Shown: piece by piece, positions 1 through 64,000 of the stretch
Layout of the letters: every line of letters starts with the position of its first letter
Position numbering within the stretch: the stretch's first letter is position 1
Source of the DNA: Paramecium sonneborni
Taxonomy: Eukaryota > Ciliophora > Oligohymenophorea > Peniculida > Parameciidae
Assembly: GCA_905182985.1 (NCBI GenBank)
Contig: CAJJDN010000043.1
Location: 348,112 to 412,111, forward strand
Length of the DNA: 64,000 bases
Direction: 5' to 3'
The notes under the pieces: generated by a model
The model's database searches: none
Seen by the model: the letters and a program-made list of their open reading frames with translations, nothing else
What the model was told of the DNA's origin: nothing
Translations under genes and position numbers: made by a program

Positions 1-523
1 ATTTATTAAAATATCACTTTGTAAATATTTATACACTATTATAAAAAAAATATAATACCTTAGATCTAACTCAAAATAATCATTATATTATATCAAATAT
101 AATTGTTTTACCTTTGATTATTAAGGATAAAGTTTCATTAATTAGAAACGATTTATAATTCTTAATAATATTTGCAATTCGGAGTTATTTTGATAAAAAT
201 AAAATTTGAGCCATAAAATTACCATAAATTTTCAAAGAAAATGTATTTCTAAGTTTATATCTACAAAAAATGCATAATAAATTCTAATTGATCTTAATTT
301 CCATTTTCTTTAAATATGACAAGATGTGATTAATATTTGAATAATAAACTTAATCAAAAGGAGGCTTATGATAAAAAAATTTAAGTTAATGTTTAAAAAG
401 CTAAAAACAATATTGTAAGTATTCAAAATATTTTAATAAAAAGTCTAACTTCAAATATGATTTATACCATAATAATTATTTTAATTAAATTAAAAATATA
501 TAAAAAAAAAAGAAAATGAATTA
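1..523. other. AT-rich stretch without recognisable gene
   Basis: Very AT-rich sequence with no reading frame that looks coding under the ciliate code on either strand. It lies downstream of the coiled-coil gene on the minus strand. I see no telomeric repeats here, so the window start is not obviously a chromosome end. Confidence 0.5.
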
Positions 524-602
524 TAATATAAATTTTTTTATATTTTAATAACTCTATTAAAATATTTTATTTATTGTTTATCTAATTGAATTGAATATAA
601 TA

Positions 603-1524
603 TCAAGCTTTTTAAGCAGTTGATAATAGACTTAATTTTTATTGAATTGACTTAATATAAAGAGCATCTACTTCTGATGCCTTCTCTACTGCTTTTAGTG
701 GTTTTGTAGTCCAAGAAGCCTCTACTATCTAAAAAAATTTATAATATTTTTACTGATTCCATGCTCTTTGTTTATTTTTCTAATTTGCTTACTTGATCTG
801 CTTTTCTTTTTAAATAACTTTCTGGTTAAGATTATTCACCAAATGTTTTTTCATCAATATACTTATTAAATATTATTAAAAAAATAATACTTTTTTTTTT
901 ATTTTGTCTACTTTTTAATTGTGTTAAGCTAATTTCTTTCTTCTTAATTCTTCTTTTTATTCCTCATCTATTTCTTCTACATTAACAGTTTTTCTTGGAG
1001 TTTATTCAATGCCTTCCTCTCTCTTTCTTCTTTCTTCTTATTTTCTTCTTTCTTCTTCTTTAATATTTTTTTCTTTTTCTAATCTTTCCTATCCTTTTCT
1101 TTCTTCTCTTTCTTTTTTAGCTTATTATAAAACTTCTTATAAATAATCATGTCTTTCAAGCTTAAATATTTATTAATTAAATACTGTTCCTAAAGTTTAA
1201 TTTTTAACAACTTTTGGTGTCTAAGAAATTTATGGTAGCTCTAATTTTTTTTTTTTCTATTATTCTTGAAGCAATTTTAATTGCTTTTCTCTTTCTTCCT
1301 TTTCTAATTCAAGAGCTTTTTAATGTAATTCTTTAAATTCTTTTAAATATTCCTTTCCTTTTTATCTTGCTAAACTTTCTTCATATTCATAATCAAATTC
1401 ATCTTTTTTCTTTTTTTCTTCATCTTTTTATTTACTCAATATGATTGATTATTCAAGATCTTTTTTTGCTTTTTCTTATAGCTTTTTAAATCTTTCTAAA
1501 TCTTTTTCTTTCATTTCTCTTTCT
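603..1524 (-). pseudogene. Redundant 3' fragment of the coiled-coil gene (artefact copy)
   Basis: Carries the C-terminal third of the coiled-coil protein encoded at 1706-4315, with the stop at 603-605, and is cut by the N gap at its 5' side. It matches the second copy, so it is almost certainly an assembly duplicate rather than a biological pseudogene. Confidence 0.85.
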
Positions 1525-1626
1525 NNNNNNNNNNNNNNNNNNNNNNNNNNNNNNNNNNNNNNNNNNNNNNNNNNNNNNNNNNNNNNNNNNNNNNNNNNNN
1601 NNNNNNNNNNNNNNNNNNNNNNNNNN
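1525..1626. other. Assembly gap (102 N)
   Basis: Run of 102 N between the two copies of the repeat. The sequence after the gap repeats the sequence starting 1 kb before it, so little or nothing may really be missing. Confidence 0.97.
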
Positions 1627-1705
1627 TAATATAAATTTTTTTATATTTTAATAACTCTATTAAAATATTTTATTTATTGTTTATCTAATTGAATTGAATA
1701 TAATA

Positions 1706-4315
1706 TCAAGCTTTTTAAGCAGTTGATAATAGACTTAATTTTTATTGAATTGACTTAATATAAAGAGCATCTACTTCTGATGCCTTCTCTACTGCTTTTA
1801 GTGGTTTTGTAGTCCAAGAAGCCTCTACTATCTAAAAAAATTTATAATATTTTTACTGATTCCATGCTCTTTGTTTATTTTTCTAATTTGCTTACTTGAT
1901 CTGCTTTTCTTTTTAAATAACTTTCTGGTTAAGATTATTCACCAAATGTTTTTTCATCAATATACTTATTAAATATTATTAAAAAAATAATACTTTTTTT
2001 TTTATTTTGTCTACTTTTTAATTGTGTTAAGCTAATTTCTTTCTTCTTAATTCTTCTTTTTATTCCTCATCTATTTCTTCTACATTAACAGTTTTTCTTG
2101 GAGTTTATTCAATGCCTTCCTCTCTCTTTCTTCTTTCTTCTTATTTTCTTCTTTCTTCTTCTTTAATATTTTTTTCTTTTTCTAATCTTTCCTATCCTTT
2201 TCTTTCTTCTCTTTCTTTTTTAGCTTATTATAAAACTTCTTATAAATAATCATGTCTTTCAAGCTTAAATATTTATTAATTAAATACTGTTCCTAAAGTT
2301 TAATTTTTAACAACTTTTGGTGTCTAAGAAATTTATGGTAGCTCTAATTTTTTTTTTTTCTATTATTCTTGAAGCAATTTTAATTGCTTTTCTCTTTCTT
2401 CCTTTTCTAATTCAAGAGCTTTTTAATGTAATTCTTTAAATTCTTTTAAATATTCCTTTCCTTTTTATCTTGCTAAACTTTCTTCATATTCATAATCAAA
2501 TTCATCTTTTTTCTTTTTTTCTTCATCTTTTTATTTACTCAATATGATTGATTATTCAAGATCTTTTTTTGCTTTTTCTTATAGCTTTTTAAATCTTTCT
2601 AAATCTTTTTCTTTCATTTCTCTTTCTTTTTATTATCTTGCTTCTTCTTCTCTTTAAAATATTTCAAATTCTGGTTCTTTTTCTTATTCTTTATTATTTT
2701 TTTTGACCATTCTTATATATCTTTCTGGATGAATAGTTTTATCTCTTAAGACCATTAATTCTTCTTCTTTTTCTTTATCTTTTTATATTTTAATTGTTTC
2801 TTTAACTTTTTTATCATAATCTACGATTTTTTATTTTTTTTCCTTAGCTTAATTTATTTAAGATTCTTTTGGAATAATAGAGATATCATCAAGAGATTTA
2901 TTAACTCTTGATTCTTATAATAGCCAAAGTTTAGAATCAAAACTTGCATTTACATTTTAACTATATTTTCCAGCTTCTAAACCTAATTTTTCAAGAGCTT
3001 TCATTCTTTTTTCTTCATATTCTCTTTTTTTCATTTTAAGTTTCTTTAAATATTATTTCATATGTTCTTCATATTCTTAATTGTAATTTTCATTTTTTTC
3101 CATTTTCTTTTTTCTTTCCTAATTAACAATATCTTATTATTTTTGTATTTTTTTATTATATTTATCTAAGACTCTCATATATAAAGGTTATTCAATTTCA
3201 ATTTTTTTTGGTGGATGTTAAGTTTTATTAGAAGGAGAAGCACTTTTAGGTCTAGTTTTTTTCTTTTTATCTCTTTTTTAGCCTTCATTTTTATATGGTT
3301 TTAATTAAACTTTAGGAATATCTACTGATGCAATTAATGATCTTTCCTTATTCATTTTAGATAGTTTATCATTTAAACTCTTAAAATATTCATCTTCCAT
3401 TTTATCCATTTTTTCAAGTCTTTGTTTCTATTTTGCTTTTAAATCTTCAATATTTTCTCTTAATTTAGCATGTAATTGTTCTTTCATTTATTATCTATAT
3501 TTATATATAAATTGATTACGTTTTAATAGCATCTTCTTATTTTTTTCGTTCTTCTTCTTCTTTCTCTTTTTTTTCTTTTTCACTTAAAATTTTATTAGTC
3601 TTTTCTCTTCTTGTTTTAGCTTCATTTTATATTTTCTAAACTGTCTCCTAAGCAAGTTGTTACTTAGTTAAATTCTCTTCTTGCATATACAATTTTAGGG
3701 TTGGTTAACTATAAGCACTATAGGCATTGTTGATTTTCTGACTTTTAAGTGTTTTTAATTCAGAATCAACATTTTATAGTTTAGTTTATAATTAATCTTT
3801 TTCTTTTTCAACAATTAAGACTTTTTTATCCATCATATGTCCTTCAACATAATTAAATTTGGAATTCTTATAAAAAATATAAAATGTTGAATTTACTTCT
3901 AATTATAAGACTCCTTTACGAATTGCATTAAGGATTTTATCTTCTACTCTTTCAGCATTTCTTAATGAAAGCTAATAATAGAAGAAAGAAATATAACCTT
4001 TTAAGATATGGAATCTTGTTTATTTTTAAGCGTTTCAAAATACTTATTTTAAAAGTCCATCATAGTTTGCTTCATCTTTTGGATGTGATCCTAAATGTCA
4101 TAAAATAAAAAAAATACAATATCATTAGATGAAGCTTTGACAGTTTCTTTTTTTGGTGGAGAAACCTAAGCAGTTTTGGGTTATTGAACAGTCTGTTGTG
4201 GTTATTATTATTTTTAATCATTTGGTTTACCAGTAGTTTTAGGAGGGTCTTTAGAAGGAGGTTGTTGTTATTATTATTATTATTTTGATGGTGGTGCCAC
4301 AGGATTTTATTTCAT
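1706..4315 (-). CDS. Lys/Glu-rich coiled-coil protein (hypothetical)
   Basis: Frame of 826 codons (825 aa) after removing five introns at 4091-4117, 3972-3997, 3495-3519, 1965-1993 and 1832-1856 (25-29 nt; the 1965-1993 intron ends AAG, the others TAG). ATG at 4315-4313, TGA at 1708-1706. The N-terminus is Gln/Pro-rich with a run of seven glutamines. Most of the rest is charged heptad-like coiled coil with an R-P-K-S-A-S-P patch in the middle. The C-terminus is less charged (W-T-T-K-P-L). This composition is typical of ciliary or basal-body structural proteins, but I recognise no defined domain and assign no function. Its start is 38 bp from the stop of the small membrane-protein gene on the same strand. 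Confidence 0.8.
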
Positions 4316-4353
4316 TATTTATAAATATTAATTGCACATAATTGTATATAAAC

Positions 4354-4563
4354 TCAATAACATTTTTTAGCAAATCTAGCATAAGTGTCATCAAGATTTT
4401 CAAGCATATTTTAATCAATTGCCCATTATCTTTAACATGAGTCTGATGTCACAACACTTAGACCTGCTTAGATCATCCAATGAATGGGTACAACTACAAT
4501 AATAAGTGTAAGGATAGTCATAATGAGAGTTTTAGTTTCTTTAATTTTAAGTTCGTAATACAT
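4354..4563 (-). CDS. Small single-span membrane protein (69 aa)
   Basis: Open frame of 69 codons from ATG 4563 to TGA 4354-4356, without introns. Residues about 11-32 form a strongly hydrophobic segment flanked by a Lys/Glu-rich N-terminus. The remaining 35 residues are hydrophilic with two cysteines. The frame stays open upstream into the carboxypeptidase gene, but no other ATG lies between, so the start is the most economical one. It sits between two minus-strand genes with 38 bp and 86 bp gaps. No family recognised; it could be a short membrane peptide or a spliced piece of a longer gene. Confidence 0.5.
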
Positions 4564-4649
4564 CTTTCTCGATTGTTCTTGATAAAGTACCTAATATTTT
4601 TATTAATTTGAATATAAATGTTTGTAACAATACTAAAAACTATATTAAT

Positions 4650-6082
<1,433 letters not shown>

Positions 6083-6324
6083 AAAAATATTTTATTTATG
6101 TTTTATATTATAATCTTTACAAAATCAATTATTGTAACAGAAAATAACTTAAAAGAGTATTTTTAATTTAAGGATATTATTGAGTTTTATAAATTCTAAC
6201 TATTAGATGAAACATTTAAATTACTAAATTATCAAAAATGTTATCTAAATTCAATCAAGTTTATTATATAAATATAAAAATAAACATAATCAAATTCATT
6301 AATGGTTCTTAAAACAAAAAACTT

Positions 6325-9047
6325 TCACTTAATAACATCATTTTATTTGAACATGATGGGTTTTTTAGATTAAGATTTATCATATTTTTATAGCTTTACA
6401 AAAGAATATTTGTTTGCAATCATATAAGTTTTTGTCAATTTAAACCTTTTTAGATATTTTAGTAATTATTCAATAATTTTGTCAAAATTATTATCAGGAA
6501 AATAATTAGAGTAAATAATCATTTTATCTAGTCCTTCGATTGTACTTAATGGTTCAAAATTATTATCATTTTCATAATTAGATAATTATTTGATGAAATT
6601 CTATTATTAACCCAATGATGCTGTTTTTTGTACCGATTCCTTTCGTTTAGATTATAAAGCATTAATCATACTTTAATCAGCAAAGAATAGACTTTTTCTT
6701 TTTCTTTATCCATATCGAAGCATATCTAATGGTTTTAGTAGAGGAGATTCTGCTCTAAGAGGAGATGCAGGTATAAATTTTGTTCTTTAACTTTTTCTTC
6801 TACTTTCACTTGGTACTGCATAAGATAATGTTAAAATTTAATCACTCTTTTTTTCATGTTTTACACTCTCTTCAGATGATTCACTTGATTCATTTATTGA
6901 ACCTATTTATTATATGCCTCCTGCAGTATTATTATCTAAATCATTTGATGTTTTTATATGCTTTGAACTTTAAAGTAAACTTTCCTAATAATAAACATTT
7001 AAACGAAGTCCTTTTCTTTTAAATTATGAACGTTCTTATAATGAATCTTAAAAGAAACTCTTTTTTATTACTCTTTCTAAATCAGGTTTATAATGAATAT
7101 AAGGACATTTCCAAATAGAATGAGATTCTTAACAACAATAACATTAGATAGCAGAAGAATTATATTGGAATAAAATTTAATCTTTCAACTAATGAAATTG
7201 TTAAAAATCATTATTATAAGAGTTTAGTATTTTAAGAAATTGATTTCTTGATATATAATAAATTTAACTGAAATCACAGCTAATAGCTGTACTTAATCTT
7301 TTTTGATTAGTTAGAAATTCTAATTCTCCAAAACATTATCCAGTATTAAATGTTTTAAGTACTTTTCCTGAGTTATCATCAATTAGATTAACTTATCCTT
7401 TCCAAACTATAAAGATATTGCAATCATCTATTTAATTTTATTAATAAATAATTTCTCTTGGTGTATAAGATTAGAGATTTAATTCATAAGCAATTTAAGG
7501 TAAGATTTCTTCTGAAAAATTTTTATTAAAAAAAGGAATACATTACATTACTCTAAATTATACATCTTAAATTAATTCTGATTTAAGAGTAGTTGGTAAT
7601 TTATCAATAATAGTACTTATTTCATTTTTAAAAAGTTTTTCTTATTTATGATAATGATATTTTAAATAATTTCTAATTCTACCTTGAAGTTACTCTTCAA
7701 CTAAATTATTATTCATATATTAATTAATTAATAATAAAGTTCTCTTATATTATTATTTTTAAGCATCCATATTAGTAAATATAGATCCAATTTAATTCAT
7801 TGAGAATGCAAAAATTCCACTTGAGAATATCATAAGTACAATAGCACATAATACTTCATAAACATTTTTACCTGAGATATCTCCATATCCAACAGTTACC
7901 ATAGTAGTTGTTGCCCAATAAAATGAGTATATATACATTTAAAAAACACCAGAATAATCAAATTTTGGATCTTGAGTCCATGATATTTCATTCATTTCTA
8001 AACTCTTAATACCTACATAATACCATATACATGCCATAAAATGAGCAAAATAAAATGTAATTATTATTAATTATAAAAGTTTTACTATTTCAGTCAAAGT
8101 TGGAGATTCAACAAAAGTTTCTTCATATTTTGTTAGATATTTTTTCAATTTAATAAAATTTAATCCAAATTATACTAATACTATAATTTCTTAAAATCCA
8201 CTAGCTCTAATACCAATATCACTAATCACAAAAATTAAAGTTATAAAATATATTATATCTTCATGCAATTCATTAGATACATAATGTTTCAAAATACTTA
8301 TTCTATTTTTTATTAATTTTCCTTAATCAAATATACCTCTATTAAATTTTATAATTAAATCTGCTGCGAATATATATGTTAAAGCACTCTCAAAGGCATC
8401 AACATTAGTACTTGATGATGGATTAAAGGCAATTTTGAATGGTAACCACCATAATAATATTGTCAATTAAAGAGCTCTAAAAAATTCCCATATTAACATC
8501 ATTTTACTTGCAGGATTAAATATAGGAAGTTTTTTAGTTATCTATTTTTTACCACCATCTTCTGAAACCTGTATCTACTTTATTTTTTTCCAAATTTTTT
8601 TTTTTTATAAAACTTCTCTCAAATTTTCTTTTATTTCTTCACCAAGATTATTTGGAAAAATGTAAGCCTTCCTTTTTAATTTCTCAATAAATTATTTCAC
8701 CAAATTATTAATTGTAAGCAAGCTAGCCATCCCACTATTTCTTGGATGTTTTTATCTATCATTCTTATCTTATAAATTATTTTAACATTATAGACTCTTC
8801 AATGAACACATATTTTTATTTTTACTCTTTGAAATACTCATATCTTTAAAACGAAGATTCTGAATTGAATTTACTTGAGGAATAGAATCTGATTCAGAAT
8901 TCTCTTTGAAAGGTATGTCTTACATATCTAGATGAATTAAGTGAGGTCTAAATGAATCTGATATTCTTGAAGAACCTAATTTGACGCATATATTACACCT
9001 GCTAATTTTAAGTCATTATACAAAGTTTGTTCTAAATCATCAGTCAT
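6325..9047 (-). CDS. CNBD-type voltage-gated potassium channel 1
   Basis: Plasma-membrane or ciliary cation channel of the EAG/CNG superfamily. 900 codons (899 aa) with one 23-nt intron near the N-terminus; ATG at 9047. It has a long cytosolic N-terminus, six membrane segments, a pore with selectivity filter T-V-G-Y-G-D (about 7876-7905), then a C-linker and a cyclic-nucleotide-binding-like domain (G-Q-C-F-G-E-L-E-F-L-T-N). Directly after the CNBD comes a C-x2-C-x3-H-x4-C-P cluster (about 7105-7143) followed by Y-K-P-D-L, also found in the other two channels of this window. The C-terminal tail is Ser-rich. The GYGD filter predicts K+ selectivity; ligand binding is not certain from sequence alone. 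Confidence 0.93.
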
Positions 9048-10865
9048 ACCAAATAAGAATTCTTATAATTATTTATTTCAATTAAATATAATTTATCATA
9101 ATTCATATACTAAATCATATGCCTACTATGACCTTGTCAAAATTACACAAAATAAATTCAAAGAAAAAATATTAGAAATAGCAATTTATTAATAATTACT
9201 CAAATTTTATAATATAAACTAATATTTATTAATTAAAATCTTAAAACTTTCAAATAAATAAGCTTGGAAGAGTGAACAAATTTTTTAATAATTAATTAAT
9301 TTAGAAAAAACATATTTTCATAATCTCTAAACCATCTACTCATAAATTAAACTTTAATAGTACATATTAATAAAATGTTAAAAATCTTAAATAATTTTAT
9401 TTATATCAAAAAATTAGTAATTTTATCTGCATAATATATTTCTTGTCAATTCTTCCAAAATTTCTGTTATAACTGCTTTGTTTTGTATATAAAGTTATTT
9501 CTTTAAATTTTAAAAATTGTTTGGATAACATTTTTAGAAAAAAAGTTCAGCAAACATTAAAGAAGAGATCTAATTTAAAGTATTATGATATTGTTTTGCT
9601 TATATTTTGAGGTCATTTTTTTCTACATAAACTTATTAATTCACTTGAATGTATTGAATTTAATTTTTAATTACTAATAAGGTATTTTAGTAATAATTTT
9701 ATAATCCAATATCGAGATATTTAAAATACTTCCTATTTAATTAATAGCAAATATAAAAATTCATTAAATATTTTTTTGCTAAATAATTTTTAGACTCTTT
9801 TTATTGATAAAAATATTTTTAAATTAATTAAATAGCTTCGATTTTCAATATTCATTAATTTGAAAAAATAAATTGAAATAATTTACAAGTGATTATGAAA
9901 CCGAATTAAATATATAGGTTTTTTTTCTTGTATTAGGCTAACAAAAAGAATGATTTAAAAAAATTGAATTATTATTGAAGTAGAATGCTAATTTAATTAA
10001 ATTATGAAACTTAATAGATTCAGGGGTTATCTGATTTAATAGATGATAAGAAAAATCAAGAATTTTAGATAAGAATAAAGAAAAAAAAAAATACTAATTA
10101 TCATACCAAATTTAATTGTTATAAAATTAGATTTTTATTTGGACAAATATTTACTAGAGAACGTTAAATTATATGATAAAGGATTAATTTACAGAGACGA
10201 TTCTAGTTAGATTCATTAAAGTTATCATTAAACTCTATTTTAATTATTTGAAAAAAGTGGATGATAAAAGGTGGATTTAATTTAAAAATAATATTGATTG
10301 TAAAAATCGAAGATATATAACAAAATTGAAATTGTACAAGTGGTGACAAATTTTTACAAAAGAATAGATAAAATGGCTTTTAAATCAAAGGATTTCAAAA
10401 ATAATTATATTATATTATGTGTTTTTTCTGTATAAATCCAAATAAGCATGAAAAATCAATTGGGATAAAAAGTGGTACAGTAAATGGTGATCTATTTTTG
10501 AAGAATCAAATTAAAATGAATAAAAGAATAAGGATTTTGAATAAAAAAGCTAAATGAATTTATTTTGTATACTTCCAAAGTAAATAAAGACAATAGAATG
10601 ATAGAATTGTAATTTATTGAATGATTTCATATGTATTATTTTTTATATCTATTCAACGTAATTAAATAACACTGGTTAAAATTATTATAGATATAAATGG
10701 ACTAAAGAATGATTAAGTGTTAATAAGGATTGCAAAAGACTCATCATTTTAGTTAGAAATCTTTGATTTAATAATTATAAATTATGATTTTTTAATTAAC
10801 AACAATTTATAAAAGAAAGTATTATTGAAAGATAATTATGAAATTTAATAAATAATTTTTCATAT
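9048..10865. other. Gene-poor stretch with a possible decayed coding relic
   Basis: No intact gene seen. From about 10000 to 10560 the plus strand shows short pieces with coding-like composition (for example K-W-M-I-K-G-G near 10255 and E-K-S-I-G-I-K-S-G near 10450) that need frame changes to be joined. They loosely recall glycine/tryptophan-containing repeat proteins that are abundant in Paramecium, but this is only an impression. The end of this interval overlaps the start of the artefact repeat at 10433. Confidence 0.3.
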
Positions 10866-11254
10866 TCAGTAATCAATTGGTAATTCTTAAATTATTTATT
10901 CCTGTTCTTGTCTAGATCTTGAATAAGTAAATATAATAATTTTATAACTATAATAAATGCCTGGGATGGTCATTAGAATGCCAATGAATAATAAAGGTAA
11001 ATATTGATCATAATTAGATGTTTGTTTAATTAAGAGTAATAGGCCAATAATCAAGAAGGTTATTCCTAAAATAGTAAGCATGATAGTTATAGCAATTATC
11101 TTATTAATATATCAAGTACTTTCTTGGGAATAGCATTAAGATGAAAAAGTGGTTGTTCTTTAATTGGTTAAACTTTAGTATGGAAATCCTCTTTAGATGT
11201 ATTCTAAAGTTCAAATTCATCTATTTATCCTAATTAATAAGGTTTCAAATTCAT
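10866..11254 (-). CDS. TMEM230/TMEM134-like membrane protein (copy A, probably duplicated by assembly)
   Basis: 122 aa after a 20-nt intron ending AAG; ATG at 11254, TGA at 10866-10868. A cytosolic N-terminus of about 45 residues is followed by two membrane helices around a short loop (I-I-G-L-L-L-L then P-L-L-F-I-G-I-L-M-T-I-P-G-I-Y-Y) and a charged tail. The pattern of an I-I-G helix, a Pro-led I-G-I-L helix, P-G-x-Y and a short tail matches the TMEM230/TMEM134 family (DUF872), which acts on endosomal or secretory vesicles. The 20-nt intron is short even for this genome. An in-frame ATG lies 24 nt upstream. The identical copy at 11898-12286 means the real genome probably has one gene. Confidence 0.75.
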
Positions 11255-11897
11255 ATTAAAATATAAAATAATAATCATGCAAACAATGACTCAATTATGT
11301 ATATATTTCAATTATATAGAACTTAGTGGTTTCTCATTCTTTTCACCCAGAAATATAAGAGATAATTAGCATCTCATTCTTAAATCAACAACAACTACTC
11401 ACTCTAAAAAAAGGAAACTGATCTTTCCAAATAATAAAAAACAAAAAAGTATGTCACTTCCACNTAAATCCAAATAAGCATGAAAAATCAATTGGGATAA
11501 AAAGTGGTACAGTAAATGGTGATCTATTTTTGAAGAATCAAATTAAAATGAATAAAAGAATAAGGATTTTGAATAAAAAAGCTAAATGAATTTATTTTGT
11601 ATACTTCCAAAGTAAATAAAGACAATAGAATGATAGAATTGTAATTTATTGAATGATTTCATATGTATTATTTTTTATATCTATTCAACGTAATTAAATA
11701 ACACTGGTTAAAATTATTATAGATATAAATGGACTAAAGAATGATTAAGTGTTAATAAGGATTGCAAAAGACTCATCATTTTAGTTAGAAATCTTTGATT
11801 TAATAATTATAAATTATGATTTTTTAATTAACAACAATTTATAAAAGAAAGTATTATTGAAAGATAATTATGAAATTTAATAAATAATTTTTCATAT

Positions 11898-12286
11898 TCA
11901 GTAATCAATTGGTAATTCTTAAATTATTTATTCCTGTTCTTGTCTAGATCTTGAATAAGTAAATATAATAATTTTATAACTATAATAAATGCCTGGGATG
12001 GTCATTAGAATGCCAATGAATAATAAAGGTAAATATTGATCATAATTAGATGTTTGTTTAATTAAGAGTAATAGGCCAATAATCAAGAAGGTTATTCCTA
12101 AAATAGTAAGCATGATAGTTATAGCAATTATCTTATTAATATATCAAGTACTTTCTTGGGAATAGCATTAAGATGAAAAAGTGGTTGTTCTTTAATTGGT
12201 TAAACTTTAGTATGGAAATCCTCTTTAGATGTATTCTAAAGTTCAAATTCATCTATTTATCCTAATTAATAAGGTTTCAAATTCAT
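11898..12286 (-). CDS. TMEM230/TMEM134-like membrane protein (copy B)
   Basis: Same sequence as the gene at 10866-11254, shifted by 1032 bp. This copy is joined to the intact downstream gene at 12483, so it is the one to keep. It points away from that gene; the 197 bp between the two start codons would hold a bidirectional promoter. Confidence 0.75.
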
Positions 12287-12482
12287 ATTAAAATATAAAA
12301 TAATAATCATGCAAACAATGACTCAATTATGTATATATTTCAATTATATAGAACTTAGTGGTTTCTCATTCTTTTCACCCAGAAATATAAGAGATAATTA
12401 GCATCTCATTCTTAAATCAACAACAACTACTCACTCTAAAAAAAGGAAACTGATCTTTCCAAATAATAAAAAACAAAAAAGT

Positions 12483-13338
12483 ATGTCACTTCCACACTCT
12501 TGTCGAATTCCTTAATTAGAAGATGATCAATATTCAACAACTCTAACATTAGCCGAAAGGATTAAAAAAAGGTATTTTCAACCTTTAAAGAATGCTGTTG
12601 CTAAAATCACTGAAATTAGATAATAACAATTATCAAGAAGAAAATCTACATATGGATTAATGTTTGGTCAATTAACATAAAAAGAAATGCTTAATCTTCC
12701 TACAATAATCGAATAACATAAATAAGTAAATAAATAAGAACTGGCTTTGGCAAGTTTTGCAATTATGTTAGAAAGAAAATAAAGGAGAAAAACAACTAGA
12801 AAATTATCTAAAAAGCTTTCCAAATAAGAATCTCTTGTTGGTAATAAGTAAAACATATAATTTACAAGAATATGATAATATGGAAAGACCTCCTTCTTGT
12901 ATAACGCCTCCTAAATTAATCTTGATGACAAAGCCAAAAACCAAATCCAAGATTTAATTAGAGAAAGAACGTTATTTCAAAGGATTTGATCTAAAAATGT
13001 GTCACTTCTTATCTAGTAAACTCTATGGTTAGAAAAAAAATATATTACCTTAATAAAGTCAAAAAGTCAAATAACATTTATAAACTCCATCATGTGCTTC
13101 ATTACAAAATCTCTAAATATGTTCTTTTGCTTCATCTCCTCGTTTAAAAGTCATTGTAAAATAAAGTACTGAAGTCAATTTAGTTGTTTCAAAATAAAAA
13201 AGTAAATCCACTAGCAAAGTAGAAAGACCTTATATAAAATAAAATACTGAATTGTTGAAAAAGATATAACAAACATTTGAAACTAAAAACACTACTTGGT
13301 CAAAACAAAATTCACTTGAATAAAAATAATAATACTGA
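12483..13338 (+). CDS. Basic hypothetical protein
   Basis: 275 aa from two exons, with an intron at 12841-12868 (28 nt, ends AAG). ATG at 12483, TGA at 13336-13338. Rich in Lys, Gln, Ser and Thr, without signal peptide or membrane segment. The N-terminal 120 residues are the most ordered-looking part (helical, with L-A-E-R-I-K-K-R-Y-F). A second conserved-looking patch, E-R-Y-F-K-G-F-D-L-K-M-C, precedes a Ser/Lys-rich tail. Its first 13 bases also occur before the N at 11464, which supports the assembly-overlap reading. It ends 53 bp from the convergent DYRK gene. No family recognised. Confidence 0.75.
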
Positions 13339-13391
13339 ATATTAACTAGATTATATATTTAAATTGCAGAGAGTATCATTAAATTATTTAT

Positions 13392-15138
13392 TCATCCTAA
13401 AGATGGTTTCCTTATAAACTAAGTGTTACTTGCATTTTGTTATCTGCATGATAGTATTTAGTGTATTGAATGGGCAATATTCGATCTAATTCTGTCTGAT
13501 GAAGTTGGTTTATCATTTATATATCGGCTGCTCAAAACTAAAAATAATTAATCATTACTTAATACCTGGTTTATTTTCAAAAGTGTTATTTGCAATTAAA
13601 GTTCGAGTTTATTATAATTTAAGAAAAATATTATCTTTACTAAGTTTTTTTTCAAATTCTTTTAATATTTTATTAGATTGAGTTTTTTATTTTTTAAATC
13701 CACTATTCGTATCTGTATCTTTATAGAATTTGTTGTTCAATTTTGAACTGTTTTCTTTAAGATTTAGAGTTAAAATCCATGGATGATTTAAAGCATCTTA
13801 AGGTTTCATTCTTGATTCAGCATCCCAAGTAAAACATCTATATAAAAAATCAACAAAGTCATCATCTGTTGTTTTAAGAATTTCCTATAATGAAATAGAT
13901 TATGGTTTTCTATAAGTTTTAACAGTTTTTTTTGGTTAACCATTTTCATCAAAAAAATGCTTTTTTCTAGGACATTTTTATGCAAAATCAATAGATGGAG
14001 CTCCAATTACTTCCATAATCAAATTAAATTGCTCAATTTCATTATCGCCTGGAAATATTGGTTACCCAGTATGAATTTCACATACTAAACATGCAAAACT
14101 CCACATATCTATCTCCATTCCATATTTCAATCCAAAAATTACTTCTGGTGCTCTATAATATCTAATATTCATATTAGAGAATTAATACCTGCTCTATATA
14201 TAAGTATAGACTTAATTTCCATCAATGCATCCTGAACCAAAATCAACTAATTTTATAATCTTCGATTTCATATCTTGTATCATAACATTTTCAGGCTTGA
14301 GATCGCAGTGCACAATATTAAGTTTATGTAAATAATTTAATGCAACTAAAATTTAATAAGAAAATTTTCTCAAAGTTTCATAATCTAAACCTCTAAATTT
14401 TTATTGTTTTAAAATTTCAAACAAATTATATTCTAATTTCTCAAATATAATGCATTAATGTCCTCTAAAATTGAATTAATCTTCTATCCTCACTATATTA
14501 GATTTATTTAATGGATCCCTTTCTTTAATCATTATGAGAAGATTGGCTTCTACTAATGCTTGTTTTTTTAACTTTTCTTGATTTCTAATAATTTTGAGAG
14601 CAAATGTTTTTTGAGTTTTATGATCTAAGACTTAGAATACTTGTCCAAAACTGCCCTATCCAATAAGATTAATAATTTCATATTAATATTTGATGTGATC
14701 TTTTGCATAACACAAGTACTCTCCATTTTAACCATCTTATTAAATTTTAGATTATTTATAATAATAAACTTGCTTCATTTATTAAACTTCAAGTATTTCA
14801 CTTTAAGTTAAATTAAACAATCTAATAAACTAGTCAACTAAAAGTGGAAATTTTGACATAGTTGAAATTTTAGTATTTTCTTTATCTTTGTTAGTTTTAT
14901 TTTTAAAGTTGAATATAATATTTTGTATAGTATTATTATTGTTATTTATATTATTGTTTGTATGTAGTGGTTGGACTGGTTTGAATTTTTGATCAGATGC
15001 TAATCCTGATGTATTTGGACTTGTAGGAGTAGTATCAATTTTTCGTTTAGTAGAAAGTGGATGAGCAGTTTGGATTATTTATTTTAAAGCAGACATATCC
15101 AAATGAACAGAATATTTCTTACGATCTGCCAATTTCAT
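13392..15138 (-). CDS. DYRK-family dual-specificity protein kinase
   Basis: 564 codons (563 aa) after introns of 27 and 28 nt. A Ser/Thr/Asn-rich N-terminus of about 150 residues is followed by the block [12 protein letters not shown], resembling the DYRK homology box just before the kinase domain. The kinase has a glycine loop G-Q-G-S-F-G-Q-V, lysine in F-A-L-K-I-I, catalytic loop [13 protein letters not shown], and the activation loop Y-T-Y-I-Q-S-R-Y-Y-R-A-P-E. The HCD loop and the autophosphorylated Y-x-Y are DYRK hallmarks, and all catalytic residues are present. The 27-nt intron splits the activation loop between S-R and Y-Y-R. The tail after the kinase domain is basic. DYRK kinases regulate growth and the cell cycle; substrates cannot be inferred. 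Confidence 0.94.
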
Positions 15139-15162
15139 AAAGTAATCTGTTAAATTAATATA

Positions 15163-16358
15163 ATGAACTTAAAAGAATAAGAATCAATTAATGATTATTT
15201 TAAAGATGATTCAAAATTTATAGGGGAATTTTAAATGACTGATTATAAGGTTATGCGTGGATATATTGGTGGGTATGGAGATGAATTAAGACTCTATTAC
15301 ACTAAATTTGATCCACCAAATAAAAAAGCTTCATTATGCATTGTTCATGGCTTTGGAGAACATTAAGGAAGATTTTTACATGTCTATAAAATATATATAT
15401 AATTAGATTGCTGATATATTTGCAAAATTAAATTACTCTGTTCATTTAATAGATCTAAGAGGATTTGGATATTCTGGTGGTCCAAGAGGATCATAAACTT
15501 TAAAAGAATTACATATGGATATTGAAGTTTTGTTAAGATAAGTATCAAAAGATCTTCCACTTTTTCTTTATGGACATGCTATGGGTGGATTACTAATTAT
15601 TAGCTTTTTAATGAGAAATCCTTCATTAAAAGTAAGAGGAATTATCACAACCGCTCCTATGCTAGGTTTTCCTATGGATCGAAAATTAAAAGGAATCAAA
15701 TATATTGCTGTAAAATATTTCGGACATTACATGGAAGTATTAATTATTCAAAGCTTTTAATAGGATTTAGTAATTAATACAAAACTTAATATTACTGGAA
15801 TGAGTAAGAATGATCAGCATATTCAAAGATGTTTTGAAGATAAGTTAATGATGCCCTTATTAGGTATTGGAATGGCTAAAAGTATACTCGAAACTTTAAA
15901 TTATATGGACTCAAAAATTTAGACTTTCAGGTATCCCATAATAATATTACATGGTAAACAGGATGCTGTTTCAAGTTATCATGAAAGTGTAAGATTTTAT
16001 GAAAAATGTGGTAGTCATGATAAAACTATCAAATTATTTGAAAATGGTTATCATGAATTATAACATGATTTTGAATTTGTTGAAATGAAACAAATCATTC
16101 TTGAATGGTGTTCTATACGAATACAAAAAGCTGAACCTTTTGGTATTCTATTATCAATATTTAGGAATCTTATTGTAATCAAGACTCAATTATGGCATTC
16201 CTTAGGGAAAGAATAATAATATCAAGATTTTGCTTGGTTTCTTGTTTGTTTTACTTTATTTATTTGTTATTCTTAAATTTAAGAGAGGATTCAATAAATA
16301 TTAATATCCAATTATTCCATTGATGATTATATATAGATATTATAATAAAAAATTATGA
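15163..16358 (+). CDS. Monoglyceride-lipase-like alpha/beta hydrolase with mutated nucleophile
   Basis: 370 aa from four exons; introns 15382-15406, 15737-15763 and 16175-16205 (25, 27, 31 nt). It follows the serine-aminopeptidase/monoacylglycerol-lipase pattern: oxyanion strand I-V-H-G-F-G-E-H, L-I-D-L-R-G-F-G-Y-S-G-G, nucleophile elbow, acid motif L-H-G-K-Q-D, and histidine in G-Y-H-E-L-Q-H-D. The elbow reads G-H-A-M-G-G with Ala (codon 15578-15580) where the family has the catalytic Ser, so the usual lipase chemistry should be lost. The last exon adds one membrane helix (L-L-G-F-L-F-V-L-L-Y-L) and a short basic tail. Its TGA overlaps the next gene's ATG. Without the last intron the frame runs into that gene. 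Confidence 0.85.
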
Positions 16359-16829
16359 AAAATTTTAGAAGAAACAATTATCAATCTAATAGACCTTTTA
16401 GAAACAATAGAAGACCTAGATAAAATTTCTAAAGAAAATTCAGCAGAGATGATAATGATCGTAACAATAATAATCAATGTAAATAATCTTTTATAAACTA
16501 TACATAATCTAGCTGATAGAAGACCCTTCAAAAGAAGTTTTAGATTCAAAAAGTCTGGAAAATTTGAAGGATTTAGAACTGGATAAAGAAGATTTAGGAA
16601 GTTGTCTGAAAATAGAGGTGAAAATTTAGAAAATCAATTGGATAAATAATTAGAATAATATAAGAGCGGGTAATAAGTAGTAGGAAATAGTGGTATCAGT
16701 TGTGATTTATTAAAAGCATCATCTAAATTAGACAATGCTTTAGATACATATTTTTCAAGAAAGGGATCAAACACTAAAGAAAATAACTTAGATAGAGAAT
16801 TAGCAGGCTATTGGAAAAAAAATAATTGA
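16355..16829 (+). CDS. Arg/Phe-rich RNA-binding protein, FoP/CHTOP-like
   Basis: 146 aa with a 34-nt intron at 16479-16512. The first half is made of Arg, Asn and Phe in R-P-F-R-N-N-R-R-P-R style, typical of low-complexity RNA-binding tails. The second half has repeated L-D-x-x-L-x-x-Y units (L-D-K-Q-L-E-Q-Y, L-D-N-A-L-D-T-Y, L-D-R-E-L-A-G-Y) that resemble the C-terminal duplication of FoP/CHTOP, a TREX-linked mRNA-export factor. No RRM is present. Its ATG overlaps the TGA of the hydrolase gene (ATGA), which is odd for separate eukaryotic genes. The assignment rests on the repeated LDxxLxxY pattern. Confidence 0.65.
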
Positions 16830-16952
16830 TAAATGTTAAAATATTCAATATAATCAAAGATATATAACACAAGAACACTCTTATGATAATTAAATAAAAT
16901 AATTTACAAATAATTCAATAATTATGAGATTATGATTATTGTTTATCTCTGC

Positions 16953-17281
16953 TCAAGTAACAAACTGAGAAAATAATTTATCCATAACCCATTTCTTCTT
17001 ATATCTATTATCGATCTTAATTTCTAATCCATTTTATGCCTTTTTGAAAGCTGAGCTAACTCTAATTTAATATCTTCATCCTAATTATAATTAAAATAAG
17101 CTATGGATTTGCAATTATTATAAGCGTTTGATTCTATGACATAGTTAGATGATTAAATAAAATAGACTTATAGTATCATTGTAAGTACAATAAAAATATT
17201 CAAAGCGTTTTCATTTTTTCTAGAAAAAATACTCTCACTTTTTCTTATTGAGATTATCTTTTCTAAATTATAAAAACTCAT
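16953..17281 (-). CDS. Small type II membrane protein, C-terminus uncertain
   Basis: From ATG 17281 the frame gives a basic, Ser-rich N-terminus of about 28 residues, then a hydrophobic segment (L-N-I-F-I-V-L-T-M-I-L), then a polar domain with one Cys and a D-E-D patch. All three minus-strand frames stay open toward 16950. One reaches TGA at 16953-16955 through a W-V-M-D-K-L-F-S-Q sequence, but no clear intron joins it to the start frame, so the last 40 or so residues are uncertain. Convergent with the FoP-like gene, 123 bp away. No family recognised. Confidence 0.45.
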
Positions 17282-17704
17282 TAAACAAGAAAATAATGAC
17301 TGATAAATTAGAATAATTCTTAATATCAATAATTATAAGGTTTTACAGGTTAACATCTAATTTCAATATAAAATATTGTTTAGTTTCTTCTGATTTTTAA
17401 CAGATATTCTATTTTTTATTTTTAATAAAAGATCTACACAAAATTCCTCATTACTATGAAGAATAGATCTTATTTTTCTTATTAAATTTAATATCAACTT
17501 TTAATTAAATCTAAAAAACACAGTATTTTAATTAAAAATAAAAAATTAAATAATAAAGAAATTCATTTTAAGCTTTATAATTAACTAAATTCAATACATA
17601 ATATTAATAATTTGATATAATTATAGATATAATAGATGTTTAATGAATTAAAAAAATTTTACTAATGAAAATTATGTTAATCGATGACTTATAAATAAAT
17701 GATG
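17282..17704. other. Intergenic stretch, partly within the artefact repeat
   Basis: About 420 bp between the small membrane protein and the stop codon of the two-TM protein fragment. Extremely AT-rich; I see no coding frame, RNA gene or distinct regulatory motif. The part from 17405 is repeated at 18512-18811. Confidence 0.5.
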
Positions 17705-19617
17705 TCAAATAATTTTATTTAGAAAAAAATAATCAGCTTCATTATAAATTTCTTCAGGAATTGCATCAAAATCTTTTTGTTTTGCTCTTTTTGCAAGTGA
17801 TAAAAGTTCAGCATCATCCTCATTTAAAAGAAAAGGTTCTACTAATGAATGAAATTTATGAGCAGACTTGGAATTAGAAAGATAATTATCTTCTTTTATA
17901 GTTGGAAGATTTAATTTAATTCCAATTTAATGAGATTTTAATAGTTCTTCTCTTAATTTGGAAGATCTTATTATTAGATATAATCTTGATATTTCATATA
18001 ATAAATTCATGTAACATAGCTTCTATTGCATTTACTTTTTAATCTTATCATAAATTTTATAATATTCTATTTAATCTATTTAATTATGATTGAAAGTAAT
18101 TTTTATTACCTTAAATCTCCAATTCTATATGATTTTAATATTTTTAAATTCTGGATAATACATATTTATCAAATCAGATAATACTTTTTAATTTAAAGAA
18201 TATTGATTTACATACATAGTAAGATATTTAAATATAAACAAAATTGATACAATAGATCCGATGTTTGCTAAAAGATCTCCTAAATGTGGATATTCAAATA
18301 TTGTTTTTGTTTAAGTTCCGTTCATTTCAACATAGATTACAGCCAATGCATCATTATTATAGGTTTATTTACATCTTTTTGATGAAAGAGATTGAGTTTA
18401 TACTTTTGCTCCACTAATATATTCCTTTTATTTAGATGTTCCAAATAATAAATAATCTTACAGTTCATAATAATTTGTTTCAAGAAATGTATTTAATGAA
18501 TAGCAAATCTNTATTCTATTTTTTATTTTTAATAAAAGATCTACACAAAATTCCTCATTACTATGAAGAATAGATCTTATTTTTCTTATTAAATTTAATA
18601 TCAACTTTTAATTAAATCTAAAAAACACAGTATTTTAATTAAAAATAAAAAATTAAATAATAAAGAAATTCATTTTAAGCTTTATAATTAACTAAATTCA
18701 ATACATAATATTAATAATTTGATATAATTATAGATATAATAGATGTTTAATGAATTAAAAAAATTTTACTAATGAAAATTATGTTAATCGATGACTTATA
18801 AATAAATGATGTCAAATAATTTTATTTAGAAAAAAATAATCAGCTTCATTATAAATTTCTTCAGGAATTGCATCAAAATCTTTTTGTTTTGCTCTTTTTG
18901 CAAGTGATAAAAGTTCAGCATCATCCTCATTTAAAAGAAAAGGTTCTACTAATGAATGAAATTTATGAGCAGACTTGGAATTAGAAAGATAATTATCTTC
19001 TTTTATAGTTGGAAGATTTAATTTAATTCCAATTTAATGAGATTTTAATAGTTCTTCTCTTAATTTGGAAGATCTTATTATTAGATATAATCTTGATATT
19101 TCATATAATAAATTCATGTAACATAGCTTCTATTGCATTTACTTTTTAATCTTATCATAAATTTTATAATATTCTATTTAATCTATTTAATTATGATTGA
19201 AAGTAATTTTTATTACCTTAAATCTCCAATTCTATATGATTTTAATATTTTTAAATTCTGGATAATACATATTTATCAAATCAGATAATACTTTTTAATT
19301 TAAAGAATATTGATTTACATACATAGTAAGATATTTAAATATAAACAAAATTGATACAATAGATCCGATGTTTGCTAAAAGATCTCCTAAATGTGGATAT
19401 TCAAATATTGTTTTTGTTTAAGTTCCGTTCATTTCAACATAGATTACAGCCAATGCATCATTATTATAGGTTTATTTACATCTTTTTGATGAAAGAGATT
19501 GAGTTTATACTTTTGCTCCACTAATATATTCCTTTTATTTAGATGTTCCAAATAATAAATAATCTTACAGTTCATAATAATTTGTTTCAAGAAATGTATT
19601 TAATGAATAGCAAATCT
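17405..19617. repeat. Direct repeat of about 1.1 kb around a single N (assembly artefact)
   Basis: Positions 17405-18510 recur as 18512-19617 (offset 1107), with one N at 18511. The first copy contains only the C-terminal part of the two-TM protein, cut at the N, while the second continues into the whole gene. Same pattern as the two other repeats in this window. Confidence 0.93.
17705..18510 (-). pseudogene. Truncated duplicate of the two-TM protein gene (artefact copy)
   Basis: Repeats the C-terminal 268 or so codons of the gene at 18812-20257, including its stop (17705-17707), and is cut at its 5' side by the N at 18511. Best explained as overlapping contig ends; not a biological gene fragment. 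Confidence 0.85.
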
Positions 19618-20257
19618 ATTATTCAAGTTCAATATAAATATCTTAAATTGTAGTTTATTCCGATCCATCTCTAGAATCCAATGTTGTTGATTCTATTTAT
19701 ACACCGAAATAATTTATCTTTTGTTAAAAAAATTATTCTCTTAATTCAGCTGAAGCACATTTTTCATTTTCTTTCAAATACTTCTCTTCACAAAGTGAAA
19801 TGAATATGAACATTTACTTTGATGTCTGTAAATACCCATCAATAAAACTATAACCCAAATCAAGATTTGGTATATACAAATTTCCATAAGAAGATTCTGT
19901 GTAATTTTCAATAATTATTGGTTCTGTATGAAAGAAATTATCAGTATACATTACTAAAGGTAATAAAATTCTAGATTTAAAAGGGTCTACAAGTCCCTCA
20001 TAAACTTCAGCGTAAACACTAATTTTGGCTGAGTTGAAGTTGAGAATAGAATAATCTGAAATATACTTTGAATTAGAAATTTTTGGACTCATTTAGTTAT
20101 TGTGCCATAAATAAAATACCCAAAACGTGTAAGCAAAACTTGTTGCACTTATTAATATGCTTAAACATCCTCCTAATGCACTTTTATGTAATGTTTACTG
20201 ATTTATATTTTGTAAAAATGGGACACCAAAGAAATCAGCATTTTTTAAATAATTCAT
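18812..20257 (-). CDS. Ciliate-specific two-transmembrane protein with large luminal/extracellular domain
   Basis: Single exon, 481 aa; ATG at 20257, TGA at 18812-18814. The N-terminus has F-F-G-V-P-F and G-G-C-L-S-I before a first membrane helix (residues about 30-55). A domain of about 250 residues with several Cys follows, then a second helix (L-L-A-N-I-G-S-I-V-S-I-L-F-I-F) and a cytosolic tail of about 150 residues ending in a charged segment. This architecture (a G-G-x-x-S-I first helix and a second helix about 250 residues later) is, in my memory, shared by a large family of uncharacterised Paramecium membrane proteins. Function unknown. An in-frame ATG at 20092 gives a shorter protein lacking the first helix; I prefer the longer form. 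Confidence 0.8.
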
Positions 20258-22269
20258 AAAAATTTAAATGTAATTATGTTCAGGGTTATAAGAAATTAAT
20301 ATTATCAAATAAATAATTGTTATTCATCTGGAATTCTTAAAATTATCTCTTTCTATCTAGTTTTCTTATGATTTATTAATGTTTAATAAATAAAAAATAA
20401 TTAACATAAAAAAGTATTAATATCATTTAAATCTTTTTTTTTCTAAAATTTCATCATTCTCATTCCTCAATAACAAAAGAAATTTCAGGAATTATGTTTA
20501 TAAAAGCTACACTACAAATATTTCAATAATGACTTATATTTAAATATTTTATTTGAACTCTTCATAAAGGCAATAATCATGAACAAAGTCTTGATATGTA
20601 ATCATTTGTAAATGAAATATAATAAGAGTTTATTTTATTTGTCTTATTTCTTTTTTCTATGAGTTATTATCAACTGATTAATATAATTAACTACTTTTAT
20701 TTAAAAAAATTAATTAAGTATTGTTATCAGTATATTATATATTTTTTGCAGATGCATCATATAATTTATAATAACACATCAATTAAATTATTTATACTAA
20801 AATAAATTCTTTTTATTTTGAGGGAAGATTGTGAAAACATATAAAATAATAATTATAAGGACTTTAAGATATTTTTATATTTTAATTAATTCTGAATTTA
20901 AATAGAATTTATATTCTTTATGCTAAATTGATTTTTTATGATATTCATTTATTATTTATATATGTTTTCAAAATAAAGTAAACTTTTTGTTAGAAATATT
21001 TATGGCTCATTTAAAAAAGTTCTCACTTGCAAAATAATTAAGTTAGATGCGCTAAAATACTCAAAGGTCTTTACTCCTTTGTTATTTTTAACTGGAAACG
21101 ATGACTGTCTTTTCTATTCATCTGATTTGCTTATGAACTTTTCATTGAAAAAATAAAAAGAGATGAAAAATCTACTTTTTACAATTTAAACTTTAGAAAT
21201 ACCTTATTTAAGTGTTAATTAAGTAGGATTGGAGGATAGATATTTTGGAATTATGTTTTAAAAAAAAATTTCAAATGGTCACTAATTGAAGAAAAAAATT
21301 TAGAATAATAAATTAAATGCAAGAGTGGTAAAAAATGATAGGTTCTTTTATAAGATAGGAGAGAATATTAGAGAAAGATTATGTTCCTTAGTTACTAGAA
21401 AACTGAAACTTCATATTAATATAAATAGTCTATTCTTAATAAGTTTTAAGCAAAAGTATTATCATAAGAAGAATTTTAAATTCAAACGAAAATAGTAATA
21501 TATTATGATAATTCTTATTAATATTATTAGAATTCTTAATTAAGCTATTTTAATTGTTAAAAGGTCTGTATTTATGGATAGCAAAGTATTTTTTTGAGAA
21601 TAATGGCTTGGCTAGTTTCTTTGAAATGAAAATTGATAATGTGCAAAATTTAGCATTCTTTAATAAAATAAAATATGGTTTCTTTTTTCTTTTTTTCTTT
21701 TTAAATATTTCTACTCTCATTATGGAAAATTCTTTGTCAATCCATACTTAATATGAATCTGAAACTGTTATTGAATGTTTAAAAAATGATTAGAGAGTAA
21801 TATTTTGAATATATATTCATCACACTAATAGCGAGCCCTTTTGAGCAAATTAACAATTATTACTTTACAATATGAATCTTTTTTATTTTATTTGAAAAAG
21901 TCATAATCTCTAATTTACTTATTTATTATCTCTAAAACATAATCATTCTTTTTATTCATGTCTTTAGTAAGTTGTTCTGATATATTATAAGATAGAATAA
22001 GTCACAAACCTAAAATTTCGATATTTATTAGGAATTCAGAACTTATTTTCAATTTAATTTCATCATTATGTAATTACTTTTACATTATACATAGTAGTAT
22101 TTATTTATTAATTTATAAATTTCAGTTTATTGACAGGTAATTTAATTTTTTTTTTCATTTCCTTTCTCTAACTGAGATTATATATTAAATTTAGTTCTAG
22201 ATCTTTAAACATAAAATTTATAATAATTATTTAGTATATAAGACTCAAATATAATTTTAAAATAAAGAA
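20258..22269. other. Long stretch, mostly non-coding
   Basis: About 2 kb of AT-rich sequence between two minus-strand genes. The only candidate coding segment is a plus-strand frame at 20962-21597, listed separately. The rest shows no convincing frame, tRNA-like fold or repeat. Confidence 0.45.
20962..21597 (+). CDS. Possible gene or relic, 211 codons open under the ciliate code
   Basis: ATG at 20962, first TGA at 21595-21597. The first 110 codons have normal amino-acid composition, including F-T-P-L-L-F-L-T-G-N-D-D-C, which faintly resembles the strand and acid loop of alpha/beta hydrolases. The second half turns Lys/Ile/Asn-rich and looks non-coding. With TGA as the only stop, a frame of this length can arise by chance in such DNA, so this may be a decayed gene. 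A GT...TAG segment of 30 nt at the very end could be an intron but does not lead to a longer good frame. Confidence 0.25.
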
Positions 22270-22656
22270 TCAAATTAATAAAGAATATCCACAATTTCTA
22301 CACTTTTATTAGTAAAAGTAGTTCTAATTGCAGCAAACTTAACATTTTTTCAAGAAAGAGAATGATTTTTTAACGCTTTCAGAATTTTTTGATAAATCTT
22401 CAAGAAATAAGGCTTAAGAGAAAACTCCATCATCATCATCATTGCTATCTGTAGAACTATGACTGCTTCCTCCTAAATCTATTTATTAAAGTTTAATTGT
22501 TTCAAGTATTTATTATCCCTAATCTATTTTATTTGGGATAAATCGAGTTCCTGGTGCATCTCTTGTACTATACTGACATCTATTACAAATTTTTCTGAAT
22601 GAGTAATTTAAGTTTCTACATTCAACACAAATCCAATCGCAAGGTTTGTTTTACAT
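22270..22656 (-). CDS. RanBP2-type zinc-finger protein
   Basis: 128 aa, single exon; ATG at 22656 with an in-frame TGA shortly upstream fixing the start, stop at 22270-22272. The N-terminal finger reads W-x-C-x2-C-x3-N-...-C-x2-C, the RanBP2/ZnF pattern used for RNA or ubiquitin binding. After a Ser/Asp-rich linker (S-S-T-D-S-N-D-D-D-D) a second four-cysteine unit, C-x2-C-...-C-x2-C-G-Y, lies at the C-terminus. Small proteins with paired C4 fingers are common in ciliates. The partner, RNA or protein, cannot be told. Confidence 0.8.
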
Positions 22657-23297
22657 AGTAAAGTTTTCTTTTTGCTTTTTTAATTTTATTATTCATATCA
22701 ATTTTTTATTCAATATAAATAATTGTAAATTAATGAAAAAACCGACAATTCAGTCTAAACTTCAAAAATCTAATATATTACTTTCTTGAAATCTACATTT
22801 TTTAAAGAATCTGATTAAACAATTCTTAACGTCTCTTTTACCGTCCTGGCTTTTTAAAACGATCAATCTTTACCAAAGTAAAAAAAAATTATTATTATTA
22901 TAATTATTCAATTTAACACAATAAAAATCAAAATTCTAATTGAATTCATAAAATATTTGATAATATTTTCTCTACTCATCTTTTAGAAATTTATTTTCTT
23001 CTTTTGATTTTTAGATCTGTAAGTAGATAAAAAGTTCTGAAAAAAAAAATTAAATCTTGATTTTTAAATCTTACATTTAATTCGTTTCCTTTCTAAACTC
23101 TTAAGTTAGTTATCTCTCTTTATGGTTCTGATATTTATATAAAATTTATTATTTCTTAACTAAAATAAAAAATTATTGAACTCCCTCGAAAATTATCAAG
23201 TTTTTAAATTTTTTATATCTAATTATTCAATAAATCGAATATAAGTATTGGTAGAATATTAAATTTAGATTAGCAATATTTAATGATAAAATTAATT
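22657..23297. other. Intergenic stretch of 640 bp
   Basis: AT-rich sequence between the zinc-finger gene and the 3' end of the Tubby-like gene, both on the minus strand. It should contain the promoter of the zinc-finger gene; no conserved motif is recognisable and I see no coding frame. Confidence 0.45.
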
Positions 23298-24354
23298 TCA
23301 TTTACATCCAAACTTATGATCCATACTTGAAAGAGCAATGCAAAATGCCTAAACTGGCGTTAGTGGATAGGAAAAATCAAGAACGAATTCTCTATCATCA
23401 TTCTTTCCGAATAGTAAAATTGGAATTTCACTTCCTCTTTAAGTCAAAATGAAATTTTTAACCGAACTTTTAAATATTCTACCATAAAAATTTAAACCAA
23501 AAGCTTTATAAGAAGGAATCCATTAAGGTTTTCTATTAAGTAGTTCAATTACATTATCTAAACTATCAACAATAGAGGAATAAGGTGTTTGATTCTTAAA
23601 TTCAAACAATTATTCATTTGAAGTTAGTTAAGGAATAAATGCCTTATATTTTCATAAATCTGTACTTAAATTGATCGCAATTTCTTCTCATATGGTTAAT
23701 AATAGATCACTCCTAACTCTTTTCTTAACTAATTTACATCTTTTGACTTTTTTCTAGTTTTTCCATTATCATATATTATGTATCTTTAGCCCATAAAGTC
23801 TCCTTTTATTTTTCCTAAATATTATTCTTTTTTGCCTTTAGGAAATATTTTATAGCTGCCTTTGATTTAAAATGACTTTTTCCAAGCATTTAGAATAATA
23901 TTATTGAATTATTCTAAAAATAATGTGTATTTTGGAGATGCTCTATATAATCTACATTAAATCATTCCTCCTTTAGGAGCAGGCTAAATTAAAAACTATT
24001 CTATGCAGGAATCTATTTATAAATTTTATAATATAAAGTAGTTATTGTCCTTAAATTTCTGAAGTTCAGGAGAATCATTTTTTTAATTATTAGATGTAGT
24101 TTATGGAGATTTTTTGGTTTAATTGGTCTTTTATTATATTGGTTGACTTTCTTGCTATAATTATTTTTTAATTTTACCTGAGAGACTATCAATAATTGTG
24201 GAAAGTTTTTAAATTCATTAGTAATCTTAAGTTCTTGCTTTAAAGGTTAGCAAACTTTGGGAGTAGTTGATTCGATATTTTAAAAATCTATTATTTCATT
24301 ATCTTCAAATTATATTACATCATCACTCGAATCATCTTCTTAATTTTAATTCAT
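23298..24354 (-). CDS. Tubby-like protein (TULP)
   Basis: 336 aa after two 23-nt introns (24155-24177, and one ending AAG). The N-terminal 80 residues are acidic and low-complexity. The C-terminal 250 residues match the Tubby barrel: G-G-M-I-Q-C-R-L-Y-R, R-K-E-L-G-V-I-Y-Y, N-R-K-P-Q-W, the N-F-Y-G-R-I / S-V-K-N-F block, F-V-L-D-F-S-Y-P-L-T-P-V-Q-A-F, and the terminal I-A-L-S-S-M-D-H-K-F-G-C. Tubby proteins bind phosphoinositides and deliver membrane receptors to cilia. That role fits a ciliate, but here it is inferred from the family. Confidence 0.93.
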
Positions 24355-24596
24355 TTATATTATTATTGTATATATAAAATTTTAGAATATAAATTATTAT
24401 TGACAATGTCATCATTTTGAAATTTAAAATGTAATTTATTTCTTTATATTGTTTATTATTAAATTCTACGCTTTTCCATTAACCATTTATTTATGTTAAT
24501 TTATTTGTAATAATTTAGATATCTTCTATTCAAAACAAAAAGAATTTAAATAATAGTAAAGTATATATATTAGTTTAAAACAAAGAAATCAAAAAA

Positions 24597-25776
24597 TCAG
24601 TTTTAAAAAATTATTCTATGTGTATTTTATTTTGATTACTATTTCTTCTTTTCAGTTTTTGGAGAAAATTTTTCAAGAACATTATGGTCCTTTTTAAATA
24701 ATATAATACTTTTTTCTATTTTGGTTATGTCATCTTTTATTATAAATTTTCAAACATTTCTTTTTGAGAAGGAACTTTTAATGTGTTTTTAAACTAAGTG
24801 GAATTGATTAATTTAATTCTTTAAACATATAATTCAATATCTTTTTCTGTATGCTTCTCCATTCGAAGCCAAGAGAACTCTTCAATCCTTTCATATTTGA
24901 GAAAATGATTTCTAAAATTATGAAATAATATTAGAGAATTAGTGATTTATTTAGTTTGAATATATAATTCAAATAAACTAATTACTAGCAATTATTAATA
25001 TTAATTACCATCCTTGACATTATGTTGTAAGTACTATTCCATTTGTTCTTCTATTTCTTTTTTTAAAAAAATATATTCATTAACACAATCTTTATAGATT
25101 AAAATAGCTATATCTTTAGCTATTTACTATCACTAATTAAATAATTTACAGTAAAGTCTGTTTCTGTAAATATCAACTTTTAAATCATAGGAATCATAGA
25201 TATTTTAAAACTAATCAAATTAATCAACTTAAAAAGCCATAAGAATCTAATCTTCCTGCTTCTCGCCTCTTCAAAGTATGGATATTGCTATTTTTAAGAT
25301 GAATAATAGATATCACAATTATTTGCAGCTCTTTAAAGATACGAATAATATTGATGTGAAAATTCAATTTCCACAGTGTTAAATTTAATTGGATACTGTA
25401 AATTATATATTTATGATTACTTCAGAATTATTCTGATGATAGTTATAAGAATTATGATGTGATTATGCTCCAATTGTGTTGTTTACAAAAGAAGTTTGTA
25501 TGCATTGCTAATTATTATTTTACTTGCAAATAATCTTCCCTAATATAAACACAGTACCTTTCCTTATGAGAAGCAATTAATTAATTAATCTTCATCACTG
25601 ATTTAATCAGAAATTATCATCATATGTAAAGTATAAAGGACTTTTAATTATTCTAAAAGGGATTTAGTAGGACGAAAATAAAGTTCTTACCTTTTCTATT
25701 CACTTTTAATTATTGCCTTAATATCATCTAGATGAACTGTTAAGGAATTCTAATCATATATAGTAGAATAGTTCAT
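24597..25776 (-). CDS. Hypothetical protein, helical
   Basis: 355 codons (354 aa) when five introns of 20-25 nt are removed; two of them end AAG. ATG at 25776, TGA at 24597-24599. The N-terminal 75 residues look helical (L-L-E-Q-L-K-V-L-Y-T-L). An Asn/His/Gln-rich stretch follows, then a region with aromatic residues (F-S-H-Q-Y-Y-S-Y-L) and a hydrophobic patch. The C-terminal half is charged helix, ending in a basic tail. All five introns are needed to keep the frame, which supports the model, but the first splice (GT...GGGAAG) is unusual. No family recognised. Confidence 0.6.
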
Positions 25777-26004
25777 TTTAGTTTAATGAATTTCATTTTG
25801 ATTTGTTTTTTTTTGAAAAATTGACTTTAAATAATTCATTATATAAAATTTATTAATTTAAACCAAAATTCATAGGAAAAGAAATGGAGAAAATAAATAT
25901 ATAAGAGTTTACGTTAATTTTAGTTAGAGTCATTTTCGAATATATTATTCTCATTTAAAATGTTAAAAGTATTTTAATTTATAAAATTAATTTACATATT
26001 AATT

Positions 26005-26731
26005 ATGTACAATAATATTGGTCTAATGACTCCTAGAGGAAGTGGGACCTCTGGTTATGTATAAAAAAATCTAGCTCATATTAAACCAACAAGAAAACAA
26101 GATGAATTTCTTAAAGAAATTAAGGCGATGAAAGTTAAATATATTATTAAATTTTTTTTTTAGGAAAATGTAATATAAGCAAGAAAGAAGGCAAATCCAG
26201 AAATTATTTTACACGAAATGAAAAGAGATATTGAACTTAAAAAATTAACATTATAAGAAGAATTAGAATCTAGAGGAATAGCAGAAGAGGAAATTAATTA
26301 AAGAGTATAAAGATTGGAAGATAAATTAAAAGAGATGCTTAATAAAGGAGAATATTAATTAGAGTAATTAATTTTACCACATTTTTAGTCATGTTGCAGA
26401 TACTCATATTAAAACCTAAAAAAAGGAAGAGCAGGAGAAAAAAATTGGAGATGCTTTTGGAATTGATAAAGAATAATTTAAGCCAGGAACAGCATTTGAT
26501 TTTGATGCTGAAGAAAAAACAAGATTAGAAAAAAAAGTTGAAAGGGAAATGAAAAAAGCTGAACGCTTAATTTAATTAAAGGAGTAAAAGAAAGCAGAAA
26601 AAAAGAGATTAAAAGAACTTGCACAATAATAATAATCAATTAAAGCAACTCAAAATGGAGATGTTAAGAAAGAAGAAAGTCGTAGTCGAAGTAAGAGAAA
26701 AGAAAAAAAGTAAAAGAAACATAAAAAATGA
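26005..26731 (+). CDS. CWC21/SRRM-type spliceosomal protein (cwf21 domain)
   Basis: 223 aa from three exons; introns 26134-26163 and 26364-26388. The start M-Y-N-N-I-G-L-M-T-P-R-G-S-G-T-S-G-Y-V-Q is the diagnostic N-terminus of yeast Cwc21 and human SRRM2. It is followed by a cwf21 helical hairpin (A-N-P-E-I-I-L-H-E, then L-E-S-R-G-I-A-E-E-E-I). This domain contacts Prp8 in the activated spliceosome and joins with the last intron's chemistry. The rest is Lys/Glu/Gln-rich coil ending in a short S-R-S-R-S tail, far shorter than the RS domain of animal SRRM2. A splicing factor of this kind fits a genome full of tiny introns. Confidence 0.92.
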
Positions 26732-27844
26732 ATACAGATTATTCAGTTATAAACTTAACCATCTAACAAGCAAGCATTCTCTGTCTTATTATTATTTTAT
26801 ATATATATACAGAAGATTATATTTTTTTTAAAGTAATAATTATAATAATACTATAAATTTCACCATTCCAATCAACCTCAATATTAAGGAAACAAGTAAA
26901 TTATATTATTAGCAAATTTAATATTTTATTTTGAAAAACTACTACATCTTAGTTTAATTTTTTATTTAAATTTATTAGATTAAAATGATTATAAATATTT
27001 GTTTATTATTTTTGTGCTTTAACATGTAATAACTTAATTATAATTTATTTTTCTATTGTAAAACGCTTTCAATTTTATTTATTGAATTATTATTTTTTGA
27101 ATTAAAAGATTTTAATGAATAAACTATTTCTGCTTTTTTAACCATTATATGACCTTTTTAAATTTTTATATTAATATTTAATGATCATTAAGTTTTATTG
27201 AAAAATCGTAACTATTCATATTAAAAGATTATTTAATCTTTTAGATAATTAATATATGAGCTTAATCTTATTTTCAATTAACTCCCTTTTCAGAAAAATA
27301 AACTAATTATTAATTGCATCAATTAAACTATTAGATAATTATAATTTCAGTTAATAGTCAATTATCATTTAGATTGTTGCTAATTATTTAATAATTTTAA
27401 TTCTAAAGAGATATTTTTGTCTTTTTAAAAATTAATAAATAGTATATATATTGGTTTAAAATAGGGGGAGAGTTTTTAAAAAATTCTCTTGATAAGGAAA
27501 TGATTTTTAAATATTTTAATTCTTCCTTTATTAATGATTATCAATACAATTGTTTTTAATTCTTGAAAAGAATATTATAATAATGATTGATCATCTACTT
27601 AAATCTTATTATAATTTAATTTTCATTTTATTTTGTGAAATGATTTAAAAAATCTTTTTTTTTTTTACAATTTCTAATCAATTTTTGATCTCAATTCATT
27701 GTATTCTTTTTTGAATGCTATATATGATAGAATTAGTCTAAGATTTAATTGTAAAATTTAAGAAGAATAATAATATATATAATAATGATGATGAATAATG
27801 TATTTTAAACTAAATAAATTAAAGATTTTATTTTTATTTGAAAT
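26732..27844. other. AT-rich intergenic stretch of 1.1 kb
   Basis: No coding frame of convincing composition on either strand; long A and T runs dominate. It separates two plus-strand genes and must include the eL43 promoter. No tRNA or snRNA pattern seen. Confidence 0.5.
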
Positions 27845-28326
27845 ATGACTAAAAAAACAAAGAAGGTGGGAATCACAGGTAAATATGGTACCAGATATGG
27901 TGCTTCTTTGAGAAAAATAATTAAGAAATTCGAAATTTCTTAACATTAAAGATATTTCAACACCTTCACAGGGGCTGTATGATTTATATTGAATTATTAG
28001 CACTCTTTAAAAAGATAAGCAATAGGTATTTGGAGATGTACATAAACAGGATTACAAATTGCAGGTGGAGCTTGGGAAGTTAAGTAAGTTAATTATTTAT
28101 CATGAGTACTCCAGCTGGATTGTCTGCTAAGTAAGGTATGCTTAGAATTAAGAAATTGAAAGAAGATGCAGAGGTTGAAGTCAAAGATGAAAAGAAAGAT
28201 CAAAAAACAAAGCAATAATAATAGCCAAAAGAACAAAAGGAATAACAATAAACTTAATAATAAGTTTAAAAAGGAAAATAATAACAAGGAGGCGATAAAA
28301 AGAAAGGATAGGCAAAAAAACAATGA
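27845..28326 (+). CDS. Ribosomal protein eL43 (L37Ae) with degenerate zinc ribbon and C-terminal extension
   Basis: 144 aa from three exons; introns 27977-28000 (24 nt) and 28084-28106 (23 nt, ending GAG). The N-terminus ([20 protein letters not shown]) and A-G-G-A-W-E-V identify eL43, a large-subunit protein. The family has a C-x2-C...C-x2-C zinc ribbon. Here the first pair position reads Y-F-N-T-F-T-G with no Cys, and the second W-R-C-T-Q-T with a single Cys, so zinc binding should be lost. After the normal end (I-K-K-L-K-E) the protein continues about 50 residues in Lys/Gln/Glu-rich sequence. The usual protein has about 92 residues. Confidence 0.88.
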
Positions 28327-28534
28327 TATCAAATATATTATTTACAGTACATAATAATAATTGCATTCACATTCAAACTACTTCCATAATTATTACTAAT
28401 TTAAAGATTTAATATCGATTATTATATACAAGCATATTATAAAATGATATTTAAATAAATATGAATTTATTGATTTCTGATAATGAGAGGTCGATTTAAC
28501 CAATAATATAAAATTTAAATATATAATAATAATC

Positions 28535-31500
28535 ATGAAAGCAATAAATGTTGGTATTGAAACTATAGAGATTTATTTTCCAAAGACTTATGTTAACTAA
28601 GCAGAGTTAGGTACTAAATATTTATAAGATTTTAGAATTATTCGATAACGTTTAATAGGGTAAGTATACGATAGGATTAGGATAAGTAAATATGGCATTT
28701 GTGAGACCTTTTGAAGATGTAAATACAATGGCATTGACAGGTATGTTGAAATTTAAAAGTTAGTGGTAACAAATTTATTAGAGAAAAATTAAATAAATCC
28801 TGCATTAATAGGTAGATTAGAAGTGGGTACAGAGTCATTGTTGGATAAATCAAAATCAACTAAAACTACTCTTATGAGATTATTTGGTGAGAACACAAAT
28901 ATTGAGGGAGTGACTTCAATTAATGCCTGTTACGGAGGTACTAATGCTTTATTTAATACAATTAATTGGATGTAGAGTGATGCTTGGGATGGAAGATTAG
29001 GAATTGTTGTATGTACTGATATAGCAGTTTATGCTAAAGGATCTGCTCGTACTACTGGAGGAGCAGGAGCAATAGCTATGTTAATAGCTCCAAATGCTAC
29101 TTTTACAATAGAACCAATAAGAACAACTTATATGAAAGATAATTATGATTTTTATAAGCCAAACTTTCATAGTGAATATCCAACTGTAGATGGTTAACTA
29201 TCAATATAGAGTTATTTATCATCTATCGATAACTGTATTCAATCTTATTTTAAGAAAAACAAAGATTTGAATGCAGATTTTTATTGTTTTCACAGTCCTT
29301 TTCATAAAATGGTTTAGAAATCTTTTTTAAGAGTTAAATTGAATGAATCTTTTGTTTAAAAAGTTGAAACTGGATTCACATTTGAAAATTTTAATGAAAA
29401 ATAGTCATAGATGCTTAAATTCTATTAAAATGATTGGCTTACTAAAGCTTTTCCATCTTGTCTTTTATCAAGAGAATTAGGAAATATATACACTGGTGCT
29501 TTATATGCAGGTTTAATAAGTTTAATTGAAACATAAGAAGATTTAATAAATAAAAGAATAATGATGTTTTCATATGGATCAGGTTGTGCAGCATCCCTTT
29601 TCTTTTTAAAATGTCACAAACCAACAGGAATATTGAAAAAAACAATTAAAATTTAAGAAAGACTATAGTAAAGAATAAGAATATCTTGTATTGAATATGA
29701 TCATATTATGCAATAAAGAGAAATCAATTATAATAAACATAGTTAATAATATTAACCAAAATAGGTTGATTTATATCCTGGAACATTTTATTTGAAATCT
29801 ATTGATGATAAATATAGAAGAGATTATCTTGTTCATAAACCATTAGAATTGAATTAAACCTCTGGTGTGATAATACTTGATAATTCTAAATCAATAAATA
29901 AAATTTAATAAATAAGAGATTAAATAAATAATAATAATTAGAGTGATTAAAATTTATAATAGTCTTAAAAATAATATAATTAATTATGGACTGGATTTTA
30001 TAAGAAAACAATATAATAAAGATTGGATTAATTGGAAAAGACAATGAATGTAAATGTAGAGCCATTTAAAGATGGAGGATTATCATTATAGAATGCAAAT
30101 TTGATGGTTGAAAATTGTATAGGAAAGATATCTTATCCACTTGGATTAGGATTAAATTTTTTAATAAATGGATAATGTTATTCTGTTCCAATGGCTATTG
30201 AAGAGCCATCAGTAATAGCAGCAGCAAGTGCAGCAGCTAAAACAATTAGTGAAGCAGGGGTTGGATTTTAAACTTATTCAAGTCGTCCTGTAATGATGGG
30301 TTAGATCTAATTACTAGATGTATAAAACTTTTCAAAAATTGAATGTTTAATTGATTCAAATAGATAAACAATAATAAATAGAGGAAATCAAGCATGCTAG
30401 AGTATGGTAAAAAGAGGAGGAGGAGTAGAAGATGTGAAATGTCGAAATCTAGATAAAGGTTAATGTAGTGTAGATGTTTTTATAAATGTATGTGATAGTA
30501 TGGGAGCAAACTTAGTTAACACAGTTTTAGAATATGTGGCCCCATTGATTTCTGAAATTACTGGTACAAGAGTTGGAATTAAAATATTAACTAATTTGTG
30601 TATGAATAGAAAAGTTACAGCATAATTTAATTTAGATATTGATAAAATGAATTACAAATAATTTAATGGAAAAGAAGTTGCTAAACTTATGTTGGAAGCC
30701 TATTAATTTGCTGAACTTGATATATATAGAGCAGTAACTCATAATAAAGGTATTATAAATGGGATAGAGGCAGTATGCAATGCTACTGGTCAAGATGCAA
30801 GAGCAGTTAATGCATCATTACATGGGTATGCATCGATAAATGGATAATATAAACCACTTTCAACCTTTAGAATAGTAAATAATCAATTTATTGGTGAATT
30901 AACAGTACCAATAAGTGTAGGAACTTAAGGAGGAGTCTTACCTTAAAATCCTTTATATTCTTAAATCTTATCCATTCTTGACTATCCCGATTCTTAAAAA
31001 TTGGCTGAAATAATTGTCTCAGTAGGGTTAGCATCCAATTTTGCAGCTTTAAGAGCTTTATCTATTGAAGGTATTCAGAAAGGACATATGACATTACATG
31101 CAAGGAATATTGCTATTGCAAGTGGCATTCCAGAACATTTAGTTGATGAAGCTGTTCTATTTATGAAAAATAGAAATAATTTTAGTAAATAAACAGCCTT
31201 AGAATTTCTTAAAGCTTATAATGTGTTCTATGAAATCGGAAAGGCAAAAGGTAAATAAATGAAAGCATTCTGTACTTTTTCTGGCTCTTTTGATTTGATA
31301 GGCACATAAGAAAAAGTAGATTTACATGTAGTCTTTGAATGTGATCAAAATAAGATTAACTTGAATTATACTGATGATTCTGCTATCAATAGATAAATAT
31401 TTGGTTTGAAAGGTTAAGAATGGCTAAAGAATCTCTTCTCTGTTTTGGACACTGTCAAAATTAATAGAGAAGCTGAATTATATTAATCCAATAATTTAAC

Positions 31501-32223
31501 ATCCAAATTAAAGCTTTTAGCTATTTTGATCAATTTACTATCTTTTAATATGTTAAGTCTTGATTTTGATAGATCTAAAAATTTCATATTGAATTAGAAA
31601 CCTTGTTTAGGAGGAGCTATATCTCTTAAATATGGATTATCACTCATGAATGAATTAATTCATATTTTTGAATATAATATCGATTAATTTGTTGGATTTC
31701 CATAATTAAGATAAGCCCTGATGAATGAATTAAATAACATTATTTTGGCTCACATCAAATCATTTGAATTATTACAATAAGCAAAACAAGGATAATTCAA
31801 TTTTGAGGAATTCTTATCCTCAAGATAAAAAAGATTATCTTGTACAATGATGTTACTTTGTGATTGTATTTCCTTAAAGAATTTCAATCCTTCAATTATT
31901 GAAGAGATTACATTACTTGGAAGGATCATTGAGATACAAATGACTTTGACAAGAGATACCTAAAAGTGGAATAAGTAAAGTTATTTTGTTATTTTAATAG
32001 ATCAACCTTATCTGAGCCAAATGCTTATACCTATTGGTTGATTTCTAATTAGAGTCTCATTCTTGGAGATAATAAAGAAGTCCTGGCTTCATTTTATAAT
32101 GAACATAATAGATTTTTGTTATCTCTGGTTCAAGAATTAGAATAAAAAATATCTCCTCAATTAAGTCATCTGAAAGATTAAGCGATGAATGCTATTCAAC
32201 TATTTTATAAACCGAGATTGTGA
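28535..32223 (+). CDS. Fused HMG-CoA synthase / class II HMG-CoA reductase with extra C-terminal domain
   Basis: 1204 aa, four exons, introns 28611-28635, 28741-28763 and 31975-32000; exon lengths sum to 3615 nt. Residues 1-430 are HMG-CoA synthase: G-K-Y-T-I-G-L-G-Q, the Glu motif L-E-V-G-T-E-S, catalytic Cys116 in [12 protein letters not shown], His in [10 protein letters not shown]. After an Asn/Gln linker, residues about 470-890 are HMG-CoA reductase of class [44 protein letters not shown], and catalytic His in [14 protein letters not shown]. There are no ER membrane helices as in class I eukaryotic enzymes. About 310 further helical residues are of unknown type. It would convert acetoacetyl-CoA to mevalonate in one polypeptide. 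Confidence 0.93.
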
Positions 32224-32234
32224 TAATTATATTA

Positions 32235-34881
32235 ATGAGTATTTTAAAACAAATATCAGAATCGAATGATTAGAACAAAGATATTCATCCTAGCGGTCCT
32301 AGACTTAGTTTTGATCAAGAATAACTTCAAAAATACTAGTTTTAATAAGTAGACTCCAACACATCAATACATCAAAATAAAATGACAAATACCATCCATT
32401 GTGAATCAATCATGATAAACAAGGATATTACCAAATAGGTATTCATAATAACCTTCTCTTTTTAATCAGTTAACTAGAAAAAGAAAGAGTGAATTTAAAA
32501 TTGGTTTTAATCGAACAAGTTTCTTAAGGACCATTAATAGAAATTCCCTGGTTTAAAAGTTCAAAAATGTTCTCCTAATGCGATCTTATGTATTAAGTAA
32601 AGAAAATAAGTATCTTCTACTTCAAGATTGGTGGTAAAAACCTACCAAAAGTAAAATGAATCATTATTTAAGGAAATCAATAAACTCATAGTCGCATCCC
32701 ATTTATAATATCTGGTAGTCGCATTTCAATTATTTTAACTATATGGTCACTATTTATTCAAATTCTCACTTTATGGATTACTCCTTTCATGATTTCATTT
32801 TAATTAGAAACTTCAATTTTCAAAGTCTTCTTCCTTATTATTGTATTCTAAGTCTTTTTTGATATTTTTATCAAAATTAATAGTCCCTTGATTGTCAATG
32901 GAGAAACTATATTTGATAAAACTGAAAGGATTAAAGATTTTCTTAAAAACAGATTATTTGAAGATTCACTTTATATAACTACATTAATTGTCTCTTTTTT
33001 TTCAATCTTTGAGAATCATCAATTAAAAGGGGCTTTCTGTATTATTATCATATTTAAATCTTACAAAAAATTGAATCAGAATTATGAAAGCCTATCTGAA
33101 ATTCTTTATCTAAAAGGGCAATATCATTATGCGATTGATGTAATGTCCCTTACAATATTGATTTTTTCATATGCCCATGTTATGGCATGCATTTGGCATT
33201 ATGTAGGTGAAATTACTATTGATCAAGGTTAATCGTGGTTAATTCAAAGAAATCTGCAAAATTGTACAATTTGGGAAAAGTACAATTCATCTTTTTATTG
33301 GGCTACAATGACTATGTCAACTGTCGGTTATGGAGACATTACACCTACAAATCAATATGAAACTTTGGCAGCAAATTTAATGATGATTCTATCCAGTTGT
33401 ATGTTTGGTTATTCTATAAGTCAAATTGGAATGATACTCAAGAGTTAATATGAAGTCTAATAAAAATATAAGTAAATTCTGTGTTTCTATTTATTAGACG
33501 TTCAATTATAATTATGAATGCTTTTATGAAAAATAGTTAAGTTAATTTATAAATTTAAAGTAGAATTAGAAATTATCTCAAATATTAATGCGAAACTGAA
33601 GCTAATGAAAACAAAGAAGATATAAATAAAATCATAGCTGATCTACCTATTGGATTAAAACAGGAACTTGTTTAGGATTTTTAAATGAACATTATGAAAA
33701 AAATTAAAATCCTCAATAATCAGTTCTCTTAATCAACTCTTAAATAACTCTCATAGTATTTGATAGAATTCAAATTTACCCCTGGTGATGTTATTTATCA
33801 TAGAAATGATTAAAATGATCAAAGTCTTTACTATATACAAGAGGGCTTAGTGAATATTTATGAAGAAAATAGTTAGAAACTTTTACAATCTTTAAAAGCT
33901 GGAGAAACATTCGGTGAATATTAGTTTTTTACTGGATTTTAATCATAAACATCAGTTAGAAGTCAAGGTTTTGCCAAAATATTCAAATTGAATCGCTAAT
34001 CAATTTTGCAATTATTAAATTAGAATTCTAAAGATTTTTAAAGGTTTCATCATATTAAAGATAACATCATATTTAATAAGAATTACTAAATTGTCTAAAA
34101 AAATTGTAATTTTTGTAAAATGACAGATCATATAAACATTGATTGTCCACTTTTGTCTTATAAGCCAGACATTCTGTAAAGAATTAAAAAGGCTGAGTTA
34201 AAGCCAACTATATAATAGAGAAATCGTTTTTTAAGAAATAATGAGAAAGTAAGATGTTTAATGTTGCATTCAGCAATTAAAGATACTGTTGAAGAATATA
34301 AAGCAAATCTATCAAGTACTTAAATAGAAGATGTAGATATGAAATTCTTTTCTACATATGCCACTAAAGATTTGAGTAGTCATTATTGTTAAAAGGAATC
34401 TTTATTAGAAAAATAACCAAGTAAAATTCCTCCAGTTGCACCTTTGAAAAAAAATAATTCGTTTTTGATTAGATCAAGGAATTAATCTTAATAGAAGAAA
34501 GTTGGAATTTTTACTAATTTAAAATCAGGTTTCAGAGATTCTGATAGATAATTGAAGTCTGAATCTGAAGATGATTAACAAAATAATTCTCCTAAAAATC
34601 AAGTTTCATAATAAAATCTATTCGATTTTAATGATTTACATATGAATTAATTTGACGATTAGTTTTAAACGACAAATTTTAATATCGATAGATTAATGAA
34701 CTATTTTGGGTATATGCCTATGTCTAATGTTATTTATGCATTAAGAAAATATGAAAAACTTTATAAATATCCAAAAGTTAAGACAATTAATTATCCAGAA
34801 TCAGAATGCAGGAAATTTAGTATTCCAATGTATTATAGTAAAAGGGATTCAATAAATGAATTACTAAAAGAAAAATATTGA
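32235..34881 (+). CDS. CNBD-type voltage-gated potassium channel 2
   Basis: 853 aa; introns 32439-32469, 32691-32718 and 33472-33497 (31, 28, 26 nt). ATG lies 11 bp after the stop of the HMG-CoA fusion gene. The layout is the same as in the channel at 6325-9047: cytosolic N-terminus, S1 (W-S-L-F-I-Q-I-L-T-L-W-I-T-P-F), S2-S4, S5 with A-C-I-W-H-Y, selectivity filter S-T-V-G-Y-G-D-I-T-P (about 33315-33345), S6, C-linker, and a CNBD-like domain (G-E-T-F-G-E). Just after it comes the C-x2-C-x4-H-x4-C-P motif (34105-34146) followed by S-Y-K-P-D. The tail is long and ends with a helical segment (M-N-Y-F-G-Y-M-P-M-S-N-V). The GYGD filter predicts K+ selectivity. Confidence 0.93.
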
Positions 34882-34911
34882 GTAAATAATGAATTAATTT
34901 TATTAATAAAA

Positions 34912-36483
34912 ATGTTTAATAAAAAATTTAAAAAACAAGTTACCATTTCTTTTAATGAATAAGAAGCATAAGAATAATTAAGTAATAATTCTATAGCTTC
35001 CAAAGGAGTTTAGACGAAAAAGAACAAAAATTGTTTGAATTATGATGATGAAGAAAATAATGATTAAATTAAAAAATATGTGAAAATAGACAATAAACCT
35101 GTAGTAGAAGCTCAAAAAGAAGTGATTTAAATAGAGAATTATGAATACATTAAGGAATTAGAAGAAGAAAACAGAATGAATAATTATCTAGCTAAAAAAA
35201 GTTTAGAAAATGTTGAGGAAATCAATATTATTGATTTAGAGAATGATGGATTATACGAAGATGATGAATAAATAAAAAGAAATAAAAATCATTAAGATGT
35301 TATAATAATAGATGAAACAGATAATAACTTAATAACAGATATGGATAATAAGAGAATGAGCATGATAGGGATAGCAAAATAATAGAAGCTTTTTTACGAA
35401 CATAATTCAGATGATGAAGAATTCAATAGATTTGAAAAAAGCATTATAAAATCTAATAAGGTATCTTATGATTATGCAAATAATGGCTACAAATCATTCA
35501 ATTTCAATGACTCTTAATAAATGCATTATTGTAGTTTCATGGAAAACTTTTCATAGATTAATTTGGAATCAATAATTGGAAATTTATAATCACTTATATC
35601 TTAAGAAACCTTTAAAAGAGATCGATTACAAAAAGAAGTGGAAAGATCTACATCAGCTATTCACTCAAGTGAAATGTTAATAAAGACTTGGTAAGAATAA
35701 AACTAAGAATTATAAAAATAATTAAGAGATTTTGAATTAGTTAATGAATACTTTTAATGTTTCAATGATATGGCTAAACAAAAGGTAAAATTATGTATTA
35801 ATTTTTAGATGCCAACTCTTTTAAAATTATATGACGAGTTTGATGAAATGAGAGATGAGTATTATAATTTAATTGAAGCAAGAATAGAAGAATAATAATT
35901 AATATTTTCTGAATTATTTTTAGGATTGCCTAATGAAATCATTATAAATTATGCCAAAGATATCTGTATACATATGGATGATGTCGATGAAGAGTATGCT
36001 GATTTAGAAAAAATATGTGAAAATTACTTTAATGTAATGTTTGTAGTTCCTAATGCTAAAGTTTTACAACCAATCTTTGATTTTCATGTTTTAGTGAGAT
36101 TTATAGAACTCTATTGTGAAAATATAGATGATTGTGAATCTGATTTATTTGAAGGCTTAATCACTGATTAATCTTTATTATGTCAATTGATAATGGAATG
36201 CAGATTTATAAAAGGATTATTAACATTAAATCCTATTCAAACCAAATTTGTTCAATAATTTTTTAGATCCATTTTAAAACATACATATCAATTTTTAAAA
36301 TAATAAAACTCAGACGAAGCACAAAAAAGTTTGAATTTCATTAAATCATTACTTGATTCAGTTTTGAAATCTATATACAAGAAACCTTGTATTTATGGAC
36401 CATAAATAGTTTAAAATTTAAGTTTAATGAAAGACATTTTACCTAAAGATTCACTAGAAAAACTGATAAAAAATTTTTAATGA
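34912..36483 (+). CDS. Acidic helical protein, possibly GCFC/PAXBP1-like
   Basis: 515 aa with one 24-nt intron at 35785-35808 (in frame, so also readable without splicing). The N-terminal 200 residues are acidic and disordered-looking, with D-D-E-E-N-N-D and N-S-D-D-E-E-F patches. The C-terminal 300 residues are helical, with M-P-T-L-L-K-L-Y-D-E-F-D-E-M-R-D-E and P-I-F-D-F-H-V-L-V-R-F-I-E-L-Y. An acidic N-terminus plus a large helical domain recalls GCFC/PAXBP1 nuclear proteins, which work with splicing factors, but I see no diagnostic motif and treat this as a guess. It starts 30 bp after channel 2 and converges on the coiled-coil gene with a 56-bp gap. Confidence 0.7.
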
Positions 36484-36539
36484 ATTATAGTATCAATATT
36501 AATTTATTTTTATTAATTTAATTTCATTAAGTAAAGTAT

Positions 36540-39071
36540 TCATTTTTTGTAATATTCAGATGCCTAAACATACATTTTAGCAAATCTAGCTGAAGGAGTT
36601 TTTTGATTTATTATTACTTAAGTTTTATCACCACAGTTTGAAATCTATGGTAATTCTAATCCTTTATAAAGTTTATCTTTTTATTTTGATTTCATATATA
36701 ATTTATTGGATTCTTAAATCTAATCTTCTTCAACCTTATTTATTGAATTACCTTTCCCATTTCTAATCAGTTTCATTTACTATTTATCATAAATTAAATC
36801 TTCATATTATGGTTGTAAACGTGTCTAATAGCTATCTTCAAAATTTTAAGAATTTTAAATTGATCTGTGATTTGATATAGCTTCTTATTCAATACTCTTC
36901 TATTGTGTCTCAAGTTAAAAATCTGTTTATGTTATTAATTCTACCTAAGTATATTAATTTTATTTTTTGCATATAATCTTATCATTAAAACTAGAATCAC
37001 CTTCAGTAGAATTTGCTTATCTGAAATCTACTTATATTTATTTATCATTAATATTTATTGGCAGAGTTTAGGTTTAAATATTTTCTTACACAGCTCCAAA
37101 ATATTAAGAGTGATCTTTTTATAAGATTTCTGTTTAACATTCTGTATTGCTTAAACTTATTTCATTTGTTTAGATTTAAGCATGTTATCTTTATTTTGTT
37201 TATTTTAATAAAGAAATATCCTATTGCAATTAATTAACTAATTCTAAGGCAATTGTATATTATTCATTTATTTCCTTATACTTATCAGGATAATCCTTTA
37301 TTTAACTATATTTGATTTGATGAAGTAGAAGATTTTCTTCCATTTTCTTATATTCTGTTGACAAATTTTTTTATTCCAACCGTAATAATCTTACTTATTA
37401 TTCTAATTCTTATTTTTTAATAATTTCTGAGGAGTATTTGTTTTATAATTCATTTAAATTTTGAGTTAGAGATGCAACTTATACTTCAAGAGTAGAATTA
37501 CTTGTATTTAAAATTTTAACGTTACATCTTAATTCTTCAATAGTCTCGTCCTTTTTTATTATTTAATTTTATTAGAATTTACTCTTTTCATCATTTTATT
37601 AAATTTAAAACATTTGTTTCTTTTACATATCTCTTACTTAATCTAACTATTATTTTTTTTCAGATTCAAGTTATTTTACTTAATCTTATTATCTTTTAAG
37701 ATCGAATTCTATTTTAAACTTTAATTCTTATTCAAAATCAAAATCTTTTTTTAATTCTTGATATGTTTTCATACAATCTTCATAATTTTTTATAAGTTAA
37801 TTTTTCTATATTTGTAATTAAACTACCTCTGCTGATAAAATTGATTATTTTGATCTTAATTATTGAATTTCATTCTCTTAATTTTATGCATTCTAATTAA
37901 TCTCTTAATAAATTGAATTTGTATCTTATAATTTTAATTTTAAACTTTCATTCTCTTAAGTTAATAAAATAATTTAAGTTTCATAATTTGTGATTTTTGT
38001 TAACTGTTCAAAAATTACTTATGATTTTTATTAAATTTAATTTGTTTATTCAATCTATCTTTATTATAAATGTTCATAATTATTTGTTAATTATTTATTA
38101 AGAGTATCTAATTTATTATATTATGATTAATTAATAGAGTTTTAATAATTTAATTACTATATTTAAGAATAGTCTTTTTATTTCTTTTATTCATACTCTT
38201 GACATTTATTCTCTAATTATTGATTCATATCTTTAAGTATTTTCACTTATAATTCTGAGTCAAAAGTTCTACATTTAAAATTATCTAATCTTTAATCTTT
38301 TTCACCAATCTCTATATTTAAACTTAAAATAGTTTATCTTTTAGAATCAAGTTCTTATTCCAAACTAATTATTTATTACTCTGTATTTTAAAGTTTCTAT
38401 TTTAAGGATTCGTTAAGTTAGAGTTACTAATTAAAAATACATTAGATTTGATTAATCTTAGATTCAAAACTAACTCTTTTTTTTGTTTCTTAACTAAATA
38501 ACTTATCTCTTTCTTATATTAATTCGTCATATTATACCAGTTCTGATTTCTATAAATTTAGCTTATGTTATAACAGATGTATAGTCTCATCTCTCATTTT
38601 AATCTAATTTTATAGCTCAGTTAAATCTTGGTCTTTTATTTGCATTAATGATTAAAATTAGTCATTAAGCATATTTATAGTGATCTTCTACTAACTTTAT
38701 GCTTAATCTACTTCAATAACTTGAGGTTTACACTTATCAGTCAATAGTTGAAATACTTTCCAAAGCTTACCCATTATAGATTTTTTATCAAAACTTTAAG
38801 CAATAAGCTCTTCTAAAGAATTGTATACTCCTTAAGAATAGATGAACAAACTACTGTATATTCGATCAGCTTATGTTATACCAGCAGTCTTCAAAGAAGC
38901 TTTATCTATTCCAAAGCTTTTAAGTACATTTTTATGTTCAGCTTCATCCTTTAAAACATTTTATATCCATAATTCTGGACTTGCTTTTACTTATTAAGAA
39001 TCATATTCTGATTATGTTCTTTAAGTTCGTATTGGTCTTAACTATTTTACTTTCTATTCTACAAAAGACAT
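36540..39071 (-). CDS. Long coiled-coil protein (843 aa)
   Basis: Single exon of 844 codons without any intron, unusual among its neighbours. ATG at 39071, TGA at 36540-36542. The first 110 residues form a probable small folded domain (S-P-E-L-W-I-Q-N-V-L, then F-G-I-D-K-A-S-L, I-Y-S-S-L-F-I-Y-S-Q-G). Residues about 115-680 are almost uninterrupted Gln/Glu/Asn/Lys coiled coil in which most glutamines are TAA. The C-terminal 150 residues are polar, ending A-R-F-A-K-M-Y-V-Q-A-S-E-Y-Y-K-K. The head-plus-coil layout fits a basal-body, cytoskeletal or trafficking tether protein; no specific family recognised. Confidence 0.82.
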
Positions 39072-39268
39072 ATTATATTGTTAAATATTATTATTTAAAT
39101 ATAAGAGAATGATAATTTATATATTCCACTCATTTGTTGATTATTTTACATTATATTAATTATGCCCTAATAATCTTATGTCTATCTATAGTATTATTTG
39201 AAAAGTATCTTTTGTAGAAACAACGAACTTCTAAAATGATTCTTAGCATCTAATTAAAGAAACTTATT

Positions 39269-42200
39269 TCAAATAAGATTATGAATAACACCAAAGTAAA
39301 TATTAAGGAACAAGGTCTATTTATTTATAATAAGGAATTACAGAAAAATTATTTCTATTTAAGAACTTTCAACAATATTTTAACTATATTTATATCCTAG
39401 AATTACCCAAGCTTATTTATATCCAATACTTTAAAATTAATTCACCTTAAAAGTATAAAAAATAAATCTCTACCTAATCAAATTCAAAGATCTTATCAAT
39501 AGTTGTATTTTCATAAAGTCCTTCCTCTGGATTTAGCAGTTATTAAGCCATTTGAGAAAGTAAAAAGTTATAATATTACAATCCATAGTTTAATGCACCA
39601 TTTAAATATGTATCACAATATTAGAAATTTATTACTAAAATAATATCATCAATTCATACTTTAATTTATTGTTTTACATAAATCTCCATTAAATATTTTG
39701 TCTATTTCATCGATATCTGTTTAATATAAAATAGATTATAAATCAGAATTACTATTTACATATAGATTTTAAATTTCTTAGAAATTTTAAATGTCTATAT
39801 AAGTCTCATTTAAAAAATTATAAATATAAAGTTCTTTAGAAAGAGTCAATGATAGCAATTGTGTTGTTTATTTTGTAAATTAGTTTGAAATTAATTGTGT
39901 TGACATTTGTTTATTAAATCTTAAAATGTGAATAAAGTAAAAGTAACTTAAAAATGAAATTGTAGACATAAAAAATAGATATCTTATATTCATCAACACC
40001 TAAATTTATTTTTAAAATACTTTTATTTTTCTCCATCTTTTTGACCATTCATATTATTTATACTTCTACCTCTTCAAATTACTACTTTTTTCATCTTCAT
40101 CCATTAATCTAATTATGGTTTGGTTGGTTGATTAAAAATAATCTAAAATTGATTTTCTTATTTACTATTTTATATAAGACCAGTTTGACTACAGATACAT
40201 GAAAATTACAATTTTAAATTTATATAAAATTTTAATGATTCTTCTATTTATGTTTTTTCAATATAACACAATTATTTGGCAACTTTCTAAAGATATTAAA
40301 TGTGATACTTGACTTTGTGTAATAAACTTTAGTATTTTAAATATATTGTAGATCAAATAAAATCCAAAAATTCCAGTAGATGTCATTATAATAATAAAAC
40401 ATATCCAATCTTAATTCTAATAATTTTAGGTAAGTTCATCAATCATTTAAAATATATTTCTGCTTTAATAGTTGAAAAGAAAAGGAATAAATATTGTTCG
40501 AAAGAAATCTAATTCTTAATCAAAATCATAGTACTAATCAATTTACTAAAGACTTCCAATATTAGAAGTGTATTAATTTATTAAATCAATTATATTTTAG
40601 TGGTTATCATAATTTTTTGATTTATAGATTTTCTACACAAAACTTGGTTGCTAATATAAATTTGTTATTTGACTTAATTAATCATTAAAACTCTTTTACA
40701 AATTTTGATAGAACTCAGATTTATTTATAATTTAACCTTGTAAATTATTTTCGAAATAAAAAGCATTTAGTAATTTATCATATGATTCTATCATTACATT
40801 TAGAAAATCATACTATTTCTTTGCACTTTGAAACTTTAATAATAACATATTATACCCCTAATTCATCCATAATTTAATTATTAACATTAGGTCCTTAATA
40901 TAAAACAATAAGGTTAAAAATAATTAAGAATAAAATAAAGATTCTATTTAATATTTTAAAGTAATTTAGTTTTTCATCTTATTTAGCTGGTTTATTGTTT
41001 TCTTCTTTAATAAATATATTATTTTATGTTTTAAGACTCAATGATGTTATTTTTTAAGCATTAAAATCAGATTATACTTAGTCTTCAGATATCAATGCCT
41101 TATTTGTAGTATTTCTATAAGATTCCACATCAGAATTTTAAACTAAAATATTATTCAAATATAACCATTAAGCTAAAGTAATTTTTAATAATTTTAATCA
41201 ATTTATTATTAGTAATTTTGCTATAATAATTATTAAAGATGCTGAGATTAATGATTTTAAAAAACACTCTGTCTTTATTTAACTACTTGATTTTATCTAC
41301 TAAGCACTTTAACACCCTAAATTTATATAATATAAAGAATTACTTTGGCTTTTTTATCTAAAACTTAGCTTTCTATGATATTTAGATTAGTGATTTTGAT
41401 TATTTAATATTTATCCATGATTGTATTCTTGGTAAATCTTATTGATGCTTCAATCTTAATAACAGTTTTGAGCATTCTACTAGTCATACAATACTTCTAA
41501 AAACTGGTTTCTAAATAATTGTTAAATTTATTACTAAAATGATTATATAAGGTTTCATAGTAGAATTCTTAATATTAAAACAGCTTAAAAAAAAGTACTT
41601 TTTTATCAAATTAAAGTTTTCCATGTTCATTTCTTTTTATGATTCTCTAATTTTTGTGTTTATTTGATTTAATTGTCATTTAATCTAAACCATTTATTTG
41701 TATTTCATTTTTAGCTTCATCATAATCTTCTATTAAATTTTTAATCTTTTTTGGTAATCTAAAAGTTAATTTAACGTGATCTTCATCAACAACCTTATGA
41801 AATCTTCTAAATAATTAATCTTTTTCCTCAGGCTAATCTTCATGTAAAGCATCATTTATCCATATAGGACTATCCTCTACTATTTTTGTATCATCTTCTA
41901 AAACCATACTTACTAAATCTTATGTTTATTATTGCACCACATACTAATTTTTATAATTAGTTGGAACTATTGTGATTTTTCTATTTGTAAATTTAGCATC
42001 AATTATTGAATCTTAATTTTCTTCATTTTTAGTTCTTTTCAATTTAAACAATTAAAGATCATCTTCTGTCAAAAATTAGGAAAAATACGAATATTTTAAT
42101 AATTTTGGACATAATAAAAATAAACATAAACCAGGCTAAAAGAATTCTGCTATTTATTCTGATACGCAATCAATCTCCCAGTCATTATTAACTAGAATAT

Positions 42201-44503
42201 AACTGATACTTTATTATCTATATATAGGTCTGATCATACATATATATTCTATTTATGTAAGAGGACTTAAATGCCATTTCAAATATTTTTTACATGGCAT
42301 AAGATACTTTTCATTATTTAAAGCCAAAACTTTTCTTTTCTTGTAAAATGATTTGCTTTTACCTGTTTAAACAAATTGTTCAATACCAAATTAATGATTT
42401 CTAATAATGGTTTAAGGTAATAATTGGTTTATATTAGTATATTGTTAGAATCCAAAAATTTCATAAGTAGATTCGCTGATATTCACTATTTGTCCAGATT
42501 AAGTAGTGTGAAAAATTGCTGATGTGTAATTGAAGGGTTTTGAATAGGAAAATTAATCAATTTAATTTTAATTGTCTGATCCTGAATCTTCATCAACAGG
42601 CTATTGTTACATGTTCTGAGAATCACAATATTCTAACATTGATTATTTAATTTTTTTGTTTAGGACATACAAATGATACCAATTATATAGAAATTACCAT
42701 TTTGGTCTTCTAATCAAAAAATTCTTAACTATTTATTTATCTCTATTAATTATTTTGTGTTTAATTATTTGATTCCACAAATCATCAGATTTAGAAATTG
42801 TTAATATTATTTATTCATTTAAATTCCATAGATCCTCTTCATAAATAATCTTTTATTTGACTTACCTCCAAAATTTTATGCTAAAATCAAGAAAATTTAG
42901 AATGTTCATTTCTATTGACTTAATTAATTATTCCATTTTAATAACATATTCAAAATCTGATTCATTTTAATAACTTAAACTATTATCATCAATAATTTCA
43001 TTTTAAAATTAAAGTTCTATTTTGCATAAATCAAACTATTGTAATATATTCATTTTGTAGTTCCGTATTAATTTGATTTAAATATTTGATTAAACTTAAT
43101 TGTTCATTTAATAATAAAGAAATACAGCATAGTTAATTCTAATATTAACATCTTAAGGATGATGAAATAAATAGATTTCAAACCATGTTTTAATTAGATA
43201 TTTCAAATATAATCTTTTTTATCTTAACATAGAAAATTAAGAATTTTTAATATCTTTATGTTTTTTTGGATCATACAAGAATCTCATCATACAAAAGCAT
43301 CTTTCTCTTTTATCTTTAGGGCAAATGTTAGAAAAATGTTGATAGAGAATTCCTAAATAAAATGAATCAGCTTCACCAAATTCATGGAAAATGTTTATCT
43401 CTTTTGTAATAGACTTTAGATTATCAATTTTTTAAGTTATATTATTTTCTGTTAGAGCTGATTTACAAAGATGCTATATTTACTGGTTGAAATAAAATTA
43501 ATAAAAAATCCAAATGATTGAAATCACACTCAATAAACTTGTAAAAATAAAATTATCACTTTTAGTAATGTTAAAATGAATAGAGATAGAATTTATAGCT
43601 AATCCTATGGAAATGCCAAATAATGAAAATGTGAATATTTTAAAAACTTATCTTACTTTATGATTTGCAATAAACAACTTAAAATCATTCATTTTAAATA
43701 AATAACATCCTAAACATGTTGATAGAAATAAATAAATTAAAAATGTAACCTATAATAAATTAAATATTTACATGAAATTCCTAGTTCATTTTTGGAAATG
43801 CTAATAATATATTAAGTAGAATTCTAAAAACTTCTAAATAGAATAAAATAAATCTTGATCCACAAGAGAGTGTATCTTTCTTAATGCTATGATGATTAAT
43901 GAAAAATAATATCAATATAATTTGAAAAATAAATCTCACCAATAAAAAGCAACTTGCTATAATCTACTAAATTTAATCACTTATTATAATATTTAAGCAA
44001 TAATTATTATTAGAACAGTAAGCAATATTTAAATAAACTAGCTAAGTAGGTTAACAAGTTATCCATTGATCTATTAATAAAAGTTAGGTTAACATCTAAA
44101 TTATGAATAATTTAAAACTTTAGCACTGGACTAATCAATTAAATTCTTCTTATTTTGATATTTCACCTAAAAGTAGCAAATTCCATAAAGAATATAAGTC
44201 ACTAAACTTTAAGTTGATAACCACCAATAAAATATTTATATCATTATCTCATTTTCTTAAATTACACTATTAACATCTAAATATTTGATTAGATTGATGA
44301 TTTGAGAAGATTACGAAAATTATATATTTGGATATTGATAAGTGATGATTAAGTAATATCTAGTATTCTAAAGAAAAATAGTACTTTGAAAATATTGCAC
44401 TGATTAATTGACAAAAAGTTATTGTAATTAGCAGCACTGAATAAAAATAAGAAGGACGCTTAAGTTTACCCAGATTAAAATTTACTAGCAAGTGCTCCAT
44501 CAT
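39269..44503 (-). CDS. Large multi-TM PAS-domain protein, tiny macrocysts (Tmc)-like ciliate family
   Basis: About 5.2 kb with many short introns; I checked the frame in pieces, so the ends are approximate. ATG pair at 44503/44500; TGA at 39269-39271. The N-terminus is hydrophobic (S-V-L-L-I-T-I-T-F-C-Q-L) with several helices. Near 42300-42550 a PAS-like unit is visible (A-I-F-H-T-T-Q-S-G-Q-I-V-N-I, F-G-F, R-N-H-Q-F-G-I-E-Q-F). Near 41650-42000 lies an acidic linker. The 3' part has further helices and N-Y-G-L-Q-Y-Y-N-F-L-L-S-Q-M, which in my memory is typical of the large Paramecium proteins annotated as tiny-macrocysts-like. These are presumed membrane sensors. An alternative TGA lies at 39130-39132 if the last intron is not used. 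Confidence 0.7.
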
Positions 44504-45472
44504 TTTAATTTAAATAAATGTATTATATGAAATGCATTATTAAATGAATCAAATAGTTTAAAGATAAAATATATATATTTATCCATCCCTTAGAATGTTA
44601 TCAAAATTATGTCTTATGACTTCTAAATTAGACTGCCATTTTTTTTTAAATATATTGGACAAATTAAGGTTATAAATATATTTGCTAAATTAATCTTCCG
44701 TCATTGTTATTGGATTTTTTCAAGAAAATTTTTCATTAACAACTCTCCTTATATATTTCTTTCATTTTAGGCAAATATTATTAAAGAATTGCATAAATTT
44801 GTTTTTCTTCAAATAAGTTTAAAAAACTAACTTTATATATCTGAAATTCATGTACTTATAGAGAGAAAAGACAAATAATAGTTTTGCAAATTGATTTTTC
44901 AATATTTCTATAATTACAATATTAATACAGGTTTAATTAATTCAGGTATAAAATAAAAGGAAATATTATTTATTTACTTTTATTATTTGAATACCCTTTT
45001 AAAAATTCATAGAAAGTTTAAGAAAATCGAAAATGAAATGGGATTAAAATAATCAATCAAAAATATGAGAAATAAGTATTTTAAATTTTATTTGAATTAA
45101 TTTTGGTCATTATAAATTAGATGTGATTGTAAAATTATATAGTTAAAATAATCACAATTCAATTAATTAAAGTCGAGGGATGTGAACACTCAAAATAGAT
45201 ATAAAATAATTATTTATATATGTATTTCAATAATTTGATAAAATTCATATTTTTAATTCATTAGGAAGAATAAAAATTATTCCAGTAAAAAAAATTCACT
45301 CAAAATAAACATGAATCTTTGAATCAAATGTAAAAATCATCATAATACAAGATAAAAGGCATTTGATTTTTCAAGTTTTTACCTAATTTTAGGAAATCTT
45401 CTCAATTAAATTCATAAGTATTCTATATATACTTTTAAATACTTAGATTTATGCATTAAAAAATATATTGAC
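44504..45472. other. AT-rich intergenic stretch of about 970 bp
   Basis: Between the start of the PAS-domain gene and the end of the next minus-strand gene. No frame with coding composition and no structural RNA pattern seen; it should include the promoter of the PAS-domain gene. Confidence 0.5.
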
Positions 45473-46127
45473 TCATTATGACTCATTATCATTGATTGCA
45501 AAAAGATATTTAATATCTTTTTTATTAATTTTAATTGATAATTCTTATTTAAGATAAGGTATTTCAAAATTAAAAGTTTTTTTGAGATAGTCATAAAAAA
45601 ACTTTTCATCTTTCGTTTATAATATATGATAAAGCAGATGATAATATGCATTTTAAGAACTTAAGTGTAGTACATATCCAACTTTTTAAATTAATAAAAA
45701 ATGCAAAAAGTTTCCCTTATTCATTTGATTAAGCTTTCTTTTGACTTTGGGATCAATTCTGCTTGAACTAAGAGTTAAGATTGTTTGATTGGGTTGTGAA
45801 TTTAATGAATAAATTTTTGATATTCCATTAATGGATTGAAGTAAATGTTTTTCTTGTCTTGTAGATTGTTATTGATTTTGTTTATTAATAGATCTTAAGA
45901 AATGATTATTTAGATTGACTCAAAGATGTAAGATTACCTTTAGTTTTGTGAATAATATGATGATGATCAGAAAGTTAAGGAGTGAATTAATTGATTGGAT
46001 TATAAGTTTGAGATTAAACAATAATAGGAAACAAGGTAGAGATAAAGTAATTCGTGATTTTTTTAGTATGATTGAATGTATTTTTATATTGTTAACTGAG
46101 TTTTTGGATGTCTTGTAATGTTTTCAT
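45473..46127 (-). CDS. Hypothetical protein (211 aa)
   Basis: Two exons joined by a 19-nt GT...GAG intron restore a 212-codon frame from ATG 46127 to TGA 45473-45475. The N-terminus is Thr/Asn/His-rich. The C-terminal 90 residues look folded (F-L-H-F-L-L-I-Q-K-V-G-Y-V, then F-F-Y-D-Y-L-K-K-T-F-N-F-E-I-P-Y-L). All three frames are fairly open here, so the splice choice is uncertain, though the C-terminal part is convincing as coding. Its ATG is only 11 bp from that of the divergent CK1-like gene. No family recognised. Confidence 0.5.
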
Positions 46128-46138
46128 TTGATTAATAA

Positions 46139-47503
46139 ATGAGTGAAACAAAATCAAAGGAAAGTTAACAAAAATAGAATTTAGTAATTATAGATGGATA
46201 ATATGCTTTAAAAAGTTGCATTTATAGAGGAAGAACTCATAATTTATATTTGGGTAAGATAATGTAATATATATATTGACAGCGATAAACAAATAGCATC
46301 CAGGAAATTACTTCGTTGTGCGATTAGTAATGTAAATAATGGTTTAAATTTATTGTTAGTTCATTAACGTGATAGGCTAACACAAACATAGATAGTATCT
46401 AGGATGAAGAGAAACTCCTGAAGAAATTGAATATTGGTATAAAAAGTAAGTTATTAATTTAAGTGACATTCATGCCAACAATATTGGCTTCAGGAGATGT
46501 GAGACTATAAAATACAAACTACTATTATTAAGTATTTGACAAATACGGACCAAGTTTGAAATTATGCTTTCAATTTGCAAATAAGAACTTTACTTTAGGG
46601 ACAATTTGTATGATAGGAATATAAATGGTAAAATTCCTAAATTATTCATAGTTAAATATTTTGGAGAAGATGCATAATTAATTTATTGTGCATCGTAATT
46701 TAAAACCTAAGAAAATATTAACATTACCAGCCAAAAATGAATTTGTCTTGATCGACTTTCAACATTGTGTTAAATTCAAGCATAAGAATGGCAAATATAT
46801 AGGTCAAGGATCAAAATTTTCTAGTTAAACATAGTTAACGAAATTTTCAAGTTTGAATCAACATTTAGGATTGAGTATTTAGAAGTGTTGATTATGATTT
46901 AAGCTGCTTCTCCAAAAGATGACTTAGAATCTTTAGGATTTATTCTAATGTACTTTTTAAAGAGAGGAGACATGTTTAGAGTAAAAGAGGGGGGATCTAA
47001 AAGTAAACAAATGGAAGAATAAAAGTTGCGAATGATTCCAGAAAAGTTTTGTAAGGATATGCCAATAGAATTTCTTTAATATTTTCAATTTATAAGATCA
47101 ACAAATGCTTAGTAATATCCTTTAAGTGATTATGACTTTTTAAAAAAGTTATTTAGAAATATACTTTAATAACTGAATTTGAATGAGAAAGAATTCTAAT
47201 ATGATTGGGTATAGTAATAATAAAATAATGATTTAGTTAAAAAAAATGAATATATAATGTTAAAATAATTCATAACCAAAGGAAGATGGATAAACAAAGA
47301 TAGTTGTTCATGAACCATAGAAATTAGAAGGAATTTAAGAGGAAGTATAAACAGAATTAGAAAGAAGTTCTTTCAAAAGAGATTGTAATCATAAATAATC
47401 AACATTGTGTATAAATGATGAAGAGGATACACAATTTGAAAGTGTTAGTAATAAAATGTTATGCCTTCCAAATATGTACGATTTGATAAAACTAAAAAAT
47501 TGA
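46139..47503 (+). CDS. CK1 (casein kinase 1) family pseudokinase
   Basis: Five introns of 29, 34, 24, 29 and 28 nt give 407 codons (406 aa), ending at TGA 47501-47503. The fold follows CK1: I-Y-R-G-R...Y-L-A-I-N-K-Q, F-M-P-T-I-L-A-S-G, F-D-K-Y-G-P-S-L, H-L-G-L-T-A-A-S-P-K-D-D-L-E-S-L-G-F-I-L-M-Y-F-L, and F-Q-Y-D-W near the end of the kinase domain. The ATP-binding lysine position reads V-V-R-L (46315-46326), the catalytic loop V-H-R-N-L-K-P instead of H-R-D, and the metal site D-F-Q instead of D-F-G. With three catalytic motifs altered it should be inactive and act as a scaffold or regulator. A tail of about 90 residues, Glu/Gln-rich, follows the kinase fold. Confidence 0.85.
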
Positions 47504-47549
47504 TAGAACTTTATGTTTTTGATATAATATACTTGAAAATAATCAATTC

Positions 47550-49382
47550 TCAGAATTCAGCACTACCATGATATCTTGGGAAAGGAATAACATCTCTAAT
47601 ATTTTCAACACCTGTAACCATCATTACTAATCTTTCAAATCCTAATCCAAATCCACAGTGAGGTACTGTACCATATCTAAATTATATAATAAGTTGAATT
47701 ACTTTCTTAAATCCATATAAGGTCCATAATCTTCTAAATTTAATCCACATTCTTTAATTCTTTATGCCAATACATCATATCTTTCTTCTCTTTATGATCC
47801 ACCTATTAATTCACCAACTTAAGGAATCAACATATCCATAGCTCTAACACATTTTCCATCTAAATATTATCTTAATTCATATACCATCAGTAACCTTCAT
47901 ATAAAAAGCTTTAATTTCTTTAGGATAATCATATAAGAATACTGGTCTCTAAAATACCTTCTCAGCTATAAATCTCTCATGTTCACTATTTAAATCCATT
48001 CCCCATTTTATATCACTATTTTCAAACTTTGCTCCAGCCTTTTATGCTTTCAATAATATATCAATTCCTTATGTGTAAGAACATCTTATGAAATCTTTAC
48101 TCACAATATCTTTTAAATAATTTATCAATCCAGGTTTAACTCTTTAATCCAAAAATTAAAGATCATCCATATTATTTTACAAAATGTAATTTATACAGAA
48201 TTTAACATATCCTTCTGCTGCTTCCATATTATCAAATAAATCAGCAAATGCAAATTCTGGTTCAATCATCCAAAATTCTGCTAAATGTCTATGAGTATGA
48301 GCTTTCTCTGCTCTAAATGTTGGACCAAATGTATATACATTTGACATACTTATACAAAAATGCTATAATATAATAAATAATATTACTTCCACTTATAATT
48401 AACCTGAAACTGTTAGATTTACTTCTTTCTTAAAGAAATCCTATGTTGTGTCTACTTTTCCATTCACTTAAGGAATTTTCTTTATATCATTATCAAAAAT
48501 AGTTGATATTCTAAACATTTCTCCAGCACCTTCACAATCACTTCCTGTTATTATTGGAGTATGAATATATAAACATCCATTATTCTAAAAAAATACATGA
48601 GTAGAATATGCTAAATTATTTCTAATTCTTGTGACTGCACTAAAGAAATTACCTCTTGGTCTTAAATGAGCTTTCTATCTTAAAGTCTCAGGTTTCTAAA
48701 ATCCTTTTGCCATTGGATATTCCTCTGGATCAGCCTATCCTAATATCACTACTTCATGTTTTGTAGGATCAGATACAAGCATTTCTATCAATTGTCCTTT
48801 TGCAGGACTCTTCACAATATTTCCTGTAACTTTTAAAGAAAAACCTGTATTTGTTTTAGCAATCTACTCAAAATTCTCTAGTTTATCTTCAACTACAATC
48901 TAAAGACCACCAAAACTTGTTCCATCATTCAATTCAATAAAACAAAGGTTTTTTTAATCTCTCACTGTTCTTGCCCAACCTGCTACTGTCAATGTCTAAC
49001 CTATATATCTGAAAATTTTAATAAATATTCTTACCCCTCACCTGCATTAAGTAATTCTTATATTCTATATATTGATCCAACATTATATTTTGGTAAATGT
49101 TTCTTATAAAGTTCTTAGGGCAAATCCCAAGTGCGTGGAAGTTTATTTAATCTCTTGCTGACATCAAATTGTGGCACATCTACCTAAATTAAATTATTAT
49201 TGATAATGCACTTTGAAACCAGCTGGCAATGGTGGAACATTTATTGGCTTCTCAATGTCACCGAACAATTTATCTTCTTTCTTGGCTTATTTTGGTACAC
49301 CTGCTGCTTATTGTTTTACTACATTAGTCATAGTTTTCACTCTTGTGAACAATTCATCTGATTCTAAGAATTAGTATTACAT
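47550..49382 (-). CDS. Asparaginyl-tRNA synthetase, cytosolic (class IIb)
   Basis: Charges tRNA-Asn with asparagine. 567 aa after five introns of 24-28 nt, all ending TAG or CAG. An N-terminal extension of about 110 residues precedes the OB-fold anticodon-binding domain ([19 protein letters not shown]). The class II core follows: [16 protein letters not shown], motif 2 around [29 protein letters not shown], and motif 3 [12 protein letters not shown] chose the ATG at 49382 because the frame stays open upstream of the ATG at 49331; either is possible. Convergent with the CK1-like gene, 46 bp apart. Confidence 0.95.
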
Positions 49383-49574
49383 CTTATGATATTTCTAATT
49401 TAAATCATTTTTTCATTGGATTCATATATTCATACACCACATTCATTATTAATATATTTATAAAGATATAATATTAAACTACATATGCTATTATTTATAT
49501 TCTTCGTTTCATTCACAATTACTATTCTTTTCTATTTTTATTTAATAAATTCTTCATTATTTATATTAAAAAAA

Positions 49575-50700
49575 ATGCATCAAGAAAATGATGAATATGA
49601 TATCCCAAGCGAATAATAAATTTATTCATCTTTCTAGTCAGATCATGACATTAGCAAGCTTAACTTCCTTGCCAATTTTAAAGGCTCTTATGAAAACTAA
49701 CATATTTGTTATGTAATTAGGTAATTTAAATAAAATAGTTGGCTAAGTACTTTATAGAATTAGATTTCAAACGAACAGAGCCATCGTAAATTAATACATA
49801 TGCACATTGTCTTTATAAACTTGGTTGTGAATTAAAAAATAAAAATCCTAATCTAATAACTAAAATTCTTTATAATTTAAGAAATGTATTTCTAAATATT
49901 ATTTTATTTAGATTTTAGAACAAATACAATTTATTAGTGAGTTTCATATTGCCTTTTTGTAATCATGCATAATTACCTATAATTATAAACTTGGTTATTA
50001 ATTTATCAAATCTAAAATATTTATATAAGGAGGTTTTGAAAAGAAAAATAATTTATTTGTTGAGTATTTTTATTTTTCTGGTTTGATTGCCTAAGCATAA
50101 CAAGTATAAAAATTGAGTTATTGTAGGATTTTGATGAGGCTTTAAGATGCTATAAACTTGCTAATAAATTTAACCCAATAAATAATTTCTCCTCAGAGGC
50201 TCAGAAAATGGAATCTTTGCTATGTTTTAGATTGGGTTAGGAATTAAGAAATTGGTCAAATCCTGCAAGTCAATTTTTAGTATATGAATTGTCTAATTTT
50301 CTCTAATAAAATAAAGATTTTAAATAATTTGAAGATAAAAGTATAGATAAAAACTTATATTAATAAGATTAAGATGTTAAAGTATATTAAAAATTTTTCA
50401 CATATATAGATTTGTGTAAAGGAATGGTCATAATCAGCAGAGCTATATTAATTTTTATAAAATGAATAAGAAATTCATTCAAAAGTATCCTTTGATTTCA
50501 TCCTTAATCATTTAAAAGTGTAAGATCAAGAAATTCTTATTGAATTTTTGTTATAAATCAATAAAATTCATAACATGTTTTTAATTAACGAAGAGAGACG
50601 TTACATTGAATTTAAATATAACAATTTAACCTATTAACAAATTAATAGTAAATTGGAATAAAGATATAATTTGCTTAAAGCGTTAGCAAACATAAAGTGA
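49575..50700 (+). CDS. Hypothetical helical protein
   Basis: 338 codons (337 aa) with four introns (26, 26, 32 and 28 nt; the 32-nt one ends GAG). ATG at 49575, TGA at 50698-50700. Segments such as F-D-E-A-L-R-C-Y-K-L-A-N-K-F-N-P and Q-S-A-E-L-Y-Q-F-L-Q-N-E look like helical repeat (TPR-like) units, and the C-terminus is helical (L-I-E-F-L-L-Q-I-N-K-I). The layout weakly recalls SPO22/ZIP4 meiotic TPR proteins, but there is no decisive motif. The middle splice is the least certain part. Confidence 0.55.
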
Positions 50701-50864
50701 AAATTATAAATATAACCATAATGTTTTATAAACAATTATAATATAGTCATGCATTTTAAGAGAGAGTTGTATGAATGTTTGGACTTTGAGCCTTAAATTA
50801 TGATTAATTTAATCTTGTTTCTAAGTTGTATGTTTCTGGTTACAATCTAGCTTTTTTGATTTTA

Positions 50865-53800
50865 TCACTTTAGAATATGTGTTAAAAAGGACGAATAGGA
50901 GATGTCTATATGATGTTTTACTTTAAAAATTATTTATATTTAGGATTTAAATACGGCTATTTATTCTAACCTTGAATTAATATTAAAATTTACTTAAATA
51001 CTAAACAGTATTATAAATTGTAAGTGTGGATAAATCATTATGAAAATCATGATCTTTATCTAATTTTTTAGTTTTATCAATTTTAGGAAAGCTGCTCTTA
51101 GGTGATTATTCAGGTTTATAGTAGACAAATAAATCACAAAATTATTCATATTCATAATCTCTGGATTTCATTTAATAATATAAATAAGTAAGAAGAGTTT
51201 CTAATTTAACATGTAAAGGCAATTGTTATCTTTATAATAAATTGTATGAGTCAGCATTTTCTGAAATAGGAGCAGGACTAATTCTTTCAGCAATTCTTCC
51301 AAGAGCTTCAACAAATTCAATAAAAGTCATTCTAATATTCCTATCTAAGGTAAGTTCATCAATTTGGGTCATCATTGAAAAATTATAGATAATAACTTAT
51401 AGTTTTTCTGACAAATATTCATGTAGATTAAACTATTTACAAAATTCTTTAAATTCTCGAATAGATATCCATTTTAATTTAAAATACCATTTTCTATTAG
51501 TAATATCAGTGACTTAATCATAGAGTTTTTTGATAAAAGGCATTTTAATTTATAATAAATGATCACATTCCTTAGTCCATAATCTACAAGATCTCCATTC
51601 TTAAATTAGATCAAAACATAAATATTATTCTTTAAACTCTTTCAATAATCTAAAAATTGCATCAGCATAACTTTTATAAATATCAGTTCTGACATATTTG
51701 TCATTAGCAATACGAAAGAACATCTCCATGAATTAATATCGTATTATAGCTTTTTCTGGATTATAAATATGTTTTGGATCAACATTATTTTTTAATGAAA
51801 CAATGTCTATTTCAACATCTTATGATTTCAATAGATCTCCATCTATAATATCTAGTTTATTTATTAATTTCATATATTATGGAAATTAAATACAAAAAAC
51901 ATCAAAAGTAGGTGGTTAATATCCAACACTTGAATAAAATTTATAGATATCTTTTATTAATTAATATTAATCTCTAAAATATTCCTTTAATTTTAATTTC
52001 TCATAATCACTTTTTACAAAACGACTAATTTTACTACAATTCCAATCAAATTCAAAACATTCATTTAAAAGTTCTTCTGTATCTCCATTAAATGGTCTAA
52101 ATATAGAATCCTCTTTATGCCATTTAATGAGATGAGCTTATTTTCTGACTAAAAAATTTGCAAATCTTCTTAAAACATATTTCTTTTAAGAAGATCTGGG
52201 AAATACTTTAATTAAAGGTTTATAGTTATCCTTATCATCTATAATGTATTCTTGTCTTGAAAAAATATAATTTACTTATTAAATTTTGGTAAAAGCTAAT
52301 TTAGTACCATCTGAGAATATATGAACTCCATGTTTAGGATCTTTACCTTATAAAATAGCATCATCTAAAGGAGCAGGCATATTCATAACTCTTGGATCTA
52401 TAAAATATTCTTCCTTTATTGGATTTGAGAAAAAGAATAAAATCTTTCTTTTTGGAGGACACATTTAGTAAGTTGTATAATAAAATTTACTTAATTCTTA
52501 AATCATCTATTTTGTTATCTCTTCACTCTTATTATTTGTCTCTTCTGCATAAGCTTCAGTAATAGCTGCTAATGTAATTCTCTTATCAGTATTTACTAAT
52601 TATTTTAATTAATGAATTATCTCTCCAGTTGTCAAATCAAAATAATTACTCTTTCTTTTTTAAGCTTCTATCATTTATTATCTCAATTCATAACTACTTG
52701 TCATAGGGATTGGCTAATAACTAATAGTTATGACAGTAATTACTCTAAGAAATCTAAATGAATGAATATTGGATCTTAATTGCTATCATTTTCTGGAATG
52801 TATTAAAATCTATATTCCATCCATCCTTGACAAATCCAACAACAATCATTACCAAATAAGTTATCTCCTTACTATGGAATGTAATTTACACCATCTATTG
52901 CAGTTTTCTTTTGTTAGACAACTTTAAATTCTTCGCTATCATTTGTAAATTATATAAAACCATATGGATTTACTCTAGCAGAACATTTATTTCCTTCAAC
53001 ATGTAAACCATATAAAGAATTGTTCTTTTGTAAGGCTATACTGAATAAATGCAATTATTTTTAACTTAATTAATTATAAGAGATATCTAAATGTGCTAAA
53101 GTAATCTATGGATTTTAAATAGCCTCACATAAAGCTTAAATAAAATTGCTTCTTTCATTCTAACCTAAATGATTGTAACTCATATCAAGAACTTTAATTG
53201 ATCTATTTTATTATAAACCTTTTGCTATCATTGCACCTGCTGAAGGTCCCAATTAATTCCAATTTAATATCAATATCTCTAAATAATTATTTTGCATAAA
53301 AAATTAATAAAATGATGTAGAACATGAATCTGTTATTTAATTTTCTGATAAATTTAATTTAAGCAGGGTTATGCTCTTCTAAAAGCTATTTAAAAGAACA
53401 ATAACACCTTTGTCTGCTAATAAATTATTTTATAAATTTAAAGATTTTAAATTAGTAAATTTCTAAATTTGATTAGATAATATTAAAGCTCCTCTTCTAC
53501 CAAGAATATTATTTCCTAAATTAATCTCTTTTAAGGAAAGTGGAAATCCTTCTATTAAGTAGAGTAATGATTTGTCATCTAATTGATTATTACATAAAAA
53601 TAATTGCTTAACGCTTTTACTTTTTACTGACTATAATAAATTCTTGATCAAAGGAAAATATTTCTCAGTTAGACCAAGATCTGAAAAATGCATTTCCTTG
53701 TCATTTACTAGACAATTAGATAAATCAATTCTCTTTGGGAATATATTATCATTTAGACAGTAAAAATGAATCGGATCTACATTTTTCTTATTGAAATTAA

Positions 53801-54430
53801 TAGCTAAGTCTTTTAATCTATCTTATCGTTTTATAAAATAAAAATAGGATTAATCTATTTCATGATCTAAATTAATTAGCTATTCAATTTACTTAGTTTC
53901 TATTAGATTTTCTTAATCTCATGCTATAATTCAACTCCATTAAATCTTTTAGGTTCTTCTTCACTACTTATCTTACTTAATATATCTTCATCATCATCAT
54001 ACTCATAGCTGTTTTCTTGTTGTATCAATTATTATTCAGTCTCGATTAATTCTTTTGAAACATCTTCATTAACTTCTAAAGTTTCTTTTTTGCCTTAGTC
54101 AATAGGAGAGAACCTATGTTTTAATAAGCCCAAAGGAAAATATTTTTTTTTTGTTGCTCCTTAATCAGATTAGACAGAAGTGTTGGTTAGAATTTATCTC
54201 ATGTCAGTTAATTTTTCACTACTCCTTATATAATAGGCAACAAGACTGTGATCATTTGAAAATTAATTATCAATCAATAATTTCTAAGCTTTGAATTTAG
54301 TTTCTACCATTTTGTTTTCTGATATACTACGATTTGATTTGAAAAAGGATTTTAATTTTTGAGCTTTCTCTTTAGAATAATCCTTTAAAAGAGGTAGGAA
54401 ATATTTAGATCTCTCATTACTATTTTTCAT
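50865..54430 (-). CDS. Leucine-rich-repeat protein A (tandem paralogue of the gene at 54668-58363)
   Basis: ATG at 54430. The 3' end is uncertain: the conserved L-T-I-Y-N-T motif lies at about 51005-51028, and the first likely TGA after splicing is at 50865-50867. The Ser/Asp-rich N-terminus contains E-Y-D-D-D-E-D and E-E-E-P. About ten ribonuclease-inhibitor-type LRRs (L-x-x-L-x-L-x-x-N/C-x-L) lie at 53000-53850. Then comes a C-C-W-I-C-Q-G-W-M-E-Y motif, a Y-Q-M-C-P-P-K block, and a long helical C-terminal region with M-T-F-I-E-F-V-E-A-L-G-R-I-A-E and L-P-L-H-V-K-L-E-T-L-L. The same arrangement occurs next door. LRRs suggest a protein-binding, perhaps ciliary, role; not established. Confidence 0.8.
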
Positions 54431-54667
54431 TTCTAATTAAAATTATAAATAATCTCAGTTGTTCTCTTTTTAAACTTTTATGGAATCAAATTAAACTTAT
54501 AATTATTGAAACAGATACAATCAACTTGTTTGCTTATATTAATCTAATTTTACTGAATTTAAAGTTAAGAATTAATATAGATCATAAACTCAAAGGATAA
54601 TTTTTAGTTTTATAATTTAATGATTGTCAATTATAAAACATAAAGGAGAAAAAATATATTCAATATT

Positions 54668-57600
54668 TCATTAATCATCATATTCTTCTAAAACTGCTAT
54701 TATATTGTTTTTCTATTATGCTTATTACTATTATTCAAAAATAGTTGTTCTTCCTGATACTTATCTACTAAATGTATTGCTATTAATAGTATTAATAGTA
54801 TTTGTATTAATTAAAGTTCTTTTCTTACTTGTTTATTATAAAAAGTTTCTATAATTTGGATGCAAATATGGTTAATGATGAGAATCTTACAATATAAATT
54901 TAATTACTGAAAAAGGATATTGTATTGTAAACAGTTAATTATGTAGTTGTAATTACAAATTCATCAGTATTCTCTACTTTGGATTGTTTTTCATAAACTT
55001 TTGGCATAAATATGATTCTGGTTTCTTAAGCATCAATAATATCTTTACAAAATAAATCTGTAAATTAAATGAATTCAGATTATCTAAATTTATTGATAAT
55101 GGAAATACCTTCTTAATTTAAGAAAAATAAATGTTAATATAGATTCTAATTTAATATGTAATGGTAAAGTTTATCTAGCTAAAACAGGCCAAACTGAAGC
55201 ATCTTCTCCAATAGGAGCAGGACTTATTTTTTCAGCAACTCTTGCTAAAGCTTCTAAGAATTCATAAAATGTCATTCTTAAAAAACGATCTTAAGTAACT
55301 TCATCAGCTTAAGTTTACATTGAATAATTAAAAATAACTGTGACTTATTTTTCAGATAATATATCATTTGTATATAATTTACAAAACTCCCTAAATTCTT
55401 TTATAGATATCCATTTCAATTTAAAATACCATTTCTTATTAGTTAAATCTGAAGCTAAATCATATAGTTTTTTTAAGAATGGTGATTTAAATTGGAGTAT
55501 CATATCTACTTCCTTTGTCCAAAACCTTTATTTTCTCCATTATTAACTATTATCAAGTATTTCATAATGTTATTCAAGTTCTTTTAATAATCTATATACT
55601 GCATCTGCAAAGTTCTTACATTATCCTGATCTAATATATTTATCATTTGCTAATCTAAATAAAACTTCCATAAATTAATATCTAATTATAGCTTTATCAG
55701 GATTGTAAATATATTTACTATCAACATTATTTTTTATTGATACTAAATCACTTTCAAGATCTGATTATTTCAAATTCTCTCCATCAATCAAAGGTGAGAG
55801 AATCTTATTAAATTAACCAAATTAAATACAAAAAACATCGAATTATGGAGGTTAATATCCAAAACTTGAAAAGTATTTATAGATATCTTTTATTAATTAA
55901 TATTTCTATCTAAAGTATTCTTTCAATTTCATTTTTTCATAATCACTTTTTACAAATCTTTATATTTTAGAACAATTCCAATCAAATTCAAATGATTGAT
56001 CTAATATTTCAATTGAATCTCCAATCATTCCTCTAAATATTATTGAATCATCTTTTGTCCACATTGTAACATTTCCTTTTTTATTTTTAAATTTCCCTAA
56101 ATATTTTGTCAATATATATTTTCTTTATAAAGTTCTAGGTTTTACTTTAATCAAAGGTTTATAATTATTTTTATCATCAATAACATATTCTTACTTTGTA
56201 TTTAAAACATTAACAAAATTTATTTTTTTAAAAGGAATTTAAGTATTATCTGCAAAAACATGTATTTAATGTTTTGGATCCTTACCTTATAATATTAGAT
56301 CATCTAAAGGAGATTAAATATTTTCTAGATTTGGATCATAAAAGTATCTTTCTCTAAGGGGATCAGAAAAAAAATATAAAATTTTACTTTTAGGTGGACA
56401 CATTTAATATGTGGTATAATATAACTTATTGAATTCTTCAATAATTTAATTTTATGTTTCATTTTTTGTATTATTTTCTACATTATATGCTTCTTCTATT
56501 GCAGCCATTGTAATTTTTTTTTCAGCATCTGTAATTGATTTTAATTAATGGATAATCTCTCCAGTAGTAAGTTCTAATTATTTATTGCTCTTATTTTATT
56601 CCATCAATTATTATTTCATTTCAAAACTGGAAGTCATAGGAATTGGCTTATAACTATAGTTAACAATAATAATACTCAAGAAAATCCAAATGCAAAAATA
56701 TTGGTACTTATTCACTATTTTAATCAGGTGTATAAGTAAATTAATGTTCCTTCCATCCTTAACAAATCCAACAACAATCTGTTAATAATTCTTGGCTATT
56801 GCATATAGGAATATAATTAACTCCATCTATTTATATTTTTTTTTGTTGCACTTATTTTATTAGATTTTCTTATTTAGAAAATTACAAAAATCCAAAAGCA
56901 TCAATATATGTTGGACATTTATTACCTTCTACATGAATACCATATAAATTATTATTTTTTATTAATGCCTTTTACAATTAAACCATCTATTTTTCACTTA
57001 TTTAATTATATGAAATATCCAAATGACATAAAGCTAGATTTGGATTTTCAAGTAATAGACACCATTGAATTATACAATTACTTTTTTCATTAAATCCTAA
57101 ATGATTATAACTTAAATCTAACACCTTTAGATTTTTATTTTAATTCAAAGCTTTAGCTATACCAATTCCTGATTAAGGGCCTAATTGATTCCAATTTAAA
57201 ATTAAAACTTCAATTGATAAATTTGATTATAGAAAATTTTATAATTCTTAAGTTACATTATCAGTGATCTAATTCTAAGATAAGTTCAATTTTCTTATTG
57301 TTCTAGCTTCTTATACAGCATTTAGAATTGTAATTGCTCCTTAATCTCCCAAAAAATTGCTTGCAATATTTAAGGATTTCAAACTTAATAGAGAATAAAG
57401 ATTACTTTTTGTGTCTGCTAAATAATTTAGCAATTAAGATAGCTCCTTATCTTCCTAATTCATTTTAACTAATATTTAAATCTTTTAATGAATCTGGAAA
57501 AGAATCAATAAATATTGATAGTGAATGTTCTTTCAAATGATTATTAGTTAAAATAATAGATTTAACTTTTTTACATTTTTTTGATTTTAATAATTAAGAT

Positions 57601-58363
57601 AATAAAGGGAAATACTTAGAATTAACCTTTAAATCTTTAAAATTCATTTCTTTCTATTCGATTAAGCAATTTGATAGATCAATTCTTTTTGGAAAGAGAT
57701 TTTAATTCATGCAATAAAAATATAATGGATTCACAGAATCTCTCTTTCTAAATGTTTAGATTAAATCTTTTAATTTATCTTAATTTTTAATGTAACCAAA
57801 GAAAGATCTATTGATATCATTTGCTAAGGATGAATTACTAATTCTATACATATTTTTCTTTAAATTTTGTCTATATCTTTCTCGATGTCTTTGAATCTCA
57901 TTTCTGAACTTAAATCAGAGTCTTCATCATCTGAAGATTAGTTTGAAGAAATTTCAATATCAGATTCAGATTCATCAAATAATTTAGTTTTATTTGAGGA
58001 GAGAGAATTGTTACTACTTTAATCTTAAATTTAAATATTAACTTGCCGATTAACAGTTGTTGGATTGGTTTTCCATTTTTATAAAAATTAATGTCTTTAT
58101 GATGGTTAATCAGATTTTTAAAAATCTAAGATTTTTTCTTTACTAAATATCAACAAGATTAATTACTAATTCTCTCTAACTAATCTTTCAGTTTAATGTT
58201 CGTAAATAAATTCAGGTTGCTATTTTTTGGATTAATAATAAAAGAAATTTTATTTAGTATCGGAAATACTTCGATCAGTCCTAAAAAATTGTTTCAATTT
58301 ATCCTTTTTCATTTATGAATAATTTTAATGGATTTTTGGTAGATGAATAGATTTTTTAGTCAT
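54668..58363 (-). CDS. Leucine-rich-repeat protein B (tandem paralogue)
   Basis: ATG at 58363, TGA at 54668-54670; several short introns. Same domain order as the gene at 50865-54430: a start of K-L-K-Q-F-F-R-T-D-R-S-I-S type matching K-S-F-F-K-S-N-R-S-I-S in the neighbour, an acidic S-D-D-E-D-S-D region, LRRs, a Cys-Trp motif, and a C-terminal block ending L-T-V-Y-N-T. After that this copy continues with a Thr/Asn-rich stretch and ends L-E-E-Y-D-D-Q. The two genes lie head to tail, 237 bp apart, so a local duplication is likely, followed by strong divergence, including in introns. Confidence 0.8.
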
Positions 58364-58595
58364 ATTTGAAAACTAAATTTCCATTAAAAACAGGTTGAAA
58401 TAATTTATAAAAATAATTTGTTTTATATGGTTATTGTTAAAAGGATTCAAATTTTGTAGAGGAAGACATTATACTAAATTGTATTATATTTTTAAGCAAA
58501 TATATTGATGTTTATAAAAATGGTAATATAATATTTGTTTTTAAAATGTAAGTATAATTAAATTAATACAAAAAAAAAATAACACCTTTAAAAAA

Positions 58596-59884
58596 ATGAA
58601 TCATCTTGAAAGATTATTGCATTAATAAGGGAAGAAAGTAAAGTTGTAAGGATAAGAATTAGATGATATTAATAAAAGACATTAAGAATTATAAACAAAA
58701 TTAACTTAAGAGGAGGAGAAAAATAAAATATTGTAATCAGATGTAGATAAATTAACATAAATTTAAAATGAATTGAGAAGACAGATTTAATTTTTGGAAG
58801 CATAAAGAGATAATTTATTAGAATAACTAAAATCATTGCATGAATATAATTTTTCAATGTTTAATCTATAGTAAAAAATAAATCAAATATTTATAGGCAT
58901 AATCATTAATTCAATAAAATGAGAACAGTTTAATAGTTAAATTTAACATAAAATGAATTATAAAAATCATAACAGCAAATATTAAAAATATAAAGTGAAA
59001 ATGCAGAGTTGAGAAGTAAAGTTTAGGAATTAATGATAAATAATTAATCTTTAAATGAATAAATAGAAGTGTATCCAAAATAAATTGAAAATCTTAGATA
59101 AAAATATATATAATTATTGTCTGAAAGAGATTTACAAATATTGTAATTAGATGAGAAAATAGAATTATTAAAGAAAGAGAAATAAATAAAAGAAGAAAAA
59201 AATTAGAAAATAGAATTTGAAGTATCTGATATTACAGAAGATACAGATTCCAATTAGCATGGAAATTAATATTAATAAATAATGATGGATTAAGCTGAAA
59301 TAATAAAGACTATGAAAATATAGGATGAAGAAAAACAGAAAACTATCTTATATCTTAATGAATAAGTTACATTATTATAAATTGAAAATTCAAAATAAAA
59401 ATAATAATATACAAGTTAATAGATAATTAAACTTTATCCTTAAGAAATTTAAATATAAATTCGTCGTATTTAACAACTTAGAAGTTTTCTACCTTAATTT
59501 ACAACTAAGATTGCAATAATATAAATGAAATAATAAGAAATTAATCTGTTAAGATAATAAAATTAAGATTTGGAGATGAAATGTTAATAACAATAATAGG
59601 AATTAACTAAATATTAATAAAAATATTAAAAAAAAGAAAAAAAATTTAGTGATATATAAGATTAATTTACAAATGTTTTATAAGAGAATTGGAAATTAAA
59701 AGAGAGACTTATAGATATATTATAAAATGAAGAATAAGTTGAGTAATTTTTATAGAATTTGTCTAAAGAATTGAATTTTGAAGAATATCCTTTTGAAAGT
59801 TTGGATGAATTATTAAAAAGTTATAATAAGATAAAAAGTAAATTGCTGAATTAATCAGAATAGAAGCATATTAGTCTTCTTTGA
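58596..59884 (+). CDS. Gln-rich coiled-coil protein (420 aa)
   Basis: Two exons with a 26-nt intron at 58871-58896; ATG at 58596, TGA at 59882-59884. Nearly the whole protein is Gln/Glu/Lys coiled coil (E-L-R-R-Q-I-Q-F-L-E-A-Q, then L-L-K-K-E-K-Q). A short acidic break (S-D-I-T-E-D-T-D-S-N) lies in the middle and a more ordered C-terminus (Y-P-F-E-S-L-D-E-L-L-K-S-Y) at the end. It is divergently oriented to LRR gene B with 232 bp between the start codons. A structural role is likely; no family recognised. Confidence 0.78.
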
Positions 59885-60027
59885 TTATAAAATTATATAA
59901 AATAATAAATTTTAATTTAGGATAATTAATAATTATTAGTGAAGTATGATAATAAATTTGTCATAATCATAAACATAATTACATACATAAACATATAATA
60001 ATATATATATATAATAAAAGAAAAAAA

Positions 60028-61190
60028 ATGAAAAATTTTCTTGAGAAATACATAGGCAATGATTATAGTATTCGAATGAATAATATATCATAGAACCATG
60101 GTATATAGATAAAAAGATATTAATTAGAATATCAATTAAACCAATATAAATGTTCTTCTCCAGTAATATTTGGAAATAGATTTGCATCACCTTCTCCATT
60201 TAGATCAGTTACTCCAATTTAAGGATAATTATCTCCAGTTAATCAATCTAGAAGAGAGAGTGCATTTTCAAGGAACTCTGATAACTATGATTTTTCAGTT
60301 AAAGAAAAATCAAAAATTATAAATAACCCAATAATTCAACAGTATCTGAAACAGCAAGAATATTAAGATGAATAAGAATGCAATATAGATTATTTTTTTG
60401 ATAAAGAATAAATAATTATTGAAGAATAAGAACTTTTACATGCAAAGCTTAGAATGATTAGAGATGATTTAAACTTTAAAATATAACAATTAGAAGATTG
60501 TAATTAATTATCTAAGTTTTAAGAGAATACCTTCGAGAAAGATAATCAATTCTTTAAAATTTATTAATTTCAATAAAGGAAGAGAAAGATAGATTCAATG
60601 AGCTATCTAAATAAAAGAAGAGAAAAAATAAATAAATTGAATTACATGCAAGAACTGATTCAATTCATAAATAAGATTCTAAAAATGATTCATAACCAAT
60701 TTAATAAGAAATATAGAGAGCAGTTAGTTAAATGAAAGAATAAAGAGTAGATTCTAAACTTGAAAAAAGAGATTGTTTTGATATTAGACGAGATTCTCGT
60801 TATGAATCTATTAATGATTATAGTTCTCATCATCATCGAAGAGAATCATCTTATAAAACAACTAAATTAAGAGAATCTAGAGTAAAAAGAGAAGAATCTA
60901 TTAAATGTGATTCTATTAAAGATGATTAACCTTTAAAGAGTGCATTAAAAAAGAAAGATTCAAATAGATAAACTTAAAATTGTTAAGATGATTCTTCAGA
61001 TGATTGGAAATTTATTAAACAAGCTAAAAATAATTTAGAAAAATAAAAAACATAATTAGATGACAAATAATCTCCAAATAAAGTTAGATTTGTTAATTAA
61101 GAGAAATCATCAAAAAAATAATAATAAGAAAAGATTATTAAATAAAAATATTTAAATGATATAGATATATTTTTAAAATGTAGATATTGA
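60028..61190 (+). CDS. Hypothetical low-complexity protein, one frame problem
   Basis: ATG at 60028, a 27-nt intron just after H (GT...TAG, near 60100), then a Ser/Pro-rich segment (S-P-S-P-F-R-S-V-T-P) and an acidic helix. The first frame stops at TGA 60733-60735, but a neighbouring frame is open from about 60540 to TGA 61188-61190 with clear protein character (R-R-D-S-R-Y-E-S, S-S-H-H-H-R-R-E-S-S, K-V-R-F-V-N-Q). No intron of the right length joins them, so there is an unnoticed intron, an indel, or two genes. The last part, with P-x-K-V-R-F, contains a possible PP1-binding-like motif. Confidence 0.5.
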
Positions 61191-61235
61191 TTTTATTTGT
61201 AAATTATAAAAAAGACTTTAATTGTTTTTTTTTAA

Positions 61236-63838
61236 TCATAATTAAAATTAGTTTTTCTTGATACCTGATGGTTTAAGTACTCTTCTGGAAGCTGAAGCAA
61301 GAATTAATCTCATTCCACAAGCTAATTTAGCTACTTTATAATAAAAAGTATATTTAAATGCTTTTTTCAAATTGCTTATATAGATTGAAGAAATCTTAGA
61401 TTTTTATTTATTCAAATTTAATATTACACTTTAAACATTACTTTGTGGCATGTAATTTTAAAATTAAAATAATTTATCAATATCTAAATTAAAAGTTTTA
61501 TTTGAATGTTTATTATTATCCTCAATTTCAATAATAGCATTAGATGATAATCCTTATTTTGAAGATTTTTACTATATAAGTTATGCACTAACATTATCTG
61601 TATTTGTATTGCTTGATTCTTTATAAAAAGCAATAGACATTCTTCTTTTATCTTTATTTTCTATATGTTAATTTGATTATTAAGTTGTGGCAAATTTTCC
61701 TGTTAAATTTTTTGATTGTCTTCTCTAATTTAATTTTGACAAAACATTTGTGTCTTAGATTCTATCTTATTTAATATCAGGTGATTATTCACTTAATGAT
61801 TACATTTCAGGAGTTTCAGTTTTAAAATCACTCTATCTTCTAGTAGTATATTTTTTAGTTCCACTAATTATAGTTTAAGTTTCATTTTAATTAGAAACCA
61901 CCAATTCTTCTTATTAAAATTAAACAATAGTATTTATAATACCCTAAATAATTATAATAATTAATTACATTTATTTAATTTAGAACTTTTAATTTCTATC
62001 TATCATTTCTTCTGATAAGTTTTCTTTATTATATAGTGAATCCCTCTCTTTTTATTAAAGCTTCTAAGTTAGGTTTATAAGAAATTAAGAAACAATCACT
62101 ATTCATGTGATCATCATTATTGCATAAATTACATTTATTACCTATCAAACTATAATCAGATAAATATATAAGTTGATCTTTCATTTATTAAAATAGTTCT
62201 TTATCTTTTTAATTATTCTGAAGTACTTTTACAAAGTCTAATCTAGATATTTTATATAGTTAAGTAAATTAAGAGCTTATTATCATAAATTTAGAATCAA
62301 ATCCACTTATAAATTAATATTCTCCAAAACTCTATCCTTAATTAAAAGTCTATACAATTTTTTGAGTTCTTATTTCTACTAATTTTACTTAACCTGAATC
62401 TATATAAAAACTAATTAATAAATAAATTATATTTACATATGAAAATCTTTATGTCTCTCTTCTGGATTATAAATCACATCATTTGGAATATAATTAATTT
62501 ATTCAATTTATGATGTTATTTAATTTATTGTTGTTTTTGAAAAATTATCGTATAAAATCTTCATATTCTTTATGATTCTTGCTTATATATTGAAATTAAC
62601 CTCGTTTTTCAATCCTGTAGGTAAATTGTCTAATATTTAATGAGCCTTTAAATATAAAATAATTTATTACTTCAACTTGATTACTTTTACTTTCTTAATC
62701 TACTTAATTTTTTAAATAATTTCTAACTCTATTCTATATAGAATCATCAACTAAATTATTCTTCATAAATGTATTGATAAGTATTAATTATCTTCTATTA
62801 AATTGTAAATAGATAATATTTACTTATATTAATTTTTATGATCATAAAAGTTTTTAATGATCATTCCAATAGAATTAACAGAATAGGCAAACACAAAACT
62901 ACTGATAAACATTGTAAAATTAGAAAATACTATTTCTATTGGATTTGCTGCTGTTATATCTCCATATCCTACTGTTACCATTGTCATTGTTGCCCAATAT
63001 ATTGCATAATCATATTTAATCCAATGAGATTCATCTTATAAAGAATATTTACTTAACCATGATAATAAATTTAAATCTTCACTTACAATAGCTAAATAAT
63101 GCCATAAACATCCAATTATATGTATAAAATAATATAAAGAGATTATTAAAAATATTAGATCTAAAATTTCACTTAAACGACTACTTAAATAAAGACAATC
63201 AACAAAATTATTAATCTTTGTATAAACTGTAAATATTGTTATAATTATTTAAATTACTGATAAACATTATGCTATCTAAAAATGATCTACACCCTAATAC
63301 ATTATTAACCAGATTATGAAATTAACAAGATCATTAACCATTTAAAATCTAAGATAATTTTAAATGATTCTTTTTCTCCCCACAATCAGCTAATTTATTT
63401 AATTTCAATGTTATACTTCTCCTTGCACTAAAATCGCTTTGTTATTTGCAATTAAACCATCAATAAATAAATATATAAACACTATTTCTATAATTCTTTA
63501 TATTTCTTAACTTTTTTATAATTAAAATGAAGCAATAAAAGGAGATAGCCATAACATAAAAAAACTACACAAAATACTAAATAAACTCCATATTTTAACA
63601 AATCTATCTTAAGGTAAAAATACTGGAAACAATAACAATTATTCTAATTTACTTAAAGTTTAATTTTTTTTAGTTCTTTTATCCTCTAATAATGAATCAT
63701 CAAAAAATAAATTATTAAGTAAATTTTTTTTTTCTTCCATCATTTATTTTGTTAATATATGAGCATTTGATAACAACCTTTCTTTAAATCTTAAGAGCAT
63801 TTATTTGCCAAATACTTACTTTAATTATCCTCCATCAT
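61236..63838 (-). CDS. CNBD-type voltage-gated potassium channel 3
   Basis: ATG at 63838 (M-M-E-D-N-Q), with a 26-nt intron that restores the frame and further introns such as a 26-nt one near 62410-62436; TGA at 61236-61238. It has the same plan as the other two channels: S1 with K-I-W-S-L-F-S-I-L, an S5 region, selectivity filter V-T-V-G-Y-G-D-I-T (about 62959-62986), and a CNBD, then C-x2-C-x4-H-x4-C (62092-62133) followed by S-Y-K-P-N-L. The C-terminus is Ser-rich and ends in a basic segment (A-S-A-S-R-R-V-L-K-P). It is convergent with the preceding plus-strand gene, 45 bp apart. Confidence 0.9.
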
Positions 63839-64000
63839 TTTAATTATTCTCATTTCTAAATTGACTACGAGTGTTTTGAAATTTCTTATTAACTGATTAC
63901 TAATTTTATTAATAGGAATACATCAAACTTAATTTAAAAAAGTTATGAATTGTTTTTCACTAATTTATTTTTATTAATCATAGTCTCTTATTTTAATGAT
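63839..64000. other. Upstream sequence of channel 3
   Basis: The last 160 bases are AT-rich and show no coding frame I can support. They probably hold the promoter of channel 3 or the end of a gene outside the window. Confidence 0.4.

What the first reader, a model, noticed from the sequence alone, without database searches (positions are those of the whole stretch)
28535..32223. HMG-CoA synthase fused to a class II HMG-CoA reductase in a ciliate
One uninterrupted gene model (exon sum a multiple of three, 1204 aa) carries complete active-site motifs of HMG-CoA synthase (Cys116, His) and of HMG-CoA reductase. The reductase matches the soluble class II type ([35 protein letters not shown]), known mainly from bacteria and archaea, whereas most eukaryotes use a membrane-anchored class I enzyme. 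Joining consecutive steps would channel HMG-CoA. I do not know of this fusion being described. The reductase half may have come by horizontal transfer.
Basis: partly seen in the sequence, partly recalled or inferred. Interest (0 to 1): 0.9.

Follow-up and report, generated by a model that had tools for sequence, protein, structure and literature searches.

The report
Peroxisome-tagged triple mevalonate enzyme in Paramecium
In this ciliate, most likely a Paramecium, one gene encodes as a single protein the two successive enzymes that lead to mevalonate, plus a third domain that has no match in Pfam, is predicted to fold like a terpene synthase but lacks that family's metal-binding motifs, and the protein ends in a tag that likely sends it into peroxisomes.

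The parts
28535..28610 (+). exon 1
   Evidence: GT..AG intron follows
28611..28635 (+). intron 1, 25 nt
28636..28740 (+). exon 2
28741..28763 (+). intron 2, 23 nt
28764..31974 (+). exon 3, an uninterrupted frame from residue 62 of HMGS through HMGR into the third domain
31975..32000 (+). intron 3, 26 nt
32001..32223 (+). exon 4 with TGA stop
28535..29827 (+). HMG-CoA synthase domain, residues 1-415, two introns inside (E84, C116, H237 at the catalytic positions; roles recalled)
29828..29989 (+). linker, residues 416-469; the corresponding stretch is low-confidence in the P. bursaria model
29990..31261 (+). class II HMG-CoA reductase domain, residues 470-893 (motifs EEPSVIAA 540-547, THNKGI 719-724, GQDARA 736-741, GHMTLHAR 834-841)
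31268..32220 (+). C-terminal domain (CTD), residues 896-1204, intron 3 inside; predicted class I isoprenoid synthase fold (from a homologue's model), no Pfam family
31952..31969 (+). CTD motif RDTQKW (R1124, D1125, K1128); in the family profile this stretch aligns with the metal-binding NDLYS of a diterpene synthase
32209..32220 (+). C-terminal KPRL, predicted peroxisomal targeting signal type 1

Best explanation
The gene encodes one protein that joins HMG-CoA synthase to a class II HMG-CoA reductase and a third domain predicted to fold like a terpene synthase, and its C-terminal PTS1-like tag likely delivers all three to the peroxisome, where it would turn acetyl-CoA and acetoacetyl-CoA from fatty-acid oxidation into mevalonate. 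Shown: the architecture, its presence in three named ciliates, the lack of any other HMGS hit and of a further reductase hit besides a class II paralogue in this assembly, and the [KR]L ending kept in 24 of 36 fusions. Inferred: import into peroxisomes; that one tag carrying both enzymes is a reason for the fusion; that a soluble class II enzyme serves here because a membrane-anchored class I enzyme could not take the PTS1 route; and that mevalonate leaves to be used by kinase, decarboxylase, isomerase and prenyl synthase, whose readable ends bear no such tag. Inferred with less confidence: the third domain is a pseudo-synthase whose metal-ligand positions became basic, so that it would bind a diphosphate such as a prenyl diphosphate without metal and report pathway output to the reductase, or else serve as a scaffold.
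Against: Only 5 of 36 fusions have the strict [SAC][KRH][LM] ending; the window's -PRL does not. Many clusters without names end -EKL, -MKL, -IKL or -LKL, and 12 of 36 have no [KR]L, four of them (P0004-P0007) ending just after the CTD motif and so perhaps truncated. The C20 paralogue ends -SRF. The ends I could read of the other mevalonate-pathway genes and of the thiolases bear no PTS1, so the pathway as a whole is not shown to be peroxisomal. Foldseek's best E-value for the model is only 2e-3; the profile hit to a diterpene synthase is weak (E 0.058) and absent with a larger profile that includes HMGR. The model searched (P0101) carries a fragment of HMGR and is a homologue, not the window's own CTD. 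No RNA, protein or localisation data were available.
Confidence: 0.6

Rival explanations
1. A cytosolic bifunctional enzyme: the fusion only fixes a 1:1 ratio or raises local HMG-CoA, and the KPRL ending is chance or has another role.
For: Other mevalonate-pathway genes read here have no PTS1; P0027, P0029-P0031, P0033 and P0034 lack any such ending; the strict PTS1 pattern is met by only 5 of 36 fusions.
Against: The [KR]L ending is kept in 24 of 36 fusions against 2 of 128 other class II reductases, and -PKL/-ARL/-AKL is what 11 of 11 oxidase and catalase genes read in the same genome end in.
Confidence: 0.25
2. The third domain is an active, unusual class I terpene or prenyl synthase, so that one protein makes mevalonate and also a terpene product.
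For: Predicted fold over the whole domain; E405 (23 of 24), D413 (24 of 24) and D380 (21 of 24) are strongly conserved acids.
Against: No NSE motif in 24 of 24 relatives; a relaxed DDxxD pattern in only 4 of 24, at unrelated places, and neither in the window's own domain; in the best sequence alignment the N and S metal positions are R/H and R/K. The steps from mevalonate to its substrate would have to occur elsewhere.
Confidence: 0.1
3. The reductase runs in the degradative direction (mevalonate to HMG-CoA), as the NCBIfam name of the class II model suggests.
For: TIGR00532 is named 'degradative'.
Against: It is fused to HMG-CoA synthase, is one of only two HMGR hits in the assembly, and downstream biosynthetic genes are present. 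NCBI gives the same 'degradative' name to reductases of enterococci that are fused to thiolase, which act in biosynthesis (recalled).
Confidence: 0.05

Closest known systems
MvaE of enterococci (acetoacetyl-CoA thiolase fused to class II HMGR; name recalled)
   Same: class II HMGR fused to the enzyme of a neighbouring step of the mevalonate pathway; thiolase-HMGR fusions, several named Enterococcus, are among the hits (for example P0078-P0080)
   Different: partner is thiolase, not HMGS; no CTD found; no [KR]L ending among the 41 such fusions counted with the kinase and other ones
Bacterial-type HMGR-GHMP kinase fusions (P0056-P0061 and others)
   Same: class II HMGR fused to another domain, here one with GHMP kinase Pfam domains, perhaps mevalonate kinase
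   Different: other partner, HMGR first, no CTD found
HMGR-CTD proteins of Gorgonomyces (P0045) and Physocladia (P0049), chytrid fungi (recalled), and of unnamed organisms
   Same: class II HMGR followed by the same C-terminal domain
   Different: no HMGS; P0045 and P0049 do not end in [KR]L
Class I isoprenoid/terpene synthases (for example 3n0g isoprene synthase, 7e4m pimarane-type synthase)
   Different: metal-binding DDxxD and NSE motifs not found
Class I HMG-CoA reductase of animals, plants and yeast
   Same: same reaction (recalled)
   Different: membrane anchor and sterol-linked regulation (recalled); the models TIGR00533 and TIGR00920 score only 35 and 24 bits here, far under their cut-offs

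Membership tests
HMG-CoA synthase, eukaryotic type | model TIGR01833 above its cut-off; Glu, Cys, His at the catalytic positions | tested here: met
   390.5 bits against 286.2, on a frame that lacks the first 60 residues; GTES, NACYGG and FHSPF at 82-85, 114-119 and 236-240 (catalytic roles recalled)
Class II HMG-CoA reductase | TIGR00532 above cut-off and far above the other reductase models; active-site motifs with Glu, Lys, Asp, His | tested here: met
   340.4 bits against 259.95; TIGR00533 34.7, TIGR00920 23.7; [28 protein letters not shown] present (roles recalled)
Class II HMG-CoA reductase | HMG-CoA reduction with NAD(P)H | not testable with these tools
   needs an assay
Class I isoprenoid synthase superfamily (CTD) | all-alpha isoprenoid synthase fold over the whole domain | tested here: met
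Class I isoprenoid synthase superfamily (CTD) | aspartate-rich DDxxD motif | tested here: not met
   relaxed pattern in 4 of 24 relatives at scattered places and not in the window's domain
Class I isoprenoid synthase superfamily (CTD) | NSE/DTE metal motif on helix H | tested here: not met
   0 of 24 relatives, and not in the window's domain; R/H-D-x-x-R/K instead
PTS1-imported peroxisomal proteins | C-terminal PTS1-type tripeptide | tested here: inconclusive
   -PRL fits the relaxed pattern but not the strict [SAC][KRH][LM]; same-genome marker enzymes end -ARL, -AKL, -PKL in 11 of 11 read
PTS1-imported peroxisomal proteins | import into peroxisomes | not testable with these tools
   needs microscopy or fractionation
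MvaE-type fusion | thiolase domain fused to class II HMGR | tested here: not met
   no thiolase domain in the Pfam scan of the exon-3 frame

The most novel reading that the evidence does not exclude
A decayed terpene synthase has been captured by eukaryotic class II HMG-CoA reductase as a built-in, metal-free sensor of prenyl diphosphates: a soluble counterpart of the sterol-sensing membrane domain of class I reductase, carried with HMG-CoA synthase into the peroxisome on a single PTS1, so that ciliates form mevalonate from peroxisomal acetyl-CoA under direct product feedback.
Probability: 0.25. Interest if true: 0.9.

Novelty: new variant of a known kind. Interest (0 to 1): 0.78.

Why it matters
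HMG-CoA reductase is the statin target and the usual control point of isoprenoid synthesis; the textbook eukaryotic enzyme sits in the ER membrane. Here a eukaryotic lineage seems to run these steps with one soluble three-domain protein, likely inside peroxisomes. That bears on the old question of how far the mevalonate pathway is peroxisomal, and gives a tractable organism to test it in. The third domain recurs beside class II reductase in ciliates, chytrid fungi and unnamed organisms and has no Pfam model; if it is a decayed terpene synthase used for sensing, it would be a new way of controlling the pathway, and a single soluble protein that makes mevalonate would be of use to metabolic engineering.

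Tried and rejected
Recent transfer from bacteria into Paramecium: not supported; the 23 grouped prokaryotic rows lie together (99/96), and the Paramecium rows lie among other fusion and HMGR-CTD rows. One origin of the HMGS-HMGR fusion is neither shown nor rejected (p-AU 0.457 for 26 rows, the C20 paralogue counted in, against 29 others). The quick tree needed 6 changes of the fusion label when HMGR-CTD rows counted as unfused, but some of those rows may be fragments of fusions (P0035, for one, begins inside the reductase).

Second HMGR place on C20: HMGR-CTD without HMGS, start codon in the linker region, end -SRF; its frame contains [13 protein letters not shown] and GHM and is not an obvious pseudogene. 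Two splice choices (22 or 28 nt) were possible for its last intron and I did not decide between them.

Whole pathway in the peroxisome: I looked for PTS1 on the mevalonate kinase, decarboxylase, isomerase, two prenyl synthase and thiolase places; none of the ends I could read has one. These were read by eye from three frames without full gene models, and amino-terminal PTS2 signals were not resolved.

A motif E-x3-T-x3-D in the CTD first looked like a shifted NSE motif; the profile alignment to diterpene synthase 8zwz supports the other register (RD under ND), which I adopted. That alignment is weak (E 0.058), and the larger profile A4 (HMGR plus CTD) listed no terpene synthase at E up to 1. 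Pfam scans of nine CTD pieces gave six families, each matching one piece, the best AAA_32 at E 0.0058; I took these as chance.

Searching the protein database with the CTD alone gave 3 proteins, two of which carry HMGR and one is a 202-aa fragment; the length filter limits this. The scan of prokaryote genome contigs with the reductase gave 7 loci, 6 titled archaeal, of which I put 4 (L030, L033, L034, L036) in the tree; L036, titled uncultured bacterium, was put under the label 'archaea' in the quick tree by mistake and was in no group.

Literature: ten searches listed no paper whose title or abstract start describes the fusion; I saw passages of PMC13412983, PMC10703272, PMC11253213 and PMC7549135 and nothing of the others beyond the listing. 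The 2018 survey of alveolate peroxisomes is not held, so it may list this protein.

Full report
WHAT IS THERE. The region 28535-32223 (+) holds one gene. Removing three GT..AG introns of 25, 23 and 26 nt gives 3615 nt, 1204 aa and one terminal TGA under the ciliate code, table 6. Exon 3 alone is an open frame that runs from residue 62 in the synthase through linker and reductase into the third domain, so the joining of the two enzymes does not depend on the splice predictions. A P. octaurelia protein (P0001, 1205 aa) matches at 92% over 100% of the query, which supports the splice model independently. The window lies in an unnamed assembly of 91.5 Mb in 289 contigs; that it is a Paramecium is inferred from this match, the short introns and the code.

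DOMAINS. Pfam gives HMG_CoA_synt_N (5.5e-48), HMG_CoA_synt_C (6.1e-58) and HMG-CoA_red (7e-101) in order. The synthase is of the eukaryotic type (TIGR01833, 390 bits) and the reductase is class II (TIGR00532, 340 bits, against 35 bits for TIGR00533). Best solved matches are a plant HMGS for the synthase and bacterial class II HMGR for the reductase (organisms partly recalled). Catalytic motifs are present in both (their roles are recalled). Residues 896-1204 have no Pfam match up to E 10.

FAMILY. A search of 5.8 billion proteins with the whole protein scored 7991 candidates and listed 100. P0001-P0034 carry HMGS and HMGR in this order; P0126 and P0134 from a later search (best 120 of 8000 shown) do too, both beginning inside HMGS. 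That makes 36. Of these, 26 (P0001-P0026) also carry the C-terminal domain by a profile built here, P0001-P0003 being in its seed. Named sources: P. octaurelia, P. bursaria, and a record with taxid 223996, Protocruzia adhaerens; P0134 is filed under water lily. No Tetrahymena, Stentor or Oxytricha is named among the 100 rows; many rows have no name, so this is an absence from one listing only. Class II HMGR followed by the same domain but without HMGS occurs in Gorgonomyces and Physocladia (P0045, P0049; chytrids, recalled) and in proteins without names.

OWN ASSEMBLY. The HMGR family, whose Pfam model covers both classes (recalled; it also matches archaeal control genomes), has two places: this gene and one on contig C20. 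The N-terminal HMGS family matches only this gene, in two rows. So no class I reductase and no second synthase was found; the search goes exon by exon and scores the best candidates only. The C20 copy is HMGR plus C-terminal domain, 63% identical to the window protein over residues 423-1135, without the synthase. Mevalonate diphosphate decarboxylase and prenyl synthase matches pass their cut-offs; mevalonate kinase-like and isomerase-like matches are significant but stay under theirs.

ORIGIN. In a careful tree of 97 reductase rows (chosen from 222 proteins and 7 prokaryote loci in hand), the 23 grouped prokaryotic rows are one side of a branch (99/96), six fungal rows another (100/97), and window, P. 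octaurelia, P. bursaria and C20 group at 100/99. The quick tree puts 64 rows together apart from the rest (SH-aLRT 96): 25 fusions, 21 HMGR-CTD, 5 fungal or EukProt rows and 13 unlabelled ones. Recent transfer from bacteria is therefore not supported. The careful tree needs two changes of the fusion label among the grouped rows, but holding the fusions together costs only 2.08 log units (p-AU 0.457), so one origin is possible.

THE C-TERMINUS. The window protein ends -KPRL, P. bursaria -KSKL, Protocruzia -KAKL, others -SKL, -AKL, -PKL. [KR]L endings: 24 of 36 fusions, 9 of 20 HMGR-CTD proteins (one of them the CTD fragment P0102), 0 of 41 HMGR fusions of bacterial type, 2 of 87 other class II reductases, a list that holds mostly prokaryotic names but also a few eukaryotic rows. 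The strict pattern [SAC][KRH][LM] is met by only 5 of 36 fusions and 3 of 20 HMGR-CTD proteins. Fusions without a detected third domain can keep the ending: P0028 and P0032 -PKL, P0126 -PRL, 3 of 10. To learn what a PTS1 looks like in this organism, I read acyl-CoA oxidases and catalases of the same assembly to a stop. Oxidases: 20 match rows, several of them exons of one gene; 10 were fetched as loci, L045 was left out as a near copy of L044 by its scores, and rows beyond the ten that belong to other genes were not read; 9 of 9 read end -ARL, -AKL or -PKL, three of them (L040, L041, L044) across a presumed intron by frame. Catalases: 2 of 2 end -ARL. Three Pex2/Pex12-family loci are present. 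Peroxisomes are reported in Paramecium caudatum (PMC7549135, passage seen). The mevalonate kinase, decarboxylase, isomerase, prenyl synthase and thiolase ends that I could read bear no such signal.

MECHANISM. Acyl-CoA oxidation in peroxisomes yields acetyl-CoA (established). A soluble HMGS-HMGR polypeptide with one PTS1 would enter as a unit and turn acetyl-CoA plus acetoacetyl-CoA into mevalonate, which would then leave for the untagged later enzymes. A class I reductase with its membrane anchor could not be imported in this way. The low-confidence linker in the P. bursaria model suggests tethering; channelling is untested.

PRINT. Ten searches in open-access PMC papers listed no paper that by title or abstract start describes the fusion; one review (PMC13412983, passages seen) gives class I as the main eukaryotic and archaeal type and class II as predominantly bacterial. 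Most subscription papers are not held, and the 2018 survey of alveolate peroxisomes could not be read.

VERDICT. Observation confirmed; interpretation partly supported and extended. Fusions of mevalonate-pathway enzymes are a known kind (MvaE), but this pairing, the third domain and the likely peroxisomal address make it a new variant.

Noticed in passing
L005:5747-8105 (G000:C20): Second HMGR place: HMGR plus CTD without HMGS, ending -SRF; a likely paralogue that lost the synthase half.
   Followed up: partly
window about 32240-34881 and L005:3178-5400: A gene that reads like a cyclic-nucleotide-gated potassium channel (pore TMSTVGYGD; name recalled, not searched) lies downstream of the fusion here, and a similar-looking one lies upstream of the C20 reductase: neighbours kept, order swapped.
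   Followed up: no
window about 27845-28100: Upstream frame reads like ribosomal protein eL43 ([19 protein letters not shown]); identification recalled, not searched.
   Followed up: no
P0134: An HMGS-HMGR fusion filed as Nymphaea colorata LOC116244767 on a 31.9-kb contig; probably a protist contaminant in that plant assembly (inferred).
   Followed up: no
P0012-P0026: Fifteen clusters of 1285-1296 aa on longest contigs of 3.9-4.4 kb, barely longer than the gene; possibly gene-sized chromosomes of ciliates (inferred). They end -xKL, mostly with an unusual third-last residue.
   Followed up: no
P0056-P0061, P0072, P0100: Other unusual fusions by their Pfam domains: HMGR with a GHMP kinase, HMGS with ketoacyl-synthase-like domains, HMGR with PF01070 (FMN-dependent dehydrogenase, name recalled).
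   Followed up: no
G000:C19:726007-728081 and C51:475177-477119: Prenyl synthase matches appear as tandem pairs.
   Followed up: no
P0051, P0054, P0063: Mortierella-group fungi carry class II HMGR matched in separate stretches, as if with inserts, and no detected CTD.
   Followed up: no
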